Shown here: positions 1 through 64,000 of the stretch, piece by piece
How the letters are laid out: every line of letters begins with the position of its first letter
How positions within the stretch are numbered: position 1 is the first letter of the stretch
Assembly (NCBI RefSeq): GCF_008274215.1
Contig: NZ_VTPS01000002.1
Span: forward strand, 1-64,000
Length of the DNA stretch: 64,000 nucleotides
Reading direction: 5' to 3'
DNA from: Calorimonas adulescens
Lineage (GTDB): Bacteria; Bacillota; Thermoanaerobacteria; Thermoanaerobacterales; UBA4877
Translations under genes and position numbers: made by a program
The notes under the pieces: model-generated
Told to the model about the DNA's origin: nothing
What the model saw: the letters and a program-made list of their open reading frames with translations, nothing else
The model's database searches: none

Positions 1-132
1 GCCAAGTTTGATACAGTTCCTGATGACTTTAAAAATAAAATATTAAAAATAGATGATGAAGCTAAACTTGATGAAATTTTAGTTGCAGTTATTAAAAGTG
101 ATTCAATAGATGAGGTATATAAAATGGTATGA
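1..132 (+). CDS. C-terminal end of an Rpn-family (recombination-promoting nuclease/putative transposase) protein, cut by window edge
   Basis: Frame 1 is open from base 1 to a TGA at 130-132 and encodes 43 residues. They align without gaps to the last 43 residues of the protein at 18956-19291 (shared core AKFDT-PDD, then KSxSIDE-YKM). The family assignment rests on that second copy, which has the charged E-G-R-K repeat tail typical of Rpn/PD-(D/E)XK proteins; the nuclease domain itself is not visible. It lies on the opposite strand to the second copy, so the two tails form an inverted pair around the exopolysaccharide locus. Whether the gene is intact upstream cannot be judged here. Confidence 0.6.
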   Translation, partial: AKFDTVPDDFKNKILKIDDEAKLDEILVAVIKSDSIDEVYKMV

Positions 133-358
133 GGCTTATTTCGTGGCCTTATACCATGGTTAAAAAAGAAAGGGCCGGGTTGAAAACTGTACCTTTTTCT
201 TGCATACTCAATTCTTGCATATACTACTTATGGTATGCCATAAGAACTGTCCCCGCTGGCCCTTTTAAAATAATAACTACAAAAATGTTTAGTCTCCACA
301 TTTTAATTTACTCTCCTTATAAATTATTTAAAAATCTATAAGAAACTGTCTCGCCACT
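133..358. other. Intergenic stretch with a widely spaced inverted repeat
   Basis: No convincing gene. An 8-bp perfect inverted pair (AAAGGGCC at 169-176, GGCCCTTT at 258-265) brackets about 80 bp. Just inside the right arm, 244-254 reads GAACTGTCCCC on plus, i.e. GGGGACAGTTC on minus. A near match, GGGGACGGTTC, lies on minus at 42189-42199. This may be a remnant of a small dispersed repeat. A 70-codon frame at 129-341 has no ribosome site and overlaps the tail of the Rpn-like gene, so it was not called. Confidence 0.35.
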
Positions 359-1204
359 TTATTCACTTTCAAACTCTGCATAGATAGCAGTAGCATCATC
401 ATGAATACTAAAACGGGGATAATTTATGCATTCTGGATCTTGCAGTTCCAATTTCCTAAGACGGTTGGCCATATCTTCAAGTGTTTTATTCTCAAGGTCA
501 TTGAGCAATGACTCCCATGTGTTATAAGCACTAAATAAATCAACTAACCTTGAAAAACCGTCAGTTGACAGCAACAGTTTCCCACTATTTTTTATCTGAA
601 TTTTACCTGTTAAGGCGTTATCTATAGCGTTTATATCACCATTAAATATCCAATAGCTATTGGGAGTATTCATCTTGCTGCGGTTTTCTCTCAAGATTGG
701 TGTTATTGCATTACGGGCTTCCTTAGATGTGAAGCCATAATCTACTTGAAGACGATATTTTTCAGTGATGGCTATCTTATCTAACACACCCACTGAATTA
801 TCTGTTATTACGTGTAGGCCATCGCTTTGAAAAACAGCAATAGTGACATCACCAAGAAGAATATAGTCTATACTTTCTTCATTTACACGGGTAATTGCAA
901 TGGCACAGCTGGGTATCTCCCATGGTTCTCGGCGGTGCAGTTCAGGGATCAAAGTATTTACTTCCTCTGCAGCCTCATACATGATATTTTTTAAAGATAC
1001 TCTCGTATCATCTGTTCTGGTTTTGATTGTCTCATCGATTTTCTCAACAATTGATTGGACTTCGTATGTGGCTTTATCAGGCTTGTCAGAAGATAGTGCT
1101 GTAGCTCCGTCTATTACCCAAAAAACATTTTCTTTATGCCCTTGAAGGTCTAAATTTACATATCCACCAGACACCGAGACTTCATCTATTCTTGTAAATT
1201 TCAA
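359..1204 (-). CDS. Divergent PP2C-type serine/threonine protein phosphatase
   Basis: A 281-residue protein with the metal-binding landmarks of a compact PP2C fold: V-I-D-G-A-T near residues 30-35, a G-D within LLGDV in the middle strand, S-T-D-G at 213-216, and an H-D-D near 269-271. These suit a manganese/magnesium-dependent phosphatase that removes phosphate from Ser/Thr. It lacks the classical DGxGGH signature, so it belongs to a divergent PP2C subfamily. There is no signal peptide or membrane segment. The start is TTG at 1204; it follows the TGA of the TPR gene directly, and its GGAGG lies inside that gene's last codons (Asn-Gly-Gly-Phe-stop), so the two are translationally coupled. The target is unknown; no kinase is encoded next to it. 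Confidence 0.72.
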   Translation of the reverse strand: MKFTRIDEVSVSGGYVNLDLQGHKENVFWVIDGATALSSDKPDKATYEVQSIVEKIDETIKTRTDDTRVSLKNIMYEAAEEVNTLIPELHRREPWEIPSCAIAITRVNEESIDYILLGDVTIAVFQSDGLHVITDNSVGVLDKIAITEKYRLQVDYGFTSKEARNAITPILRENRSKMNTPNSYWIFNGDINAIDNALTGKIQIKNSGKLLLSTDGFSRLVDLFSAYNTWESLLNDLENKTLEDMANRLRKLELQDPECINYPRFSIHDDATAIYAEFESE

Positions 1205-2305
1205 TCAAAATCCTCCATTCATATAAATGATAGGTAATAATGTTAGAAGTAAACCAATCAGGAATACAAGAAGGCTCCTCTGCCAATAGGTCTTCCCATG
1301 AAGTATAATACTAAGAGAGCTATATGTTATCAAAAGGCAACCGCTAAATACAACAAGCAGCATAGCCCCTTGGTTAAAAGGTTGATTTAATACAAGCTGT
1401 ATGCTGGCCACAGTAAATGATATAACCGCTGCAAACAAACCTAAAAGCTCAATGCTCTGATTCCTAAAACCATTCATCTGGCTTTCTATTTCTTTCATTT
1501 TCTCATTAGTTCTTGCTGATAATTCTTTTATACGTATATTGAATAATACTTCTATATACCCGCTTATACGTATAGGATAATCGGCAGCACTGGAATCTTC
1601 TTTATCGATTGCAGTCTTAATCAAATTATAAGCATCCTGGTAATCCCCTTTTGCCGCCATAATCTGAGCCTTTGTGCTATAAAATTTAGGAAAATCAGGG
1701 TCAAGACGAATTGCCTCATCAACAGCTTCTTCTGCTTCTATGATCATCTTATTTATATCATTAGGATCAGCATAACCATCATTTACTACATTTATTATCG
1801 ATTCCGCCAGATTATGAAGTACGCCCGCATGACCTTCAATCCTTTTACTTGCTTCTTTAGCATACTCCAGGGACTTAATCATGTTATAGTGCCCACCCAA
1901 CGTCTTATAATATATTGATAAAAGATGGTACATTATGGGATGTTTATCATTTGTATATTCACGTCTATTTTCCTCTATAAAATCTTTCAACCTTGAAGTA
2001 TCTTTCATCCTGCGATAGTAAATATTAATAGCATAAAAGCAAGTAAAAGATATCTTTTCTGATTCTGGATCTTTATTATTCTTTGTTTTATTAAACAAAC
2101 CTGTTAGCAATTTAAAAACATCAGGCACTTTTTGTACAATCATTGTAACAACAAGTTCATAAAGTCTGCTTTCTTCTGATGGCATATCCGCCAAAAAGTC
2201 TTTTAGATATTCTAATTTATTTTCTTCAGTACTTTCACGCATATTATCATTTAATATATCAATCTTTTTCTTATAGTCATCTAAATTACTTTTTATATCA
2301 ACCAT
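1205..2305 (-). CDS. TPR-repeat protein with C-terminal membrane anchor
   Basis: A 366-residue protein. Residues about 60-260 are helical with TPR-like periodicity (for example EAVDEAIRLDPDFPKFYSTK and the following AAKGDYQDAYNLIKTAI). The C-terminus has three hydrophobic segments, about 285-308, 315-337 and 344-363, so the repeat domain is presumably cytoplasmic and tethered to the membrane. It starts at ATG 2305 behind a GAGGCGG-type ribosome site, 41 bp after manC, so it may be read with the polysaccharide operon. Its stop abuts the phosphatase start, suggesting a stoichiometric pair in which the TPR part docks the phosphatase or its substrate. That role is inferred only; no closer family is recognised. 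Confidence 0.65.
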   Translation of the reverse strand: MVDIKSNLDDYKKKIDILNDNMRESTEENKLEYLKDFLADMPSEESRLYELVVTMIVQKVPDVFKLLTGLFNKTKNNKDPESEKISFTCFYAINIYYRRMKDTSRLKDFIEENRREYTNDKHPIMYHLLSIYYKTLGGHYNMIKSLEYAKEASKRIEGHAGVLHNLAESIINVVNDGYADPNDINKMIIEAEEAVDEAIRLDPDFPKFYSTKAQIMAAKGDYQDAYNLIKTAIDKEDSSAADYPIRISGYIEVLFNIRIKELSARTNEKMKEIESQMNGFRNQSIELLGLFAAVISFTVASIQLVLNQPFNQGAMLLVVFSGCLLITYSSLSIILHGKTYWQRSLLVFLIGLLLTLLPIIYMNGGF

Positions 2306-2346
2306 ATTATATTAATCCGCCTCTACAATCAATATTTATAAACAAG

Positions 2347-3423
2347 CTATAGATATTCCTCTGCCCTTTTCTTCTTTATCTCATTTAAGACTTCTTTTAT
2401 ATTCTGAGCTTTATCTTTTGAGCATATGAGGGTAGCGTCTTCTGTATCAACTATAATGACGTCCTCAAGGCCAAGTGTGGCTATAAGCTTGTCACTGCCT
2501 GCTATTATACATTTCTTTGTGTCTATGCTTATTACATTGCCGTTAATGACGTTTCCCTGCTCATCCTTTTGATACAGCCTTTCTATGGATGTCCAACTCC
2601 CTACATCATCCCAACCGAAGTCCCCGGGAACAACATATACATTATCCGCTTTTTCCATGATGCCATAGTCTATGGAGATGCTCTCAAGGTGTGAGTATTC
2701 CTCATAAAGGACCTTCTCAATGTCGTCTTTATCCATATGTGCCTTTATTACATTTAACGCATTGTATAGATCTGGCATATGATCTTTAAAAGCCCTTAAT
2801 ATAGATGCAGTCTTCCATATGAACATGCCGCTATTCCAAAGGTAGTCTCCGCTCTCTACATATTTTACAGCAATATTATAGTCAGGCTTTTCGACAAATT
2901 TTTCAACAGGATATACTTCATTATTACTTATAGTCTCTCCTGATATCCTATTGCATTTAATATATCCATAACCTGTCTCAGGGTGTTCTGGTTTTATGCC
3001 GATAGTAATAAGATAGTCTCCTTGATATGCCTTTTCAACGGCAGTCTTCAACGTTTCTATATATTCGTCCTCGTCCTTTATGACGTGGTCTGATGGCACC
3101 ACCACCATGACAGATTCCTTATCCAGTCTTTCTGTGTGCAGTGCAGCAAGGCCAATACATGCAGCGGTATTTCTGCCCATAGGCTCAAGCAGTATATTGC
3201 CGGTAGGAATATCCGGTATCTGTTTGCTTATGATATCTGCATAATCGGGATTTGTTACTATGAACACATTCTCCACTGGCATTATCCTTTTCAGCCTGTC
3301 CACTGTCTGCTGTATCATGGTCCTGTCTCCGTAAATATTTAAAAACTGTTTGGGCATCTTCAGCCTGCTCTTAGGCCAGAATCTCTCGCCCTTACCTCCT
3401 GCCATGATAACACCTGTAAGCAT
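2347..3423 (-). CDS. manC: Mannose-1-phosphate guanylyltransferase (GDP-mannose pyrophosphorylase)
   Basis: Makes GDP-mannose from mannose-1-phosphate and GTP in the cytoplasm. The N-terminus carries the nucleotidyltransferase signature GVIMAGGKGERFWP with the downstream KMPKQF, and FVEKPD lies mid-protein. At 358 residues it has only the nucleotidyltransferase domain and lacks the C-terminal isomerase domain of bifunctional ManC/AlgA proteins. A longer frame reaches a TTG at 3453, but ATG 3423 has an AAAGGA 8-9 bases upstream and gives the family-typical N-terminus, so it was preferred. With gmd and fcl at 6.4-8.5 kb it supplies the GDP-fucose branch. The gene follows wbaP after about 180 bp and precedes the TPR gene. 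Confidence 0.9.
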   Translation of the reverse strand: MLTGVIMAGGKGERFWPKSRLKMPKQFLNIYGDRTMIQQTVDRLKRIMPVENVFIVTNPDYADIISKQIPDIPTGNILLEPMGRNTAACIGLAALHTERLDKESVMVVVPSDHVIKDEDEYIETLKTAVEKAYQGDYLITIGIKPEHPETGYGYIKCNRISGETISNNEVYPVEKFVEKPDYNIAVKYVESGDYLWNSGMFIWKTASILRAFKDHMPDLYNALNVIKAHMDKDDIEKVLYEEYSHLESISIDYGIMEKADNVYVVPGDFGWDDVGSWTSIERLYQKDEQGNVINGNVISIDTKKCIIAGSDKLIATLGLEDVIIVDTEDATLICSKDKAQNIKEVLNEIKKKRAEEYL

Positions 3424-3606
3424 AACATCATCCTTTTTACTTTTATTCAACAACCTGGATAAAGTTTAATAAATTGTAAAACATAATAAAGAATAGAGGG
3501 GTGAAAATAGCTATTATGCCTAATGAAAAATTTTATAAAGGTCTTTTAAATGGTCTATTATACAGTGCCATATTGTGGATTCTTATTTTTATGTTTATTA
3601 AACTTA

Positions 3607-4986
3607 TCAATACGCACCATCTTTTTTCAGCACTGCTGGTATTGTCTTAAAGAGTATATTTATATCCAGCCAGATGCTCCAGTTCATTATATACTGCATG
3701 TCCATTTTCAACCTGCCCTCAAAGTCCACATCGCTCCTACCGCTTATCTGCCAGAGCCCAGTTATGCCAGGTGGTACCCTCCATAGATACTTTATATAAG
3801 AACCACAATCTGGTATCTCTCTTTCTAAATATGGCCTGGGACCTACAAGGCTCATCTCACCTTTTAGCACGTTAAAAATCTGAGGTAATTCATCCAGGCT
3901 GGTCTTTCTTAAGAATTTGCCAACTCTTGTAATCCGCGGGTCATCCTTTAATTTATGATTTTTTAAATATTCATCCCTTATTGCTGGATTTTTTTCCAAC
4001 CATTCCATCAGTATTTCTTCTGCATTTAAAACCATAGACCTGAATTTATATGCCTTGAACGTTGTCCCATTTAACCCTATTCTGTTCTGTGTAAAAAATA
4101 CAGGCCCTGGTGAGTCCAGTTTAATTATTATAGCAATTATCAGGAATAATGGAGACAATATTACAATAGCGATCAATGAAAGAACAATATCCATGATCCT
4201 TTTCAGTTTGCCTTCCGCTCCAGAAATATATATGTCCTTTACTTTGGTAAGTGCTATATCATCTATAATCTCAATCTCAGATGGTAAATTGAGTATATCA
4301 AAGCCATCATTGATCATGTATACCTTTATATATTTATTGAGGCAAATGTTGATTATCTCATTTATATCATCTACCTTAGAGGCTATAAAGACTGCTTTAA
4401 TATTATGCTTTTTTATGATGCTTTCTGCATCTAACATATCGCCGATTTTATCATAACCGTTTACCGCCCCGCTTTCATTAGATATATATCCAATAATATT
4501 TATCCCAACTTCTTTATTATCCGATAATCTATGAAGTATACCCAATATCTTTTCGTCAGGCTTTCCCACCATTAATACATTGCTTAAATCTTTCCCTGTC
4601 TTATATCTGCTCGTCTGTATATAAGATACTATGACTTTATCCAGCATTTGGAATACTATTGAAAAAACCACAAAATAGAATAACGTAAGCCTTGAAAAAT
4701 ATGTATTTTTTATGAGATAGGAAAACATTATATACACAAATGTAGAATAGACTATCCCATCAAGTATAATCCCACACTTATTAAAAAAGCTCATAAGTTT
4801 ATTGTCATACATACCTTTAAAATAAAGGATAAGAATATCCAGTGTGAGAATTATAACCAATGTAGCAATATACCATTCTCTATCTATCAGATTGAGCCTT
4901 AAATCAAATCTTAAATACAGAGATAAAATAAAGGATAATATAATTGAAATTATATCAAACAATAGAGATATAAAAGATATACTCAT
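3607..4986 (-). CDS. Undecaprenyl-phosphate sugar-1-phosphate transferase (WbaP/CpsE type)
   Basis: A 459-residue polyisoprenyl-phosphate hexose-1-phosphate transferase that starts polysaccharide repeat-unit synthesis on the inner membrane leaflet. Four or so hydrophobic segments fill the N-terminal 120 residues, followed by a Rossmann-like CoA-binding-type region. The catalytic C-terminal domain begins near 264 with a membrane segment and then DSPGPVFFTQNRIGLNG, KFRSM, DELPQIFNVLKGEMSLVGPRP, and ends with WQISGRSD. Full length and all signatures argue for an active enzyme. ATG 4986 follows AGGGGGG. The sugar (Gal, Glc or an amino sugar) cannot be told from sequence. It is the only priming transferase seen in the locus. 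Confidence 0.88.
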   Translation of the reverse strand: MSISFISLLFDIISIILSFILSLYLRFDLRLNLIDREWYIATLVIILTLDILILYFKGMYDNKLMSFFNKCGIILDGIVYSTFVYIMFSYLIKNTYFSRLTLFYFVVFSIVFQMLDKVIVSYIQTSRYKTGKDLSNVLMVGKPDEKILGILHRLSDNKEVGINIIGYISNESGAVNGYDKIGDMLDAESIIKKHNIKAVFIASKVDDINEIINICLNKYIKVYMINDGFDILNLPSEIEIIDDIALTKVKDIYISGAEGKLKRIMDIVLSLIAIVILSPLFLIIAIIIKLDSPGPVFFTQNRIGLNGTTFKAYKFRSMVLNAEEILMEWLEKNPAIRDEYLKNHKLKDDPRITRVGKFLRKTSLDELPQIFNVLKGEMSLVGPRPYLEREIPDCGSYIKYLWRVPPGITGLWQISGRSDVDFEGRLKMDMQYIMNWSIWLDINILFKTIPAVLKKDGAY

Positions 4987-5107
4987 CCTTAGCCCCCCTT
5001 ATCATTTGTTAAAATCATTTATAAAATATAAAAGGTTTTATATTATTCCTCACAATCATGCTTTTAAACCGTTAATTCGGCAGATCTATGTTATTTACTT
5101 AGTTCAT

Positions 5108-6343
5108 TTAAATATTATCTAATAACTCTTTATATTTATTTATAGATTTATCCATTGTTAAATTCTCCTCTAAATATTTTCTTCCTCTTAATCCCATTTC
5201 TCTAATTTTTTCCTTGTTCATGTAAAGATATTCTATTTTGTTTTTTATCATTTCATAATTAGCAGGATCAACACATACACCACATTTACTATCCTCTATT
5301 AGATTTCTCGCTTCACTTCCTGGTTCCAGAATCCCTAATATCGGTTTGCCAACAGCCATCACACCATAAATTTTACTCGGAACAGAAACCCCCTTAATAC
5401 CTTTTGAATTAGTAACAAGATGAATATCAGCAGCATTCAAAGAATAAATGATTCTTTCTTTGGGTTGATATGGCAAAAATCTTACATTTGATATATTATT
5501 TTTATTACAGTAATTTATAATCTCATCTTTCTTAGCGCCCTCACCGATGAATACAAACATCATATCAGGATATTTATTAAAATATGGAACTATTTTAATA
5601 ATATTTTCTAAATCATAATACAATCCAATATTGCCTGAATACATAATTATAAATTTATCTTTTAATCCATTTTTCTCTATAAAAGAGCTTACTGAAACAT
5701 CAGTTTTATCAAGTGGATATATCTCTTTTTCATTGATCCAGTTATTTATTACAGTGCATTTTTTATTATTAAAACTTTTATTTCTACTAATGAGAGTTTC
5801 TCTCATATCTCTTCCAACAACTACAATATTGTCTGCCATATTACATGAAAAATTATCTATTTTTCTCATCAAATTTATAATAAACCTATTTCTTGAATAC
5901 TTTATTGCCTCAATCTGCTCTGGATTAAAGTCCTGAATATTGTATATAAATTTTGCTTTTCTAAATACCTTCCCCAACACCCCTAATATCCCCCCTAATA
6001 TTGGAGGTTGTGAAATAGAAAATATTATGTCTGGTTTATCGGCTTTAAAAATAGCTAAAAAGGCATTTATGAAATATTCCATGATGTATTTTATTCTACT
6101 AGCCTTTTTCGTTTTATTAAATTCCGGTACCTTAACTCTTATAATCTTTATATTTTGATATTTTTCATATACGAATCTCTTACCTTTATATTTTTCTGGA
6201 ATCCCATTAGCATAGTTGGGAAATGCAGCAATTACAGTAATATCATAATCATATTGTATTTTCTCACAAAGTTCTGTCATGATCTGCCCTGTTGAGGCAT
6301 AATCAGGATAAAAATAATTTATGATGAATAATATGTGTTTCAT
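5108..6343 (-). CDS. Family 4 glycosyltransferase, WcaI/WbuB-like
   Basis: A 411-residue GT-B enzyme that adds a sugar to the lipid-linked repeat unit in the cytoplasm. The N-terminal domain has YFYPDYASTGQIMTELC, typical of the WbuB/WcaI group; the donor-binding half has YSGNIGLYYDLENI, then GVSVPSKIYGVMAVGKPILG followed by an E about 10 residues on. In Escherichia coli, wcaI lies beside gmd-fcl and before manC. The same neighbours here make a fucosyl (GDP-fucose) donor a reasonable guess. A decayed paralogue lies at 8472-9718 in the same orientation, with gmd-fcl between the copies. The start is ATG 6343 with AAAGGA upstream. Confidence 0.82.
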   Translation of the reverse strand: MKHILFIINYFYPDYASTGQIMTELCEKIQYDYDITVIAAFPNYANGIPEKYKGKRFVYEKYQNIKIIRVKVPEFNKTKKASRIKYIMEYFINAFLAIFKADKPDIIFSISQPPILGGILGVLGKVFRKAKFIYNIQDFNPEQIEAIKYSRNRFIINLMRKIDNFSCNMADNIVVVGRDMRETLISRNKSFNNKKCTVINNWINEKEIYPLDKTDVSVSSFIEKNGLKDKFIIMYSGNIGLYYDLENIIKIVPYFNKYPDMMFVFIGEGAKKDEIINYCNKNNISNVRFLPYQPKERIIYSLNAADIHLVTNSKGIKGVSVPSKIYGVMAVGKPILGILEPGSEARNLIEDSKCGVCVDPANYEMIKNKIEYLYMNKEKIREMGLRGRKYLEENLTMDKSINKYKELLDNI

Positions 6344-6394
6344 GTAATCAATCCTTTAATGTTAAAATGGAGATAATTTAAAAATTAATCTACT

Positions 6395-7342
6395 TTATTT
6401 ATTATCCGCATTATAATTAAAAGCTTTTTTATACCACTCGTAAACTTCTCTTATTCCATCTTCTAATTTGATTTTATGGATCCAACCGAGACTATGTAAT
6501 TTTGATACATCCAACAACTTCCTTGGTGTCCCATCTGGTTTTTCTGGATTAAAACGTATTTCACCTTTATATCCTACTATATTTTTTATAAGATGTGCTA
6601 ATTCTTCAACAGATTTCTCTTCCCCCGTACCTATATTTACATGCTCTTCTCCATCATAATTTTTCATAAGATATATGCAAGCATCTGCCATATCATCAAC
6701 ATGTAAAAATTCTCTTAATGGTTTACCTGTACCCCAAACTTCTACATATGGTAAATTATTGACTTTCGCTTCATGAAATTTTCTAATTAACGCTGGCATT
6801 ACATGAGATGTTTCTAAATCAAAATTATCATAAGGTCCATAAAGATTCGTAGGCATAACACTGATAAAGTTATCTCCATATTGTCTCTTGAAGAATTGGC
6901 ACATCTTAAGTCCTGCTATTTTTGCCAAAGCATACCCCTCATTTGTCGGTTCAAGATAACCAGACAACAAATATTCTTCCTTTATTGGTTGAGGACACAT
7001 TTTAGGATATATACATGAACTACCTAGAAACAACAATTTTTTAACCTTAAAATCGTGAGCGGCTTTTATCACATTGCATTCTATCTGTAAATTTTCATAT
7101 ATAAAATCTGCTGGATATGTATTATTCGCTTGTATACCTCCTACTTTTGCAGCTGCTAAAAATACATACTCAGGTCTTTCTTCTTCAAAAAACTTCATTA
7201 CTGCATCTTGATTAGTTAAATCTAATTCTTTATGGGTTCTTCCAATTATATTTGTATACCCATTTGATTTTAAATTTCTAGCAATTGCCGATCCAACTAG
7301 TCCTTTATGTCCTGCAATATAAATCTTACTATCTTTCTCCAT
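6395..7342 (-). CDS. fcl: GDP-L-fucose synthase
   Basis: A 315-residue short-chain dehydrogenase/reductase that epimerises and reduces GDP-4-keto-6-deoxymannose to GDP-L-fucose with NADPH. Visible features: nucleotide-binding GHKGLVG at about 11-17, [11 protein letters not shown], the SSCIYP strand with catalytic Ser, and the YALAK Tyr/Lys pair near 137-141. Length equals the family's usual size. ATG 7342 has GGGAGATG upstream. It follows gmd with 40 bp between and works directly on the Gmd product, so the two form a functional pair. Confidence 0.95.
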
Positions 7343-7382
7343 ACAATAACATCTCCCTAGAATATTATTCCAAAAATTATTA

Positions 7383-8450
7383 TTAGCCGATTATATTTGT
7401 AAAAGCACATTCTTCATGTACTATATTAGTATTAAGATCACTTTCCACCATCATATATACTAATTCGTCAAATTTTACTCTTGGTGTCCACTTAAGTTTT
7501 TCTCTTGCTTTTGTAGAATCACCAACCAATAAATCAACTTCTGTTGCTCTAAAATATCTTGGATCAACCTCTATAAGTACTTTTCCAGTTTTTTTATCAA
7601 TCCCCTTTTCATCAATTCCAGTACCTTCCCAAACAAGATCTATATCAACACATTTAAAAGCCTTTTCGCAAAATTCTCTCACAGAATGCGTTTCACCTGT
7701 TGCTATAACATAATCATCTGGTTCATCTTGCTGTAGCATAAGCCACATAGCCTCTACATAGTCACCAGCAAACCCCCAATCACGCATTGCATTAAGATTT
7801 CCAAGATAAAGCTTGTCCTGTTTTCCTTTTACAATATTGGCAACTGCCATGGTTATTTTTCTTGTTACAAATGTTTCGCCCCTTCGTGGGGATTCATGAT
7901 TAAACAATATACCATTACATGCAAATAAATTATATGCTTCACGATAGTTTACAGTTATCCAATATGCATATAATTTTGCCGCAGCATATGGACTTTTTGG
8001 ATAGAATGGTGTCTTTTCATTTTGTGGTGCCGTTTCAGGTAACCCCCCAAATAATTCACTTGTTGAAGCTTGATAGAATTTTGTTTTGATACCCGTTTCT
8101 TTTATTGCATCAAGTAACCTCAATGTCCCTATTCCAACTACTTCGGCAGTATACTCAGGTACTTCAAATGATACTTTGACATGACTCTGTGCAGCAAGGT
8201 TATAAATTTCGTCAGGTTCTATCTTTTCTATTAATCTATTGAGGTTGCTTGAATCAGTTAAATCACCGTAATGCAAAAACAATCTCACATCCTCATTATG
8301 TGGATCTTTGTACAAATGATCAATCCTTTTTGTATTAAAAGTGCTTGCTCTTCTTATAATTCCATGAACTTGATATCCTTTATTTAGAAGTAATTCTGCT
8401 AAATAAGATCCATCTTGACCTGTAATACCTGTAATCAGAGCTTTTTTCAT
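7383..8450 (-). CDS. gmd: GDP-mannose 4,6-dehydratase
   Basis: Converts GDP-mannose to GDP-4-keto-6-deoxymannose. The 355-residue protein starts [15 protein letters not shown] (NADP-binding loop), contains the [10 protein letters not shown] segment involved in cofactor binding and tetramer contacts, the catalytic STSELFG and the YAAAK Tyr/Lys pair, then [16 protein letters not shown], all diagnostic of Gmd. ATG 8450 has GGAGGAG upstream. It is first of the gmd-fcl pair and lies between two copies of a glycosyltransferase gene. Confidence 0.96.
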
Positions 8451-8471
8451 TTCTTCTCCTCCCCGTTTTAT

Positions 8472-9718
8472 TTAAACATTGTCAAATAATTCGTTATATT
8501 TATAAATTGATTCATACATCGCCAAATTTTCTTCTAAATATTTCCTGCCATTTAAGCTTAATTGTTTAATATTCTCTTTATTTAAATAAAGATATTATAA
8601 AGATATTCTATTTTATTTTTTATTTCCTCGTAATCCCCAGACTCAACACATATACCACAATTACTATCTTCTATTAAGTTCCTTGCTTCACTTCTTTTTT
8701 CAAGAATACCCAATATTGATTTACCCACAGCCATAACTCCATAAATTTTACTGGGTACAGAAACCCCTTTAATGCCTTTTACATTAGTAACAATATATAC
8801 ATCAGCAGCATTTAGCGAATAAATAATCTCCTCTTTAGGCTGATAAGGAATAAACTTTACATTAGTCACATTATTTCTATTACACCATTCAACCACCTCT
8901 TTTTTCTTTGCCCCTTCACCCACAAACACAAAACATATTTCTGGATATCTATGAAAATACGGAACAATTTTGATTATATTTTCTAAATCATAATACAACC
9001 CAATATTTCCAGAATACATGATTATAAACTTATCTCCCAGTCCATTCTTTTCAATAAATGATTTTGCCAAAACACTGTCTTTAGGAAGTGGATACATTTC
9101 CTTTTCATTAATCCAGTTATTTATTACTTCACATTTTTTAATATAAAATGTTTTATTTCTCTTAACAACGGTTTCTTTTATGTCCCTTCCAACTACCACA
9201 ACTTTATCCGCTTTATTGCATGAAAAATTATCAACCCTTCTCATCAAATTTATAACAAATTTATTTTTAGAGTAATTAACAGCTTCAATCTGTTCTGGAT
9301 TAAAATCCTGAATATTGTATATAAACTTAGATTTTCTTAAAATTTTTCCTAATACTCCTAATAGTCCTCCCAATACCGGAGGCTGTGAAATAGAAAAGAT
9401 TACATCCAGTTTATCAGCTTTAAAAATAGCCAAAAAGCATTAATAAAATATTCAATTATGTACCTTATTCTACTACCTTTTTTCGTTTTATCAAATTCAG
9501 GAACTTTAACTCTAATAATTTTAATGCTCTGATATGTTTCATAAACAAATCTTTTCCCTTTGTATTTTTCAGGAATTTTATTAGCATAATTAGGAAAAGC
9601 AGCAATTACAGTAATATCATAATCATATTGTATCCTTTCACAGAGCTCTGTCATAAGCTGTCCCGTTGATGCATAATCAGGATAAAAGTAATTGATGATA
9701 AATAATATTTTTTTTCAT
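8472..9718 (-). pseudogene. Decayed second copy of the WcaI/WbuB-like glycosyltransferase
   Basis: Reading through lesions gives a full-length homologue of the protein at 5108-6343, from MKKILFIINYFYPDYASTGQ to a C-terminal ELFDNV-stop. Three lesions are visible. An extra A in a run of eight (plus-strand T run 9708-9715) shifts frame just after the start. One T is missing in a run of five near 9432-9436. A perfect 11-bp tandem duplication at 8586-8596/8597-8607 shifts the C-terminus and causes early termination. Between lesions the encoded residues closely match the intact copy, so inactivation looks recent. Homopolymer lesions could be sequencing errors; the 11-bp duplication is not easily explained that way. 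Confidence 0.88.
8586..8607. repeat. Perfect 11-bp tandem duplication that shifts the glycosyltransferase frame
   Basis: ATAAAGATATT occurs twice in direct succession on the plus strand. Removing one copy restores the reading frame and the family C-terminus (IEYLYLNKE and onward). It is a simple slippage or duplication event inside the pseudogene at 8472-9718. Confidence 0.9.
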
Positions 9719-9736
9719 GGCATCACCTATTTATAA

Positions 9737-10951
9737 TTAAGATTTTTCAATCAATTTTTTATAGATATTTAAATATCTCTCTGCAAATTTTTCTAAAGTA
9801 TAATTTTCTTCATACTTTTTCAAAGCATTTAATGAAAATTTTCTTAACAATTGTTCATCATATACTAACTTATTTATTGCATTTTTTAATTCCTTACTAT
9901 TGCCTTTCTCAACTAAAATCCCACAGTTCTCATCTACTAAATCTGGAATCGGTCCAACATTAAATGCTACTACAGGTAAAGCATTTGAGAGTGCTTCTGC
10001 TGTTGTTAAAGAAAATGTTTCTCCTAAAGTTGTATTAATATATATATTACTACTTCTATAGATTTTATTTAATATCTCTCTATCTGATATATATCCCATT
10101 TGCTTTAATTTGTCAGTTTTTACATTTCGTATTTCTTTCCCTACTGATAGGAATAATATATCTTGATCAAATTCGTTTATTATATCTAAAACATACTTTA
10201 TACCTTTTCTTTCGTCATTAATATCGGCAGCTACAAATAAAATTATTTTCTTATCTGTAGGTAAATTTAACTCTTCTCTTAAAATTTTTTTATCAACACC
10301 GCTATATGGACTATTTCTAACACCATTTGGTATTATTTCAATATTAAATTCTTTAAAATAAGATTTTCTTAATTCATTTGCAAGCCATTTTGAAGGTGTA
10401 ACAATAACAGTCTTGTTTGATAGAAGTTTACTAAATATACTTTTCTTTTTAATCCATAGCTTTCTTGATTTATCAATATAACTCTTTGGATAAATATATC
10501 TATATTTACAATTTCTACAACCTCTTTCCCACTTAGTACATTCTGTTGGAATTGCACATCTACCAGTTATAGGCCACACATCATGAAAAGTCCAAACAAC
10601 AGGCTTTTGATACTTAATGATCAAATTAATTAACTTTTCATAATTTATATAATAGCCATGCAGGTTATGCAAATGTACAATATCAGCATTTGCAATAAAC
10701 CTTTCTATTTGTTTATCGAAATATAAATTCTTCGATTCACCAAAAAATCTCATTGAAAATGCCGAAAAATACACATCTAAATCGTTGCTAATTTTATAGC
10801 TATTTGGATCATTACTTTTCCCACGTCCATGCAAAAATACTGATTGATGCTCGGTATTTTCATTTATAAAATTATGTAAACTGCTGGCAATATTAGCAGC
10901 TCCACCACCAGAGTATTTTGTATTAATTTGTAAAATATTAATATTTTTCAC
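9737..10951 (-). CDS. Family 4 glycosyltransferase, WcaC-like
   Basis: A 404-residue GT-B transferase. The N-terminal acceptor domain shows SGGGAANIA near 14-22, VHLHNLHGYYINYE, then WTFHDVWPITGRCAIP with a Cys-rich patch (C-T-K-W-E-R-G-C-R-N-C), a pattern of the WcaC-like glycosyltransferases of capsule and colanic-acid loci. The donor domain has a GYISDREIL strand and ETFSLTTAEALSNALPVVAF with the conserved E-x7-E spacing. It starts with GTG 10951 behind an AAGGGAG. It lies between the polymerase and the decayed glycosyltransferase. Donor and acceptor sugars are not predictable. Confidence 0.8.
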   Translation of the reverse strand: MKNINILQINTKYSGGGAANIASSLHNFINENTEHQSVFLHGRGKSNDPNSYKISNDLDVYFSAFSMRFFGESKNLYFDKQIERFIANADIVHLHNLHGYYINYEKLINLIIKYQKPVVWTFHDVWPITGRCAIPTECTKWERGCRNCKYRYIYPKSYIDKSRKLWIKKKSIFSKLLSNKTVIVTPSKWLANELRKSYFKEFNIEIIPNGVRNSPYSGVDKKILREELNLPTDKKIILFVAADINDERKGIKYVLDIINEFDQDILFLSVGKEIRNVKTDKLKQMGYISDREILNKIYRSSNIYINTTLGETFSLTTAEALSNALPVVAFNVGPIPDLVDENCGILVEKGNSKELKNAINKLVYDEQLLRKFSLNALKKYEENYTLEKFAERYLNIYKKLIEKS

Positions 10952-11034
10952 CCTACTTTTCTCCCTTGAAAAAATCCATAATGTTACTTATAATAAAGTT
11001 ACTTATCTTATAATCAATACAACTTTTGTGTTAA

Positions 11035-12231
11035 TCAGAAATTTTTATTATTTGCTTCACTATACACTAATTTTGTAAATATATAGTATAAGATAAACCA
11101 AAATGCGGGATCCACAAGAGAACTTCCGACTGTTAAACCAATAAAAATAAAATATAATGCTAACAAAAGTAAATAGCAATTAGTATTATCAAAAACATTA
11201 ATTTTTTTAATCCCCTTGATAAGATTATATAAAACTAAAAATATTAAAGGTAATGTTCCTATAATACCAAACTGACCTAAAGAATTTACAATAGTATTGT
11301 GTGCCCATAATCCATCTTTTTCATAACCCAAATACCCAAATAAAGGATTTTTGTTAAATATGTCTAATGCGTAATTTAAGGCATAAACTCTTCCATTATC
11401 CAGTGATAATGAATCAAAAAAAACATCAAATCTCAAAGAACTGTAGCTCAAAAGAGAGTAAGCTTGGCTGTATATAAAAAATAATAAACATATCATAAAT
11501 AAACTACTTAACATAATTTTAATCGTTTTCCATAAATTTAGTTTATAGGATATCTTGATAATATTTTTATTCAAAAAACGTTTATAAGAATAAAAAGCCA
11601 AAACAAACATCGAGCCAAAAAATACTTGTCTTGTTGCCAGTATATAACTTATCAACAATATAAAACATGAATATAATATAAATTGTATAAAACTATTTAA
11701 AAATAATACCCCAGCAAACATCGAAAATGCAATTGACCTACTAACTGCAATATAATTAGCTTCTTTTCCAAATCTTATATAACTCATATTGTTGTTAAAA
11801 ATATAATAATAAACTATTAGTGTTCCTACTGATATTAATATCCAAATAGTGCTAGTCTTTTTATTTACAAAATCGTAATTACTTCTGGCCATTAAAATGC
11901 CAACAATTGATGGTATTAAGATATACCCGAAAAACATTAGTAAATAATGAATAAAATTTACTGATGGTTTAAATGAACTATAATATATACTTATAAATAA
12001 CATTAACATATTTGTAATAAAAAAAAATAGGACTTTTTGATTGATTATAGGCATATCTATTTTAACAATTAAGGTAATAACTAAATATATGCACAATAAT
12101 AATATTAAGATAATTCCTTCTAAATTATTAAACCAAACACCAAACAATCTGGTAAATAATATTACAATTTGAGATCCAATAAGTATATACCAAAATATAA
12201 ATTTATTATAAAATTGATAAAATCTTTCCAT
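11035..12231 (-). CDS. Wzy/O-antigen-polymerase-like membrane protein
   Basis: A 398-residue, very hydrophobic protein with about ten to twelve membrane segments. Near residue 275-330 it has the loop typical of the Wzy_C/O-antigen ligase-polymerase family: NGRVYALNYALDIFNKNPLF-G, followed by AHNTIVNSLGQFGIIG. It would join repeat units on the outer side of the membrane. A GTG at 12240 gives a slightly longer frame, but GAGGTG lies 6 bases before ATG 12231, which was chosen. AT-rich codon use resembles its neighbours and differs from the core genes beyond 20 kb. No flippase gene is in the locus to deliver its substrate. Confidence 0.78.
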   Translation of the reverse strand: MERFYQFYNKFIFWYILIGSQIVILFTRLFGVWFNNLEGIILILLLCIYLVITLIVKIDMPIINQKVLFFFITNMLMLFISIYYSSFKPSVNFIHYLLMFFGYILIPSIVGILMARSNYDFVNKKTSTIWILISVGTLIVYYYIFNNNMSYIRFGKEANYIAVSRSIAFSMFAGVLFLNSFIQFILYSCFILLISYILATRQVFFGSMFVLAFYSYKRFLNKNIIKISYKLNLWKTIKIMLSSLFMICLLFFIYSQAYSLLSYSSLRFDVFFDSLSLDNGRVYALNYALDIFNKNPLFGYLGYEKDGLWAHNTIVNSLGQFGIIGTLPLIFLVLYNLIKGIKKINVFDNTNCYLLLLALYFIFIGLTVGSSLVDPAFWFILYYIFTKLVYSEANNKNF

Positions 12232-12248
12232 TGAAAGCACCTCAATTA

Positions 12249-13388
12249 TTATGACCCTAAAGTTTTATTTGCAATTACTTGATATGATAAACTATTTTGA
12301 GCAAACTCAACAGCTTTTTTATGCATAACATCGATCAAATCTCTATTTTCAATAACTGTTCTCAAGATATTTTCGAGTTCTTCGCTCGTCATTTGCTTTA
12401 ACAAGATCCCATTGTTATTTGAAACTAAAAATTTATTTAGTTCACACTCTTTTAAAACAACTGGCAAGCCACAGCAAATTGCCTGTTCAAAAATTGCCGA
12501 TAAGGAGCCCGGTTGTATTAACAAATCAGCTGCGCAAAAATATTTTTCTAGTTCTTCCGAACTTTTCCAACCTATATACTTTATCCTCTTATTTACTACA
12601 ATATAAGGTTCTAATTCTTTATAATAACTGTTTTCAATATCACCAATAATTAACAAATGTATATTATTAAATTCTAAATGATTAAACGATTCCAGTAATA
12701 ATTTTGTGTTTTTAGAAGAGGTTATTTTTCCGGCATGAACAAATAATAACTCATTATCATTTATACCTAATAATTTTCTATACTTACTCCTAACCATATC
12801 GTAATTTTCTAATACTTTTGTATCGCCACCTAATGGAAGAAATTCTAGCTTATCTTTATATATCTTATAAACATTTTCGGCAAACTTTAGCGATTCAGGT
12901 GCTACACAATAAATCTTTTTTATATAAGGTAAACAAAATTTAATTATATTGCGCCAGATAACTTTATGATAAATTTCACTAAAATAATTTCTCATGGAAT
13001 TATTATAATCCGAGTGAATATCGCAATTTAAAATAACGTATGGATTTTTTTTTACATATTTTATCGCAGTAAACAAAGAAGGCACTGTAATACCATGATG
13101 AAAAATATAATCTGGCTGTATGTTTTCTAACAAATTGTATAAGTCATTAAAAATTACAAATCTATTAATGCTCTCATATTTTATATTAATCCTAAACAAC
13201 TCTACGCCTTTATAATTTTTAATAAGTTTCCCAACAATTCTCTTATCTTTATTATTATGGAATAACGGTTCTCTATCTGATGTTATTATATATACTTTGT
13301 GTCCTAAAATTTTTTGGTAAACTGGAAGTAGATTTTCTTGATAACCCATATCTTCAGCAAAATATTGACAGATATGTACAATTTTCAT
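12249..13388 (-). CDS. Family 4 glycosyltransferase
   Basis: A 379-residue GT-B enzyme. The N-terminus MKIVHICQYFAEDMGYQEN is typical of family-4 acceptor domains. The C-terminal donor domain has FVHAGKITSSKNTKLLLESF, YIGWKSSEELEKYFCAADLL and PGSLSAIFEQAICCGLPVVL, with the usual Glu before the A-x-x-x-G-L-P-V motif. ATG 13388 follows GAGAGG. It ends 17 bp before the polymerase start. Specificity is not predictable. A gap of 278 bp separates it from the truncated epimerase upstream. Confidence 0.78.
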   Translation of the reverse strand: MKIVHICQYFAEDMGYQENLLPVYQKILGHKVYIITSDREPLFHNNKDKRIVGKLIKNYKGVELFRINIKYESINRFVIFNDLYNLLENIQPDYIFHHGITVPSLFTAIKYVKKNPYVILNCDIHSDYNNSMRNYFSEIYHKVIWRNIIKFCLPYIKKIYCVAPESLKFAENVYKIYKDKLEFLPLGGDTKVLENYDMVRSKYRKLLGINDNELLFVHAGKITSSKNTKLLLESFNHLEFNNIHLLIIGDIENSYYKELEPYIVVNKRIKYIGWKSSEELEKYFCAADLLIQPGSLSAIFEQAICCGLPVVLKECELNKFLVSNNNGILLKQMTSEELENILRTVIENRDLIDVMHKKAVEFAQNSLSYQVIANKTLGS

Positions 13389-13666
13389 TATTATAACCTC
13401 TCATGATTGTTTTTGGATTTAATAATTTAATAATAGAATTTGATGAATTAGCAAAAGCCTTCTAATAACCCATATCCTTTGTTGCAATGCTATGGGTGGC
13501 TATGCCAGCAAAGCACCAAAAAAGCCTACAAGGGGAGCTATGCCCTCTACATGCTAAATATTACCAAAAAGGTGGTTAAAAACATGCAGAATATGCCTCT
13601 AAAAGTGAATTATACATAAGCCAGTACATACAGATACCAATTATTGCCTTATGCAGTTGTCAATGT
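13389..13666. other. Gap after the truncated epimerase; unassigned open stretch on plus
   Basis: No recognisable gene. On plus a frame of 40-odd sense codons (about 13490-13612, with LCQQSTKKAYKGSYALYMLN in it) ends at a TAA, but it has no ribosome site or recognised family. The stretch sits exactly where the missing C-terminal half of the epimerase should be, so it may be debris from the insertion or deletion that cut that gene. Confidence 0.3.
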
Positions 13667-14221
13667 TCAGTAAAAGGTGTGAAATATTGGGGTTCTTACA
13701 CTAAAATCATACATTATATCGCTAACAAAATATACACCTTCTCCTATATTTTCTTTTTCAAGATTTTTTACAGCAAGTTCTGATGGGCAAAAAAGATATT
13801 GTGAAATGTGGTCAGTCACAACTCTGTTTATTTCTTCAGGCATATCTTTTGGTTGCTGCCTTATACCTGCTTCCACATGTGCTACAGGAATCTTTAATTT
13901 TGCTCCAACTAGTGCCCCAGCAACTGTTGTATTAGTATCTCCATATACAATGATTACGTCGGGTTTTTCTTTTATTACTACCTCTTCAAAAGCTATCATA
14001 ATCTTACCTGTAACAGCTCCATGACTACCTGAACCCACATTTAAGTTATAATCTGGTTTTCTCATTTTTAAAACTTTAAAGAAAACATCTGACATTTTAT
14101 AATCATAATGTTGTCCAGAATGAACTAGTATCTCTTGAATATTATTTTTGATAAAATGCTCTTGTAAAACAGCTTTTTTTATAAATTGCGGTCTTGCACC
14201 TACCAAAGATATAATTTTCAT
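13667..14221 (-). pseudogene. Truncated UDP-GlcNAc(3NAcA) 2-epimerase, WecB/WbpI type
   Basis: The first about 170 residues match the non-hydrolysing UDP-sugar 2-epimerase family: GARPQFIKKA, VHSGQHYDYKMSD, VYGDTNTTVAGALVGAK, HVEAGIR and MPEEINRVVTDHIS. The frame then leaves the family just after the position of the usual G-D-x-M-Y-D (here VSDIMYD) and stops at 184 residues, against roughly 360-380 for intact enzymes. The second Rossmann domain with UDP-binding residues is missing, so it is very unlikely to be active. Its neighbours point to the WbpI role, making UDP-ManNAc3NAcA from UDP-GlcNAc3NAcA. ATG 14221 has AGGGGG formed partly by the stop of the preceding gene. Confidence 0.85.
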
Positions 14222-14230
14222 TTTAACCCC

Positions 14231-14941
14231 CTACTTCATAAACTCTCTAGCTGGATTCCCTACAACAATCTTACCATCTTTTACATCTTTAGTCACAACT
14301 GAACCGGCTCCAACAAAGGCATCTTCACCTATTACTTTGCCGGGTAAAATTGTAGCATTAACTCCAATTCTACTTTTTCTTTTAGCGGTTACTCCTTTCA
14401 TTTCGCTAAATCTGTCTGGATCTCTTCCAGCCGAGTTATCATTAGAAGTTGCGACACAAGGAGCAATGAAGACTTCGTCTTCTATCTCTGAATAAGCCGT
14501 GATATAGGCATTTGTTTCTATTTTGCATTTAGAACCTATTTTGCAGTAATTTTCTATTGCCACACCTCTTCCTACAATAGTCATATCACCTATCACTACA
14601 TCTTCTCTAACAGTTGACAAATCAGCAATTAAACATTTTTTACCTATTTCACAGCCAGCATATATAACGGCAAATGTACCTATTATACAATCATCTCCTA
14701 TTTTACAAGGAGGTTTTTGTTGTTTATCTTTGAAAATACTAGTCGCAGCTCTCATTGGCTGTTTACCAATTACTACATTATCGTCAATTCTTACATTGTT
14801 CCCTATAATACTTCCTTTATAGATAGTGACATTATTTCCTATAGCACAGTTATCTCCTATCACTACATCATCTTCAATAACTGTAAAATAGCCTATTGTT
14901 ACGTTTTGCCCAATTCTGGCTTTCTCAGATATGTAATTCAT
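14231..14941 (-). CDS. Left-handed beta-helix sugar N-acetyltransferase, WbpD/WlbB-like
   Basis: A 236-residue protein built almost wholly of hexapeptide repeats (I-G-x-N-x-x-I, V-I-G-D-N-C, I-G-S-K-C-K-I, I-G-V-N-A-T-I-L-P-G) ending VVGNPAREFMK, as in trimeric acetyl-CoA-dependent transferases. Placed between a Gfo/Idh dehydrogenase and a 2-epimerase, the best fit is acetylation of the 3-amino group of UDP-GlcNAc3NA. The N-terminus is longer than in the roughly 190-residue Pseudomonas WbpD. The start ATG 14941 overlaps the end of the dehydrogenase region: an AAGGA lies in that gene's last codons, and its TGA is 3 bp before the ATG. Confidence 0.78.
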   Translation of the reverse strand: MNYISEKARIGQNVTIGYFTVIEDDVVIGDNCAIGNNVTIYKGSIIGNNVRIDDNVVIGKQPMRAATSIFKDKQQKPPCKIGDDCIIGTFAVIYAGCEIGKKCLIADLSTVREDVVIGDMTIVGRGVAIENYCKIGSKCKIETNAYITAYSEIEDEVFIAPCVATSNDNSAGRDPDRFSEMKGVTAKRKSRIGVNATILPGKVIGEDAFVGAGSVVTKDVKDGKIVVGNPAREFMK

Positions 14942-14944
14942 CTC

Positions 14945-16048
14945 TCATCGTTCCTTCATATCAAGTGTTGAAAAATCTTTTAAAGGAAATTCTACAGGCA
15001 AGCCTGTTTTTCTTGATTTATAAATTGCCAACACTATTTCCATTGCTTTTTTACCCTCTTCAGCACTTATATATGGCTCTCTATTATTTACAACTGCATC
15101 AATAAAGTCCCTATATAAGGGGGTATGCCCATATCCATATACTGAATCTGGATCATCATAATTAGCTTCTCTTTTTACCTCTTCTTCATTATCAAGTCCA
15201 TCATCGAACTTCCAATCGCTAATTTTATTAATAGCTACTCCACCAATTCTTACTGTTCCTCGTTCACCAAATATGCTTAATGTTTCTTCAAGATTTTTAG
15301 GATAAATACATGCGCTACCCTCTATAATACCAATAGCACCATTTTTAAAGCGGAGTACCGCTGCTCCCATGTCTTCCCCTTCAATATTCCTTAAAAATGT
15401 ATCTGCTTCCGCATAAAGTCTGTCGACTGGCCCCATCATCCATTGTAATAAATCAATATTATGAATACATTGATTCATTAATGTACCGCCATCTTGCTCC
15501 CATGTGCCTCTCCAAGGTGCTTGCTTATAATAAGCATCATTTCTATTCCATCTAATATTAGCAACACCATGAATTATCTTGCCAAATCGTCCATCTTCTA
15601 AAGCTTTTCTCAACTTTTGAACAGTCGTGTTAAATCTATTTTGATGACATACCGTTATCTTTTTATTATACTTTTTAGCCGTTTCAATCATTTTGTCAAC
15701 ATCTTTTATAGATAAAGCTATCGGCTTTTCAACAATGACATGCTTATTTGCTTTTAATGCATTTATTGCTATTTCAGCATGAGTACCCGAAAAAGTTGCA
15801 ACACTAACTACATCTATATTATTTCTATTCAATAAATCTTCATAGTCTTTGTATATTTCTACATCACCAATAGCCAAACCTTTTTGATTAAGCAATTCAT
15901 TATATTTTTCTTTTAACAACATTGCTTTGTTAACGTCTAAATCACATAATGCAACTAATTGTGCATTATTATAATTATTTGCCAATGCCTCTATATGTTT
16001 AGGCGAAATCCTACCACATCCAATAAGTCCAAACCTTAATCTATCCAT
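14945..16048 (-). CDS. Gfo/Idh/MocA-family UDP-sugar 3-dehydrogenase, WbpB/WlbA-like
   Basis: A 367-residue NAD(P)-dependent oxidoreductase: Rossmann motif GLIGCGRISPKH at about 7-18, the VEKPIAL segment with conserved Lys, and HNIDLLQWMMG with the conserved His in the C-terminal domain. In the pathway it would oxidise C3 of UDP-GlcNAcA before the aminotransferase acts. It is longer than typical WbpB (about 316), so assignment leans on the gene neighbourhood. ATG 16048 is preceded by TAGGAGG, whose TAG is the stop of the wbpA-like gene, indicating coupling. Confidence 0.78.
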   Translation of the reverse strand: MDRLRFGLIGCGRISPKHIEALANNYNNAQLVALCDLDVNKAMLLKEKYNELLNQKGLAIGDVEIYKDYEDLLNRNNIDVVSVATFSGTHAEIAINALKANKHVIVEKPIALSIKDVDKMIETAKKYNKKITVCHQNRFNTTVQKLRKALEDGRFGKIIHGVANIRWNRNDAYYKQAPWRGTWEQDGGTLMNQCIHNIDLLQWMMGPVDRLYAEADTFLRNIEGEDMGAAVLRFKNGAIGIIEGSACIYPKNLEETLSIFGERGTVRIGGVAINKISDWKFDDGLDNEEEVKREANYDDPDSVYGYGHTPLYRDFIDAVVNNREPYISAEEGKKAMEIVLAIYKSRKTGLPVEFPLKDFSTLDMKER

Positions 16049-16056
16049 TTTGCCTC

Positions 16057-17397
16057 CTATAAGACCTCAATTTTATTTTTATATTTACTTAGATTCTTTG
16101 TCGCATTTCTTGTATCAAAAACAAATTTTGATGTTCCTACAATACTTTCATAATCATATTTTGAATGATCTGTAGTTATAACAACAATATCCGATGAACT
16201 GAGCAAATCTGATGTTAATTCTTCTGATTTATATATTTTCCCATTATATTTGAACTCAGGTATATAAGGATCATTATATTTTACAACTGCACCATCTTTT
16301 TCCAATATTGATATTATCCTTAAAACAGGTGATTCTCTTAAATCATCAATATCTTTTTTGTATGCTACTCCTAATAGCAATACATTTGATCCATTTAGTG
16401 GTTTTTTAAACTTATTTAAAATCCTCGATATTCTTTCAACTACGAATTCAGGCATATAATTATTTATTTCTCCTGATGTTTCAATTAACCTTGTATGATA
16501 ATCATATTCTCTTGCTTTCCAGGTAAGGTAAAAAGGATCTATTGGTATGCAATGACCGCCAAGTCCAGGACCTGGATAAAATGCCATAAAACCATATGGC
16601 TTTGTTTTCGCTGCATCGATTACTTCCCATACGTTAATACCCATCCTATTGCAAAGTATAGCCATTTCATTTGCCAATGCTATATTAATATTTCTAAATG
16701 TATTTTCATATATTTTCTCCATTTCTGCTACTTTAGGACTAGATACTTCAAATACTTCCCCTTCAAGGACATTTCTATAGAGAGATGCAGCAATCTTTGT
16801 ACATTCTTTTGTAACACCACCTACAACTTTTGGTGTATTTTTAGTTTTATATTTTTTATTCCCCGGATCTACTCTTTCTGGTGAAAAAGCAAGAAAATAA
16901 TCTACTCCACATACTAGACCTGTCTCATCCAATATCGGTTTTACAACTTCTTCCGTTGTTCCTGGATATGTAGTACTTTCTAAAACAACAAGCATTCCTC
17001 TATGTAAATACTTTGCAATAGACTTCGTAGAATTTACAACATATGATAAGTCAGGTTGCTGATTTTTATCAAGTGGAGTAGGTACACATATAGATACAGC
17101 ATCAACTTCACCTAAAAAGCTGTAATCCCATGTTGCCATTAATTTTTTATCAATAACTAGTTTCTCTAATTCGCTATCTACTATATCGCCGATGTAATTT
17201 ATGCCTCTATTAATTTTTTCCACTTTTTCTCTTTGAACATCAAATCCTATAACCTTGTATCCTGCTTTGGCCTTTTCTACGGCAAGTGGCAATCCAACAT
17301 AACCCAAACCTATTACACCAATAACTGCCTTTTTGCTCTGTATCTTATTCAAAAGTTCTAAATATGTATTGTTAAATTCTTCTTTAACCAATTCCAT
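16057..17397 (-). CDS. UDP-N-acetylglucosamine 6-dehydrogenase, WbpA-like
   Basis: A 446-residue nucleotide-sugar dehydrogenase of the UDP-Glc/GDP-Man DH family that oxidises C6 twice to the uronic acid. Visible: VIGLGYVGLPLAVEKAKAG NAD site near 25-45, LESTTYPGTTEE, FSPERVDPGN and the catalytic-Cys motif GLGGHCIPIDPFYL. It resembles the WbpA/WbpO/TviB branch rather than UDP-glucose dehydrogenases. ATG 17397 has AAGGGG upstream. It is followed within 10 bp by the wbpB-like gene and preceded by the aminotransferase, forming a pathway operon. Confidence 0.86.
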   Translation of the reverse strand: MELVKEEFNNTYLELLNKIQSKKAVIGVIGLGYVGLPLAVEKAKAGYKVIGFDVQREKVEKINRGINYIGDIVDSELEKLVIDKKLMATWDYSFLGEVDAVSICVPTPLDKNQQPDLSYVVNSTKSIAKYLHRGMLVVLESTTYPGTTEEVVKPILDETGLVCGVDYFLAFSPERVDPGNKKYKTKNTPKVVGGVTKECTKIAASLYRNVLEGEVFEVSSPKVAEMEKIYENTFRNINIALANEMAILCNRMGINVWEVIDAAKTKPYGFMAFYPGPGLGGHCIPIDPFYLTWKAREYDYHTRLIETSGEINNYMPEFVVERISRILNKFKKPLNGSNVLLLGVAYKKDIDDLRESPVLRIISILEKDGAVVKYNDPYIPEFKYNGKIYKSEELTSDLLSSSDIVVITTDHSKYDYESIVGTSKFVFDTRNATKNLSKYKNKIEVL

Positions 17398-17410
17398 AAT
17401 ACTTATCCCC

Positions 17411-18517
17411 TTAATTTATAATTTCATGAAGTACTTCACTTATATAATTAATTTCATTGTCTGTGATTTCAGGAAACATAGGTATTGCAAATATTTTTTT
17501 GCATAAATCTTCAGCTACTGGCAAATCACCTTGTCTATATCCTAAATTGGTATATGCTTTTTGCAAATGCAATGGAACAGGGTAATATATTCCTGTTGCG
17601 ATACCTCTCTCTTTTAATTTCTGCATTATAATTTCTCTATTTTCACATTGAATACAATATAAATGATATATATGTTTTGCTTCTTTTATTTTATATGGAG
17701 TTTTAATAACGTCTGATAAATCGCTTAATAAACTATCATATTTATTAGCTGCATTTATTCTCATGTTATTCCATGTATCAAGATATTTTAATTTTACTCT
17801 TAAAATTGATGCTTGTAACTCATCCAGTCTACTGTTATATCCAATTTCTTCGTTATAATATTTCTTTTTGCTGCCATGTTTCCGCAATATGTCTACATTT
17901 TCAGCTATTTCTTTATTATTAGTTACAACCATTCCTCCATCGCCATAGCCGCCAAGATTTTTTGTAGGGAAAAATGAAAAGCATGCGGCATCTCCAAACG
18001 TGCCGACTTTTTGTCCCCTATATTCTGCCCCTATTGCCTGACATGCATCTTCGATTACATATAAATTATGTTTTTTAGCAATTTCCATAATTTTATCCAT
18101 ATTACTGAGTTGTCCAAAAATATGTACTGGTAAAATAGCTTTCGTTCTTTCAGTTATTTTCTCTTCTATTAAATCTGGATTTATATTATAAGTATCTGGG
18201 TCTATATCAACAAAGACTGGCACTGCACCTACTAATGAGACTGCTTCTGCTGTTGCAAAAAAGGTAAAAGGAGTTGTTATAACTTCATCTCCTGGCCCTA
18301 TATTGAGAGCTCTTAATGAAAGAACCAAAGCATCAGTTCCATTTGCTACGCCTATTGCGTATCTTACACCTAAATATTCTGCTATTTCTTTTTCAAAAGC
18401 TTTTACTTCTGGACCTAGGATGTATTGCCCATTTTCTAAAACTTTTTCTATTGCTTGATTTATTTCGTCTTTTAAATTTTTATACTGTCGTTTTAAATTA
18501 ATTAATTCTATTTGCAT
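17411..18517 (-). CDS. DegT/DnrJ/EryC1/StrS-family PLP aminotransferase, WbpE-like
   Basis: A 368-residue sugar aminotransferase: [40 protein letters not shown] and [17 protein letters not shown], in which the Lys is the PLP-binding residue. In context it transaminates the 3-keto sugar to UDP-GlcNAc3NA. Length and motifs are complete. ATG 18517 has GAGAGGG upstream. It is the first gene of the five-gene set; a TATAAT on minus at 18584-18579 could be the -10 box of its promoter, leaving a leader of roughly 60 bases, but the matching -35 is poor. Confidence 0.86.
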
Positions 18518-18654
18518 ATTTAAAACCCTCTCTAGAAATTTTGATTTCTATAAAAATAAAAAATCCCCCATCCACCCAATTATACTAAATTTATGTTTCG
18601 TACAATTACATTTTATATCATTTTGGCATCCTTTTTTATCTTCTGGAAAATATA

Positions 18655-18715
18655 AAGGACTTTATTACTATATTACAAACTATGTATTCTGCATTAATCT
18701 ACAAAATCCTTCTTT
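18655..18715. repeat. 61-bp direct repeat, copy 1
   Basis: Aligns without gaps to 18750-18810 (49 of 61 bases identical by eye), both starting AAGGACTTT and ending AAAATCCTTCTTT. The first 9 and last about 20 positions are the most conserved. Function unknown; the pair lies upstream of the wbpE-like gene. Confidence 0.75.
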
Positions 18716-18749
18716 ATCCATTACATTTTTCCTCTATAAATGTAATATT

Positions 18750-18810
18750 AAGGACTTTTTTCCTATGTTCTGTAATATATATTCTGCATCACTCTGCAAA
18801 ATCCTTCTTT
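18750..18810. repeat. 61-bp direct repeat, copy 2
   Basis: Second copy of the element at 18655-18715, 95 bp away start to start. The 34 bp between the copies include a small inverted pair (TTACATTTTT... AAATGTAA). Confidence 0.75.
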
Positions 18811-18876
18811 GACAATTATAATATTACTATAACTCAGTTAAAATCTGTGTTACACAGTATAACCAACAGGGTTGTC

Positions 18877-18947
18877 CATAATAAAACAGCCTCCTATGAT
18901 ATTTTTATTTTATCATAGAAAGCTGCATTTTACAGGCTTTTATTTAT
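18877..18947. repeat. 71-bp direct repeat A (right after the Rpn-like fragment's stop)
   Basis: Differs from copy B (19360-19430) at only two positions. It contains an imperfect hairpin (CTATGATA/TATCATAG with flanking AGC/GCT) followed on minus by TTTTATT, so it could end transcription of the gene that stops 8 bp before it. On the same strand it also holds AGGAGG and an ATG about 10 bases further on, as in a translation leader. Confidence 0.9.
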
Positions 18948-18955
18948 AGGCTCGC

Positions 18956-19291
18956 CTAAATCATTTTATATATCTCATCTATTGAATTACTCTTAATTAC
19001 TGCTATTAGAAGCTCATCAAATTTTTCTTCATTGTTTATCTTTATCACTTTTTCTTTCAGATCATCGGGTATTGTATCAAACTTAGCCTTTATGGCATTT
19101 AGAACAGCTTCTTTCCTGCCCTCAATTTTTCCTTCTATTCTGCCTTTCTTTATGCCCTCTTTTCTGCCTTCTTCAATTAATGCTGCACCAATCCTGGTCA
19201 TCCTTACCACCTCCTTCAGTCGATCTATATATTCCTTTCTAACATACTTATCAGCCAACCCAAGCACCGTAGCAATTACTACAGATTGCAT
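18956..19291 (-). pseudogene. C-terminal fragment of an Rpn-family nuclease/putative transposase
   Basis: A 111-residue frame starting MQSVVIATVLGLADKYV, passing through a charged E-G-R-K-E-G-I-K-K-G-R repeat and ending with a DELLIAVIKSNSIDEIYKM tail. Rpn proteins carry an N-terminal PD-(D/E)XK nuclease domain of roughly 200 residues; nothing of it precedes this frame, so only the regulatory tail remains. The tail matches the plus-strand fragment at 1-132. It is flanked by the two 71-bp repeats, which begin within 10 bp of its stop on one side and about 70 bp before its start on the other. Confidence 0.62.
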
Positions 19292-19359
19292 GCTTTCATC
19301 CTTTATTTCAATTCAAGAGATTATACTGATGTCGTAGAATAGCTAAAGACGTTTTCCCT

Positions 19360-19430
19360 CATAATAAAACAGCCTCCTACGATATTTTTATTTTATCATA
19401 GAAAGCTGCATTTTACAGACTTTTATTTAT
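19360..19430. repeat. 71-bp direct repeat B (directly after the tyrosine-kinase fragment's stop)
   Basis: Matches copy A with two substitutions. Its last base is next to the stop codon of the kinase fragment at 19431. On minus it again ends in AGGAGG, ten bases and an ATG, here opening a 13-codon frame. Confidence 0.9.
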
Positions 19431-19841
19431 TTAAGAATATGCATGACGTTTCTTTTTCCTTACTTTTTGGTTATCTTCTCCATAATAATAATAGTAATAA
19501 TAATACCCGCCTCTGGATTCTTTTACTTTATTTAAAATTACTCCCAATATCCTGGCGTTTACCTTTTCTAATTGTTCTTTTGCTGCTTTTACAGCTTCTC
19601 TTTCTGTCTGATTGGCAGCAGTAACTATTATTGTACCATCAACCATCGTGGATAGTATAGAAGCATCGGCAACACTGTTGACCGGTGGTGTATCAAATAA
19701 CACAGTGTCATAGATTTCTTTGCATTTTTCTATAAACAGTCTCATCTTTTTAGAGCTTAATATCTCAGCTGGATTAGGTGGAACAGGCCCACTTGTTAAT
19801 ATATCAAGATTTGGTATCTCAGTAGACTGCAAGGTCAACAT
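19431..19841 (-). pseudogene. C-terminal part of a bacterial tyrosine kinase (CpsD/CapB/Wzc-C type)
   Basis: A 136-residue frame with the second half of a BY-kinase: the GPVPPNPAEIL segment, Walker B VLFDTPPV followed by SVADA, VTAANQTERE, LGVILNKV, and a C-terminal tyrosine cluster (GG followed by eight Tyr). The Walker A and A' half is missing, so it cannot bind ATP alone. The sequence upstream is the nucleotidyltransferase of 19819-20070; the two frames meet near 19822-19835. The intact kinase would have controlled polymer length in this exopolysaccharide locus. Confidence 0.85.
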
Positions 19842-20070
19842 CTGACCATACTGTATACCTTTCTTTGTCTGTCAAGGAGTCAAAGACAATTACACTTTTT
19901 GCATTAAATTTATGATATAAGATGTCAGCGATTTTCTTTGCAATGCCCCATGCCATATCGTATCTCTTGCCTAAATCCTGTCTTTCATTTTCAAGCCGTT
20001 CTTTAAGGTAAATGCGATAGGCATCTATCTCTTTTTTTGTTAAGTCTTTTGCTGTTTTAGAGTAGCTCAT
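19819..20070 (-). pseudogene. N-terminal part of a minimal nucleotidyltransferase (MNT-like)
   Basis: An 83-residue frame with a proper start (ATG 20070, GGAGGG upstream). Near its end it has the nucleotidyltransferase fold motif: VIVFDSLTDKERYTVWSDVDLAVY, with catalytic D-V-D. The usual GS of the F-G-S motif is DS here, a likely damaging change. The frame stops right after the catalytic strand, where the tyrosine-kinase fragment begins in another frame. It looks like two unrelated genes joined by a deletion, leaving both unusable. Alternatively the short protein is made but inactive. Confidence 0.7.
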
Positions 20071-20149
20071 AGTCCGCCCTCCAAACCGATTGTTCTAGGT
20101 TGAGCAAATATTTATACTTTAATTATGGCATTATTCACCTGTAAAATTT

Positions 20150-20175
20150 TAAGAAAAAAGACAGGTTTCCCTGTC
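20150..20175 (-). terminator. Rho-independent terminator of the pfkA-pyk operon
   Basis: On minus: GACAGG-GAAA-CCTGTC followed by TTTTTTCTT, starting 2 bases past the pyk stop. The 6-bp GC-containing stem, GNRA-like loop and T run make it a strong intrinsic terminator. Confidence 0.92.
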
Positions 20176-20177
20176 TT

Positions 20178-21932
20178 TTATACCACATTTATTTTGCCCT
20201 CATATATAAGCCCTCTTACAGGATCTATGGTAATGGTCATGCCGTCGGTCAGCCTTTCTGTGGCTCCTGCCGCACCAACTATGACGGGTATTTTGAGCTC
20301 AAGCCCTACTATAGCGGCGTGGGATGTGAGGCCGCCCTCTTCTGTTATAACTGCTGATGCCTGTCTCATCAGCTTTATGAAGTCTTCATCAGTGTATCTT
20401 GTGACAAGTATGTCGCCCTTCTCAAACTTCTGCTTGTCTTCTTCAAGGTTTCTTATGATAGATACAGTGCCTGTAACAGGCTTACTGCCTATACCCATTC
20501 CTTTTACTATGGCGTTACCCACTATATGGACCTTTATCAGGTTTGTTGTGCCCATGAGCCCTACAGGTATACCCGCAGTTATTACGACTACATCGCCGCT
20601 CTTTATAACGCCCTTTTCTTGAGCCACCTCCACGCTCTTGTCTATCATCTCGTCGGTAGACTCCATCCTTGGTGCCAGAACGGGATTCACTCCCCAGAGT
20701 ATGGACAGCTTCTTTAGCACCCGTTCATCAGGTGTAATGGCTACTATGTCTGAAGAAGGCCTGTACCGTGAGACCATCCTCGCTGTATACCCTGACCTTG
20801 TGACAGTAATGATGGCATTGGCATTGAGGTCTTCCGCTATGGTGCATGTGGCATGACTGATGGCATTGGTTATATTCACCGTGCTGCCTATGTCTACCGT
20901 GCGGAGTATGTTTATGTAGTCTATGGAAGATTCGGTCTTTTCAGCTATCCTTGCCATGGTCTTTACCGATTCTACGGGATACTTGCCAGCCGCCGTCTCG
21001 CCTGATAGCATTATAGCATCGGTGCCATCCAGTATGGCGTTGGCCACATCGGTGACCTCAGCCCTGGTCGGCCTTGGGTTCCTCATCATAGAATCAAGCA
21101 TCTGTGTGGCTGTGATTACCGGTTTACCCGCTTTGTTGCACTTTTTTATTATCTGTTTCTGGACAAGAGGTACCTCTTCCACTGGTATCTCAACTCCAAG
21201 GTCGCCCCTTGCGACCATAATACCATCTGATACCTTTATGATGTCATCTATGTTTTCTACGGCTTCCTGGCTCTCTATCTTGGAAATTATCTGTATATCC
21301 TCGCCATCATTTTCTTCCAAAATCCTTCTGATCTCCAGGACATCAGCGGCCTTTCTGATAAAGGATGCTGCAACAAAGTCTATACCCTGCTGTATGCCAA
21401 AAATTATATCATCGATGTCTTTCTCGGTAATGGCCGGGATATTGAGCTTAGTGCCCGGGACATTTACCCCTTTATGGTCACTGATTGTACCGGAGTTCTG
21501 CACATTGCATATGATGTCTTCCCCATCTACCCTTACAACTTCAAGGGCCACAAGTCCGTCATCTATGAGTATTTTGCTGCCCTTTTTAACGTCCCTCAGC
21601 AGTTCTTTATAGTTTATAGAGGCAATGCTGCTGTCACCCTCTATATCTCTGGTTGTAAGTATAAAGACCTGGCCCTTTTTCAGTTCTACCGGGCCATCCT
21701 TGAATTTGCCGAGCCTTATCTCAGGTCCCCTGGTATCAAGCATAAGGGCAACATTGGCCCCAAGTTCGCCGCTAATCTGTTTTACCCTGTCCATCCTGCT
21801 CTTGTGTTCCTCATGGTCTCCATGAGAGAAGTTGAATCTGGCCACATTCATGCCAGCTGCTATCATCTCCTTGAGTATTTCAGGGTTTTCACTGGCCGGG
21901 CCCATAGTACAAACAATTTTTGTCTTCCTCAA
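20178..21932 (-). CDS. pyk: Pyruvate kinase with C-terminal phosphohistidine-like domain
   Basis: Transfers phosphate from phosphoenolpyruvate to ADP, the last step of glycolysis. Visible: MRKTKIVCTMGPAS N-terminus, the catalytic-Lys region ISKIESQEAVENI, MVARGDLGVEIP, and ITATQMLDSM. At 584 residues it exceeds the basic about 470, and the extra 100 residues contain the PEP-utiliser-like EEGGLTSHAAIVG, as in Bacillus and Geobacillus enzymes. A GTG at 21941 is also in frame, but AGAGGTGG, part of it at the pfkA stop, is best spaced to TTG 21932, which gives the standard N-terminus. It follows pfkA by 11 bp. Confidence 0.96.
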   Translation of the reverse strand: MRKTKIVCTMGPASENPEILKEMIAAGMNVARFNFSHGDHEEHKSRMDRVKQISGELGANVALMLDTRGPEIRLGKFKDGPVELKKGQVFILTTRDIEGDSSIASINYKELLRDVKKGSKILIDDGLVALEVVRVDGEDIICNVQNSGTISDHKGVNVPGTKLNIPAITEKDIDDIIFGIQQGIDFVAASFIRKAADVLEIRRILEENDGEDIQIISKIESQEAVENIDDIIKVSDGIMVARGDLGVEIPVEEVPLVQKQIIKKCNKAGKPVITATQMLDSMMRNPRPTRAEVTDVANAILDGTDAIMLSGETAAGKYPVESVKTMARIAEKTESSIDYINILRTVDIGSTVNITNAISHATCTIAEDLNANAIITVTRSGYTARMVSRYRPSSDIVAITPDERVLKKLSILWGVNPVLAPRMESTDEMIDKSVEVAQEKGVIKSGDVVVITAGIPVGLMGTTNLIKVHIVGNAIVKGMGIGSKPVTGTVSIIRNLEEDKQKFEKGDILVTRYTDEDFIKLMRQASAVITEEGGLTSHAAIVGLELKIPVIVGAAGATERLTDGMTITIDPVRGLIYEGKINVV

Positions 21933-21943
21933 TTTACCCACCT

Positions 21944-22951
<1,008 letters not shown>

Positions 22952-22973
22952 TCATAAAACATGGGTAGGTTCG

Positions 22974-23171
22974 CTACCCTATACCCCTGCTGACCAGCAC
23001 GTCCTGTGCATCCTCTGCTTCAGCTTCGGGGACCATGACCTCATAAAACTCCTCGTCCTTTGCTTTTTTTGAAAGAGGCTGCATCTTTACCAGAAATCCT
23101 TCTTCAATTAATATATTCTTGACCTGCTCTGCTGTTTCTTTACTTGTTGCAACATAAACAGCGGTCCACAT
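22974..23171 (-). CDS. Small conserved protein between dnaE and pfkA
   Basis: A 65-residue soluble protein, MWTAVYVATSKETAEQVKNI at the N-terminus, ending with an acidic PEAEAEDAQDVL segment; predicted alpha/beta. Small proteins like this sit at this spot in many clostridial genomes (some databases mislabel them as glutamate decarboxylase); function unknown. A longer frame to 23210 exists, but GAGGAGG is six bases before ATG 23171. It likely belongs to the dnaE-pfkA-pyk transcript. Confidence 0.7.
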   Translation of the reverse strand: MWTAVYVATSKETAEQVKNILIEEGFLVKMQPLSKKAKDEEFYEVMVPEAEAEDAQDVLVSRGIG

Positions 23172-23235
23172 ACTTTGCCTCCTCGAAAAAATGTAATTGA
23201 AAATGCCCACTACTATTTTAAGCTATAATTAATTG

Positions 23236-26200
23236 TTATGCAACTGTTCTAATACAGTTTTGTCCCAAAAGGTTTGACAGCATGTCGTAGAGGTCTTTGC
23301 AAGGGGTAACCCACAGGCTCCTGTCAGCCTGAAACCTTTTGTTGTCCCTTTCAAAATAGATGATGACAGGGGTATTCCCCTTGTACCTTTTGAGTATAGA
23401 CTTTATTTCATTGATTATAGAACCATTAAAATTAGCTGGCACCTTGATGAACATCTTCCCTGAAGACTTTACCATAGGTATAACATCATCACACAGGACC
23501 TTGGGCGACTCTTCTTCCTTAATGCTTATCCTGCCTTTTATAAATACAGGCCTTTCCTCGACAAGCATGTTCCTGTATTCCTCATATATGGTCGGGAACA
23601 CTATCACCTCAATGGTACCATAATAATCCTCTATAGTCACAAAGGCCATCAGGTTGTTACTGCGTGTAAATATTGTCTTGCACTCGGTTATTATCCCTCC
23701 TATAGTAACAGGCTGCCCGTCCACAAACCTTGTCTGTTGTCCCTCATCGTCATTCTTGAGGTCAAGACTGGTAATGGTAACTGTGGAGTTGAATTCTTCC
23801 TCATACTGGTCTAAAGGATGTCCTGATATGTACACCCCAAGCATTTCCTTTTCAAAATTTAACAGGGCCTCCCTTGGGTATTCCTTTATATCGGGATATT
23901 CCTCCTGCGGCATTGCCACAGAAAAAAGCGATATCTGACCAGACAGGTTTTCCTTTTTCTGTTTGCTCGAGCCGTCCATAATGTCCACGTATGCAGCCAT
24001 GAGTTGAGACCTCTTTACCTTAAAGCTGTCAAATGCGCCAGCCTTTATGAGGCTCTCAATGGTCTTCTTGTTTACTACAGTGAGGTCAACCCTGGATATG
24101 AATTCCTTAAAACTCTTATATGCTCCTTTTTTTCTTTCTTCCACTATGCTCTTTACCGCATTCCTGCCTACATTTTTTATGGCGGCCAGGCCAAACCTGA
24201 TATTGTTCCCAACCACTGTAAACTCTTCATCGCTTTCATTGATGTCCGGTGGGAGTACTTTCATGCCCTTTTTCCTGCAGGATTGAATATAAAAGGCCAC
24301 CTTATCCATATTGTCTACCACACTGTTTAATATGGCCGCCATAAATTCAACAGGATAATAACACTTGAGGTACGCAGTCTGATAGGCCACAACAGCATAG
24401 GCGGCCGCATGGGACTTGTTAAAGGCATAGTTGGCAAAGTCAATCATCTCGTCAAAAATATGGTTTGCCACATCTTCGGGCACACCCTTTCTGATGGCAC
24501 CGGGCACCTCTATGCTGCCGTCCTCATTGACAATGCCGTATATAAAGTTCTGCCTCTCCTTCTGCATGACATCCATCTTTTTCTTTGCCATAGCACGCCT
24601 CACCAGGTCTGACCGACCAAGGGAATAGCCGGCCAGGTCTCTTACTATCTGCATGACCTGTTCCTGGTAGACCATGCACCCATAGGTTACCTCAAGTATG
24701 GGCTTCAAAAGCGGGTGCTCATAGGTGACCTCCTCAGGATGATTCTTGTTGTAGACATAGAGGGGTATCTGGTCCATGGGGCCAGGCCTATACAGGGATA
24801 TGCCAGCTATTATGTCTTCAAGGCAGCTAGGCTTTAAATCCCTCATGAACTGCCTCATCCCGCTGCTTTCCAGCTGAAATACCCCGTCGGTATCACCCGC
24901 TGATATCATTTCATATACCTTCGGGTCGTCATAGTCCATCCTGTCCAGGTCTATATCTACACTGCGGTATTTCCTGACATTTTCTATGGCATCCCTGATT
25001 ACCGTAAGGGTCCTGAGGCCTAAAAAGTCCATCTTGAGCAGCCCCAGCTCCTCCAGCGTGCCCATAGGAAACTGTGTTATGACTGCATCCTCACTCTTCT
25101 GAAGGGGTACTATGTCAGTCAACGGAAACTTTGATATTACTACACCCGCCGCGTGGGTCGACGTATGTCTTGGCAGCCCCTCCAGCCTCTTGGCCATATC
25201 GATGAGGTTTTTGACGTTTTCATCAGATACATACCTCGCCTTGAGGTCCGGATTTAACTCCAGCGCCTTATCTATGGTCATGTTGAGTTCAAAGGGTATC
25301 ATCTTGGCTATAGAGTCTACATCCCCATAGCTCATATTAAGCGCTCTACCAACATCCCTTATGGCAGCCCTGGCTGCCATGGTACCAAATGTGGCTATCT
25401 GGGCAACCCTGTCCTGCCCGTATTTTTTAACCACATAGTCTATTACCTCGCCCCGGCGCTCATAACAGAAGTCGCAGTCTATATCAGGCATACTGACCCT
25501 TTCAGGGTTCAAGAAACGTTCAAACAACAGGCCATATCTGATAGGATCAATCCTGGTGATACCAAGGGTGTATGCCACCAGACTTCCGGCAGCGGAACCA
25601 CGGCCTGGCCCTGTGACTATCCCATTTTCCCTTGCAAACCTGATAAAATCCCAAACAATCAGGAAATAGTCCACATAGCCCATCTTATCGATAACACTTA
25701 TTTCATAGTCCAGCCTGTCAGTAAGCTCTTTTGTTATACTGCTATACCTTTCCTTAAGCCCATCATAGCACAGCTTTTTGAGATACGAAAGATTATCATA
25801 GCCCTCAGGCACGGGAAATTCAGGAAGGAATACCCTGTCAAACTGAAAGTCTACACTGCATCTCTCGGAAATCCTTACAGTATTCTCTATGGCTTCCGGT
25901 ATATAATGAAAGAGGTCTGCCATTTCATCGGGCGACTTCAGATAAAACTCCGGGGTTTCAAAGCGGAGCCTGTCCTGGTCGCCTACCTTTTTATTCGTCT
26001 GTATGCACAGGAGTATGTCCTGGGCCTGGGCATCCTCCTTATATATATAGTGGACATCATTGGTGGCAACCAGCGGTATACCTGTATCCCTTGAGAGGTC
26101 TATCAATTCCTTTACAATATTTTTTTCTACCGGAAGCCCATGATCCTGCACCTCGAGGAAAAAGTTTCCTTCTCCAAATATATCCCTGTACATCAGTGCA

Positions 26201-26673
26201 ATCTCTTTAGCACCTTTATAGTCCCCATATGAGAGCCTGGAAGGTATCTCTCCAGCTACACAGGCAGAAAGGGCTATCAACCCCTCATGATACTCCCTTA
26301 AGAGCTCGTGGTCTACCCTTGGCTTATAGTAAAATCCCTCTAACGAGGCTTTGGATACTATCTTTACCAGGTTGGAATATCCGGTATTATTCTCAGCTAA
26401 CAGTATCAGGTGGTACTGGTCCCTGTCCAGCACCGGATCGCAGTCCCTCATGGTGCGTTGGGCTACATACACCTCACAGCCAATAATTGGCTTTATTCCC
26501 TGCTTCCTGCACTCCCTGTAGAAATCTATGACACCATACATTGCCCCGTGGTCTGTAATTGCAATGCTTTCAAACCCCATATCCTTAGCGGTCTGAACCA
26601 GCTCCGGTATCCTGCAGGCCCCATCTAAAAGGCTATATTCTGTATGTAAGTGCAAATGGGTAAACCTGTGCAT
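23236..26673 (-). CDS. dnaE: DNA polymerase III alpha subunit, DnaE type
   Basis: A replicative polymerase subunit of 1145 residues. Visible in order: the PHP domain (THLHLHTEYSLLDG at the N-terminus, IAITDHGAMYG), the polymerase palm with GPGRGSAAGSLVAY and PDIDCDFCYERRGEVI holding catalytic Asp residues, YQEQVMQI, HAAAYAVVAYQTAYLK, then helix-hairpin-helix and an OB domain (VTIGGIITECKTIF). Frames extend to GTG 26682 and ATG 26679, the latter overlapping the previous gene's TGA, but AGAGCAGG is best spaced to ATG 26673. PolC, which Firmicutes also need, is not in the window. Confidence 0.96.
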   Translation of the reverse strand: MHRFTHLHLHTEYSLLDGACRIPELVQTAKDMGFESIAITDHGAMYGVIDFYRECRKQGIKPIIGCEVYVAQRTMRDCDPVLDRDQYHLILLAENNTGYSNLVKIVSKASLEGFYYKPRVDHELLREYHEGLIALSACVAGEIPSRLSYGDYKGAKEIALMYRDIFGEGNFFLEVQDHGLPVEKNIVKELIDLSRDTGIPLVATNDVHYIYKEDAQAQDILLCIQTNKKVGDQDRLRFETPEFYLKSPDEMADLFHYIPEAIENTVRISERCSVDFQFDRVFLPEFPVPEGYDNLSYLKKLCYDGLKERYSSITKELTDRLDYEISVIDKMGYVDYFLIVWDFIRFARENGIVTGPGRGSAAGSLVAYTLGITRIDPIRYGLLFERFLNPERVSMPDIDCDFCYERRGEVIDYVVKKYGQDRVAQIATFGTMAARAAIRDVGRALNMSYGDVDSIAKMIPFELNMTIDKALELNPDLKARYVSDENVKNLIDMAKRLEGLPRHTSTHAAGVVISKFPLTDIVPLQKSEDAVITQFPMGTLEELGLLKMDFLGLRTLTVIRDAIENVRKYRSVDIDLDRMDYDDPKVYEMISAGDTDGVFQLESSGMRQFMRDLKPSCLEDIIAGISLYRPGPMDQIPLYVYNKNHPEEVTYEHPLLKPILEVTYGCMVYQEQVMQIVRDLAGYSLGRSDLVRRAMAKKKMDVMQKERQNFIYGIVNEDGSIEVPGAIRKGVPEDVANHIFDEMIDFANYAFNKSHAAAYAVVAYQTAYLKCYYPVEFMAAILNSVVDNMDKVAFYIQSCRKKGMKVLPPDINESDEEFTVVGNNIRFGLAAIKNVGRNAVKSIVEERKKGAYKSFKEFISRVDLTVVNKKTIESLIKAGAFDSFKVKRSQLMAAYVDIMDGSSKQKKENLSGQISLFSVAMPQEEYPDIKEYPREALLNFEKEMLGVYISGHPLDQYEEEFNSTVTITSLDLKNDDEGQQTRFVDGQPVTIGGIITECKTIFTRSNNLMAFVTIEDYYGTIEVIVFPTIYEEYRNMLVEERPVFIKGRISIKEEESPKVLCDDVIPMVKSSGKMFIKVPANFNGSIINEIKSILKRYKGNTPVIIYFERDNKRFQADRSLWVTPCKDLYDMLSNLLGQNCIRTVA

Positions 26674-26678
26674 ATCCA

Positions 26679-27980
26679 TCACCTGCTCTTAAACATTCTT
26701 ACAGATAAAATACCCCTTGCCAGTATCTCGTCCTCCGATGACACTGTAATCTCTACCTTGCTAAAGTTTCGACTCATGTCTATAACCTTCGCCTCAATAA
26801 ATATCTTTATATCTATCTGGATAGGGCGCACATAGAATATGTTAAAGTTTTCTACCTCTGCCTCATAGCGCTTGTTACCAATCACTGCAGAAAGCCCTGC
26901 TGCTGCCATAAGGAGCGACAGTGAAGGAAAACTCGCCATCCCTCCATGACTCAACATAAGGGAAGGGACTGTACCTATAAAGATTGCCCTGTTCTGTTCA
27001 AAGGTAGCCTCGAAGTTTTTGAGCAGCAGGTCCTCTATGGTCTGTTCCACCTGAGGCTGGTTATACATATCTTGAAAAGCCTTTATGACATCTTCTCTCG
27101 AGATTATGCCCAGAAGTTTTTTACCCTCTACAACGGGCATGAGCTCTATACCCTGCCATACCATGGTATGGGCTGCATATGCCACAGTCATCTGAGGAGT
27201 GGTTGCAATAGGGTTTTTCGTCATTACATTACCGATGGTCTCATCAGGGCTGGAATCGGCTACATCCCTGGATGTAACCACACCCAGCAGCTCGTTCTTT
27301 TCGTTAACCACAGGAAATCTTGTATGTCCTGTCTCCAGCACAGTGTTTCTCCATGTGTCTACCTTATCTTCGGGCCTCAGGCATCTTGGAGATTCCACCA
27401 TTACATCCCTCACCAGCAGGATTTCCTTTTTGCGCATCTTAAAGTATATGGCCCTGTTTATAAGTGTAGCGGCTGTAAATGTATCATAATCGGTAAGTAT
27501 GACTGGTATTTTTAGTTCATCTGCCCATGCTTTTATCTCATCAGCACAGTCAAACCCACCTGTAATAAGAAGGCCACATTCTTTTGAAAGACCAATCCTC
27601 TGTGCGTCTTCCCTGTTTCCTATTATAAGCAGGTCTCCCGGTGAGATATACTTTTCTATTATATCAGGCGTCATGGCTCCAATAAAAAGCTTATTAACCC
27701 TTTTGTACAGGCCATCCTTGCCAGCCGTACATGTACCGCCTACTATGTCTACTATCTCTGTATATGTAAATTTCTCAATATCGCCTTCTTCGTTGTCCTC
27801 TACCCTCACTGTACCAACCCTTGGTATGGTATTTACATAGCCCTGGTTTTCGGCCTCCTTTATAGCCCGATATGCCGTCCCTTCACTTACACCAAGGCTA
27901 ATGGATATGCCTCTAACTGAGATCCTTGTACCTGGCTCGAGTTGCTTTATATATGAAATAATTTCATTATGTTTTGTCAA
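26679..27980 (-). CDS. YtoI-like regulator: HTH, DRTGG, two CBS and hotdog domains
   Basis: A 433-residue multidomain protein. Residues 1-60 form a winged-helix-like HTH (RISVRGISISLGVSEGTAYRAI). About 70-180 is a DRTGG domain, about 190-310 a CBS pair (VTSRDVADSSPDETIGNVMT, then a VVEGKKLLGIISREDVIKAF repeat), and about 320-433 a thioesterase-like hotdog fold. This is the layout of Bacillus YtoI. CBS pairs usually sense adenine nucleotides; the DNA target is unknown. The start is TTG 27980, with AGGTGATC that overlaps the end of the HD-GYP gene. Its stop TGA overlaps a dnaE start region. Confidence 0.85.
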   Translation of the reverse strand: MTKHNEIISYIKQLEPGTRISVRGISISLGVSEGTAYRAIKEAENQGYVNTIPRVGTVRVEDNEEGDIEKFTYTEIVDIVGGTCTAGKDGLYKRVNKLFIGAMTPDIIEKYISPGDLLIIGNREDAQRIGLSKECGLLITGGFDCADEIKAWADELKIPVILTDYDTFTAATLINRAIYFKMRKKEILLVRDVMVESPRCLRPEDKVDTWRNTVLETGHTRFPVVNEKNELLGVVTSRDVADSSPDETIGNVMTKNPIATTPQMTVAYAAHTMVWQGIELMPVVEGKKLLGIISREDVIKAFQDMYNQPQVEQTIEDLLLKNFEATFEQNRAIFIGTVPSLMLSHGGMASFPSLSLLMAAAGLSAVIGNKRYEAEVENFNIFYVRPIQIDIKIFIEAKVIDMSRNFSKVEITVSSEDEILARGILSVRMFKSR

Positions 27981-27989
27981 TCAGATCAC

Positions 27990-29051
27990 CTATCCCATAT
28001 CCTCTACTATAAATAAGCTGGGTTCATTCATCAGATCAACCGTCTTGCCATCATTCATCTTATCGCCTCTACAGTCGTAAATCGGTTTTACCTTTGGCCT
28101 CGTAGGCATGTATCTGTTTACCTCTACCACCAGGCCGATAGTCCCATCAGAGAGCTTTACCGTTGAACCAACAGGGTATACGGCTATCCTCTCAAGAAGC
28201 TTTGGGACCATAGCAGGGTCAAATTGATGTCCCTCCATAGAAATAAGGTATTCTACCGCCACATGAGGATTTTCCCTTTTCTTATACGGCCTGTTGGATG
28301 TGATGGCGTCGAATACATCAGCAACACTGACAATCCTTGCGAACTCATGGATATCATCACCCTTAATGCCCCTTGGATAGCCGGTGCCATCATATCTTTC
28401 ATGATGAGCAAGAGCAACATATGCGGTCAGACTACTTATTCCCGCATTTCCCTTTAATATATCAAATCCAAAAGTGGTATGCTTTTTCACGAGCTCAAAC
28501 TCTTCAGGTGTGAGAGGGCCGGGCTTGTTGATTATATCATTGGGAATCATGTTTTTCCCAATGTCGTGCAGCAGCGCTCCAACACCCAGTTCCCTGAGCC
28601 TGAGATGGTCATAGCCCAATGATGTCCCCAGTATCAGTGATAACACGCATACGTTGACAGAATGGGCAAATGTATAGTCATTCACACTCCTTATGTCGGT
28701 GAGGCTAATCATAACATCTTGATTGGCCAGGATATCATCCATGATATTATCGACAATCCTCATGGCTTCGTAGGCGTTGACTGTCTTGTTCAACTTTATC
28801 TTCTCCATAGTTTCAGCCATGAATTTTCTTGCCTCTATCCTTGTTTCCTCTCCTATGACATCTTCTATAACAACATCCTTTGACAGGTCGTCCTCGATAT
28901 AGATATCATATATACCAAGTTCCTGAAGCTTTTCAATATACTTATAGGTAAGTTTTACACCAGCAGAAAGGAGTATGCTGCCGTTGGAGGCGAAAATATT
29001 CCTCGCTACTATATCACCCTCTTTTGCATGTTCTATAAGTATCTTGCGCAT
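27990..29051 (-). CDS. HD-GYP domain protein, probable cyclic-di-GMP phosphodiesterase
   Basis: A 353-residue soluble protein. The C-terminal two thirds has the HD core LLHDIGKNMIPNDI, then H-H-E-R-Y-D-G-T-G-Y-P-R-G, and a later DVFDAITSNRPY. These metal-binding and GYP signatures define enzymes that hydrolyse cyclic-di-GMP to GMP. Residues 1-120 form a small N-terminal domain without membrane segments. Near the C-terminus a short strand motif GSTVKLSDGTIGLVVEVN follows, as in many clostridial HD-GYP proteins. ATG 29051 has AGGGGG upstream. It lies 14 bp after whiA. Confidence 0.88.
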   Translation of the reverse strand: MRKILIEHAKEGDIVARNIFASNGSILLSAGVKLTYKYIEKLQELGIYDIYIEDDLSKDVVIEDVIGEETRIEARKFMAETMEKIKLNKTVNAYEAMRIVDNIMDDILANQDVMISLTDIRSVNDYTFAHSVNVCVLSLILGTSLGYDHLRLRELGVGALLHDIGKNMIPNDIINKPGPLTPEEFELVKKHTTFGFDILKGNAGISSLTAYVALAHHERYDGTGYPRGIKGDDIHEFARIVSVADVFDAITSNRPYKKRENPHVAVEYLISMEGHQFDPAMVPKLLERIAVYPVGSTVKLSDGTIGLVVEVNRYMPTRPKVKPIYDCRGDKMNDGKTVDLMNEPSLFIVEDMG

Positions 29052-29065
29052 TAATATCCCCCTGT

Positions 29066-30016
29066 CTAAACATTCGCTGCACCCTTTAAAGATTCAGCAA
29101 TTTTATCCAGTTTTTTGAGTCTGTAATTTACACCCGATTTACCAACCTTAGGTTCTAACATTTCCCCCAGCTCTTTTAAGCTGGCATTTTCATTCATTAA
29201 TCTCAGCCGTGCTACCTCCTGGAGATTATCCGGCAAGCTCTCCAGCCCAATGGTCTCATCTATATATTTTATATTTTCTATCTGTCTTACTGCCGCATTG
29301 ACAGTCTTGTCCAGGTTTGCAGTCTCACAGTTTACCAGTCTGTTCACATTATTCCTTATCTCTTTGAAGGCCCTTATATTTTCCATGGACATCAAGGATT
29401 GAAAAGCACCCATGATGTTGAGTGCATCCACTATCTTGTCTCCTTCTTTCAAGTATACAACATAATTGTTTTTCCTTTCAATTATTTTAGAACCCAACTT
29501 AAAATAGTTCAGGAGACGTCTGAGGGAATATGCGTAGTCAGGGTTATCAGTCACGAATTCCATGTGATAATTCTTTTCCGGGTCACTTAAAGAGCCGCAC
29601 CCAAGAAATGCCCCTTTGATGTACGCCCTTTTGCAGCAGTTCCTGTGTATTATATCCTTATCAATGGAATAGTTTATGCTTACACCGCCTTCGTTTACGC
29701 TTATAATTCCAAGGTCTGCCAGGATGTTTTTGGTATCAGTACCAGGATTTATAGTGTAGGTGTTGTTCTTTTTTAAATGATAATTTTTGGTTATAACTAT
29801 CTCCGGCTTTATGCCATACTGCTCCTTTAGCAGTATATATATAAGCCTGGCTATGCCTGCATTTTCTGTCTTTATTTGAAATCCCACACTCATATTGCCC
29901 ATCAGTACCAGGCTCCCAGATGAGTGCAGAAGTGCAGATAATTCAGCCTTCATGCAGCAGGCCTTTTCGGGGATTCCCCTCGCCAGCTCTTCCTTTACAT
30001 TCATTGAGAACGACAT
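29066..30016 (-). CDS. whiA: WhiA-like DNA-binding cell-division/sporulation protein
   Basis: A 316-residue WhiA homologue: an N-terminal LAGLIDADG-like homing-endonuclease fold without catalytic residues (KEELARGIPEKACCMKAELS, RAYIKGAFLGCGSLSDPEKN) and a C-terminal HTH (LRLMNENASLKELGEMLEP, then KSGVNYRLKKLDKIAE). In Firmicutes WhiA influences division and chromosome segregation. It normally sits next to yvcK and rapZ; here the CoA-dehydratase-activase-like trio lies between. No crh follows it. ATG 30016 has AGGTGG upstream. Confidence 0.95.
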   Translation of the reverse strand: MSFSMNVKEELARGIPEKACCMKAELSALLHSSGSLVLMGNMSVGFQIKTENAGIARLIYILLKEQYGIKPEIVITKNYHLKKNNTYTINPGTDTKNILADLGIISVNEGGVSINYSIDKDIIHRNCCKRAYIKGAFLGCGSLSDPEKNYHMEFVTDNPDYAYSLRRLLNYFKLGSKIIERKNNYVVYLKEGDKIVDALNIMGAFQSLMSMENIRAFKEIRNNVNRLVNCETANLDKTVNAAVRQIENIKYIDETIGLESLPDNLQEVARLRLMNENASLKELGEMLEPKVGKSGVNYRLKKLDKIAESLKGAANV

Positions 30017-30143
30017 TTATAGCACCACCTATATGCACTATCATATTTATTATATAACAACCGCACATAAGATTCTACAGTTAAACTTATAAGACGCTGT
30101 ATTAACACAAAATACATGAGACAGGTTCATAAAATCTCAGGGT

Positions 30144-30173
30144 AAAAAAATAAAAGGCCGCCTCCATGAGCGG
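30144..30173 (-). terminator. Probable terminator after the activase gene
   Basis: On minus CCGCTCATGGAGGCGG forms a stem with a one-base bulge and is followed by CCTTTTATTTTTTT; the arms of the hairpin begin at the stop codon of the gene ending at 30174. Confidence 0.75.
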
Positions 30174-31163
30174 TTAAGCCTTTCTCAATATCTCTTTCTC
30201 ATTATTGTATACGCTGTTTGTCCATTTATTGCACTTATCTCCCCACCTAGCCACAACTGTGCCGTTCTGTATAAATTCAACAACCTCGCACATGTTGGCA
30301 CAACCATCACAGTCAAAACCATTGGTCTCAAACTTCATATCGGATATTTCAAATCCTTTAAAGTCCGTATACCCTTTTTTCTTCACAGCTTCTTTTGCAA
30401 GCAGGGCCGAGCCTATAGCACCCATGACCCCATAGTGCTCAGGCACAATAACCTTTTTGCCCAGTGCCCTTTCAAAAGCTGCCTTTATGCCCTTGTTGGC
30501 TGCCACACCCCCCTGAAACAATATTGGCTCCAGTATTTCCTTCCCCTTCCCTATGTTGTTGAGGTAATTTCTCACCAGTGCTTCACAAAGGCCGTTTATT
30601 ATATCCGGTATGGAGTACCCTAACTGCTGTTTGTGTATCATGTCAGACTCAGCAAATACAGTGCATCTTCCGGCTATCCTTACAGCAGCCTCTGACTTCA
30701 ATGCAATGTCGCCAAACTCTTCAATCGGTATGTTTAACCTGTATGCCTGCTGGTCTAAAAAAGAGCCTGTCCCGGCTGCACATACAGTATTCATTGCAAA
30801 GTCAGTAACAATACCATTCCTCAGTATTATAATCTTTGAATCCTGACCGCCTATCTCCAGGATGGTATGTACATCAGGCAATATATGAGTGGCTGCCACT
30901 GCATGTGCTGTAATTTCATTTTTCACTATATCAGCGCCGATAATAAGGCCGGCAAGCTGTCTGCCACTCCCTGTTGTACCTGCACCGCATATTTCCACAT
31001 CCCTGCTCAGTCCCTCTCCAATCTTTTTAATACCATCCTGTACCGCCCTTATTGGCTGACCCTGTGTCCTTAAGTATACTGAGTTTATGACTTGTCCATC
31101 TTCGTCTATTAAAGCTATATCTGTACTCACAGATCCTACATCTACTCCTAAATATGCTCTCAT
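30174..31163 (-). CDS. 2-hydroxyacyl-CoA dehydratase activase-like ATPase (HgdC/BadF family)
   Basis: A 329-residue ASKHA-fold ATPase: LGVDVGSVSTDIALID phosphate-1 loop, CGAGTTGSGRQLAG, ILEIGGQDSK, NTVCAAGTGSFLDQQA, and GGVAANKGIKAAFERAL. Two Cys, in TVCAAGTG and GRCTVF, fit the bridging [4Fe-4S] ligands of dimeric archerases that inject an electron into the dehydratase using ATP. The C-terminus adds a Cys set (CDGCANMCEV, DKCNKW). It forms a module with the two upstream genes (31331-33392) after a 167-bp gap. Substrate unknown; no canonical dehydratase alpha/beta pair is in the window. Confidence 0.85.
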   Translation of the reverse strand: MRAYLGVDVGSVSTDIALIDEDGQVINSVYLRTQGQPIRAVQDGIKKIGEGLSRDVEICGAGTTGSGRQLAGLIIGADIVKNEITAHAVAATHILPDVHTILEIGGQDSKIIILRNGIVTDFAMNTVCAAGTGSFLDQQAYRLNIPIEEFGDIALKSEAAVRIAGRCTVFAESDMIHKQQLGYSIPDIINGLCEALVRNYLNNIGKGKEILEPILFQGGVAANKGIKAAFERALGKKVIVPEHYGVMGAIGSALLAKEAVKKKGYTDFKGFEISDMKFETNGFDCDGCANMCEVVEFIQNGTVVARWGDKCNKWTNSVYNNEKEILRKA

Positions 31164-31330
31164 ATTAAAGCCTCCATAAACATATATAACTGAATTACAT
31201 TGCTAAACAAATAATTAAAAGTAATTATATAGTTTTCATTAAGAGCATAATAGACTCCTTTTTAGGATGCCTCAGGATGTTACATGCCTTGCCCAATTAA
31301 AGGATGTCTTTGATGTTATCGACATGCATA

Positions 31331-32410
31331 TCATACATTTACAGCGCCCATCTCACGTCTCCTCATGAGCAGGTCTACAAATGCCTCTATGCGTGTTTGG
31401 TATCCGGCCTGGCCAGTGTTCTCGTCGTAACTCAAGGACATTACAGGAATATCTAAATCCCTGCTCATCCTGTTTAATATCCCCTGGGCCACAATCTCCG
31501 GTGTGCATGTAAAAGGAAATATCTGGATTATCCCATCATACCCCATATCAGCAAACTGCCTTGTATTGCCTATGGTATTTATGGCATGGCCACCAATGAC
31601 CCTGTTCAGATACGGCCTGGCCGCTTCCTTTATCTTTTTTAATTTCCGGGGAAATATATTCATAAGCACATAGTCGCTTATATACTCAGTCTTCTCCACC
31701 TCTACCCCGAGCTCATTGAGCTCTTTAAAAATATCCTGGCTGGGGTATGGTTCAATCAGAAAATATATTTCACCTACCACAGCAATCCTCAATGCCTTGT
31801 CATCGGCAGGAACAGTCAGGGACTTCATTTCTTCAATTGCCCTGAGGCCAAGCTCTTTAACCTCCTTAGGGTCCATAGATTCATCGATATAGCCCCTGTA
31901 TTCATTGTACTTATCTGTCACTGCCCCTCTATGCACCTCATGGGCACGGTACACCAGCATAGCCTTCTCCATCTTGTCCAAATAGGCCATCTTTTCCCAT
32001 GCCAGCTTTACCGCATTGATGACCTTCTTGAAGGTCAATCCAGGGAACAGCGACCCAAAATCCTTTAGGAAGTCTATGAGCCTTCCCTGTGGCGGCTCTA
32101 TAATCACCATCTTGGGGTTGTAACCCAAATCCTTCAATATCTCTCTTTCTACCTGCCCGTAGTAGCCAAACCTGCACGGGCCAATGCCACCAAGCATTAT
32201 TATCGTATCAGCTCCCAATTCCAAGGCCTCAATGAAATTCCCAACGTTTATTTTCAATGGAATACAGGCAAATTCTGGAGAATACTGCACGCCCAATGAA
32301 AGTGTCCTCTCTGTGATTGGCGGTGGTGTAACAACCTCCGCCCCAAAGCCTTCAAATAGGGCCTTAAGAATGATATCCAGATTGCCCATATGCGGATAAG
32401 TAAGCCTCAT
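31331..32410 (-). CDS. CoA-dehydratase activase-associated protein (DUF2229/HgdB-like)
   Basis: A 359-residue soluble protein that resembles the later part of large acyl-CoA-dehydratase-activase-related proteins. It has Cys motifs typical of cluster or substrate sites: FACIPLKINVGNFIEALE, GGIGPCRFGYYG and IFPFTCTPEIV, and a strand-rich C-terminus with MSLSYDENTGQAGYQTRIEAF, which parallels LLSLTIDEHTGEAGVITRLEA in the next gene upstream. The pair thus looks like two diverged halves of one family. Its start (ATG 32410) has GAGGTAG inside the last codons of that gene. Enzymatic role unproven. Confidence 0.7.
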   Translation of the reverse strand: MRLTYPHMGNLDIILKALFEGFGAEVVTPPPITERTLSLGVQYSPEFACIPLKINVGNFIEALELGADTIIMLGGIGPCRFGYYGQVEREILKDLGYNPKMVIIEPPQGRLIDFLKDFGSLFPGLTFKKVINAVKLAWEKMAYLDKMEKAMLVYRAHEVHRGAVTDKYNEYRGYIDESMDPKEVKELGLRAIEEMKSLTVPADDKALRIAVVGEIYFLIEPYPSQDIFKELNELGVEVEKTEYISDYVLMNIFPRKLKKIKEAARPYLNRVIGGHAINTIGNTRQFADMGYDGIIQIFPFTCTPEIVAQGILNRMSRDLDIPVMSLSYDENTGQAGYQTRIEAFVDLLMRRREMGAVNV

Positions 32411-32411
32411 A

Positions 32412-33392
32412 TCAGACTACCTCTTTCCACCTCAACAGATCCATAAAGGCCTCAAGCCGTGTTATGACACCAGCCTCACCTGTATGTTCATCTATGGTTA
32501 ACGATAGTAGAGGGACTGTGTTTCTCCTCTTGTATTCCCTCTCCACCATCTCCTTGATGAGAGAATCTGGACCGCACCCGAAAGCGGTAATTATTATTAC
32601 TCCATCTACAGTACCGCTGTCCAGCATATATCGCCCCGCCCCAAGCATTTCCCTGCCGTATGTCCAGAACATGTCCTTGGGATAGCACGAGGCTCCATAC
32701 TCAATATCGCTATCTTTCAGCATATCGGCAGTAACCAGGGTACCGCCAAAGTCCTCAACCTTCTTTATAATATTCATGTTGACATATTCGTCCATAAGGT
32801 TATAGCTATGTCCCAGCAGACCAATCCTCAAAAGACCGTTGTCCGGTTTTTTTGCCACCTTTGCACCCTCTATTTTCCTCAATGCTTCTCCCGGAAGGAG
32901 TCCCGACTTTAAATAACCCTCATAGGTGCTCTGCGCTATAATGGCCGCCTCTTCAGCCCTCTTGATTTTTTTCCTGTCTCTGGTAAAGATTCTGCCAATC
33001 CTGTCCAGTTCTCTGCCAACCATCCTGTTGTATCCCCTGTACAAATCTATCTCCATATCTATAAGAGGGGGGATATCGCTCAATGAAGCCCTTACAAGAT
33101 CCGGCAGTCCAAGAAACTTGGCGCACAGGTATCTCTTTTTCTCCACACTTACTATGCGTGGAACAAAAATATAGTCTACACCTTTCTCCTTTAAATTCAG
33201 GACATGTCCAAAAAATACCTTCACAGGAAGACATGCCTCGTCTACGGTATTTGATACCCCGTCATCCACTATCTTCTTGTTTGTCTTCGGTGATAATACC
33301 ACCTCTGCTCCCAATTCATTAAAAAAAGCCTTCCATGCAGGATAGAAGTTATAGTATAGCAGTGCACGGGGAACACCTATCTTTATAGCCAA
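32412..33392 (-). CDS. CoA-dehydratase activase-related protein (DUF2229 type)
   Basis: A 326-residue soluble protein with the family's features: IGVPRALLYYNFYPAWKAFF at the N-terminus, DEACLPVKVFFGHV, KKRYLCAKFLGLPD, and AFGCGPDSLI. In many anaerobes this segment is fused to a BadF-type ATPase and an HgdB-type segment in one protein of over 1000 residues; here the parts are split over three genes. The start is TTG 33392 with an AAAGGGG about 11 bases away. It begins the activase module, upstream of the HgdB-like gene and the ATPase. Confidence 0.7.
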   Translation of the reverse strand: MAIKIGVPRALLYYNFYPAWKAFFNELGAEVVLSPKTNKKIVDDGVSNTVDEACLPVKVFFGHVLNLKEKGVDYIFVPRIVSVEKKRYLCAKFLGLPDLVRASLSDIPPLIDMEIDLYRGYNRMVGRELDRIGRIFTRDRKKIKRAEEAAIIAQSTYEGYLKSGLLPGEALRKIEGAKVAKKPDNGLLRIGLLGHSYNLMDEYVNMNIIKKVEDFGGTLVTADMLKDSDIEYGASCYPKDMFWTYGREMLGAGRYMLDSGTVDGVIIITAFGCGPDSLIKEMVEREYKRRNTVPLLSLTIDEHTGEAGVITRLEAFMDLLRWKEVV

Positions 33393-33600
33393 GATGTACC
33401 ATCCCCTTTGTAATGTTACTCATTCAAATTATTTCCATTCCCTGCGTAAATTATTCATTTTTTATCCTTATTATTTAATAATAAGTAAACAGAATGGCAA
33501 CCTTCGCTCATCAAGCCATATAACAACATAATAACTTGTTTATAAAGAATTATAGTACTTTCATATAAAAAAACAAGACCCCCGTGCTTTTACATCAAAT

Positions 33601-33625
33601 AAAAAAACAAACAGTCAGCCGCTGT
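33601..33625 (-). terminator. Possible weak terminator after yvcK
   Basis: On minus ACAG-N7-CTGT followed by TTGTTTTTTTATTT, just past the yvcK stop. The stem is short (4 bp), so support rests mostly on the T run. Confidence 0.35.
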
Positions 33626-33626
33626 C

Positions 33627-34859
33627 TTACTGAGGCCTTTTACTGATAAGGAGGCTTTTTATATAAAAATAATCAAATACCCTTGAATGGTCTTTTTTCA
33701 ATCTGGTGTTTAATACCACCTCCATGATTCTATATGCCAGCTTCTTTTCATCATGCCTTATATAGTCTTTTTTTAATTTGATAAAGTCATCATATATCAC
33801 TTCGGGCCCTGGTGGAATCTTTTTTATCTCTTTAACAAGTTCTGCACCATCTTCTCTGTATTTATTTTCTATCTCTGCTGATACAGTACCATTGTTCGCT
33901 ATTATATAGTCAATATTGTCAACCCCTCCAAGCCTTTTTATAGCGTCATAATGGTCAAGCAGGTCATATCCCTCTGTTTCGCCGGGCTGCGTCATTATAT
34001 TGGATATATAAATCTTAACTGCCCCGGATTCATTTACAGCTTTGCTCACGCCAGCGACACAAAAGTTGGGCAATATACTTGTGTACAGGCTGCCAGGACC
34101 TATTATAACAGCATCTGCTTCCCCTATGGCGTCCAGTACCTTCTCATAGGCTGGAGGATCTTTTGGCTTTAAATATACGCTTTTTATTGATACACCGGTA
34201 TTATGGGATATCACAGGTATCTTGGACTCCCCCTCCACCACTGCCCCATTAGAAAGTTCCGCTACAAGCCTTACATCTTCAAGTGTGACAGGCAATACCC
34301 TTCCCGCAATTGAAAGCACCTCACTCATCTTTTCTATACCCTTTTCAAAGCTTCCCGTTATATCATTAATGGCAACAAGAAATAGATTGCCGAAACTCTG
34401 ACCCTTCAATGAGCCATCCTTAAACCTGTAGTTTAAGAGTTTATCCATTTCTGGCTCAGTGTTGGCCAGTGCAAGTATACAGTTCCTTATATCGCCTGGC
34501 GGCAACATGCCCATCTCTTCCCTTATAATGCCGGAACCTCCACCATCGTCAGCTACTGTAACAACGGCCACAAGGTTTGACGTATATTCCTTCAGGCCTC
34601 TGAGGAGTGTGGAGAGCCCTGAGCCGCCGCCTATCACCACTATTTTGGGCCCTCTCTGTAAAATATGATACTTAAAGATTCCATTGTGATGAACCAGGGA
34701 TTTTAGATTCTCATAGTATCGAATGTCAATATACATCACTGCAAATACTATTGTGACTATAACAGCACCAATTATGAGCATGTGGCCATCCATGAAATAC
34801 GATGCAGTGATAAGTGAAATCCCCCCAAGAAACCCAAGAAGGTATAAAAGACGCTTCAC
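33627..34859 (-). CDS. yvcK: YvcK/gluconeogenesis factor (CofD-like)
   Basis: A 410-residue protein: two hydrophobic segments within the first 50 residues, then a CofD-like domain with IGGGSGLSTLLRGLKEYT, TVADDGGGSGIIREE, LPPGDIRNCILAL and VIIGPGSLYTSILPN. In Bacillus, YvcK binds UDP-GlcNAc and is needed on gluconeogenic sources and for cell-wall enzyme placement. The N-terminal membrane segments are typical of longer clostridial versions. It starts with GTG 34859; its GAGGAGGGG ribosome site is formed by the final codons of rapZ (Glu-Glu-Gly-stop), so expression is coupled. Confidence 0.93.
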   Translation of the reverse strand: MKRLLYLLGFLGGISLITASYFMDGHMLIIGAVIVTIVFAVMYIDIRYYENLKSLVHHNGIFKYHILQRGPKIVVIGGGSGLSTLLRGLKEYTSNLVAVVTVADDGGGSGIIREEMGMLPPGDIRNCILALANTEPEMDKLLNYRFKDGSLKGQSFGNLFLVAINDITGSFEKGIEKMSEVLSIAGRVLPVTLEDVRLVAELSNGAVVEGESKIPVISHNTGVSIKSVYLKPKDPPAYEKVLDAIGEADAVIIGPGSLYTSILPNFCVAGVSKAVNESGAVKIYISNIMTQPGETEGYDLLDHYDAIKRLGGVDNIDYIIANNGTVSAEIENKYREDGAELVKEIKKIPPGPEVIYDDFIKLKKDYIRHDEKKLAYRIMEVVLNTRLKKDHSRVFDYFYIKSLLISKRPQ

Positions 34860-34861
34860 AA

Positions 34862-35716
34862 CTACCCCTCCTCTATGTCCCTGTGTTCAATATACGCATT
34901 GTAGTCCTTCTTTTTCAACCTGTCGTAAAGCAGGTTTGCAATGGTAATGGAACGATGTCTGCCGCCGGTACACCCAATGGCTATCACCAGCTGGCTTTTC
35001 CCTTCCCTGATGTAGAAGGGTATGAGAAATTCAATCATATCCTCAAGCCTGTCTAAAAACTCAGATGCCTCTTTGTTTTGCATTACGTATCGTTGGACCT
35101 CCCCGTCATTGCCGGTGAGCGGTCTTAATTCATCTATATAAAACGGGTTTGGGAGAAATCTGACGTCAAATACCAGGTCTGCGTCTAACGGCAACCCGTA
35201 TTTATATCCAAAGGATACAATATTGATAATGAGGCCACTGAATTTCCTCCCCTCTACATATATGTTGTAGAGCTGCTCCTTTAACTGTGCAGATGTGAGG
35301 CCTGTAGTATCTATTATTATGTTAGCAATCTTCTTTACATCCCCTAAAAGCTCCCTTTCTCTTTTAATCCCCTCCATGATATTCCCTTTATTATTTAAAG
35401 GATGCTTTCTCCTTGTCTCTTTGTATCTGCGTACCAGTACAGCATCTGAAGCCTCAAGGAATATTATTTCATAGGGATAGTTTGCCTCTTTAAGATATTC
35501 TATACCCTCAAAGAAGTCATGAAAAAATTCTCCCCCGCGTATGTCCATAACAAGGGCCACATTGGAAATTTTTTTTGAATCAAAACACAGGTCAGCCAGC
35601 TTTGGTATAAGTGCCGGCGGCAGATTATCTATGCAGAAGTATCCTATGTCCTCCATGGCTTTCATAGCCTGGGACTTTCCAGCCCCTGAAAGTCCGGTGA
35701 TGATGACAAACCTCAT
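34862..35716 (-). CDS. rapZ: RapZ/YvcJ nucleotide-binding protein
   Basis: A 284-residue P-loop protein of the RapZ/YvcJ family: [64 protein letters not shown] and the C-terminal CTGGRHRS. In Gram-negatives RapZ steers GlmS sRNA decay; in Firmicutes it binds nucleotides and likely responds to UDP-GlcNAc or nucleotide status. A frame extends to 35743, but ATG 35716 has TAGGAGG upstream and gives the standard N-terminus. That AGGAGG is made by the Arg-Arg codons ending murB, whose TGA ends two bases before the ATG. Confidence 0.95.
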
Positions 35717-35717
35717 A

Positions 35718-36656
35718 TCAATTCCTCCTACGGTCCTCACCAATAATTTTTATCTCCGGGTACATATCAACCCCAAATTTATCCTTTACGGTTTTCTGTA
35801 CCATATCTATAAGACGGATGACATCCGATGCAGTGGCATTGCCAAGGTTTATTATAAAGCCGGTATGTTTTTCTGATATCTGCGCATCGCCTATCCTCGC
35901 CCCCCTCAAGCCTGCATCCTCAATGAGTTTACCTGCATAATATCCAGGCGGTCTCTTAAACACACTTCCTGCAGAAGGATATTCTAAAGGCTGCTTTTCC
36001 TGCCTCCTCCTGGTAAGGTCGTCCATGGTGCGCTTTATTGTTTCCCTGTCTCCTACCCTTAATAAAAAACATGCCCTGAGGACAACCAAATCCTTGCTCT
36101 GGACTACGCTCGCCCTGTATCCAAATTCCATTTCTCCATTATTCAGTACATATGATTTCATACTCTTTTTATCTAACACCTCACACCACTCGAGCACATC
36201 CTTGATTTCACCGCCGTATGCCCCGGCATTCATATAGACAGCCCCTCCGACCGTACCAGGTATGCCACACGCAAACTCCATTCCTGTAAGAGAGTTCTCG
36301 AGAGCAGCATTGCAGACATCCTTTAGAGGCGCCCCTGCCTCTACTGTTATCCTCGTCCCGTCCACATATATGCCATTAAGCTTTGTGACATCCACTACTG
36401 CGCCACGTATGCCCCCATCCCTTACAAGAAGGTCGGTGCCTTTGCCAATAATAATATAGGGATAATCGTGCATCGTAAGTACTACGAGTGTGGAAACCAG
36501 TTCCTTTCTGTCCTGTGGTGCTATGTATATATCTGCAGGCCCGCCTACCCGGAAAGAGGTATGGCAGGACATGGGTTCATCCATCATAATGTTTTCCGGA
36601 TTCACACAGTAAAGAAGGTCATTATATATCAATTTAGCTATATTTATTGCAGACAT
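35718..36656 (-). CDS. murB: UDP-N-acetylenolpyruvoylglucosamine reductase
   Basis: FAD enzyme that reduces UDP-GlcNAc-enolpyruvate to UDP-MurNAc with NADPH, early in peptidoglycan synthesis. Visible: [61 protein letters not shown] with catalytic Tyr, [10 protein letters not shown] with catalytic Ser, and [12 protein letters not shown] with the Glu. The length (312) is usual for the type found in Firmicutes. A frame extends to 36761, but AAAGGAG is correctly placed before ATG 36656. It begins the murB-rapZ-yvcK operon, which links precursor supply with UDP-GlcNAc sensing. Confidence 0.95.
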
Positions 36657-36785
36657 GATCTTTGACTCCTTTTGATTGTATTTATTTGATATTTTATGCA
36701 GTAAGTCAATTTTCAAGCACAACCATATTAAGTATATCATAACCTTACGCATTATAGACAAAAAATTAAGGGCCTTTACAGACCC

Positions 36786-36956
36786 CTATTCATTGATACA
36801 TACCTTTATCTTCTTGTCAATGCAACCCTCGCTGTCATATTCAAATACATATGCCCCCCATTTTTCTACCCTGAACTCACAGCTGCAATCCCTGCAAAAG
36901 TACTTTTTCTTTCCTATTTTCCCTATGTTAGTACTTTTGCATATTGGACAACGCAC
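36786..36956 (-). CDS. Small zinc-ribbon protein, 56 residues
   Basis: GTG 36956 to TAG 36786, with AGGTGAT six bases upstream. The product starts MRCPICKSTNIGKIGKKKYF, continues CRDCSCEF and ends VCINE; two C-x2-C pairs 16 residues apart form a classic zinc ribbon, followed by an aromatic-rich strand. Such ribbons bind nucleic acid or protein, but no specific family is recognised. It follows copA by 17 bp in the same direction, so it may be transcribed with it, though nothing ties it to copper. Confidence 0.75.
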   Translation of the reverse strand: MRCPICKSTNIGKIGKKKYFCRDCSCEFRVEKWGAYVFEYDSEGCIDKKIKVCINE

Positions 36957-36973
36957 TTAAATCACCTCGCAAT

Positions 36974-39382
36974 TTAAGGCTTAAACCGCCTCAATCTTAA
37001 AGCGTTGGTCACCACAGATACTGAGCTAAAGGCCATCGCAGCGCCTGCAATGGCTGGGTTCAATAGTCCTGCTGCGGCAAGAGGTATGCCTGCTGTGTTA
37101 TATCCAAATGCCCAGAAGAGGTTCTGTTTTATATTCCTCATCGTAGCCCTGCTCAGCTTTATTGCAGTCACAATACCTCTGAGATCTCCACTCATAAGGG
37201 TTATATCCGCTGCCTCCATTGCTACGTCAGTGCCTGTGCCTATTGCTATCCCCACATCTGCTGCAGCCAAAGCTGGAGCATCATTAATGCCATCACCTAC
37301 CATTGCAACAATTTTACCTGACTCCCTTAGCTTTGCTACCTCCTCTGCTTTATTCTCAGGTAGTACCTCAGCAAGTACGTGGTCTATGCCAACCTGTTTT
37401 GCTATAGCTTCGGCAGTACGCCTGTTGTCACCTGTTATCATCCATACTTCTATACCCATATCCTTAAGCGCCTTAATTGCTTCTTTTGAGCCATCTTTGA
37501 CTGTGTCAGCTACAGCTACTATACCTTTAATCCTGTCTTTCTCTGCTAATATCATAGCTGTTTTGCCTTCGCTTTCCAGTCGGTCCAGTATGGATACAAT
37601 TTCGTCAGATATTTCAATATTTTTGATATTTATTAATCTCCTGTTACCTAAATATAACTCTTTTCTGTCTATTTCTGCAACCACACCATGCCCCGGTATT
37701 GCTTCAAATTTTGCCGGATCTGCCATTTGCAGCTGGTTTTCCTTGGCTTTGTTCACAATTGCTTCACCTAACGGGTGCTCAGAATTTTTTTCTGCTATAG
37801 CTGCAAGTCGCAATACCTCGTTCTCCTCTGTACCGTCTATGCTGATAACATCTGTAACCTCAGGTTTACCTTTTGTTATAGTACCAGTCTTATCCAGAAT
37901 TATGGCATTTATCCTGTGGGCCCTCTCTAAGTGCTCACCGCCTTTTATCAGCACCCCGTTTTCTGCACCCTTGCCTGTTCCCACCATGATGGATGTTGGA
38001 GTGGCCAGGCCGAGGGCGCATGGACAGGCTATGACCAGTACTGATACTGCAGCTACCAATCCTACAGTAGCATTGCCAAAGCCAAAGGTCCATACCAAGA
38101 ATGTAGCTAATGCTATAAGTATAACCGTTGGTACAAATATACCTGATATCTGGTCTGCCAGTTTCTGAATGGGTGCCTTTGAACCCTGGGCATCCTCTAC
38201 CATCTTTATAATCTGGGCCAGGGCTGTATCCTTGCCTACCTTTGTAGCCCGGAACTTGAACGATCCAGTCTTGTTTATCGTGGCTCCAATGACCTCATCT
38301 CCTTCTTTCTTCTCTACAGGAATGCTCTCGCCTGTGAGCATTGATTCATCCACTGAGGAATAACCCTCTATTATCACTCCATCCACCGGTATCTTTTCGC
38401 CGGGCCTCACTACCACTATATCTTCTACCTCAACATCCTCTACAGGAATATCCTGTTCCACACCGTCTCTTATCACTCTTGCGGTCTTTGCCCTAAGCCC
38501 CATGAGTTTTTTTATCGCCTCGGATGTCCTGCCTTTAGCTGATGATTCCAGGTACTTCCCGAGGAGTATTAAAGTAATTATCACTGCTGCTGCCTCAAAA
38601 TAAAGCTGATGGTAATGGCCAAGTATGACATTGGCTAAGCTATAAAAATACGCTACTGAAGTACCCATAACTATGAGTACATCCATGTTGGCGCTGCGGC
38701 CTCTTAATGCGTGATAGGCATTTTTATAGTATCTTGACCCTATCCAGAACTGTATCGGAGTATCTATGACAAGCTGAAAATATGGGTTTGACAAAAAGGT
38801 CATAATGCCAAAACCTATCTCCAGTATCATATTTAAGACCAAAGGGACTGTAAGTATAGCAGATATTACAAACGATGTCCAGAGACTCTTTGCCTCTCTC
38901 TCCCTTTCCTGTCTTTCTATATCTACCCCTTCTTCTTTTTCTCTGGCATCATATCCGACTTTCCTTATGGCCTTTATCATGTCCTGGACAGTGACTTCAC
39001 TGCTGTTGAAGTCAACCGTGGCTGTCTCTGTTGCAAAGTTTACAGTGGCCTTGACTACGCCATTCAACCTGTTTAAAGTCTTCTCTATAGTATTGGCACA
39101 TGAGGCGCATGACATTCCGATAAGCATAAGCTGTGCCCTGTCAAATACAACATCATAGCCTAAATCCCGCACCTTATTAACCATGTCGTCCATGCTGACC
39201 TGGGCAGGGTCGTATATAACTGTGCCTCTCTCTATGCTAAAGTTGACATTGGCCTCCTTCACACCCGGTAGTTTCGATAGGCCACGTTCTATAGTATTGG
39301 CACAGGAAGCGCATGACATTCCTTTTAATTTCAATGTCACTTTCTTCTCATTACCCTTTACATCTTTATTTATTGTCTCCAT
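36974..39382 (-). CDS. copA: Copper-exporting P1B-type ATPase
   Basis: An 802-residue P1B-1 copper pump. Two N-terminal heavy-metal domains each have [12 protein letters not shown] (residues about 19-30 and 88-99). Then come membrane segments, the phosphatase TGE loop ([11 protein letters not shown]), the copper-site [13 protein letters not shown], the phosphorylation [19 protein letters not shown], and [16 protein letters not shown]. The C-terminal pair of helices has [16 protein letters not shown] and [15 protein letters not shown], the N-Y and M-S-S-type copper ligands (here F-S-S). ATG 39382 has GAGGAGG upstream. A consensus promoter and a CsoR-like palindrome lie directly upstream, so copper-inducible expression is expected. 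Confidence 0.95.
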
Positions 39383-39405
39383 TTTTCTTCCTCCTCTTTG
39401 CAGTT

Positions 39406-39422
39406 ATACCCCGTGGGGGTAT
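39406..39422. promoter_or_regulatory. CsoR-like operator upstream of copA
   Basis: ATACCCCGTGGGGGTAT, a 17-bp near-perfect palindrome with the TACCC...GGGGTA core of copper-repressor CsoR sites. It lies just downstream of the -10 box of the promoter at 39434-39462 and about 24 bp before the copA start, where a bound repressor would block transcription. Confidence 0.82.
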
Positions 39423-39433
39423 CTTCTGATTTT

Positions 39434-39462
39434 ATTCTATCCCATATATTTCTTAATGTCAA
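39434..39462 (-). promoter_or_regulatory. Sigma-A promoter of copA
   Basis: On minus: TTGACA (39462-39457), 17-bp spacer, TAGAAT (39439-39434). Perfect -35, one mismatch in the -10, optimal spacing. Confidence 0.85.
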
Positions 39463-39643
39463 TACTTATTATCCAAAATAATAATTAATTCCAGTGTACA
39501 AAGCAGGTAGAGTCGACATGTAAAGACCGGAGGCACCATAAAGTGAGACTTAGCCGCTCTTAGCCTTGAAACAAGCGAGGCATGAAAAAGTGCTATACAA
39601 AAACACTGAGTGTGAAAAGCAGAAAATATGTATTCTAAGAAAG

Positions 39644-39681
39644 AAATAATGAGTAGGGCCAATTGGCCCTACTCATTATTT
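39644..39681. terminator. 38-bp perfect palindrome, terminator of the small metal-protein gene
   Basis: Perfect palindrome centred between 39662 and 39663 (arms AAATAATGAGTAGGGCCAA and its complement). It begins within the last codons of the gene at 39676 and, on minus, is followed by TCTTTCTT. GC-rich core and T tail fit an intrinsic terminator; symmetry means it could also act on plus. Confidence 0.82.
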
Positions 39682-39837
39682 ATCCTGCAACGGCTTCTCC
39701 TCATTTTGTTCACGCTGATGATTTCCGTGGCATCCACCGCCGTGGTTATGCCCAAACATCCCAAACGTCATAAGTATCATCATTAATGGACAAGCTAACA
39801 CTGCAAGCAATGGTAAAACTCCTAATATCCAGTTCAT
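39676..39837 (-). CDS. 53-residue His/Cys-rich single-span membrane protein of the copper cluster
   Basis: ATG 39837 follows AAGGAGG with 8-base spacing. The product MNWILGVLPLLAVLACPLMM... has one hydrophobic span (about residues 4-27), with Cys16 and several Met inside it, then a metal-ligand-rich tail: GHNHGGGCHGNHQ, then acidic EQNEEKPLQDK. Met/Cys in the membrane and H-x-H...C-H-x-x-H at the surface suggest copper binding. A CsoR-like palindrome lies 21 bp upstream of the start. It resembles small DUF2933-type proteins found near copper genes, but no firm family can be given. Confidence 0.8.
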   Translation of the reverse strand: MNWILGVLPLLAVLACPLMMILMTFGMFGHNHGGGCHGNHQREQNEEKPLQDK

Positions 39838-39857
39838 ATATTCATCCTCCTTTCATA

Positions 39858-39874
39858 ATACCCTATACGGGTAT
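39858..39874. promoter_or_regulatory. CsoR-like operator upstream of the 53-residue metal protein
   Basis: ATACCCTATACGGGTAT, with perfect 6-bp arms (ATACCC/GGGTAT) separated by 5 bp. On minus it directly follows a TATAAT-like box (TATTATAATACCC), so the operator would cover the transcription start. Confidence 0.82.
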
Positions 39875-39924
39875 TATAATATACTTTTCCCGAAAAAGTG
39901 TGATGGAAGTATGATATATTTGTA

Positions 39925-39957
39925 AACATAATAAAGACACCGGAAAGATCCGATGTC
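39925..39957 (-). terminator. Terminator of the copZ operon
   Basis: On minus GACATCGGA-TCTT-TCCGGTGTC, a 9-bp stem with one G-T pair, then TTTATTATGTTT. It starts 7 bases past the stop of the gene ending at 39965. Confidence 0.88.
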
Positions 39958-39964
39958 TGAATAT

Positions 39965-40129
39965 TTATAGAATATTAAGAGCAAGTACAGCTACCACAGC
40001 AGCAACTGTAAGTCCAATTATATAGGGGGTATAATTTACTTTACTGGCTGTCTCTTCATTGCTTATTACTCCAGCCTCTTTTGTCTTTGGCCTCTCCGGA
40101 TCAAATTCTTCACCACAGCATCCTGCCAT
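39965..40129 (-). CDS. 54-residue membrane protein with an N-terminal Cys pair, downstream of copZ
   Basis: ATG 40129 is 27 bp after the copZ stop, with AAAGGGA upstream. The product starts MAGCCGEEFDPERPKTKEAG, has a polar linker to residue about 33, and ends in one membrane span (YIIGLTVAAVVAVLALNIL) with almost no residues after it. Cys4-Cys5 near the N-terminus is the only obvious metal site. Being second in the copZ operon and ended by a strong terminator, it likely acts with CopZ, perhaps as a membrane dock or copper acceptor; this is inference. No family recognised. Confidence 0.75.
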   Translation of the reverse strand: MAGCCGEEFDPERPKTKEAGVISNEETASKVNYTPYIIGLTVAAVVAVLALNIL

Positions 40130-40156
40130 TCCGTACACTTCCCTTTAGGTTTAATT

Positions 40157-40366
40157 TTAAGCTACTACTTCATACCCTGCATCATCAACAGCAGCCTTTA
40201 TGTCGTCCAATGTAACCTTTGCAGGATCGTATGTTATATCTGCCTTACCTTCTTCCAAACTTACCTTCACATCTGATACTCCATTTAGAGATTTAATGGC
40301 ATTTTCCACATGCATCTTGCAGTGCTCGCATGTCATGCCGTTAACCTTTACCGTCATTTTTTCCAT
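40157..40366 (-). CDS. copZ: CopZ-type copper chaperone
   Basis: A 69-residue heavy-metal-associated domain: VKVNGMTCEHCKMHVENAI with the M-x-C-x-x-C copper site at about 11-16, and DAGYEVVA at the end. It carries Cu(I) in the cytoplasm and delivers it to CopA or to repressor. The Lys after the second Cys is common in CopZ proteins. ATG 40366 follows GGAGGTGAT. Two CsoR-like boxes lie upstream (40391-40407, 40525-40541). It shares an operon with the 54-residue Cys-pair membrane protein. Confidence 0.94.
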   Translation of the reverse strand: MEKMTVKVNGMTCEHCKMHVENAIKSLNGVSDVKVSLEEGKADITYDPAKVTLDDIKAAVDDAGYEVVA

Positions 40367-40390
40367 TTACATCACCTCCAGAAACGTTAT

Positions 40391-40407
40391 ATACGGTAGG
40401 GGGGTAC
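40391..40407. promoter_or_regulatory. Degenerate CsoR-like operator upstream of copZ
   Basis: ATACGGTAGGGGGGTAC: same 17-bp length and position pattern as the other boxes with one weak half-site (ATACGG for ATACCC). It lies 24 bp before copZ, the same distance as the box before copA. Confidence 0.6.
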
Positions 40408-40524
40408 CCTATCTATTTTTATTTTACACCTAATTGCAAACAAAGTCAATACAAATGCTGGCAGCAATTATGACATATATAAGAATCTTATCATATTTAG
40501 TCATTTGCATTACCTATACCAATT

Positions 40525-40541
40525 ATACCTTAATGGGGTAT
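40525..40541. promoter_or_regulatory. CsoR-like operator in the copZ upstream region
   Basis: ATACCTTAATGGGGTAT, 17 bp, with one imperfect base in the left arm. It overlaps a minus-strand TATAAT (40527-40522), a candidate -10 box for a transcript with a leader of about 150 bases to copZ. It lies 18 bp past the stop of the solute-binding protein. Confidence 0.62.
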
Positions 40542-40558
40542 AATATAATAAAGCATAA

Positions 40559-41842
40559 TTATGATGAGGCAGATATATACTCCTTATATTCCCTCTCTAT
40601 TTCCGCTGCTGCCTCATCCACATTCTCATATCCCAGCACCACCTGTCGAAGGTGTGTCTTTAAAATCTCATCCAGTGCCTCCATGCTTTCATTCTTAGGT
40701 AAATATGCTGTGTTGTCAACTATTTCCTGCACCCTACCCATAAGTTCGTCGTCTTTATAGAGTCCTTCAGAACCTTTATAAACGGGCAGCAGATTGAAAT
40801 CCCTTATTCTTTCCTGTTTGTTCTTTGACGTAATCTGATCTAAAAACATCATTATTGCCTCCATCTTTTCAGGGTCATCCTGTTTGAACACTGAATAGGC
40901 TATGACCATTTTGGTCGCTGGAGACTGTACAGGATATGCAACAGCATCGTAATGCCCGGATGTTTTGCCCTTCAGCTTTAGTATCCCTGTGAGATGGTAC
41001 GGCATCATGACAGTATCATTGTCTTCAAGAAATCCATCCCATGCCTTTGTCTTATCTACCACGCCAAAGTCCCGGGTTAAAAGTTCCCTCTCTTTCAGGT
41101 CTGCAAAGAATCTAAGTCCCTCCTTTATCTCTTCAAAATCGGGAGTGCCATCATCATTGAATATTTTACCGTCGTTAAACAGGAATGGCAAAAGGGTGTA
41201 ATCGTCTATGTCTATATAGCCACCAAGGGCATAGACATTTTCCTTTTTCCTGGATGCATTTGCCCTATCAATAGATTCCAAGAGGTTTTTAAAGGTAGCG
41301 GCATTGAGGTCTTTAATGTCATTTAATCCATAGTTGCTCGCTATATCCCTGTTTACATACAGTATGTCAGAGGTTATAGCCCACGGGATACCATAAATAT
41401 TGCCGTCTTTGCTTACCTGTTCTATAACATCCTCTCTATAGTCGTCTTTATTATTTATGTATTTATTTAGAGGCTCCAGGGCACCGCTGGATATATACCA
41501 GTAATTTCCTCCAACAGGGGCTATGTCAGGGTAGACCCCTGTCCTTACAGCCGACTCAAGCCTGGCATAACCGTCCCTGTAGTTTAAAGGGACCAGGTCT
41601 ATCACAACCCCTGGATTTTGTCTCTGGAACCTCGAAATTTCCTCTCTTATCCATGAAAAGCCACCCGGGTCAGCCGCCGTTGGGTGAGGAAAATCCACCA
41701 TTGTTATAATTCCTTTATATTTAGTTTCATTCTCCTGCGGGTTTTCTATGCTTTCTTTATACAGATTGTAGTAGAACGGCCAATATATAAGGAAGGTTAT
41801 AAGCAACAAAGAAAAAAATAGGATAAAAGGACGTTTCAGCAT
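40559..41842 (-). CDS. Orphan ABC-type sugar-binding protein (family 1 solute-binding)
   Basis: A 427-residue extracytoplasmic solute-binding protein of the maltose/multiple-sugar class: a hydrophobic N-terminal segment, PGGFSWIREEISRFQRQNPG, YPDIAPVGGNYW, INNKDDYREDVIEQ, YGIPWAITSDILYVNRDI and MMPYHLTG. The N-terminus shows no lipobox Cys, so it is probably held by an uncleaved membrane anchor. No permease or ATPase gene is adjacent; a UgpC-type ATPase is 18 kb away. ATG 41842 is preferred over upstream ATGs at 41848 and 41851 because AGAGGG is 9 bases before it. It lies next to the copper genes without an obvious link. Confidence 0.75.
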   Translation of the reverse strand: MLKRPFILFFSLLLITFLIYWPFYYNLYKESIENPQENETKYKGIITMVDFPHPTAADPGGFSWIREEISRFQRQNPGVVIDLVPLNYRDGYARLESAVRTGVYPDIAPVGGNYWYISSGALEPLNKYINNKDDYREDVIEQVSKDGNIYGIPWAITSDILYVNRDIASNYGLNDIKDLNAATFKNLLESIDRANASRKKENVYALGGYIDIDDYTLLPFLFNDGKIFNDDGTPDFEEIKEGLRFFADLKERELLTRDFGVVDKTKAWDGFLEDNDTVMMPYHLTGILKLKGKTSGHYDAVAYPVQSPATKMVIAYSVFKQDDPEKMEAIMMFLDQITSKNKQERIRDFNLLPVYKGSEGLYKDDELMGRVQEIVDNTAYLPKNESMEALDEILKTHLRQVVLGYENVDEAAAEIEREYKEYISASS

Positions 41843-42220
41843 AATCATCATCCCTCTATCCTATTTATATTTTTGCATGTAAATATTATTCAACCAAGTT
41901 CTATTACTATAGACTACAAGTCTATATAGGCATATCAATGACATGCCGGGCACCTGATCGTTCGTCTCGATATTCTAAGGATTTGTGTCTGAATTCCATC
42001 GGGTGTGCTTCCATTCGGCATCCTGCCTCAGCGTCGGCTCAGCAGGCGTCTTTGCCCCAAATCCAAGAGTATTATAGGCTCTCTTTAAAGATGTCCTGGG
42101 TGCCATACAACATACCCCGTAAAGCATAACCTTACCAGAGTGTCCAAACCAGAAAAGACGGTCAGCAGTTAATAATTTGAAATCCCAGGAACCGTCCCCG
42201 CAGTTCACGTGGCCTTCCCT
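41843..42220. other. Non-coding stretch with dispersed-repeat motifs
   Basis: About 380 bp with no credible gene; a 77-codon minus frame (41975-42208) has no ribosome site and an unusual composition (Trp-, Cys- and Arg-rich). On minus the stretch contains GGGGACGGTTC (42199-42189), close to GGGGACAGTTC at 254-244, and a motif TATCGAGACGAACG...CAGGTGC (41974-41951) resembled by 52068-52045. Its GC content is higher than the neighbouring intergenic DNA. It may be a remnant of a REP-like or insertion element. Confidence 0.45.
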
Positions 42221-43276
42221 CTACTTCGCAAGCTGATCTTTGAGATAGCTTATCCTCTTTACGGGAGATGGATCTGTGCCATTGAGGAAGGCAAGATATA
42301 CACTGGTGTAGTCACCTATATATATAAGGGAAAACAGCCTTGCCAGCCTTGTACCGCCGACAGCCTGAACCTCATCCACCTTATATACAGCATCTTCTAT
42401 GATTTCTCTTGTGATTTCCATGCGTCTCTTTATCCTCGGATGGTCCTCATCGTCCTGCAGGTATACAATGACAAATTTCTTTAAGAGCTCTTTTGGAAAC
42501 TCAAAGCCCACTATCTCATTATGGTTAAGTTCTGAAAATACGTTGTAGTAGGCCATAGCCTTGCCGTTTTCACTCATCTGGCCCTTCCATCTCTGCGCCA
42601 CTATTTCTGTAGTGCCTGCACTTCCATAGATAACCGGCAATCTGCCATAGAAGTCATCGGCCAACTGCTTTGCATTGTTGTCTTCAAACATGACCTCCGG
42701 CTTTAATTGTTCTCTCAGGTCTTTCAACACACCTATGGCATCGTTGATTTCCCCCTTTGGGTCATCTATTATGCCAGCCTTGTATAGGGTCATAAGGGTT
42801 GTTACAAAGGAATAGCCAATGGCTGCCCTTGGTTGATATCCAGCAGGGATAGTGAGTACGGGATATCCATCTGCAAGGGCCATTTCCTTCAGTTTGCCAC
42901 CGGTAGTAATGGCAACTATTTGGGCCCCCTTTTGTTTTGCCTCTGCATATGTAGAAAGTGTCTCTTCTGTATTGCCGGAATAGCTGCTGGCAATAAACAG
43001 CGTACTGCCGTCAACAAAGGCAGGTATACTGTAAGCCCTGTTGACCAGGATTGGTATACGTACCCTGTCCATTAGATATACCCTTACCAGGTCTCCCCCA
43101 ATGGCAGAACCGCCCATGCCGGAAACAACCACATTTTTGATATTGGACGCCTTAAAGTTGAAACCCTCAGAGATTGAAAGGGCCTCTTCCATTTGCTCAG
43201 GCAAATGATAGACGGCATCCAGCATCCCTTCTTTGTCAAGTTCCTGCAGTTTGTTTAAATCATCAAGTATGTGCAT
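42221..43276 (-). CDS. Bifunctional phosphoglucose/phosphomannose isomerase
   Basis: A 351-residue SIS-fold sugar isomerase that interconverts glucose-6-P, fructose-6-P and mannose-6-P. Visible: VVSGMGGSAIGGDLVR near 50, ASSYSGNTEETLSTYAEA, ELNHNEIVGFEFP with catalytic residues, and the C-terminal DYTSVYLAFLNGTDPSPVKRI. This matches the archaeal/bacterial PGI/PMI family rather than PGI alone. The start is ATG 43276, with AAAGG 9 bases before it; an in-frame ATG at 43285 has no room for a ribosome site. It could feed mannose-6-P to GDP-mannose synthesis (manC). Confidence 0.9.
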   Translation of the reverse strand: MHILDDLNKLQELDKEGMLDAVYHLPEQMEEALSISEGFNFKASNIKNVVVSGMGGSAIGGDLVRVYLMDRVRIPILVNRAYSIPAFVDGSTLFIASSYSGNTEETLSTYAEAKQKGAQIVAITTGGKLKEMALADGYPVLTIPAGYQPRAAIGYSFVTTLMTLYKAGIIDDPKGEINDAIGVLKDLREQLKPEVMFEDNNAKQLADDFYGRLPVIYGSAGTTEIVAQRWKGQMSENGKAMAYYNVFSELNHNEIVGFEFPKELLKKFVIVYLQDDEDHPRIKRRMEITREIIEDAVYKVDEVQAVGGTRLARLFSLIYIGDYTSVYLAFLNGTDPSPVKRISYLKDQLAK

Positions 43277-43290
43277 ACACCTCATCCTTT

Positions 43291-44211
43291 CTATTGCTCT
43301 GTTAATCTTTTTAATAATCTTTCATCAAATTCCTTTGCAGCATTGTACCCCATGTCTCTCTGTCTCTGGTTCATGGCTGCTACCTCTACTATGATGGCAA
43401 GGTTGCGGCCAGGCCTTACAGGAATTGTTACTTTTGGTTTTTTAACCCCAAGAATCTCCATATACTCATTATCCATTCCCACCCTCTCATAAAACTTGCT
43501 GTCATTCCACGGCTCTAACTGTATGACCAGGTCTATGTTTTTGGACTGCCTTATAGCCCCCACGCCGTAGAGCGTCCTTATATCCAGGATACCTATTCCC
43601 CTTATCTCTATATAGTACCTGATAAGGTCTGGGGCTGTACCAGTGAGGGTATTTTCATCGGTAAGCTTAATCTCCACAGCGTCGTCAGCAACCAGCCTGT
43701 GACCCCTCTTTATGAGCTCAAGGGATGTCTCGCTCTTACCTATGCCGCTCTGGCCCAAAAGAAGTATGCCTACGCCATAGACATCTACAAGGTCGCCATG
43801 GATGGTTATGGATGGAGCAAGCATATCATTCAGATAGTTATACAGGCTGTATATGAGCCGCGTGGTGGCTTCTTTTGATCGGAAGAGCGGCCTCCTATAC
43901 TTGACAGCGGCATCATATATCTCCTCTGGGACATCAAGATTTCTTGAAATTATAGCGCAGGGAAAGGCAAACTTGAAAAGCTCATCAGCCCTTTTTTTCC
44001 TCGTAGCAGGGTCCAGTGTCATGAAATAGGTGACCTCCACCTTTCCTATAACCTGCACCCTTTCATAACCAAAGTATTCGTAGAATCCTGCCAGTTCCAG
44101 GCCTGGCCTGTTCACATCTGCGGACTCTATATATATATCCTCATCATAGTTATCATTGATTATCTCAAACTTAAAGTCTTCTGCCAGCTTCGTTACAGGT
44201 ATCCTGTTCAT
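43291..44211 (-). CDS. hprK: HPr kinase/phosphorylase
   Basis: Phosphorylates and dephosphorylates HPr at Ser46, the master switch of carbon catabolite control in Firmicutes. The 306-residue protein has an N-terminal domain and a C-terminal kinase domain with Walker A GQSGIGKSETSLELIKRGH, VADDAVEI and the HprK signature EIRGIGILDIRTLYGVGAIR. A frame reaches 44241, but GGGAGG precedes ATG 44211. It sits between uvrC and the isomerase. The matching HPr gene and crh are not in the window. Confidence 0.96.
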   Translation of the reverse strand: MNRIPVTKLAEDFKFEIINDNYDEDIYIESADVNRPGLELAGFYEYFGYERVQVIGKVEVTYFMTLDPATRKKRADELFKFAFPCAIISRNLDVPEEIYDAAVKYRRPLFRSKEATTRLIYSLYNYLNDMLAPSITIHGDLVDVYGVGILLLGQSGIGKSETSLELIKRGHRLVADDAVEIKLTDENTLTGTAPDLIRYYIEIRGIGILDIRTLYGVGAIRQSKNIDLVIQLEPWNDSKFYERVGMDNEYMEILGVKKPKVTIPVRPGRNLAIIVEVAAMNQRQRDMGYNAAKEFDERLLKRLTEQ

Positions 44212-44260
44212 TCTAACCCTCCCTGGACAAATATAGAGCATATGGCCATAAAATGTCCCA

Positions 44261-46141
44261 CTATTTTTTTATTCCTCTAAAATAATTATACACCTGTTCA
44301 GCAGCTTTTGCATTCATTGAAGGAACTTTTTTTAATTCCTCTATGTCAGCCCTGCTAACAGCCTCTGCAGAACCAAAGTATTTTAAGAGCTCTTTTCTTC
44401 TGGTTTTACCAATGCCAGGTATATCATCCAGCAGGGACTTGACAGCCTGTTTTTGCCTGAGGTCCCTGTGATAGTTTATGGCAAACCTGTGAGCTTCATT
44501 CTGTATAGCTGTAATAAGCCTGAAGGCGTTGCTGTTTACGGGTATATGAATTTCTCTATTGTTGTATATCAACCCCCTCGTCCTGTGTCTGTCGTCTTTA
44601 ACCATGCCGCACACAGGTATATCAAAGCCCACAGCATTTAAAACCTGTTCACATGCACTGACGTGGCCTTTACCTCCATCCACCATAATCAGGTCGGGCA
44701 GCGATGTAAACTTTCCCTCCTCAATGTCTATGCCTTCCTTTTTCAGTCTCTCTGCCTCCTCTATGCTGTGGGTAAACCTTCTTTCTATGACCTCTCTCAT
44801 GCTGGAATAGTCATTGGGACCTGAGACGGACCTGATTTTAAAATGCCTGTAGTCGCTGTTTTTTGGCTGTCCATTCTCAAACACAACCATAGAGGCAACA
44901 GAGTTGGTACCCTGAATGTTGGAAATGTCGTATGCTTCAATACGGTATGGTTTGTCAGCAAGGTCCATATACTCCATGAGCTCTTTCAAGGCTTCATGGG
45001 AGGACTTCATCTCATTTTTCAACCTGTCTCTGTAATTTTCCAGCATATCCTGTGCATTCTTCATGACCATATTTACAAAGTCTTTCTTTTCTCCCCTCTT
45101 CGGTACTGTGAGTTTTACTTTTGAACCCCTCCTGGTTGTCAGCCAGTCCTCAATCAGCTCCCTTTCATCTATCTCACACTGGATGACCACTTCTGCGGGT
45201 ATATGGGATATATTGGAATAAAACTGTTCTACAAACTGCGTCATAGTATCCCTTATGGTTTCCTCATCTATTTTACTGAAGAAAAAGTGCTCCCTGTCTA
45301 TCAGCTTGCCCTCCCTGACAAAAAATACCTGAATGCAGAGGTCACCTTCAGAAAGGTAATAGCCAATGACATCCATATCTTTTTCTACAGTCTTTAGAAC
45401 CTTTTGACTGTAGCTGATCTGTCTTATGGAATCTATCTGGTTTCTTATCTCTATGGCCTTCTCAAATTCCAGATTTTTTACATGATTTTCCATTTTATCC
45501 CGGAGTATGGCTATGAGTCTGTCCTGGTGCCCGTCCAGAAACTCGCATATCTCCTCACACATTTGCCTGTAATCTTCCTTATTTATCCTGCCGGTACACG
45601 GCGCTTTACATTCACCTATATAATAGTAAAGACATTCCCTTACCTTACCCATCCGCTCTTCAATATTTATATTGCATGTCCTCACAGGATACATACGCCT
45701 TAAAATGTTTACAGTTTCTTTTGTGGCATAGGCACTGGAATACGGGCCAAAGTATCTTGCACCATCGTGGGTCACCTTGCGTGTTACAAAAACCTTCGGA
45801 TAATCTTCATTCATGGTTATCTTAATGTATGGATAGCTTTTGTCATCCTTGAGGGAGATGTTGTATTTTGGCCTGTATTTTTTGATGAGGTTGCACTCTA
45901 ATATCAGTGCCTCCATCTCATTGTCCGTAATTATATACTCCAGGTCAGCTATGTGGTTTACCATAGACCTGACCTTGGGCATCTGATTTGTTGTATAATG
46001 AAAGTACTGCCTCACCCTGTTTTTGAGAACCTTGGCCTTGCCAATATATATTATGTCTCCCAGTTCATCCTTCATTATATATACCCCGGGCTGCGCTGGG
46101 AGTGATTTCAAACGTTCCTCAATGAGCGGAGTTATTTCCAT
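44261..46141 (-). CDS. uvrC: Excinuclease ABC subunit C
   Basis: Makes the dual incisions in nucleotide excision repair. The 626-residue protein has an N-terminal GIY-YIG nuclease (QPGVYIMKDELGDIIYIGKA, KVLKNRVRQYF), a UVR domain near 205-240 (MENHVKNLEFEKAIEIRNQI), the RNase-H-like 3' region (DLIMVDGGKGHVSA, the catalytic D), and C-terminal helix-hairpin-helices (LDDIPGIGKTRRKELLKYFG). Length is normal. uvrA and uvrB are 3-8 kb upstream on the same strand, with cell-wall genes in between. Confidence 0.97.
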   Translation of the reverse strand: MEITPLIEERLKSLPAQPGVYIMKDELGDIIYIGKAKVLKNRVRQYFHYTTNQMPKVRSMVNHIADLEYIITDNEMEALILECNLIKKYRPKYNISLKDDKSYPYIKITMNEDYPKVFVTRKVTHDGARYFGPYSSAYATKETVNILRRMYPVRTCNINIEERMGKVRECLYYYIGECKAPCTGRINKEDYRQMCEEICEFLDGHQDRLIAILRDKMENHVKNLEFEKAIEIRNQIDSIRQISYSQKVLKTVEKDMDVIGYYLSEGDLCIQVFFVREGKLIDREHFFFSKIDEETIRDTMTQFVEQFYSNISHIPAEVVIQCEIDERELIEDWLTTRRGSKVKLTVPKRGEKKDFVNMVMKNAQDMLENYRDRLKNEMKSSHEALKELMEYMDLADKPYRIEAYDISNIQGTNSVASMVVFENGQPKNSDYRHFKIRSVSGPNDYSSMREVIERRFTHSIEEAERLKKEGIDIEEGKFTSLPDLIMVDGGKGHVSACEQVLNAVGFDIPVCGMVKDDRHRTRGLIYNNREIHIPVNSNAFRLITAIQNEAHRFAINYHRDLRQKQAVKSLLDDIPGIGKTRRKELLKYFGSAEAVSRADIEELKKVPSMNAKAAEQVYNYFRGIKK

Positions 46142-46188
46142 GCGTCATCACCCTGCATTAATTATAGCATATTCTGAGCAATCATAGT

Positions 46189-47574
46189 CTACTTCAGGTA
46201 CTTATTCAAAACCTGCTTCGCAACCGGTGCCGCCACCTGACCACCGCTGCCACTGTTTTCTACTATCACAGCCACAACAATCTGAGGGTCATCGGCAGGA
46301 GCAAATCCCACAAACCAGGCATGAGACTTTTTACCCTCCACCTCAGCAGTTCCTGTCTTTCCCGCCACATCAACACCTGATATCTTGGCTGCCGTACCTG
46401 TGCCGTTTTTTACTACCCCTATCATCATTTCTTTTATTTTGGCTGCCGTACTTTCAGTTATTGGGGAGAGGTATGGCTCATCCTGCCTGTTATAACTTAT
46501 CCTGCCCTCTGAGTCTGTTATGCCCTTTACTATATATGGACGCATTATGGTCCCTCCGTTGGCGACAGCCGATGTAACCAGCGCCATCTGTAGAGGGGTT
46601 GCCAGAATATCGGCCTGGCCTATGGACGACAGTGCCAGCTCTCTTTTGCTGGTTGGATATGGAAATACACTCATCTTTGTAGGCAGGTCAAAGTCCAGAT
46701 TTTTATTAAAACCAAACCTGCCAGAATATGCATACATATTATCTGCGCCCAATTCCAGCCCTATATTTATAAAGGTGGCATTGCAGGATACCTCAACTGC
46801 CCTCCTTATGTCAATGTTTCCATGGGCAGTGCCGTTGTAGTCCTTGATTACAAGGCCATCCACATCAGTAGAACCAGTGCACTTAAATGTCCTTTCTTCC
46901 AATCCTCCAATCTTTTCAATGGCCGCAGAGAGGGGTATGAGTTTAAAGACTGAACCCGGCGGGTATAACCCTTGTATAGCCCTGTTTAACAGAGGGCTGT
47001 CTTTACTGTCCTTCATCATTTCCCAATCCTTTTCTATATTATTGGGGTCAAACCCCGGTGATGAGACAAGGGCAAGTATCTCACCTGTCTTAGGGTTCAG
47101 AGCCACCACTGCCCCTTTACGCCCGTCCAGCGCCTCATAGGCTGTCTTCTGGAGACTGCTGTCTATGGTCAGTATGACGTCATATCCCCTGTCCTTAATG
47201 CCAAGAATATTCTGCTTGAAGAGCAAGAATGGGTTCTTTGTCTCCAGGCCGAGGAGTTCTTTGTTGTATGCGGCCTCTATTCCTGACCTCCCATACTGCT
47301 GGCTGTTGTAACCTACCACAGGACCAATGGCCGGTCCGCCGTAGTAGACCCTCTTTCTCTCTCCTCCGTCCTGGACGGTCTCAGCTATGGTGTTGCCGTT
47401 CCTGTCTACTATACTGCCTCTTACCACCCTGTTTTCCTCTTCCCACAGCCTCCTGTTGTAATCAGAGGCAAGGAGGGTATCCCTCATAAAAAATTCAAAA
47501 TAAAGGAGATAGGCGATGAGTGATGAAAACATCAGGACAACTGCGATAAGGACATTTCGTATATTATTTCTCAT
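46189..47574 (-). CDS. Penicillin-binding transpeptidase, PbpA/FtsI class
   Basis: A 461-residue class-B-type transpeptidase: N-terminal signal-anchor (residues about 8-28), a short dimerisation-like region (RGSIVDRNGNTIAET), then the catalytic domain with SVFK (S-x-x-K, in YPPGSVFKLIPL), SCN (VEVSCNATF), and KTGTAE. It cross-links peptidoglycan on the outer face of the membrane. It is shorter than division-type FtsI and matches the PbpA partner of RodA/FtsW. Its ATG overlaps the stop of the FtsW/RodA gene (ATGA), so the pair is coupled. Confidence 0.93.
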   Translation of the reverse strand: MRNNIRNVLIAVVLMFSSLIAYLLYFEFFMRDTLLASDYNRRLWEEENRVVRGSIVDRNGNTIAETVQDGGERKRVYYGGPAIGPVVGYNSQQYGRSGIEAAYNKELLGLETKNPFLLFKQNILGIKDRGYDVILTIDSSLQKTAYEALDGRKGAVVALNPKTGEILALVSSPGFDPNNIEKDWEMMKDSKDSPLLNRAIQGLYPPGSVFKLIPLSAAIEKIGGLEERTFKCTGSTDVDGLVIKDYNGTAHGNIDIRRAVEVSCNATFINIGLELGADNMYAYSGRFGFNKNLDFDLPTKMSVFPYPTSKRELALSSIGQADILATPLQMALVTSAVANGGTIMRPYIVKGITDSEGRISYNRQDEPYLSPITESTAAKIKEMMIGVVKNGTGTAAKISGVDVAGKTGTAEVEGKKSHAWFVGFAPADDPQIVVAVIVENSGSGGQVAAPVAKQVLNKYLK

Positions 47575-48782
47575 TTTGTACCCTCCTCTAAACTGAGAGA
47601 GTTCATTATACCAAGGAGGGAAAAGGAGGTAACAATGGAACTCCCACCATAACTTATAAATGGAAGGGTAACCCCTGTAAGCGGTATGAACTTGGTGACC
47701 CCTCCTATGATTATAAAGGTCTGAAAGGCCAACATGGAGGCTATGCCGGTAAGAAGCAACTCCTTCAGCCTGTCATTGGAGGACATGGCGCTTATATATG
47801 CCCTCACAAATATAAACAGGTAGATTGCTATTACGGCCAGGCCTACCAGAAGCCCAAACTCCTCCACCAAAATGGAAAATATCAGGTCTGTGGACACCGC
47901 AGGGATATACTCGGGGTGGCCAAGCCCCAGTCCAGAACCAAACAACCCACCTGCTCCTATAGCAAACAGGGACTGCACTATCTGATATCCCTTGCCCGGT
48001 ACATCCATCCAGGGGTTCAACCACGCCTCAAACCTCACCCTCACATGGGAAAAGATGAGATAACTCAAGACAGCGCCTGTGACAAGCAGGATAATACCAA
48101 TCAACGGATATACCGGTTTCCCGGTAGCCACATATACAAATACTATACCAGTCATAAAAAATATGAGGGCGGTCCCAAGGTCCTTTTGAGCAAAAAGCAA
48201 AAGGACAACAGTGGCAACAAAGCTGCCATATAAAAGCACATCCTTTGTTTCATTCCTATCCTTTAGAAAGGAGGCTGATGCTATGCAAAAAAGTATCTTT
48301 ACGAACTCGGATGGTTGAAAGGAATGGCCCGATATAACTATCCAGTTTGTAGACCCTCCAATCTCCCTTCCAAAGATTATAGTAATAAAGAGCAACATGA
48401 GCGAAGTTGCTCCAAACAACCAATGATATTTCATAACATAGCTATAATATTTGAATAAAAATGTAAACACAATAAAAGTAGCTATGCCGCCCGTTATCCA
48501 TATAAACTGGCGATAGGCCAGGCTTTCATTGACCCGATAAATCATCACCAAGCCTATCCCACAGAGGAAATTACTAAGAAGAAACAGCATAGCATCACCA
48601 TTCAGGGCAAATATGCGCATGGTAATAAAACCTATAGTTATTATTGCTATAAGCCCCAGCCCCATATATAAAGGTTTTGGATTTATTGGTGTCTCGTGAA
48701 GAGATAACAGAGAAAAACAGATGGTTAAAAACAAATAGAGGGACAAAAGCATCGCCCTGTAATATCTGGAGGCTTTTGCCAT
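47571..48782 (-). CDS. FtsW/RodA/SpoVE-family glycosyltransferase
   Basis: A 403-residue, ten-span SEDS protein that polymerises lipid II. The extracellular loop has WLNPWMDVPGKGYQIVQSLF, GAGGLFGSGLGLG-HPEY-IPAVSTDLIFS and EEFGLLVG, and the last helices contain the conserved IGGVTKFIPLTGVTLPFISYG. It works with the adjacent penicillin-binding protein. Which of FtsW, RodA or SpoVE it replaces cannot be told. ATG 48782 has AGGAG upstream; the FHA gene ends 4 bp before it. Confidence 0.93.
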   Translation of the reverse strand: MAKASRYYRAMLLSLYLFLTICFSLLSLHETPINPKPLYMGLGLIAIITIGFITMRIFALNGDAMLFLLSNFLCGIGLVMIYRVNESLAYRQFIWITGGIATFIVFTFLFKYYSYVMKYHWLFGATSLMLLFITIIFGREIGGSTNWIVISGHSFQPSEFVKILFCIASASFLKDRNETKDVLLYGSFVATVVLLLFAQKDLGTALIFFMTGIVFVYVATGKPVYPLIGIILLVTGAVLSYLIFSHVRVRFEAWLNPWMDVPGKGYQIVQSLFAIGAGGLFGSGLGLGHPEYIPAVSTDLIFSILVEEFGLLVGLAVIAIYLFIFVRAYISAMSSNDRLKELLLTGIASMLAFQTFIIIGGVTKFIPLTGVTLPFISYGGSSIVTSFSLLGIMNSLSLEEGTK

Positions 48783-48786
48783 ATAA

Positions 48787-49179
48787 TCAACTCCTGTATA
48801 TAAGTTTGACCGGCCCCACCATTATGACGTCTTTATCCCTTAGCTTCCTGCTGCCTTCAATCTTCTTGCCATTTATTATAGTACCATTTGTGCTTTTAAG
48901 GTCCTCTATATAAAACCCCATCATCCCCCTCTTAATGCGGGCATGTTTGCTGGATATAAATGGATTGTTTAAGACTATATCACAGTCCTCGCCTCTACCT
49001 ATAATAGTGTCATCCTTTAATTCAAATCTCATACCGGGGTCATCTGCACAGATCAGATAAGACCCCAGTTTCTCACCGTACCATCCAGTAAGCCTTATCA
49101 CCTGTATAGTGTTAAACAGGAAAAAATATACTATAGAAAGCAATATCCATTTAAAAAGGCCTGATAAAAACTCATACAT
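48787..49179 (-). CDS. Membrane-anchored FHA-domain protein
   Basis: A 130-residue protein: a hydrophobic segment (about residues 8-28), a short linker, then an FHA fold with IIGRGEDCDIVLNNPFISSK-HARI, IEDLKSTNGTIING and a terminal strand. FHA domains bind phospho-threonine proteins. It precedes the FtsW/RodA and penicillin-binding genes, an order also seen in the FhaB-RodA-PbpA cluster of Actinobacteria, where a Ser/Thr kinase signals to wall synthesis. No kinase gene lies nearby. ATG 49179 uses GGAGG in the uvrA end. Confidence 0.88.
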   Translation of the reverse strand: MYEFLSGLFKWILLSIVYFFLFNTIQVIRLTGWYGEKLGSYLICADDPGMRFELKDDTIIGRGEDCDIVLNNPFISSKHARIKRGMMGFYIEDLKSTNGTIINGKKIEGSRKLRDKDVIMVGPVKLIYRS

Positions 49180-49182
49180 AGG

Positions 49183-51963
49183 TTATACAACCTCCACGCC
49201 CACCTTCAAATAATCCTTTAAATACTGTCCTGTATATGAGTCAGCCACCATGCTAACCTCTTCAGGTGTGCCTACAGCTACAACCTCTCCCCCTCTGTCT
49301 CCGCCGTCCGGTCCGAGGTCTATGATGTAATCTGCAGTCTTTATCACGTCCATATTATGTTCTATCACAATTACCGTATTTCCACCATCAACCAGTCTCT
49401 CCAGCACATTTAAAAGCATATGGACATCAGCTATATGCAGACCAGTAGTAGGTTCATCCAGGATATACACTGTTTTCCCGGTAGGCCTTTTAGAAAGCTC
49501 AGTGGCAAGCTTTACCCTCTGGGCCTCACCACCTGAAAGTTGAGTAGATGGTTGCCCCAGCTTAATATACCCCAACCCTACATCATAAAGAGCCTGCAGC
49601 TTTGTCTTTATACGCGGAATATTATCAAAAAACCCCAGAGCCTCCTCCACAGTCATATCCAGTATATCGGCAATATTTTTGCCTTTATACTTGACCTCTA
49701 AGGTCTCCCTGTTGTATCTTTTGCCCTTACAAACCTCACAGGGCACATAGACATCCGATAGAAAGTGCATCTCTATCCTTATAATGCCATCTCCGCCACA
49801 GGCTTCGCAACGCCCGCCCTTTACATTAAAGCTGAAGCGTCCCGGTTTATAACCCCTCATCTTAGCATCCGGGGTCTGCGAGAATATTTCCCGTATGAGG
49901 TCAAAGACACCTGTATAGGTGGCCGGGTTAGACCTTGGGGTACGGCCTATGGGCGACTGGTCGATATTTATTACCTTATCCAGGTATTCTATACCCTCAA
50001 TTGAGTCATGTTCTCCAGGCTCTTCCCTTGAACCGTTCAGTCTCCTTGCAAGAGACTTGTACAATATCTCATTTATCAGGGTGCTCTTACCTGACCCTGA
50101 TACCCCTGTAACACATGTGAATACACCAAGTGGAAACGACACATCAATGTTTTTTAAGTTGTTCTCCCTGGCTCCCCTAACGGTAAGCCAATGCCCATTG
50201 GGTTTTCTTCTATATTCAGGCACAGGTATGCTCTTCTTGCCGCTCAAATACTGTCCTGTTATGGATCTTTCGCACCTTTTTATATCGTCAATGGTGCCAC
50301 AGGCCACTATCTCTCCACCATGCGCTCCTGCACCCGGCCCTACATCTATAATGTAGTCCGCCGCATACATCGTCTCCTCGTCATGCTCTACCACTATAAG
50401 GGTATTGCCAAGGTCCCTCAGATTGAGCAGTGTCTTTAAAAGCTTGCTGTTATCTTTCTGGTGAAGCCCTATACTCGGTTCATCCAGTATATACAACACA
50501 CCCACCAGTCCTGAACCTATCTGGCTTGCCAACCTGATCCTTTGAGACTCACCACCAGACAGTGTGGATGCAGCCCTGGAAAGAGTGAGATAGTCCAGAC
50601 CAACATTTATCAAAAATCCCAACCTTGCTTTTATTTCCTTGAGTATCTGAGATGCAATCACCTCTTCCCTCTCTGTAAGGGTCATTTCATTCAGGAATTT
50701 AAGCAGGTCTCTTACAGACATGTCTGTCATAGCAGCAATATTTATGCCTCCGACTGTCACCGCCAAGCTCTCCGGCTTTAATCTGGCACCATGGCAGGCT
50801 GGACATGGTGTGGTCTTTAAGAAGTTATATATCTCCTCTCTCACAAAACTGGACTTTGTATTTTTAAACCTTGTCTCGATCTCATTGAGTATGCCATCAT
50901 AGTGTTCACCGTCGCCGTAGAGGAGTTTGTTATACTCATCCTCCTTCATGTCCTCTACAGGCACATATATATCTACGCCCATCTTTCTCAAGGCGGTAAC
51001 CATGTTGTGATATGCCATGGTGTCCTTGGCATACAGCCACGAATCTATAGCCCCTGAGGTTATTGCCTTGGACTTGTCAGGTATTAAAAGGTCCGGATCT
51101 ACCTTAAGGTCTGTCCCAAGCCCGCTGCAAACCGGGCACGCCCCAAAAGGGCTGTTGAAAGAAAACATCCTCGGGCTCAATTCCTCAAGGCTTATACCGC
51201 AGTCAGGACATGCGTAGTTCTCACTAAACAGCCATTCTTCTTTATCCAGTACCTCCACAATGACCAGTCCATCTGAATGTTTTAAGGCAGTCTCTATGGA
51301 GTCTGTAAGCCTTCCTTCTATGCCCGGTCTCACCACCAGTCTGTCTACTATAACCTCTATGGAATGCTTCTTATTCTTTTCCAGCTTAACAGCATCATTT
51401 ACATCCACGACAGAACCATCGACACGCATTCGCACAAATCCGCTCTTCTTTATGAACTCAAATACCTTGACAAACTCTCCTTTTCTGCCTCGCACAAGTG
51501 GGGACAATATCTGTATCCTTGTCCCTTCTGGCAAAGTCATTACCTTGTCCACCATCTGGTCTATACTCTGCCTGCTTATCTCCCTTCCACAGTTTGGACA
51601 ATGGGGGATGCCTATACGGGCATATAAAAGCCTCATGTAGTCATATATTTCGGTCACAGTGCCCACGGTGGAACGAGGGTTCTTGCTGGTGGTCTTCTGG
51701 TCAATGGATATGGCTGGAGACAGGCCTTCTATATAGTCTACATCGGGTTTATTGGCCTGGCCAAGAAACTGCCTTGCATAAGCCGACAGAGACTCAACAT
51801 ACCTCCTCTGTCCCTCCGCATAAATTGTATCAAAAGCCAGGGATGATTTGCCAGACCCGCTCAGGCCGGTGATTACAACCAATTTGTCCCTGGGTATGGA
51901 TACATCTATGTTTTTTAAGTTGTGTTCTCTGGCCCCTTTAACGAATATTTCATCTTTGGACAT
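49183..51963 (-). CDS. uvrA: Excinuclease ABC subunit A
   Basis: A DNA damage sensor of nucleotide excision repair: an ABC-type dimeric ATPase of 926 residues. Two nucleotide-binding units show [20 protein letters not shown] and [17 protein letters not shown], with signatures [11 protein letters not shown] and [11 protein letters not shown]. Zinc modules contain CPDCG...CPVC and CEACGGDG...CEVCKGKRY. The protein is the usual length for UvrA. ATG 51963 has GAGGTGAT upstream. uvrB lies 133 bp upstream on the same strand, so they may be co-transcribed. Confidence 0.97.
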
Positions 51964-52044
51964 TTATATAATCACCTCAATAAGTTAAATAGCCCGTTAA
52001 ATTCTGTGCAATTTATCTGTGTGATAGCGTCAATAATATCCATG

Positions 52045-52072
52045 CACCTGGCACTCACTTCGATACTCTAAC
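52045..52072. repeat. Dispersed-repeat motif between uvrB and uvrA
   Basis: CACCTG-N9-TCGATACTCTAAC on plus resembles 41951-41977 (CACCTG-N10-TCGATATTCTAAG): the same CACCTG and a TCGATA-TCTAA, spaced alike. Both lie in intergenic DNA. The unit's true ends cannot be set from two copies. Confidence 0.45.
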
Positions 52073-52095
52073 ACTTGCACATACACTACTATCAT

Positions 52096-54093
52096 CTATT
52101 GCCTTGCCAGAAGTTTCTTGAGCTCCATCATTTTATCCCTGAGCTCAATTGCCTTCTCAAACTGAAGATCCTTTGCTGCAGCCATCATCTGGTCCTCAAG
52201 GAAACTTATAGTTACCATCAGTTCTTCCTTGTTGACAGGCTTTTTGCCCTTCATTTTCTTTTTATCAGCCTTATACTCACCCTTTGACTCACTTACCTTC
52301 GTCATGGCCAATATATCCCTTACTGACTTCTCTATAGTCGTCGGCGTAATGTTATGCTCGATATTATAGCGGATTTGTATTTCTCTTCTTCTGTTGGTTT
52401 CATCTATAGCCTTCTTCATAGAGTCTGTTATTACATCAGCATACATTATGACCCTGCCGTTTACATTTCTTGCAGCCCTGCCGGTTGTCTGGATAAGCGA
52501 AACTTCTGACCTCAAAAAACCCTCTTTGTCGGCATCCAGTATTGCCACCAGTTCCACCTCCGGCAGGTCTAATCCTTCCCTTAAAAGGTTTATTCCCACC
52601 AACACATCAAATTCGCCAAGCCTTAAGTCCCTTATTATCTCCATCCTCTCCAGGGCGTCTATATCAGAGTGCATGTACCTTACCCTGATACCTATATCTT
52701 TAAGATAGTCAGTCAGGTCCTCTGCCATTCTTTTAGTCAGTGTGGTGACCAGCACCCGGTTACCTCTTTCTGTTGTCTTTTTTATCTCGGATATCAGGTC
52801 GTCTATCTGACCATTGACAGGCCGTACCTCTATGCTGGGGTCTATCAGCCCGGTGGGCCTTATTATCTGCTCTACCACCTGTTCTGAATGTTCCAGTTCA
52901 AAAGGCCCTGGTGTGGCTGAAACAAATATGGCCTGATTTATTTTCTTTATAAACTCGTCAAACTTAAGCGGCCTGTTGTCATAACATGAAGGCAACCTGA
53001 ACCCATGCTCCACCAGGGCATCCTTCCTGGATTTGTCCCCATTATACATGGCCCTGAGTTGTGGTATAGTCTCATGGGATTCGTCTATAAAGAGCAGAAA
53101 GTCGTCCGGAAAATAATCTATGAGGGTATAGGGCGCACTGCCAGGCTCTCTGCCAGAAATATGCCTGGAATAATTTTCTATGCCTTTGCAATACCCCATT
53201 TCCTGCAGCATCTCCAAGTCAAACATCGTCCTCTGTTTTAATCTTTCTGCTTCCAGTATCTTACCATCATCCTTAAGTTTCTTATACCACCACTCAAACT
53301 CTTCCTGTATGCTGTTTATAGCTGTCTTTAATTTTTCCTGTGTGGTTGCATAGTGGGATGCAGGTAGTATTGATACATGCCTGAGTTCCCCCAGTATCTC
53401 CCCTGTAAGCACATCTATCTCCGTAATCCTATCTATCTCATCTCCAAAAAATTCAATCCTTACAGCTTTGTTGGTAGAGGATGCCGGAAACACCTCAATG
53501 GTATCTCCTTTTACCCTGAACTTTCCTCTGGAAAAGTCTATGTCGTTTCTATCATAATGGATATTAATAAGGTGTCTTAAGACCTCATCCCTGTCCTTGC
53601 TCATGCCTGGCCTTAAAGAAAGCACGAGATTCCTGTAATCTGACGGGTCGCCTAACCCATATATGCAGGACACACTGGCTACTATAATGATATCCCGTCT
53701 TTCAAACAGGGCCGCAGTGGCGGAGTGCCTCATTTTATCTATCTCATCGTTTATTGAAGCATCCTTTTCTATATAAAGGTCAGACTCAGGCACATATGCC
53801 TCGGGCTGATAATAGTCGTAATAGCTAACAAAATACTCCACTGCATTCTCAGGGAAAAACTCCTTAAACTCACTGCATAGCTGTGCAGCTAACGTCTTGT
53901 TATGCGCAATAACCAGGGTTGGTTTCTGTACACGCTGTATGATATTGGCCATAGTAAATGTCTTGCCGGAGCCGGTAACGCCCAGCATGGTCTGGTACTT
54001 CATACCCTCCATTATCCCCCTGGACAGCTTATCTATAGCCTGCGGTTGGTCTCCTCTTGGTACATAATCACTTACGAGTTTGAACTTCCCCAC
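52096..54093 (-). CDS. uvrB: Excinuclease ABC subunit B
   Basis: The helicase-like damage-verification subunit of nucleotide excision repair, 665 residues. Visible: [17 protein letters not shown], Walker [18 protein letters not shown], the [12 protein letters not shown] beta-hairpin region, [33 protein letters not shown], and the C-terminal UVR motif [20 protein letters not shown]. The longer frame starts at GTG 54108, but GGTGGTGAT pairs best with the ribosome before GTG 54093, giving [10 protein letters not shown] as N-terminus. It is followed by uvrA. Confidence 0.97.
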
Positions 54094-54169
54094 TATAATC
54101 ACCACCACTTTTAATTGTCTATCATTTTATTATACCATATCCTACATGTACATATAAAACTGTAGATGT

Positions 54170-54194
54170 AAAAAGCCACCATGTCAATGGCGGC
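54170..54194 (-). terminator. Terminator overlapping the MinJ-like gene's stop
   Basis: On minus GCCGCCAT-TGAC-ATGGTGGC (8-bp stem, one G-T pair) followed by TTTTT. The stem includes the last codons and TGA of the gene ending at 54184, so transcription ends almost at the stop codon. Confidence 0.8.
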
Positions 54195-55428
54195 CCCATC
54201 TATCCCTTATATTTTTATACAACCTCTCCAAAATTGAAGGCGCTTCAGATACTATAAAACCGGGACTGGTATTTTTGGGCACAAAGAGTATCCCAAGCTG
54301 TTGAATCCCATTCTTGTAATCACTATACTTGTATGTCTTCCTGACACCATCCGTGTCTATGACATCTACCCATATATATGCTGGCATTTCATACATCACA
54401 TCCTTAACATTGCTCTCACTGTTCACCTCTCTGCCGTTTATGTTCAGGATAACATCACCAGGCCGCAGACCCATTCTATCAGCCGGCCCATCCTTTTTTA
54501 CCTCCAGCACCCTCATCCCCTTGTCCGGAGGCACATAAAGAGGCTTGCCCTTATCCTCTATATATCTACCATACAAAATCAAAGACTCATGGCCTATAGG
54601 GGCAAACAACGCCGCTACATATTTCATGATGGTACTGTTTGCAGCAAATAGTGACAGAACAATCAAGATAATGCTGAAGCCAAGAAGCCTCAAGGCTGAA
54701 CTCTTGCTCCTCTTTTCGGGAGTTTCAGTAAGGACTATGTCTCCATACCCAAGTGCAGCAATACCATTTAATATTATAAATACAGAGCTCTCTGTAACAC
54801 CGGGCATCCTTATGAGCGGCCACCAGTCGGGGGTTGGCACTGTGCCACCATTTAAGACTGGCCCTGTATAAAGGACAAGCATGAGTATTGGTATAGGCCA
54901 GAACCTCTGGAGGTTAAAACCACCCACTACACTGCCGTCTTTGCGCTCAATAAATATGGGTATCCTGTCCCTGTGGCCATCCAACCATATCAGCAAGCTC
55001 TCCATAAGGTGCAGGACCCCCACCAGGGCCATGAGCCCTGCCACATTTATTTCAGGATAGCCAAAAATAAGACTTATAAGGGACACAATGCCTCCTGCAT
55101 AGGAAAAACACAGATATCTCGGGTTTATAAGCATCAAAAGTATAGCTAACGGCCATACATACGCCAGGCCAAACTGGTCCATGGTAATTCCAAGAAATAC
55201 CATAATAAAACTGCCTACGAGCCCCCCCAGCAGCCCAAAAAATATGGAGTCCAGCACCCTTTCCCTTATAGGGTACTGGACACTTCCAAGTATTTCAATC
55301 TCCATACTGGCAATCCGGCGGTATTGAAGGTACACTATAAGCACCACAACCCAGAAAACCGGTTGGACAAGCGAAAGAGAATATGATTTGATTATAAGCC
55401 AGGACATATCAAGAAAATTGGATAACAT
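54184..55428 (-). CDS. Polytopic PDZ-domain protein, MinJ-like
   Basis: A 414-residue membrane protein with about seven hydrophobic spans over residues 10-270, then a PDZ domain (YVPPDKGMRVLEVKKDGPAD, RMGLRPGDVILNINGREVN). In Bacillus subtilis the same neighbourhood, ftsE-ftsX-ctpB-minJ-uvrB-uvrA, holds MinJ, which links DivIVA to MinCD at poles and septa. Equivalent topology and synteny support this call, but no min genes are in the window. GTG 55437 is in frame, yet AGGTGAT is best spaced to ATG 55428. That site comes from the last codons of ctpA. Confidence 0.8.
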   Translation of the reverse strand: MLSNFLDMSWLIIKSYSLSLVQPVFWVVVLIVYLQYRRIASMEIEILGSVQYPIRERVLDSIFFGLLGGLVGSFIMVFLGITMDQFGLAYVWPLAILLMLINPRYLCFSYAGGIVSLISLIFGYPEINVAGLMALVGVLHLMESLLIWLDGHRDRIPIFIERKDGSVVGGFNLQRFWPIPILMLVLYTGPVLNGGTVPTPDWWPLIRMPGVTESSVFIILNGIAALGYGDIVLTETPEKRSKSSALRLLGFSIILIVLSLFAANSTIMKYVAALFAPIGHESLILYGRYIEDKGKPLYVPPDKGMRVLEVKKDGPADRMGLRPGDVILNINGREVNSESNVKDVMYEMPAYIWVDVIDTDGVRKTYKYSDYKNGIQQLGILFVPKNTSPGFIVSEAPSILERLYKNIRDRWGRH

Positions 55429-55433
55429 TTTAA

Positions 55434-56642
55434 TCACCTGCTGCCCATTTTCTGTTTTAGTACCTCTATTGCTTTTTGCAACTGGGTATCCTTATCTCTT
55501 GGTATATCGGTCATCTGGGCAACCTCCTTCGGTAATTCCACAACTATATCAGGGGCTATACCTTTACCTTGTATGTCGGTGCCTTTGGGTGTATAATACT
55601 TTGCTATCGTATATTTAAGCCCTGAGCCATCGTCAAACTTATACATTGTCTGGACGAGACCCTTGCCAAATGTCTTGGTCCCCACAAGCGTCCCTGCACC
55701 ATTGTCCTTTATAGCACCCGACAGTATCTCAGAGGCACTGGCGCTGCCACCATTGACAAGAACCACAAGCGGCAGCCCCAAAGACCTATCATCCGAATAG
55801 CTGTATTCTCTCTTGCCATTCCTGTCCTCCGTATAGACAATAGTCCCTTTTGGCAGGATTTCATCGGCAATATTCACGCACACGTCAAGAAGACCGCCGG
55901 GGTTATCTCTGAGATCGATAATAATCCCCTTTACATTTTGAGACTTCAATTTCTTGACCGCATTGCTGAAGTCCTCATCGGTATGTTCATCAAACATGGT
56001 GAGCCTGATATATCCAATGTCGTCCTCAAGTTTTTCATAACTTACTGTTTCCAGCTTTATGATATCTCTTTTTATATTAAAGCTAATGGGTTGGTCTACC
56101 CCTTCCCTTGTCACCGTCACTTTTACCATTGTACCGGCCGGCCCCTTCATCATAGCCACTGCAGCGTCAAGGTCCTTACCTGATACTGGCTTGTCGTCAA
56201 CAGCTATGATTATATCACTGGCCTTCACCCCGGCAGCCTCGGCGGGAGAACCCTTTATAGGGGATACTACACGTATGTTTCCATTCTCATCCGCTGAAAC
56301 CACAAGACCAATACCAGCATAATTCCCCGTGGTTTCAGTCATAAAATCCTGGTACTCTTTCTCAGTCATATATACCGTATACGGATCATTTAGAGATGCC
56401 GCCATGCCCTTAAAGGCCCCATCATACAGCGTATCCGGGTCTACCTCGGTCAAATACCTCTGTGTCAGAATGGACTTTATCTGCAATAGTTTCATGAATT
56501 CCTTGAAATCGTCATATTGTTTTCCGGAAAGTACTACTGAACCACCAGGCAGCGGTACCGGTATAAAACTTATTAATGCAAAAGCTACAACAAAACCAAC
56601 TAAAACCAGCGCAAAGTCTTTAATAAAATTTTTATATCGCAC
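55434..56642 (-). CDS. S41-family C-terminal processing peptidase
   Basis: A 402-residue exported serine protease (CtpA/CtpB). An N-terminal membrane anchor (about 10-30) is followed by DPYTVYMTEKEYQDF, a PDZ domain (ASDIIIAVDDKPVSGKDLD) and the catalytic core with LRDNPGGLLDVCVNIAD, NGGSASASEIL (nucleophile Ser) and GTKTFGKGLVQ (general-base Lys). Length and residues are complete. It starts with GTG 56642 after AGAGGTGAT. It likely trims exported proteins during envelope growth or sporulation and lies between the M23 hydrolase and the MinJ-like gene. Confidence 0.92.
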   Translation of the reverse strand: MRYKNFIKDFALVLVGFVVAFALISFIPVPLPGGSVVLSGKQYDDFKEFMKLLQIKSILTQRYLTEVDPDTLYDGAFKGMAASLNDPYTVYMTEKEYQDFMTETTGNYAGIGLVVSADENGNIRVVSPIKGSPAEAAGVKASDIIIAVDDKPVSGKDLDAAVAMMKGPAGTMVKVTVTREGVDQPISFNIKRDIIKLETVSYEKLEDDIGYIRLTMFDEHTDEDFSNAVKKLKSQNVKGIIIDLRDNPGGLLDVCVNIADEILPKGTIVYTEDRNGKREYSYSDDRSLGLPLVVLVNGGSASASEILSGAIKDNGAGTLVGTKTFGKGLVQTMYKFDDGSGLKYTIAKYYTPKGTDIQGKGIAPDIVVELPKEVAQMTDIPRDKDTQLQKAIEVLKQKMGSR

Positions 56643-56695
56643 AGATCATCACCTCTAACAATGTATGAACCTACTATAGAATTATACAATATTAT

Positions 56696-56729
56696 TATCA
56701 AAAAAAATAGGTACCAATGGTACCTATTT
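56696..56729 (-). terminator. Terminator after the M23 hydrolase
   Basis: On minus AAATAGGTACC-ATT-GGTACCTATTT, an 11-bp perfect stem that begins at the gene's TAG stop, followed by a run of T. A strong intrinsic terminator ending the ftsE-ftsX-hydrolase unit. Confidence 0.92.
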
Positions 56730-57860
56730 CAGATACGGCATCGGATCTACAGGCGTACCATCTTTCCTCACCTCAAAGTGGAGGTGTGAGCCTGTAGACA
56801 GACCGGTACTGCCTGCCTCTGCAATCTGTTGTCCCTTAACCACCTTGTCTCCAACTTTTACCAAAAGCTTTGAGTTATGACCATACAGGGTTGAAAGCCC
56901 GCTACCATGGTCTATGATAATGGCATTACCATATCCGCCATACACCCCTGCAAATATTACCTCCCCATCTGCTGCCGCTACAATTTTGCTCCCCATCGGC
57001 GTCGCTATATCTACACCGCTGTGAAACTTTTTTGTCTTTAATATCGGATGTATTCGCCATCCGTACGGATCGGAAATCCTCGTATACTCCGGAGCAGGCC
57101 AGGCAAATACACCACCGTTATAGGTAAGCTTTGACTTTGCCTGCAGTTTCTTTATCATATTACCAATCTCTACAGACTCCTGCTCAAACTCATCCAGGGC
57201 AGCCTCCAGCTCTTCCTTCTGTGCCTCAAGTCTCTGGACGAGCAGGCTTCTGTCTGTTTCCTGGTCTTTAAGCTCCTTCTTTCTCAAATCTATCTGGTTC
57301 CTGGTGGAAAGAAGCTGTGCCTTTTGGTCTAAAAGCTTTTGCTTCTGGGCCTCTATGGCGTCCCTGTTTGATTTCATTTCATCCAGTAAATTGTTGTCAT
57401 AGTCTATAACCCTCTGTATCATATCCAACCGGGATATAAAGTCACTAAAGTCAGTTGAATCTAAAAGGACCTCTAAGTATCCTGTAGGTCCGTTTATGTA
57501 CATAGCCCTTACCCTCTCTTTATACAGGGCCTCCTCCTTTTTAAGCATATTCTGGGCTTGCTCGAGGGCCTTCTGAGTCTGATCATAATTTCGCTGGATC
57601 TGATTCAACTGGACCTGCAGGGTTTCCAGTTGGGTATTTGTCTCTTCAATTTTCCTGTCCAGTTCTTCTAATTCTTGAAGGTACTGGTTTTTCTGTTTTT
57701 CTACTGTATTTATCTGCCCCTTCGTCTCCTTAATCTTTTTGTCCAGTGTCTGCTTTTGTTTCATGTAATCATTTAAGGTATCAGCATTTACTGTACCTGC
57801 AAAAAGAGAAAATGCTATCATTGGTATAATCACAAAAGAGACAATTTTTTTAAACCTCAT
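56724..57860 (-). CDS. EnvC/PcsB-like murein hydrolase with M23 domain
   Basis: A 378-residue exported protein: signal peptide (about 1-26), a long coiled coil (about 28-245, heptads rich in K, E and Q), then an M23 peptidase domain with HSGVDIATPMGSKI, YGNAIIIDHGSGLSTLYGHN and GSHLHFEVR. All zinc ligands (H-x3-D and HLHFE) are present, so unlike Escherichia EnvC it should itself cut peptidoglycan. Downstream of ftsX, it is the expected partner: FtsEX moves the coiled coil to activate hydrolysis at the septum. ATG 57860 follows AGGGGGG. Confidence 0.94.
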   Translation of the reverse strand: MRFKKIVSFVIIPMIAFSLFAGTVNADTLNDYMKQKQTLDKKIKETKGQINTVEKQKNQYLQELEELDRKIEETNTQLETLQVQLNQIQRNYDQTQKALEQAQNMLKKEEALYKERVRAMYINGPTGYLEVLLDSTDFSDFISRLDMIQRVIDYDNNLLDEMKSNRDAIEAQKQKLLDQKAQLLSTRNQIDLRKKELKDQETDRSLLVQRLEAQKEELEAALDEFEQESVEIGNMIKKLQAKSKLTYNGGVFAWPAPEYTRISDPYGWRIHPILKTKKFHSGVDIATPMGSKIVAAADGEVIFAGVYGGYGNAIIIDHGSGLSTLYGHNSKLLVKVGDKVVKGQQIAEAGSTGLSTGSHLHFEVRKDGTPVDPMPYLK

Positions 57861-57875
57861 TTGTTTTCCCCCCTA

Positions 57876-58763
57876 TCAAGCCTTCAAAAACCTATGGATT
57901 GAAAGAGTGCTGCCCAAAATCCCTATAATCAAACCTATTGAAAACAACATTCCGACGACATTTTTTATGACCATGGACACAGGCAAAAGCCCAAATACAA
58001 ACAGGCTGCTGGTTAAATACTCCACTGTATAGCCGTAACTCACCCTCAAGATGACAATGGCAATAGCAGTGCCCAAAAAGCCAAGGACTGCCCCTTCAAT
58101 TATAAACGGCCAGCGTATAAACCAGTCAGTTGCACCCACATACCTCATTATGACTATCTCCCTGCGTCTGGCATACACAGCTATCCTTATGGTGTTGTAT
58201 ATTATCACCACTGCAACAATAATAAGTACCACGATCAGGACAAGACTGACCATACGTATCACATAGGTCACGTTCAATATCTTTTCAACTATGTCCTTGC
58301 CGTATCTTACCTGATCAACCCCATCCATACCTTTGACTTTAGCCACCACATCCTCTATCACCTGAGGTGACTCTGTCTTAATGATAAACGAACTCGGCAT
58401 AGGGTTGTCCCCTTCAAGGCCAGCCAAGAGGTCGCTCCTATCTCCAAGCTGCTTCTTAAAATTCTCAAGTGCCTGCTCCTTTGACTCGTATTTTATATCT
58501 TGCACGCCGTCTATGGCTTTTATCTTATCCTCCAAGATTTTTGTATCCTCTTCTTTTAAATCATTCTTGAGGAACACCCTTATCTCCAGCTGTGATTCTA
58601 TCTGTGAGGCAATACTGTCCACATTCAGGATCATGGCACTGAATATTCCCAGCATGAACAGTGCGGCTATAACTGAGGATATTGAAGCCACAGTCATAAC
58701 CCTGTTTTTCCACAGATTTGAAAAGCCCTCTTTTATATAATATCCCAAATTATTTAGCGACAT
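57876..58763 (-). CDS. ftsX: Cell-division ABC transporter permease FtsX
   Basis: A 295-residue protein with one N-terminal membrane span (about 18-45), an extracellular domain of about 120 residues (QIESQLEIRVFLKNDLKEED onward), and three further spans ending in IGILGSTLSIHRFL. This layout is specific to FtsX. ATG 58763 overlaps the last codons of ftsE and has AAGGGG 10-11 bases upstream; a GTG at 58775 gives four more residues and is less likely. It couples ATP use by FtsE to septal peptidoglycan hydrolysis. Confidence 0.95.
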   Translation of the reverse strand: MSLNNLGYYIKEGFSNLWKNRVMTVASISSVIAALFMLGIFSAMILNVDSIASQIESQLEIRVFLKNDLKEEDTKILEDKIKAIDGVQDIKYESKEQALENFKKQLGDRSDLLAGLEGDNPMPSSFIIKTESPQVIEDVVAKVKGMDGVDQVRYGKDIVEKILNVTYVIRMVSLVLIVVLIIVAVVIIYNTIRIAVYARRREIVIMRYVGATDWFIRWPFIIEGAVLGFLGTAIAIVILRVSYGYTVEYLTSSLFVFGLLPVSMVIKNVVGMLFSIGLIIGILGSTLSIHRFLKA

Positions 58764-59439
58764 CGCCGTAAACACCCCTTGTCTGGTCTCTGACTATGTT
58801 GCCCATATTGAGAGAGATAACCCTTTTTTTCATGTTTGTAACTATCTCTTTAGCATGGGTAGCGACAAGGACGGTGGTCCCTCTCCTGTTTATTTCGTTT
58901 ATAAGTTCCATAATTCCCCATGCCGTGTCCGGGTCAAGGTTACCTGTAGGCTCATCAGCTATGAGGATAGTTGGGTTATTGACAAGGGCTCTGGCAATAG
59001 CAGCCCTTTGCTGCTCACCGCCGGACAGCTCTCTGGGATATCTGTAAGCCTTATCTGAAAGGCCCACAAGGGACAGTACCATGGGTACCTGTTTTCTTAT
59101 AAGGCTCCACGGAGTGCCGGTGACTATCATTGCAAAAGCAACGTTGTCATATATTGTCTTGTCAGGTAAGAGCTTATAGTCCTGAAAGACAACCCCCAGT
59201 TTTCTCCTGTAGTAAGGAATATCCTTTGGTTTCATACGGGTAACGTTGTACCCGTTTACTAAAATCTCGCCACTGGAAGGCTCTTCCTCTTTTAATATAA
59301 GCTTCAGTATGGTCGATTTTCCGGCACCACTGGGGCCAACCAGAAAAACAAACTCTCCCTTGTCTATAAAAAAATTTATATCACTCAAGGCAATGACATT
59401 GCCGGCATATCTTTTGGATACACTATTAAATTCAATCAT
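58750..59439 (-). CDS. ftsE: Cell-division ATP-binding protein FtsE
   Basis: A 229-residue ABC ATPase: Walker A GPSGAGKSTILK, the Q-loop in VFQDYKLLPD, signature LSGGEQQRAAIARAL, Walker B ILIADEPTGNLD and the H-loop ATHAKE. The FtsE-typical sequence SSGEILVNGYNVTRMK and adjacency to ftsX set it apart from LolD-type ATPases. It is the first gene of the ftsE-ftsX-hydrolase operon. ATG 59439 follows GGAGG. Confidence 0.96.
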   Translation of the reverse strand: MIEFNSVSKRYAGNVIALSDINFFIDKGEFVFLVGPSGAGKSTILKLILKEEEPSSGEILVNGYNVTRMKPKDIPYYRRKLGVVFQDYKLLPDKTIYDNVAFAMIVTGTPWSLIRKQVPMVLSLVGLSDKAYRYPRELSGGEQQRAAIARALVNNPTILIADEPTGNLDPDTAWGIMELINEINRRGTTVLVATHAKEIVTNMKKRVISLNMGNIVRDQTRGVYGDVAK

Positions 59440-59805
59440 CAGCAGACCTCCAGAAACTCATAGTTACACGTATATACTTATTTCTTCTTTTTTTATCAAA
59501 TTCCTGCTAAAATTAATAAAAAAAATGGAGGGAAATGTTGGAAGTAAATCTGTGGATAAATTTGTGTAAATTGTTAATAACTGTAATTAAATAGTAAGTG
59601 CCTATTTAACAGAATAAAATAATGATACACTGTTGGAAACCGGGATGCTACATTTTTCTTCTCTATTGCTTTCAAATCCATTATTGTAATAATGGTAGAT
59701 TTTTATCAAAAATTATTGTACAACATGTCAATATACATTTTTATTATTACCGCTTATAATCATTTGTAGGAAAATCAATTAAATTCTTTATAAGGAGTGA
59801 ATCTA
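59440..59805. other. Divergent promoter region between ftsE and the sugar ABC ATPase
   Basis: About 365 bp, AT-rich and non-coding. It drives ftsE leftwards and the ATPase gene rightwards. On plus a TATAAT lies near 59754, about 50 bp before the ATPase start; no strong -35 was found. No cre site or riboswitch was recognised. Confidence 0.45.
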
Positions 59806-60915
59806 ATGGCTGACGTGGTATTCAAAAATATAAGCAAGGTGTATCCGGGTGGAGTCAAGGCCGTAGACAACTTCAACCTTGAGATTAAGGATAAGGAATT
59901 TGTCGTCCTTGTGGGCCCATCTGGATGTGGTAAATCTACAACTCTCCGTATGGTGGCTGGATTAGAGGAAATAAGTTCCGGCGAACTGTATATAGATGGA
60001 AAGCTGGTTAATGATGTACCCCCAAAGGACAGGGATATTGCCATGGTCTTTCAAAACTATGCCCTGTATCCTCACATGAATGTCTATGAAAACATGGCAT
60101 TTGGGCTTAAACTTAGAAAGACTCCCAGGGATGAAATAGACAGGAGGGTTAAAGAGGCTGCAAAAATACTTGATATAGAAGGGTTGCTTAACAGAAAGCC
60201 AAAGGCCCTTTCAGGCGGCCAGAGGCAGAGGGTGGCACTGGGCAGGGCTATAGTGAGAAATCCAAAGGTATTCCTTATGGATGAGCCTCTATCCAATTTA
60301 GATGCAAAACTCAGGGTCCAGATGCGCACGGAGTTATCCAAGCTGCATGACAGACTTCAGACTACATTCATTTATGTAACCCATGACCAGACTGAGGCTA
60401 TGACCATGGGCAACAGGATAGTCGTCATGAAGGACGGGGTAATACAGCAGGTGGCTTCACCTCAGGAGATATACAACAGGCCGCAGAACATTTTTGTGGC
60501 AGGATTCATTGGCAGCCCTGAAATGAACTTCATAGACGGACGCATAAGCGCCCAGGGTGGTAAATACTTCTTAAACTTTAAGGATATTAGTTTGAGTCTG
60601 CCTGATGGCATCGCAAAAAGTATCAATCCCAATTATATTGGCAGAGATGTGGTTATAGGGATAAGACCTGAAGATATCCATGATGAGGAGATGTTCTTGG
60701 ATACATTCCCCGAGTATACCTTTGAAGCCACAGTAGACGTTGTGGAGCTTCTGGGGTCAGAGACATACCTCTATCTGCAATATAATGGAATGTCCCTAAC
60801 TGCCAGGGTTGACCCAAGAACATCTATAAGAAACGGAGACAAAATAAAGATTGGCTTTGACATGAACAAGGTACACCTTTTTGATAAGGAAAGTACAAGG
60901 CGCATAATGGATTAG
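59806..60915 (+). CDS. Sugar ABC transporter ATP-binding protein (MsmK/UgpC type)
   Basis: A 369-residue ATPase serving carbohydrate ABC importers: Walker A GPSGCGKSTTLRMVAGLE, signature LSGGQRQRVALGRAI, Walker B VFLMDEPLSNLDAKLR, and a TOBE/OB regulatory domain (ATVDVVELLGSETYLYL) near residues 300-360. Such stand-alone ATPases often power several sugar importers in Gram-positives, which would fit an orphan solute-binding protein at 40.6 kb. A GTG at 59797 is in frame, but AAGGAG is correctly placed before ATG 59806. A regulator gene follows. Confidence 0.94.
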   Translation: MADVVFKNISKVYPGGVKAVDNFNLEIKDKEFVVLVGPSGCGKSTTLRMVAGLEEISSGELYIDGKLVNDVPPKDRDIAMVFQNYALYPHMNVYENMAFGLKLRKTPRDEIDRRVKEAAKILDIEGLLNRKPKALSGGQRQRVALGRAIVRNPKVFLMDEPLSNLDAKLRVQMRTELSKLHDRLQTTFIYVTHDQTEAMTMGNRIVVMKDGVIQQVASPQEIYNRPQNIFVAGFIGSPEMNFIDGRISAQGGKYFLNFKDISLSLPDGIAKSINPNYIGRDVVIGIRPEDIHDEEMFLDTFPEYTFEATVDVVELLGSETYLYLQYNGMSLTARVDPRTSIRNGDKIKIGFDMNKVHLFDKESTRRIMD

Positions 60916-60960
60916 CAAATAAAGATCAGGAAAGTGGTATACTATATATGGTGATGAGTA

Positions 60961-61830
60961 ATGAACAGCCAGTTAAGCAACTTTTTCCAGGAGGTTTCCC
61001 TAAACCTGTTAGACCGTAAAATAAGATATGATGACCGTCCATTTGAGGGTTCCACCGAGATCCGCTTGGGATTTGACAGATGTTTTGTGGATTCTGGTAC
61101 CGATTCTCCTTCTGGTATAGAGGCTTTAGCCCTGTTAAAGGGACTGTATGAAGAAAGGTTAAAGGAAGGAATCGAGAGGTTCATCGCTGGACTGGAAAGC
61201 GACATAGAATTCCCACTTCCCCTGTCAGTTATTTCAATACAGAGCAGTAATTATAAAGATATACAGGACCTGCTGTATACCCTCTTTGAATCTGTTTTTA
61301 GCTATCCCATGAACGGCATACTGAATGTATTCCTTCCCATAAATGACATGGAGAGCCTTGAGGAGTCTGTCCTCGCCCTCCATGACAGTATAGCAGAAGA
61401 ACTGTATCTTAAGGCAAGCATGGGTACAGGTATACTTTGTACATCTCGTGAGGAACTAAGGCGCAGTTATCAAACATCACGCATTGCAATGAAGTTATGC
61501 GATGTGTTAAAAAAGGATGTGATATTTTACCACAGGCAATGGCTTGATAGACTTGTTTTATACATGCCTGTTGATGATAAAAAAGAGTTCATTAGGGAAA
61601 ACATTAAAGGTATAGATATATTAAAAGACGAAGAGACACTAAAGACGATAAATGCTTTTTTAAGCTGCAACCTCAGCCTGTCAGAAGCTTCAAGGTTGCT
61701 TTATATACACAGAAACACCCTTTCATATCGTCTGGATAAAATACAGTATGAGACTGGGCTGGACATAAGAAACTTTGAGGACGCTATAAAAATGAAACTG
61801 TGCCTGACTATGCTAAGAAGCATGTTATAA
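60961..61830 (+). CDS. CdaR/PucR-type transcriptional regulator
   Basis: A 289-residue protein with a C-terminal HTH of the PucR/CdaR class: FLSCNLSLSEASRLLYIHRN, then TLSYRLDKIQYETGLDIRNF, and a central alpha/beta region resembling the GGDEF-like middle domain of the family. These regulators activate uptake or use of sugar acids or other carbon sources, and the location 45 bp after the ATPase gene suggests it controls or is co-expressed with sugar import. Effector unknown. A weak GGTGA precedes the start ATG at 60961. Confidence 0.82.
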   Translation: MNSQLSNFFQEVSLNLLDRKIRYDDRPFEGSTEIRLGFDRCFVDSGTDSPSGIEALALLKGLYEERLKEGIERFIAGLESDIEFPLPLSVISIQSSNYKDIQDLLYTLFESVFSYPMNGILNVFLPINDMESLEESVLALHDSIAEELYLKASMGTGILCTSREELRRSYQTSRIAMKLCDVLKKDVIFYHRQWLDRLVLYMPVDDKKEFIRENIKGIDILKDEETLKTINAFLSCNLSLSEASRLLYIHRNTLSYRLDKIQYETGLDIRNFEDAIKMKLCLTMLRSML

Positions 61831-62051
61831 AAGTAGCTTTTATACAATAGGCGCACTTATTGGCATGTCAACAACATCCTGCACCCTATACCTGTCTGAG
61901 ATGCCATTATATTTACAAAATTAAATAGGGATATCCTCCTGGACAGAGTGATGCACTGAGAAAGAGGCGTATCCCTTGATGTTATATGGTATACCGGTTA
62001 ACGATAATACCAAGGGCCAAATCGGTCTACCCGTTATAATGTGCCATTATA
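61831..62051. other. Gap between the convergent regulator and coaX genes
   Basis: No gene assigned. A possible stem-loop spans about 61926-61974 (GGGATA... TATCCC, with an inner CAGAGTG/CACTG pair). On minus a short open frame of about 36 codons crosses the same bases, so this could also be coding debris. No clear terminator was seen for either flanking gene. Confidence 0.3.
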
Positions 62052-62837
62052 TTATTTTACATTTACTACCATATCCTTATTCTTTTCAAAAATAAGCCTT
62101 AACCCCTCCATGGTAAGGAGACTGTTTACCTCATCTATTTCCTCAGATTCATCAGATATCAGCCTGGCCAGGCCGCCCGTGGCTACCACAAAGGCATCCT
62201 TACCCAACTCCTTCTTCATCCTTTTTACCATATAGTCCACGAGGCCCACGTACCCATAAATGATACCAGCCTGCATACCTGCTACTGTATTTCTTGCAAT
62301 AACACGGTCCGGCTTCTCAAGCTCTATCTTTGGCAGTTTGGCAGTCCTCTGGAAGAGGGCATCGGCAGATATAACAACACCTGGTGCTATAGCACCACCC
62401 AGGTATTCGGCACTCTCCGATACAGCACAGAACGTGGTTGCTGTCCCGAAATCAATGATTATTACAGGGCCACCATAAATTTCATATGCAGCAACAGCAT
62501 TTACTATCCTGTCTGCGCCAACCTCCTTAGGGTTATCATATTTAATATTAAGTCCTGTCTTTATGCCAGGACCTATAAATATGGGCTGAACCCTGATATA
62601 TTTTATGCACATACTGAACAGGGCATGATTAACCGGTGGCACCACAGAAGATATAATTACAGAATCTATTTGATTAATGGCTATATTAGACCAGCCCAGC
62701 ATCTCCCTTGCCAAAAGACCATATTCATCAGAAGACTTATCCCTATCGGTTGAAAACCTCCAGGAATGAAGCAATTTATCTTTGTCAAAGACACCCATTA
62801 CAATGTTCGTATTGCCTACGTCAAAGGCCAGAAGCAT
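62052..62837 (-). CDS. coaX: Type III pantothenate kinase
   Basis: First step of coenzyme A synthesis, phosphorylating pantothenate. The 261-residue ASKHA-fold kinase has [17 protein letters not shown] at the N-terminus, [27 protein letters not shown] with the catalytic Asp, and [15 protein letters not shown]. These are the three signatures of CoaX rather than CoaA. A frame extends to 62864, but AAAGGA lies 8-9 bases before ATG 62837. It follows the P1 peptidase gene by 4 bp. Confidence 0.96.
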
Positions 62838-62841
62838 AAAA

Positions 62842-63801
62842 TCATCCTTTCTTAGTGAGCTCATTGTATGATGGTAGCCCTACTATGCTATCAGCAGATT
62901 TGACTGCATTGATAATGGCCTTTTCTACAACCTCTGCTGCAGCTTCACAAAGGGTCATAATGTCATACTCTATATTACCAGTAGACATGGCAAAAATGCA
63001 ATCCCCATCATAAATTGTATGTACTGGTTTTATAACCCTTGAATAACCATCATGGGCTACCTGAGCCATTTTGTTTGCCTGCTCCTTGGTAAGTCTTGCA
63101 TTGGTAGCTACTACTGATAAGGTAGTATTTTTGCCCCATGGCTTTTCCTCAGGCACATTTTTCTTGAGATACTCGTAAGTATTCAAAAAACCTCCATTTT
63201 CATCTCTGCACCCTGCAATAATACTGCCGTTCTCATATATATCTCCCAAAGCATTTACAACGCTTATTGCGCCTATAATAACCCCATTAGCAAGTTCTAT
63301 GGAGTAACTTCCAATGCCGCTCTTCGTGGCCCAATTTATTCCACGGATCTTACCAACACTGGCACCTGTCCCGGCACCCACAGAACCCTGTTCAACCTTG
63401 CAGTCCGCCGAATTTCTGGCAGCCATATACCCCATCTTTTTATCTGGCCTTACTCCAGGATCACCGACATCAAGGTCATATATCACAGCTGCCGGTACAA
63501 TGGGTACCTTAGCAGTACCTGTATTAAAACCAATGCCCTTTTCCTCAAGATACTGCATAACGCCACCCGCCGCATCAAGCCCAAACGCACTACCTCCTGT
63601 AAGAAGTACAGCATGTATCCTGTCCACCAGGTTGGTTGGATGAAGGAGGTCTGTCTCACGGGTACCTGGTGATGAACCCCTTACATCTACCCCACCTATT
63701 GCGCCGTTTTCTGCTATAACTACCGTACATCCTGTAAACGCTTTATAATCACTGTAATGCCCTACTTTAATCCCCGGAACATCTGTTATTGTACCATTCA
63801 T
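62842..63801 (-). CDS. P1-family (DmpA/NylC-like) N-terminal nucleophile peptidase
   Basis: A 319-residue protein of the self-cleaving P1 peptidase family: [62 protein letters not shown], and [20 protein letters not shown], in which the Thr of ATNARL is the likely nucleophile after autocleavage. Family members cut beta-peptides, D-amino-acid amides or nylon-type amides; the natural substrate here is unknown. A frame reaches 63852, but GGAGGGG correctly precedes ATG 63801. It is likely co-transcribed with coaX. Confidence 0.88.
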
Positions 63802-64000
63802 TATCTTATCCCCTCCCCAAAAAACTAATAATATTATACCACATATTAACATTCAGGGTATCTTTTTTATAATTCAGTGCTTCTGCAAGGCCTATTTAGA
63901 TTATACTGAATGTCAAAATGATATCAAAACTGTTTATACGATACGTTTAATTAATAATTAATATGCTTGCACAGTGAAAACCTCCACATTCAGGTAGGAA
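63802..64000. other. Upstream region of the P1 peptidase-coaX operon
   Basis: No gene found. On minus, TGTGGTATAAT near 63845-63835 fits an extended -10 promoter for the operon. A pair of inverted ATTCAG/CTGAAT arms (about 63852 and 63908) could be an operator. The edge ends before the next gene. Confidence 0.4.

Follow-up and report, generated by a model that had tools for sequence, protein, structure and literature searches.

A short-form DUF2933 membrane protein with a CsoR-type operator between copZ and copA of Calorimonas adulescens

A 53-aa open reading frame (ORF) in a 64,000-nucleotide stretch of Calorimonas adulescens contig NZ_VTPS01000002.1 (positions 1 to 64,000; here called the window) is, on comparison with its ortholog and the Pfam families, a real gene whose product is a new, divergent, short-form member of the catalogued family DUF2933. 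The ORF is flanked by copZ on one side and copA on the other, and by its sequence signals looks like a monocistronic gene under CsoR control (Table 1). Its translation, MNWILGVLPLLAVLACPLMMILMTFGMFGHNHGGGCHGNHQREQNEEKPLQDK, is a single-span membrane protein with a CPLMM..M...M ligand ladder and an HNHGGGCHGNH tail. That this product acts as a membrane Cu(I)-binding helix, buffering or relaying copper near CopA, is given about an even chance.

Table 1. Features of the DUF2933 locus (window positions)
Feature	Position	Strand	Basis
copA, Cu(I) P1B-type ATPase, two HMA-type N-terminal motifs and CPC	36974..39382	minus	sequence
CsoR-type operator of copA, ATACCCCCACGGGGTAT	39406..39422	minus	perfect pattern match
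Intrinsic terminator beginning in the last sense codon of the ORF	39644..39681	minus	folding computation
DUF2933 ORF, 53 aa	39676..39837	minus	Pfam match, L010/G023 ortholog under purifying selection, predicted helix 3-28
Ribosome binding site, AAAGGAGG	39846..39853	minus	sequence; 8 nt upstream of the ATG of the ORF
CsoR-type operator of the DUF2933 ORF, ATACCCGTATAGGGTAT	39858..39874	minus	perfect pattern match
Promoter-like -35/-10 pair, ATCACA-17-TATTAT	39876..39904	minus	weak consensus match; just upstream of operator ATACCCGTATAGGGTAT
Intrinsic terminator closing the copZ-p57 unit	39935..39958	minus	sequence and folding; separates ORF from copZ-p57
p57, 57 aa, CCGEE N-terminus and C-terminal membrane span	39965..40138	minus	translation; cotranscription with copZ by position
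copZ, 69-aa HMA copper chaperone	40157..40366	minus	PF00403, E value 3e-21
Degenerate CsoR-type operator before copZ, 3 mismatches	40391..40407	minus	pattern comparison

The original prediction, made from the sequence of the window, had credited the ORF with a strong ribosome site and a CsoR-like operator of its own, and both were confirmed as AAAGGAGG and the perfect site ATACCCGTATAGGGTAT, respectively. The terminator of the ORF has a 17-bp stem (-28.6 kcal/mol; z, -8) with a T-rich stretch after the hairpin. As the upstream copZ-p57 unit is closed by a terminator of its own, the ORF looks like a separate transcription unit between copZ-p57 and copA. A single close relative was identified in the genome collection, an ortholog with an intact frame in Thermoanaerobacteraceae MAG Yes75-04 (L010/G023), which represents another genus and has the matching gene order copZ, p57, ORF, copA, and p56. 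The two products are identical at 37 of 49 residues, with the helix and the CHG tail the best-kept parts. Third codon positions hold 14 of the 26 nucleotide differences, and by these estimates (dN, 0.13; dS, 0.62; dN/dS, about 0.2) purifying selection acts on the pair. The ORF is short, as might be expected of a chance frame within a regulatory region, but it matches a Pfam family, and the conservation of its ortholog together with the ribosome site, operator, and terminator makes a chance origin so unlikely as to be negligible. Nor is it too short for routine gene finders, as had been supposed, since RefSeq routinely annotates DUF2933 genes down to 54 to 59 aa.

A scan of the whole 2.59-Mb genome for the operator pattern ATACCCN5GGGTAT identified four perfect sites, every one of them at metal genes: csoR (18 bp upstream), copA, the DUF2933 ORF, and a YHS protein gene followed by a second P-type ATPase gene. 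With one mismatch allowed, 13 sites were found versus 10 for the reversed control; one-mismatch sites are thus about as common as the control, and weight is placed only on the perfect ones. The CsoR of this genome has the Cys-His-Cys ligand pattern of known copper CsoRs. Sharing this palindromic G/C-tract operator with csoR and copA, and having a perfect copy of it, the ORF looks to be copper controlled through CsoR, and the copper-regulon membership originally claimed for it is supported. The operator of the L010 ortholog is altered in its left half (ATACGGGTATAGGGTAT). Operator-like sites were located within 150 bp upstream of DUF2933 genes at 10 of 41 loci, whereas pieces drawn at random from these loci gave an expectation of 0.48. 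At the second P-type ATPase (G000 C6:107598-109935), the perfect CsoR-type site lies at the start of the YHS-domain ORF ahead of it, an arrangement suggestive of another copper export unit belonging to this regulon.

Further observations concern the genes around the ORF. The p57 product reads MYGMAGCCGEEFDPERPK... and carries a CC motif and a C-terminal membrane span; it had no Pfam or NCBIfam family match, and its relatives were found in 2 of 200 genomes, only within the bacterial family to which C. adulescens belongs. Directly after copA, p56 (36786 to 36956, minus strand) encodes 56 aa with a zinc-ribbon-like CPxC...CxxC arrangement, is identical in L010, and had no Pfam match at an E value of 0.01. 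Across copA and p56 the DNA of the window (36786 to 39250) and of L010 (6530 to 8992), from another genus of the same family, is 99 to 100% identical, compared with about 70 to 85% for flanking chromosomal genes (dS of about 0.04 or 0 for copA/p56 versus 0.8 to 1.3). This pattern is a sign that copA underwent recent gene transfer or recombination, an event that left behind the DUF2933 gene and the promoter region of copA.

The DUF2933 profile (PF11666) matched the 53-aa product at 21.6 bits (E value, 2.5e-4), a marginal score against the Pfam gathering score of 21 bits, and was its only Pfam match at E values up to 10. Comparison with NCBIfam gave no match and with PDB sequences only chance matches. 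A search of plasmid proteins with the 53-aa sequence itself found no relatives; with the sequence of a relative as the query, DUF2933 matches were identified on 227 plasmid records. Family members occur in 53 of 399 genomes of the phylum, including that of the window (52 of the 398 others). The protein had been called undescribed, a label that falls with its coverage by Pfam. Papers searched for the family (PF11666), for small copper proteins of the membrane, and for lgt on copper plasmids included no functional study of DUF2933. In this literature the family appears by name only, between pcoG and silP in CHASRI (PMC8568146, PMC12582456), in merR-copA-cupredoxin-DUF2933-ICMT clusters of Alteromonas and relatives (PMC8478169), and in the FixK2-dependent operon bsl7992-bll7991 of Bradyrhizobium (PMC9104804).

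Forty-nine DUF2933 members were aligned by anchoring on the CPLM core, with one HPLMM plasmid copy kept outside the alignment. From the anchoring Cys at position 0 (100%), the ladder continues with Met at +3 (92%), His or Met at +4 (100%; His in 44 and Met in 5), Met at +7 (94%), and Met or His at +8 (90%) and +11 (88%), while positions in between hold ligands in 0 to 8% of members. Replacements are mostly of one ligand for another (H4 to M4, M8 to H8, M11 to H11, and, in the one plasmid copy, C0 to H). These positions share one face of an alpha-helix, and only 0.65% of possible position sets are equally one-sided, with the caveat that +8 lies about 70 degrees off the center of the stripe. In the window protein the near-invariant core is C16-P17-L18-M19, and the ladder consists of C16, M19, M20 (position +4), M23, and M27; T24 occupies +8, and the R/K at +9, the residue supporting topology, is missing. 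AlphaFold2 predicted one helix at residues 3 to 28 (block pLDDT, 73 to 89) and an unstructured tail. All five ladder residues fall within this helix, in keeping with the single Cys- and Met-containing membrane span first described. None of the papers searched was found to describe the one-sided ladder, which opens the function to testing.

The original prediction had also placed the function in the His/Cys tail, represented in the window protein by H30, H32, C36, H37, and H40. Most tails in the family are indeed His rich, 46 of 52 members having two or more His, but a tail Cys occurs in only 24 of 52. It is the membrane helix, not the tail, that is the strongly conserved part of DUF2933, and the tail was dropped as a candidate for the conserved business end, given its Cys frequency against the near-invariant ladder. 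Homologs lacking the Cys/His residues had been named as evidence that would count against the prediction; this evidence bears on the tail Cys and not on the Cys, Met, His-or-Met, Met ladder of the membrane. In the long forms of the family, K and R residues number 69 before helix 1, 36 in the loop, and 66 after helix 2, which by the positive-inside rule suggests a cytoplasmic tail; by homology, the tail of the short window form is probably cytoplasmic as well.

CopA-like ATPase genes lay within 8 kb of DUF2933 in 19 of 39 other genomes, whereas 0.71 would be expected from the number of CopA-like genes per genome (p of about 7e-21). At roughly half of the Bacillota loci, the neighbors are Lgt, DsbD-like, ICMT-like, or FtrD-like and do not include CopA, so CopA is not an obligatory partner. 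Recurrent neighbors at 42 Bacillota loci were an uncharacterized family of 170 to 180 aa (15 loci), Lgt (12), DsbD-like proteins (9), ICMT-like proteins (8), and SHOCT proteins (8). On plasmids, 11 of 12 inspected loci were clearly copper related by gene content (CopY, multicopper oxidase, cupredoxin, CopC/CopD, pco, CopK, or a heavy-metal ATPase accompanied by an HMA protein), the copper genes of the partially annotated Alteromonas locus being taken from PMC8478169; the twelfth, from Lactiplantibacillus, contained nothing beyond Lgt, a histidine kinase, and another DUF2933.

The 170- to 180-aa family, exemplified by a 180-aa gene at +2 in L079, looks extracytoplasmic, carries a TTHxxDL ... 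HHPxG pattern, and had no Pfam match. The frame of one prolipoprotein diacylglyceryl transferase neighbor (gene +3 of L075) runs on into a membrane helix that has FLMMRGGGCCGGHGGHGGH plus a YHS-like motif. In another neighbor, of 122 aa, FFMMRRGGCCGGHGHGHSGH is fused to an HMA domain. Both are helix-plus-metal-tail designs similar to DUF2933.

From the reality of the gene, its family membership, its operator and terminator, and the conservation of its ligands, all read from sequence, the following course of events can be proposed. A rise in Cu(I) would cause CsoR to let go of the operator, and the DUF2933 protein would be inserted in the membrane with its tail probably in the cytoplasm. The putative Cu(I) ligands C16, M19, M20, M23, and M27 on one helix face, together with the soft His/Cys tail, could then hold Cu(I) at the membrane, where it might be buffered or relayed in the direction of CopA; in other bacteria the destination could be extracytoplasmic copper proteins. 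The DUF2933 match, the four perfect operators, the CopA linkage, the copper plasmid clusters, and the ligand stripe argue for a buffer or relay, and the membrane metal buffer or CopA feeder first suggested is still a reasonable hypothesis. Against it, Met-rich helices are also found without a metal, neither the +8 ligand nor the +9 R/K is present in the window protein, and CopA is absent near many loci.

The family could instead work in the maturation of copper or redox proteins outside the cytoplasm, passing Cu(I) or thiols on to exported proteins in concert with Lgt, DsbD/CcdA-like, ICMT-like, and cupredoxin partners, in which case the adjacency to copA seen here would be one arrangement among several. 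The frequencies of Lgt, DsbD-like, and ICMT-like genes at the 42 Bacillota loci are consistent with this, as are Lgt-DUF2933 pairs on copper plasmids of Lactococcus, Listeria, and Enterococcus, DUF2933-ICMT pairs in Vibrio, Sphaerotilus, and Alteromonas (PMC8478169), and bsl7992-bll7991 of Bradyrhizobium (PMC9104804). However, none of the partner genes adjoins the ORF in this genome, and its own operator groups it with copper defense, leaving such a role rather unlikely. The CopA linkage and the single-helix form could also point to a small accessory subunit or regulator that contacts a P1B-type ATPase helix to helix and carries no copper, for which CcoS or the phospholamban-like peptides accompanying ATPases provide precedent; this is improbable, as what is strictly conserved is a set of Cu(I) ligands and not a generic packing motif, and many loci lack CopA.

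A leader role akin to that of CutF, in which copper bound by the emerging peptide would slow translation and change the overlapping terminator hairpin, allowing RNA polymerase or ribosomes to reach copA, has that protein as precedent (PMC9973294). Here the terminator begins in the last codon of the ORF, and in L010 the ORF contains the 5′ arm of the terminator. On the other hand, copA is served further along by a separate operator and a promoter match of 11/12, the 53-aa protein contains neither CxxxC nor a proline-rich stalling end, and DUF2933 is often far from copA in other genomes, all of which make a leader highly improbable.

More broadly, DUF2933 proteins may form an unrecognized class of intramembrane Cu(I) relays built on a one-sided Cys-Met-His/Met-Met helix, a proposal that we regard as tentative. 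If it is correct, the relay helix would take copper from the cytoplasmic side and move or store it within the membrane, and such relays would serve in many copper-resistance islands of bacteria, among them Enterococcus, Listeria, and Salmonella. The family is present in many mobile copper-resistance clusters, some of them in farm and food bacteria. With so clean a ladder, function can be tested directly on one helix face of a 53-residue protein, for which the window gene is convenient in being short, monocistronic, and equipped with its own copper switch.

Among named small metal proteins, the mercury proteins MerF and MerT are small and membrane bound and hold ligands within the membrane, as does the window protein; theirs are vicinal Cys pairs, whereas the window protein has one helix Cys (C16) with Met and one tail Cys. 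CupA of Streptococcus pneumoniae is likewise a copper-induced, membrane-anchored copper protein beside CopA. It binds copper through a soluble cupredoxin domain, which the 53-aa protein lacks, having no Pfam match to it and no folded domain after the helix. The FixS Pfam family, covering CcoS/FixS, was not matched at E values up to 10. CutF of Rhodobacter capsulatus is also a small protein with Cu-binding residues, encoded in a copper locus and followed by an RNA hairpin, but it is an exported nascent-chain sensor with a CxxxC copper motif and a proline-rich stalling C-terminus (PMC9973294), both absent here. The CutF-type hairpin shields the ribosome site of the next gene, whereas that of the ORF is a terminator and lies about 260 bp ahead of copA.

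Within DUF2933, the copies in CHASRI/pco-sil islands and Alteromonas merR-copA clusters share the family and the copper setting (PMC8568146, PMC12582456, PMC8478169), and by sequence comparison the Alteromonas and Klebsiella copies have the same core as the window protein. They differ in being long forms with two helices, encoded in operons alongside pco/sil or alongside cupredoxin and ICMT-like genes, under other regulators. Among the short forms are those of 54 to 59 aa on Lactiplantibacillus and Listeria/Enterococcus plasmids (WP_003688746.1 and WP_002325573.1), which have in common with the window protein a single helix, a CPLMM or CPIMM core (HPLMM in one), the Met ladder, a His-containing tail, and, in most, a copper-related locus. 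Unlike them, the window protein scores near the family cut-off and has neither Met/His at +8 nor R/K at +9, and its gene forms a monocistronic CsoR-type unit.
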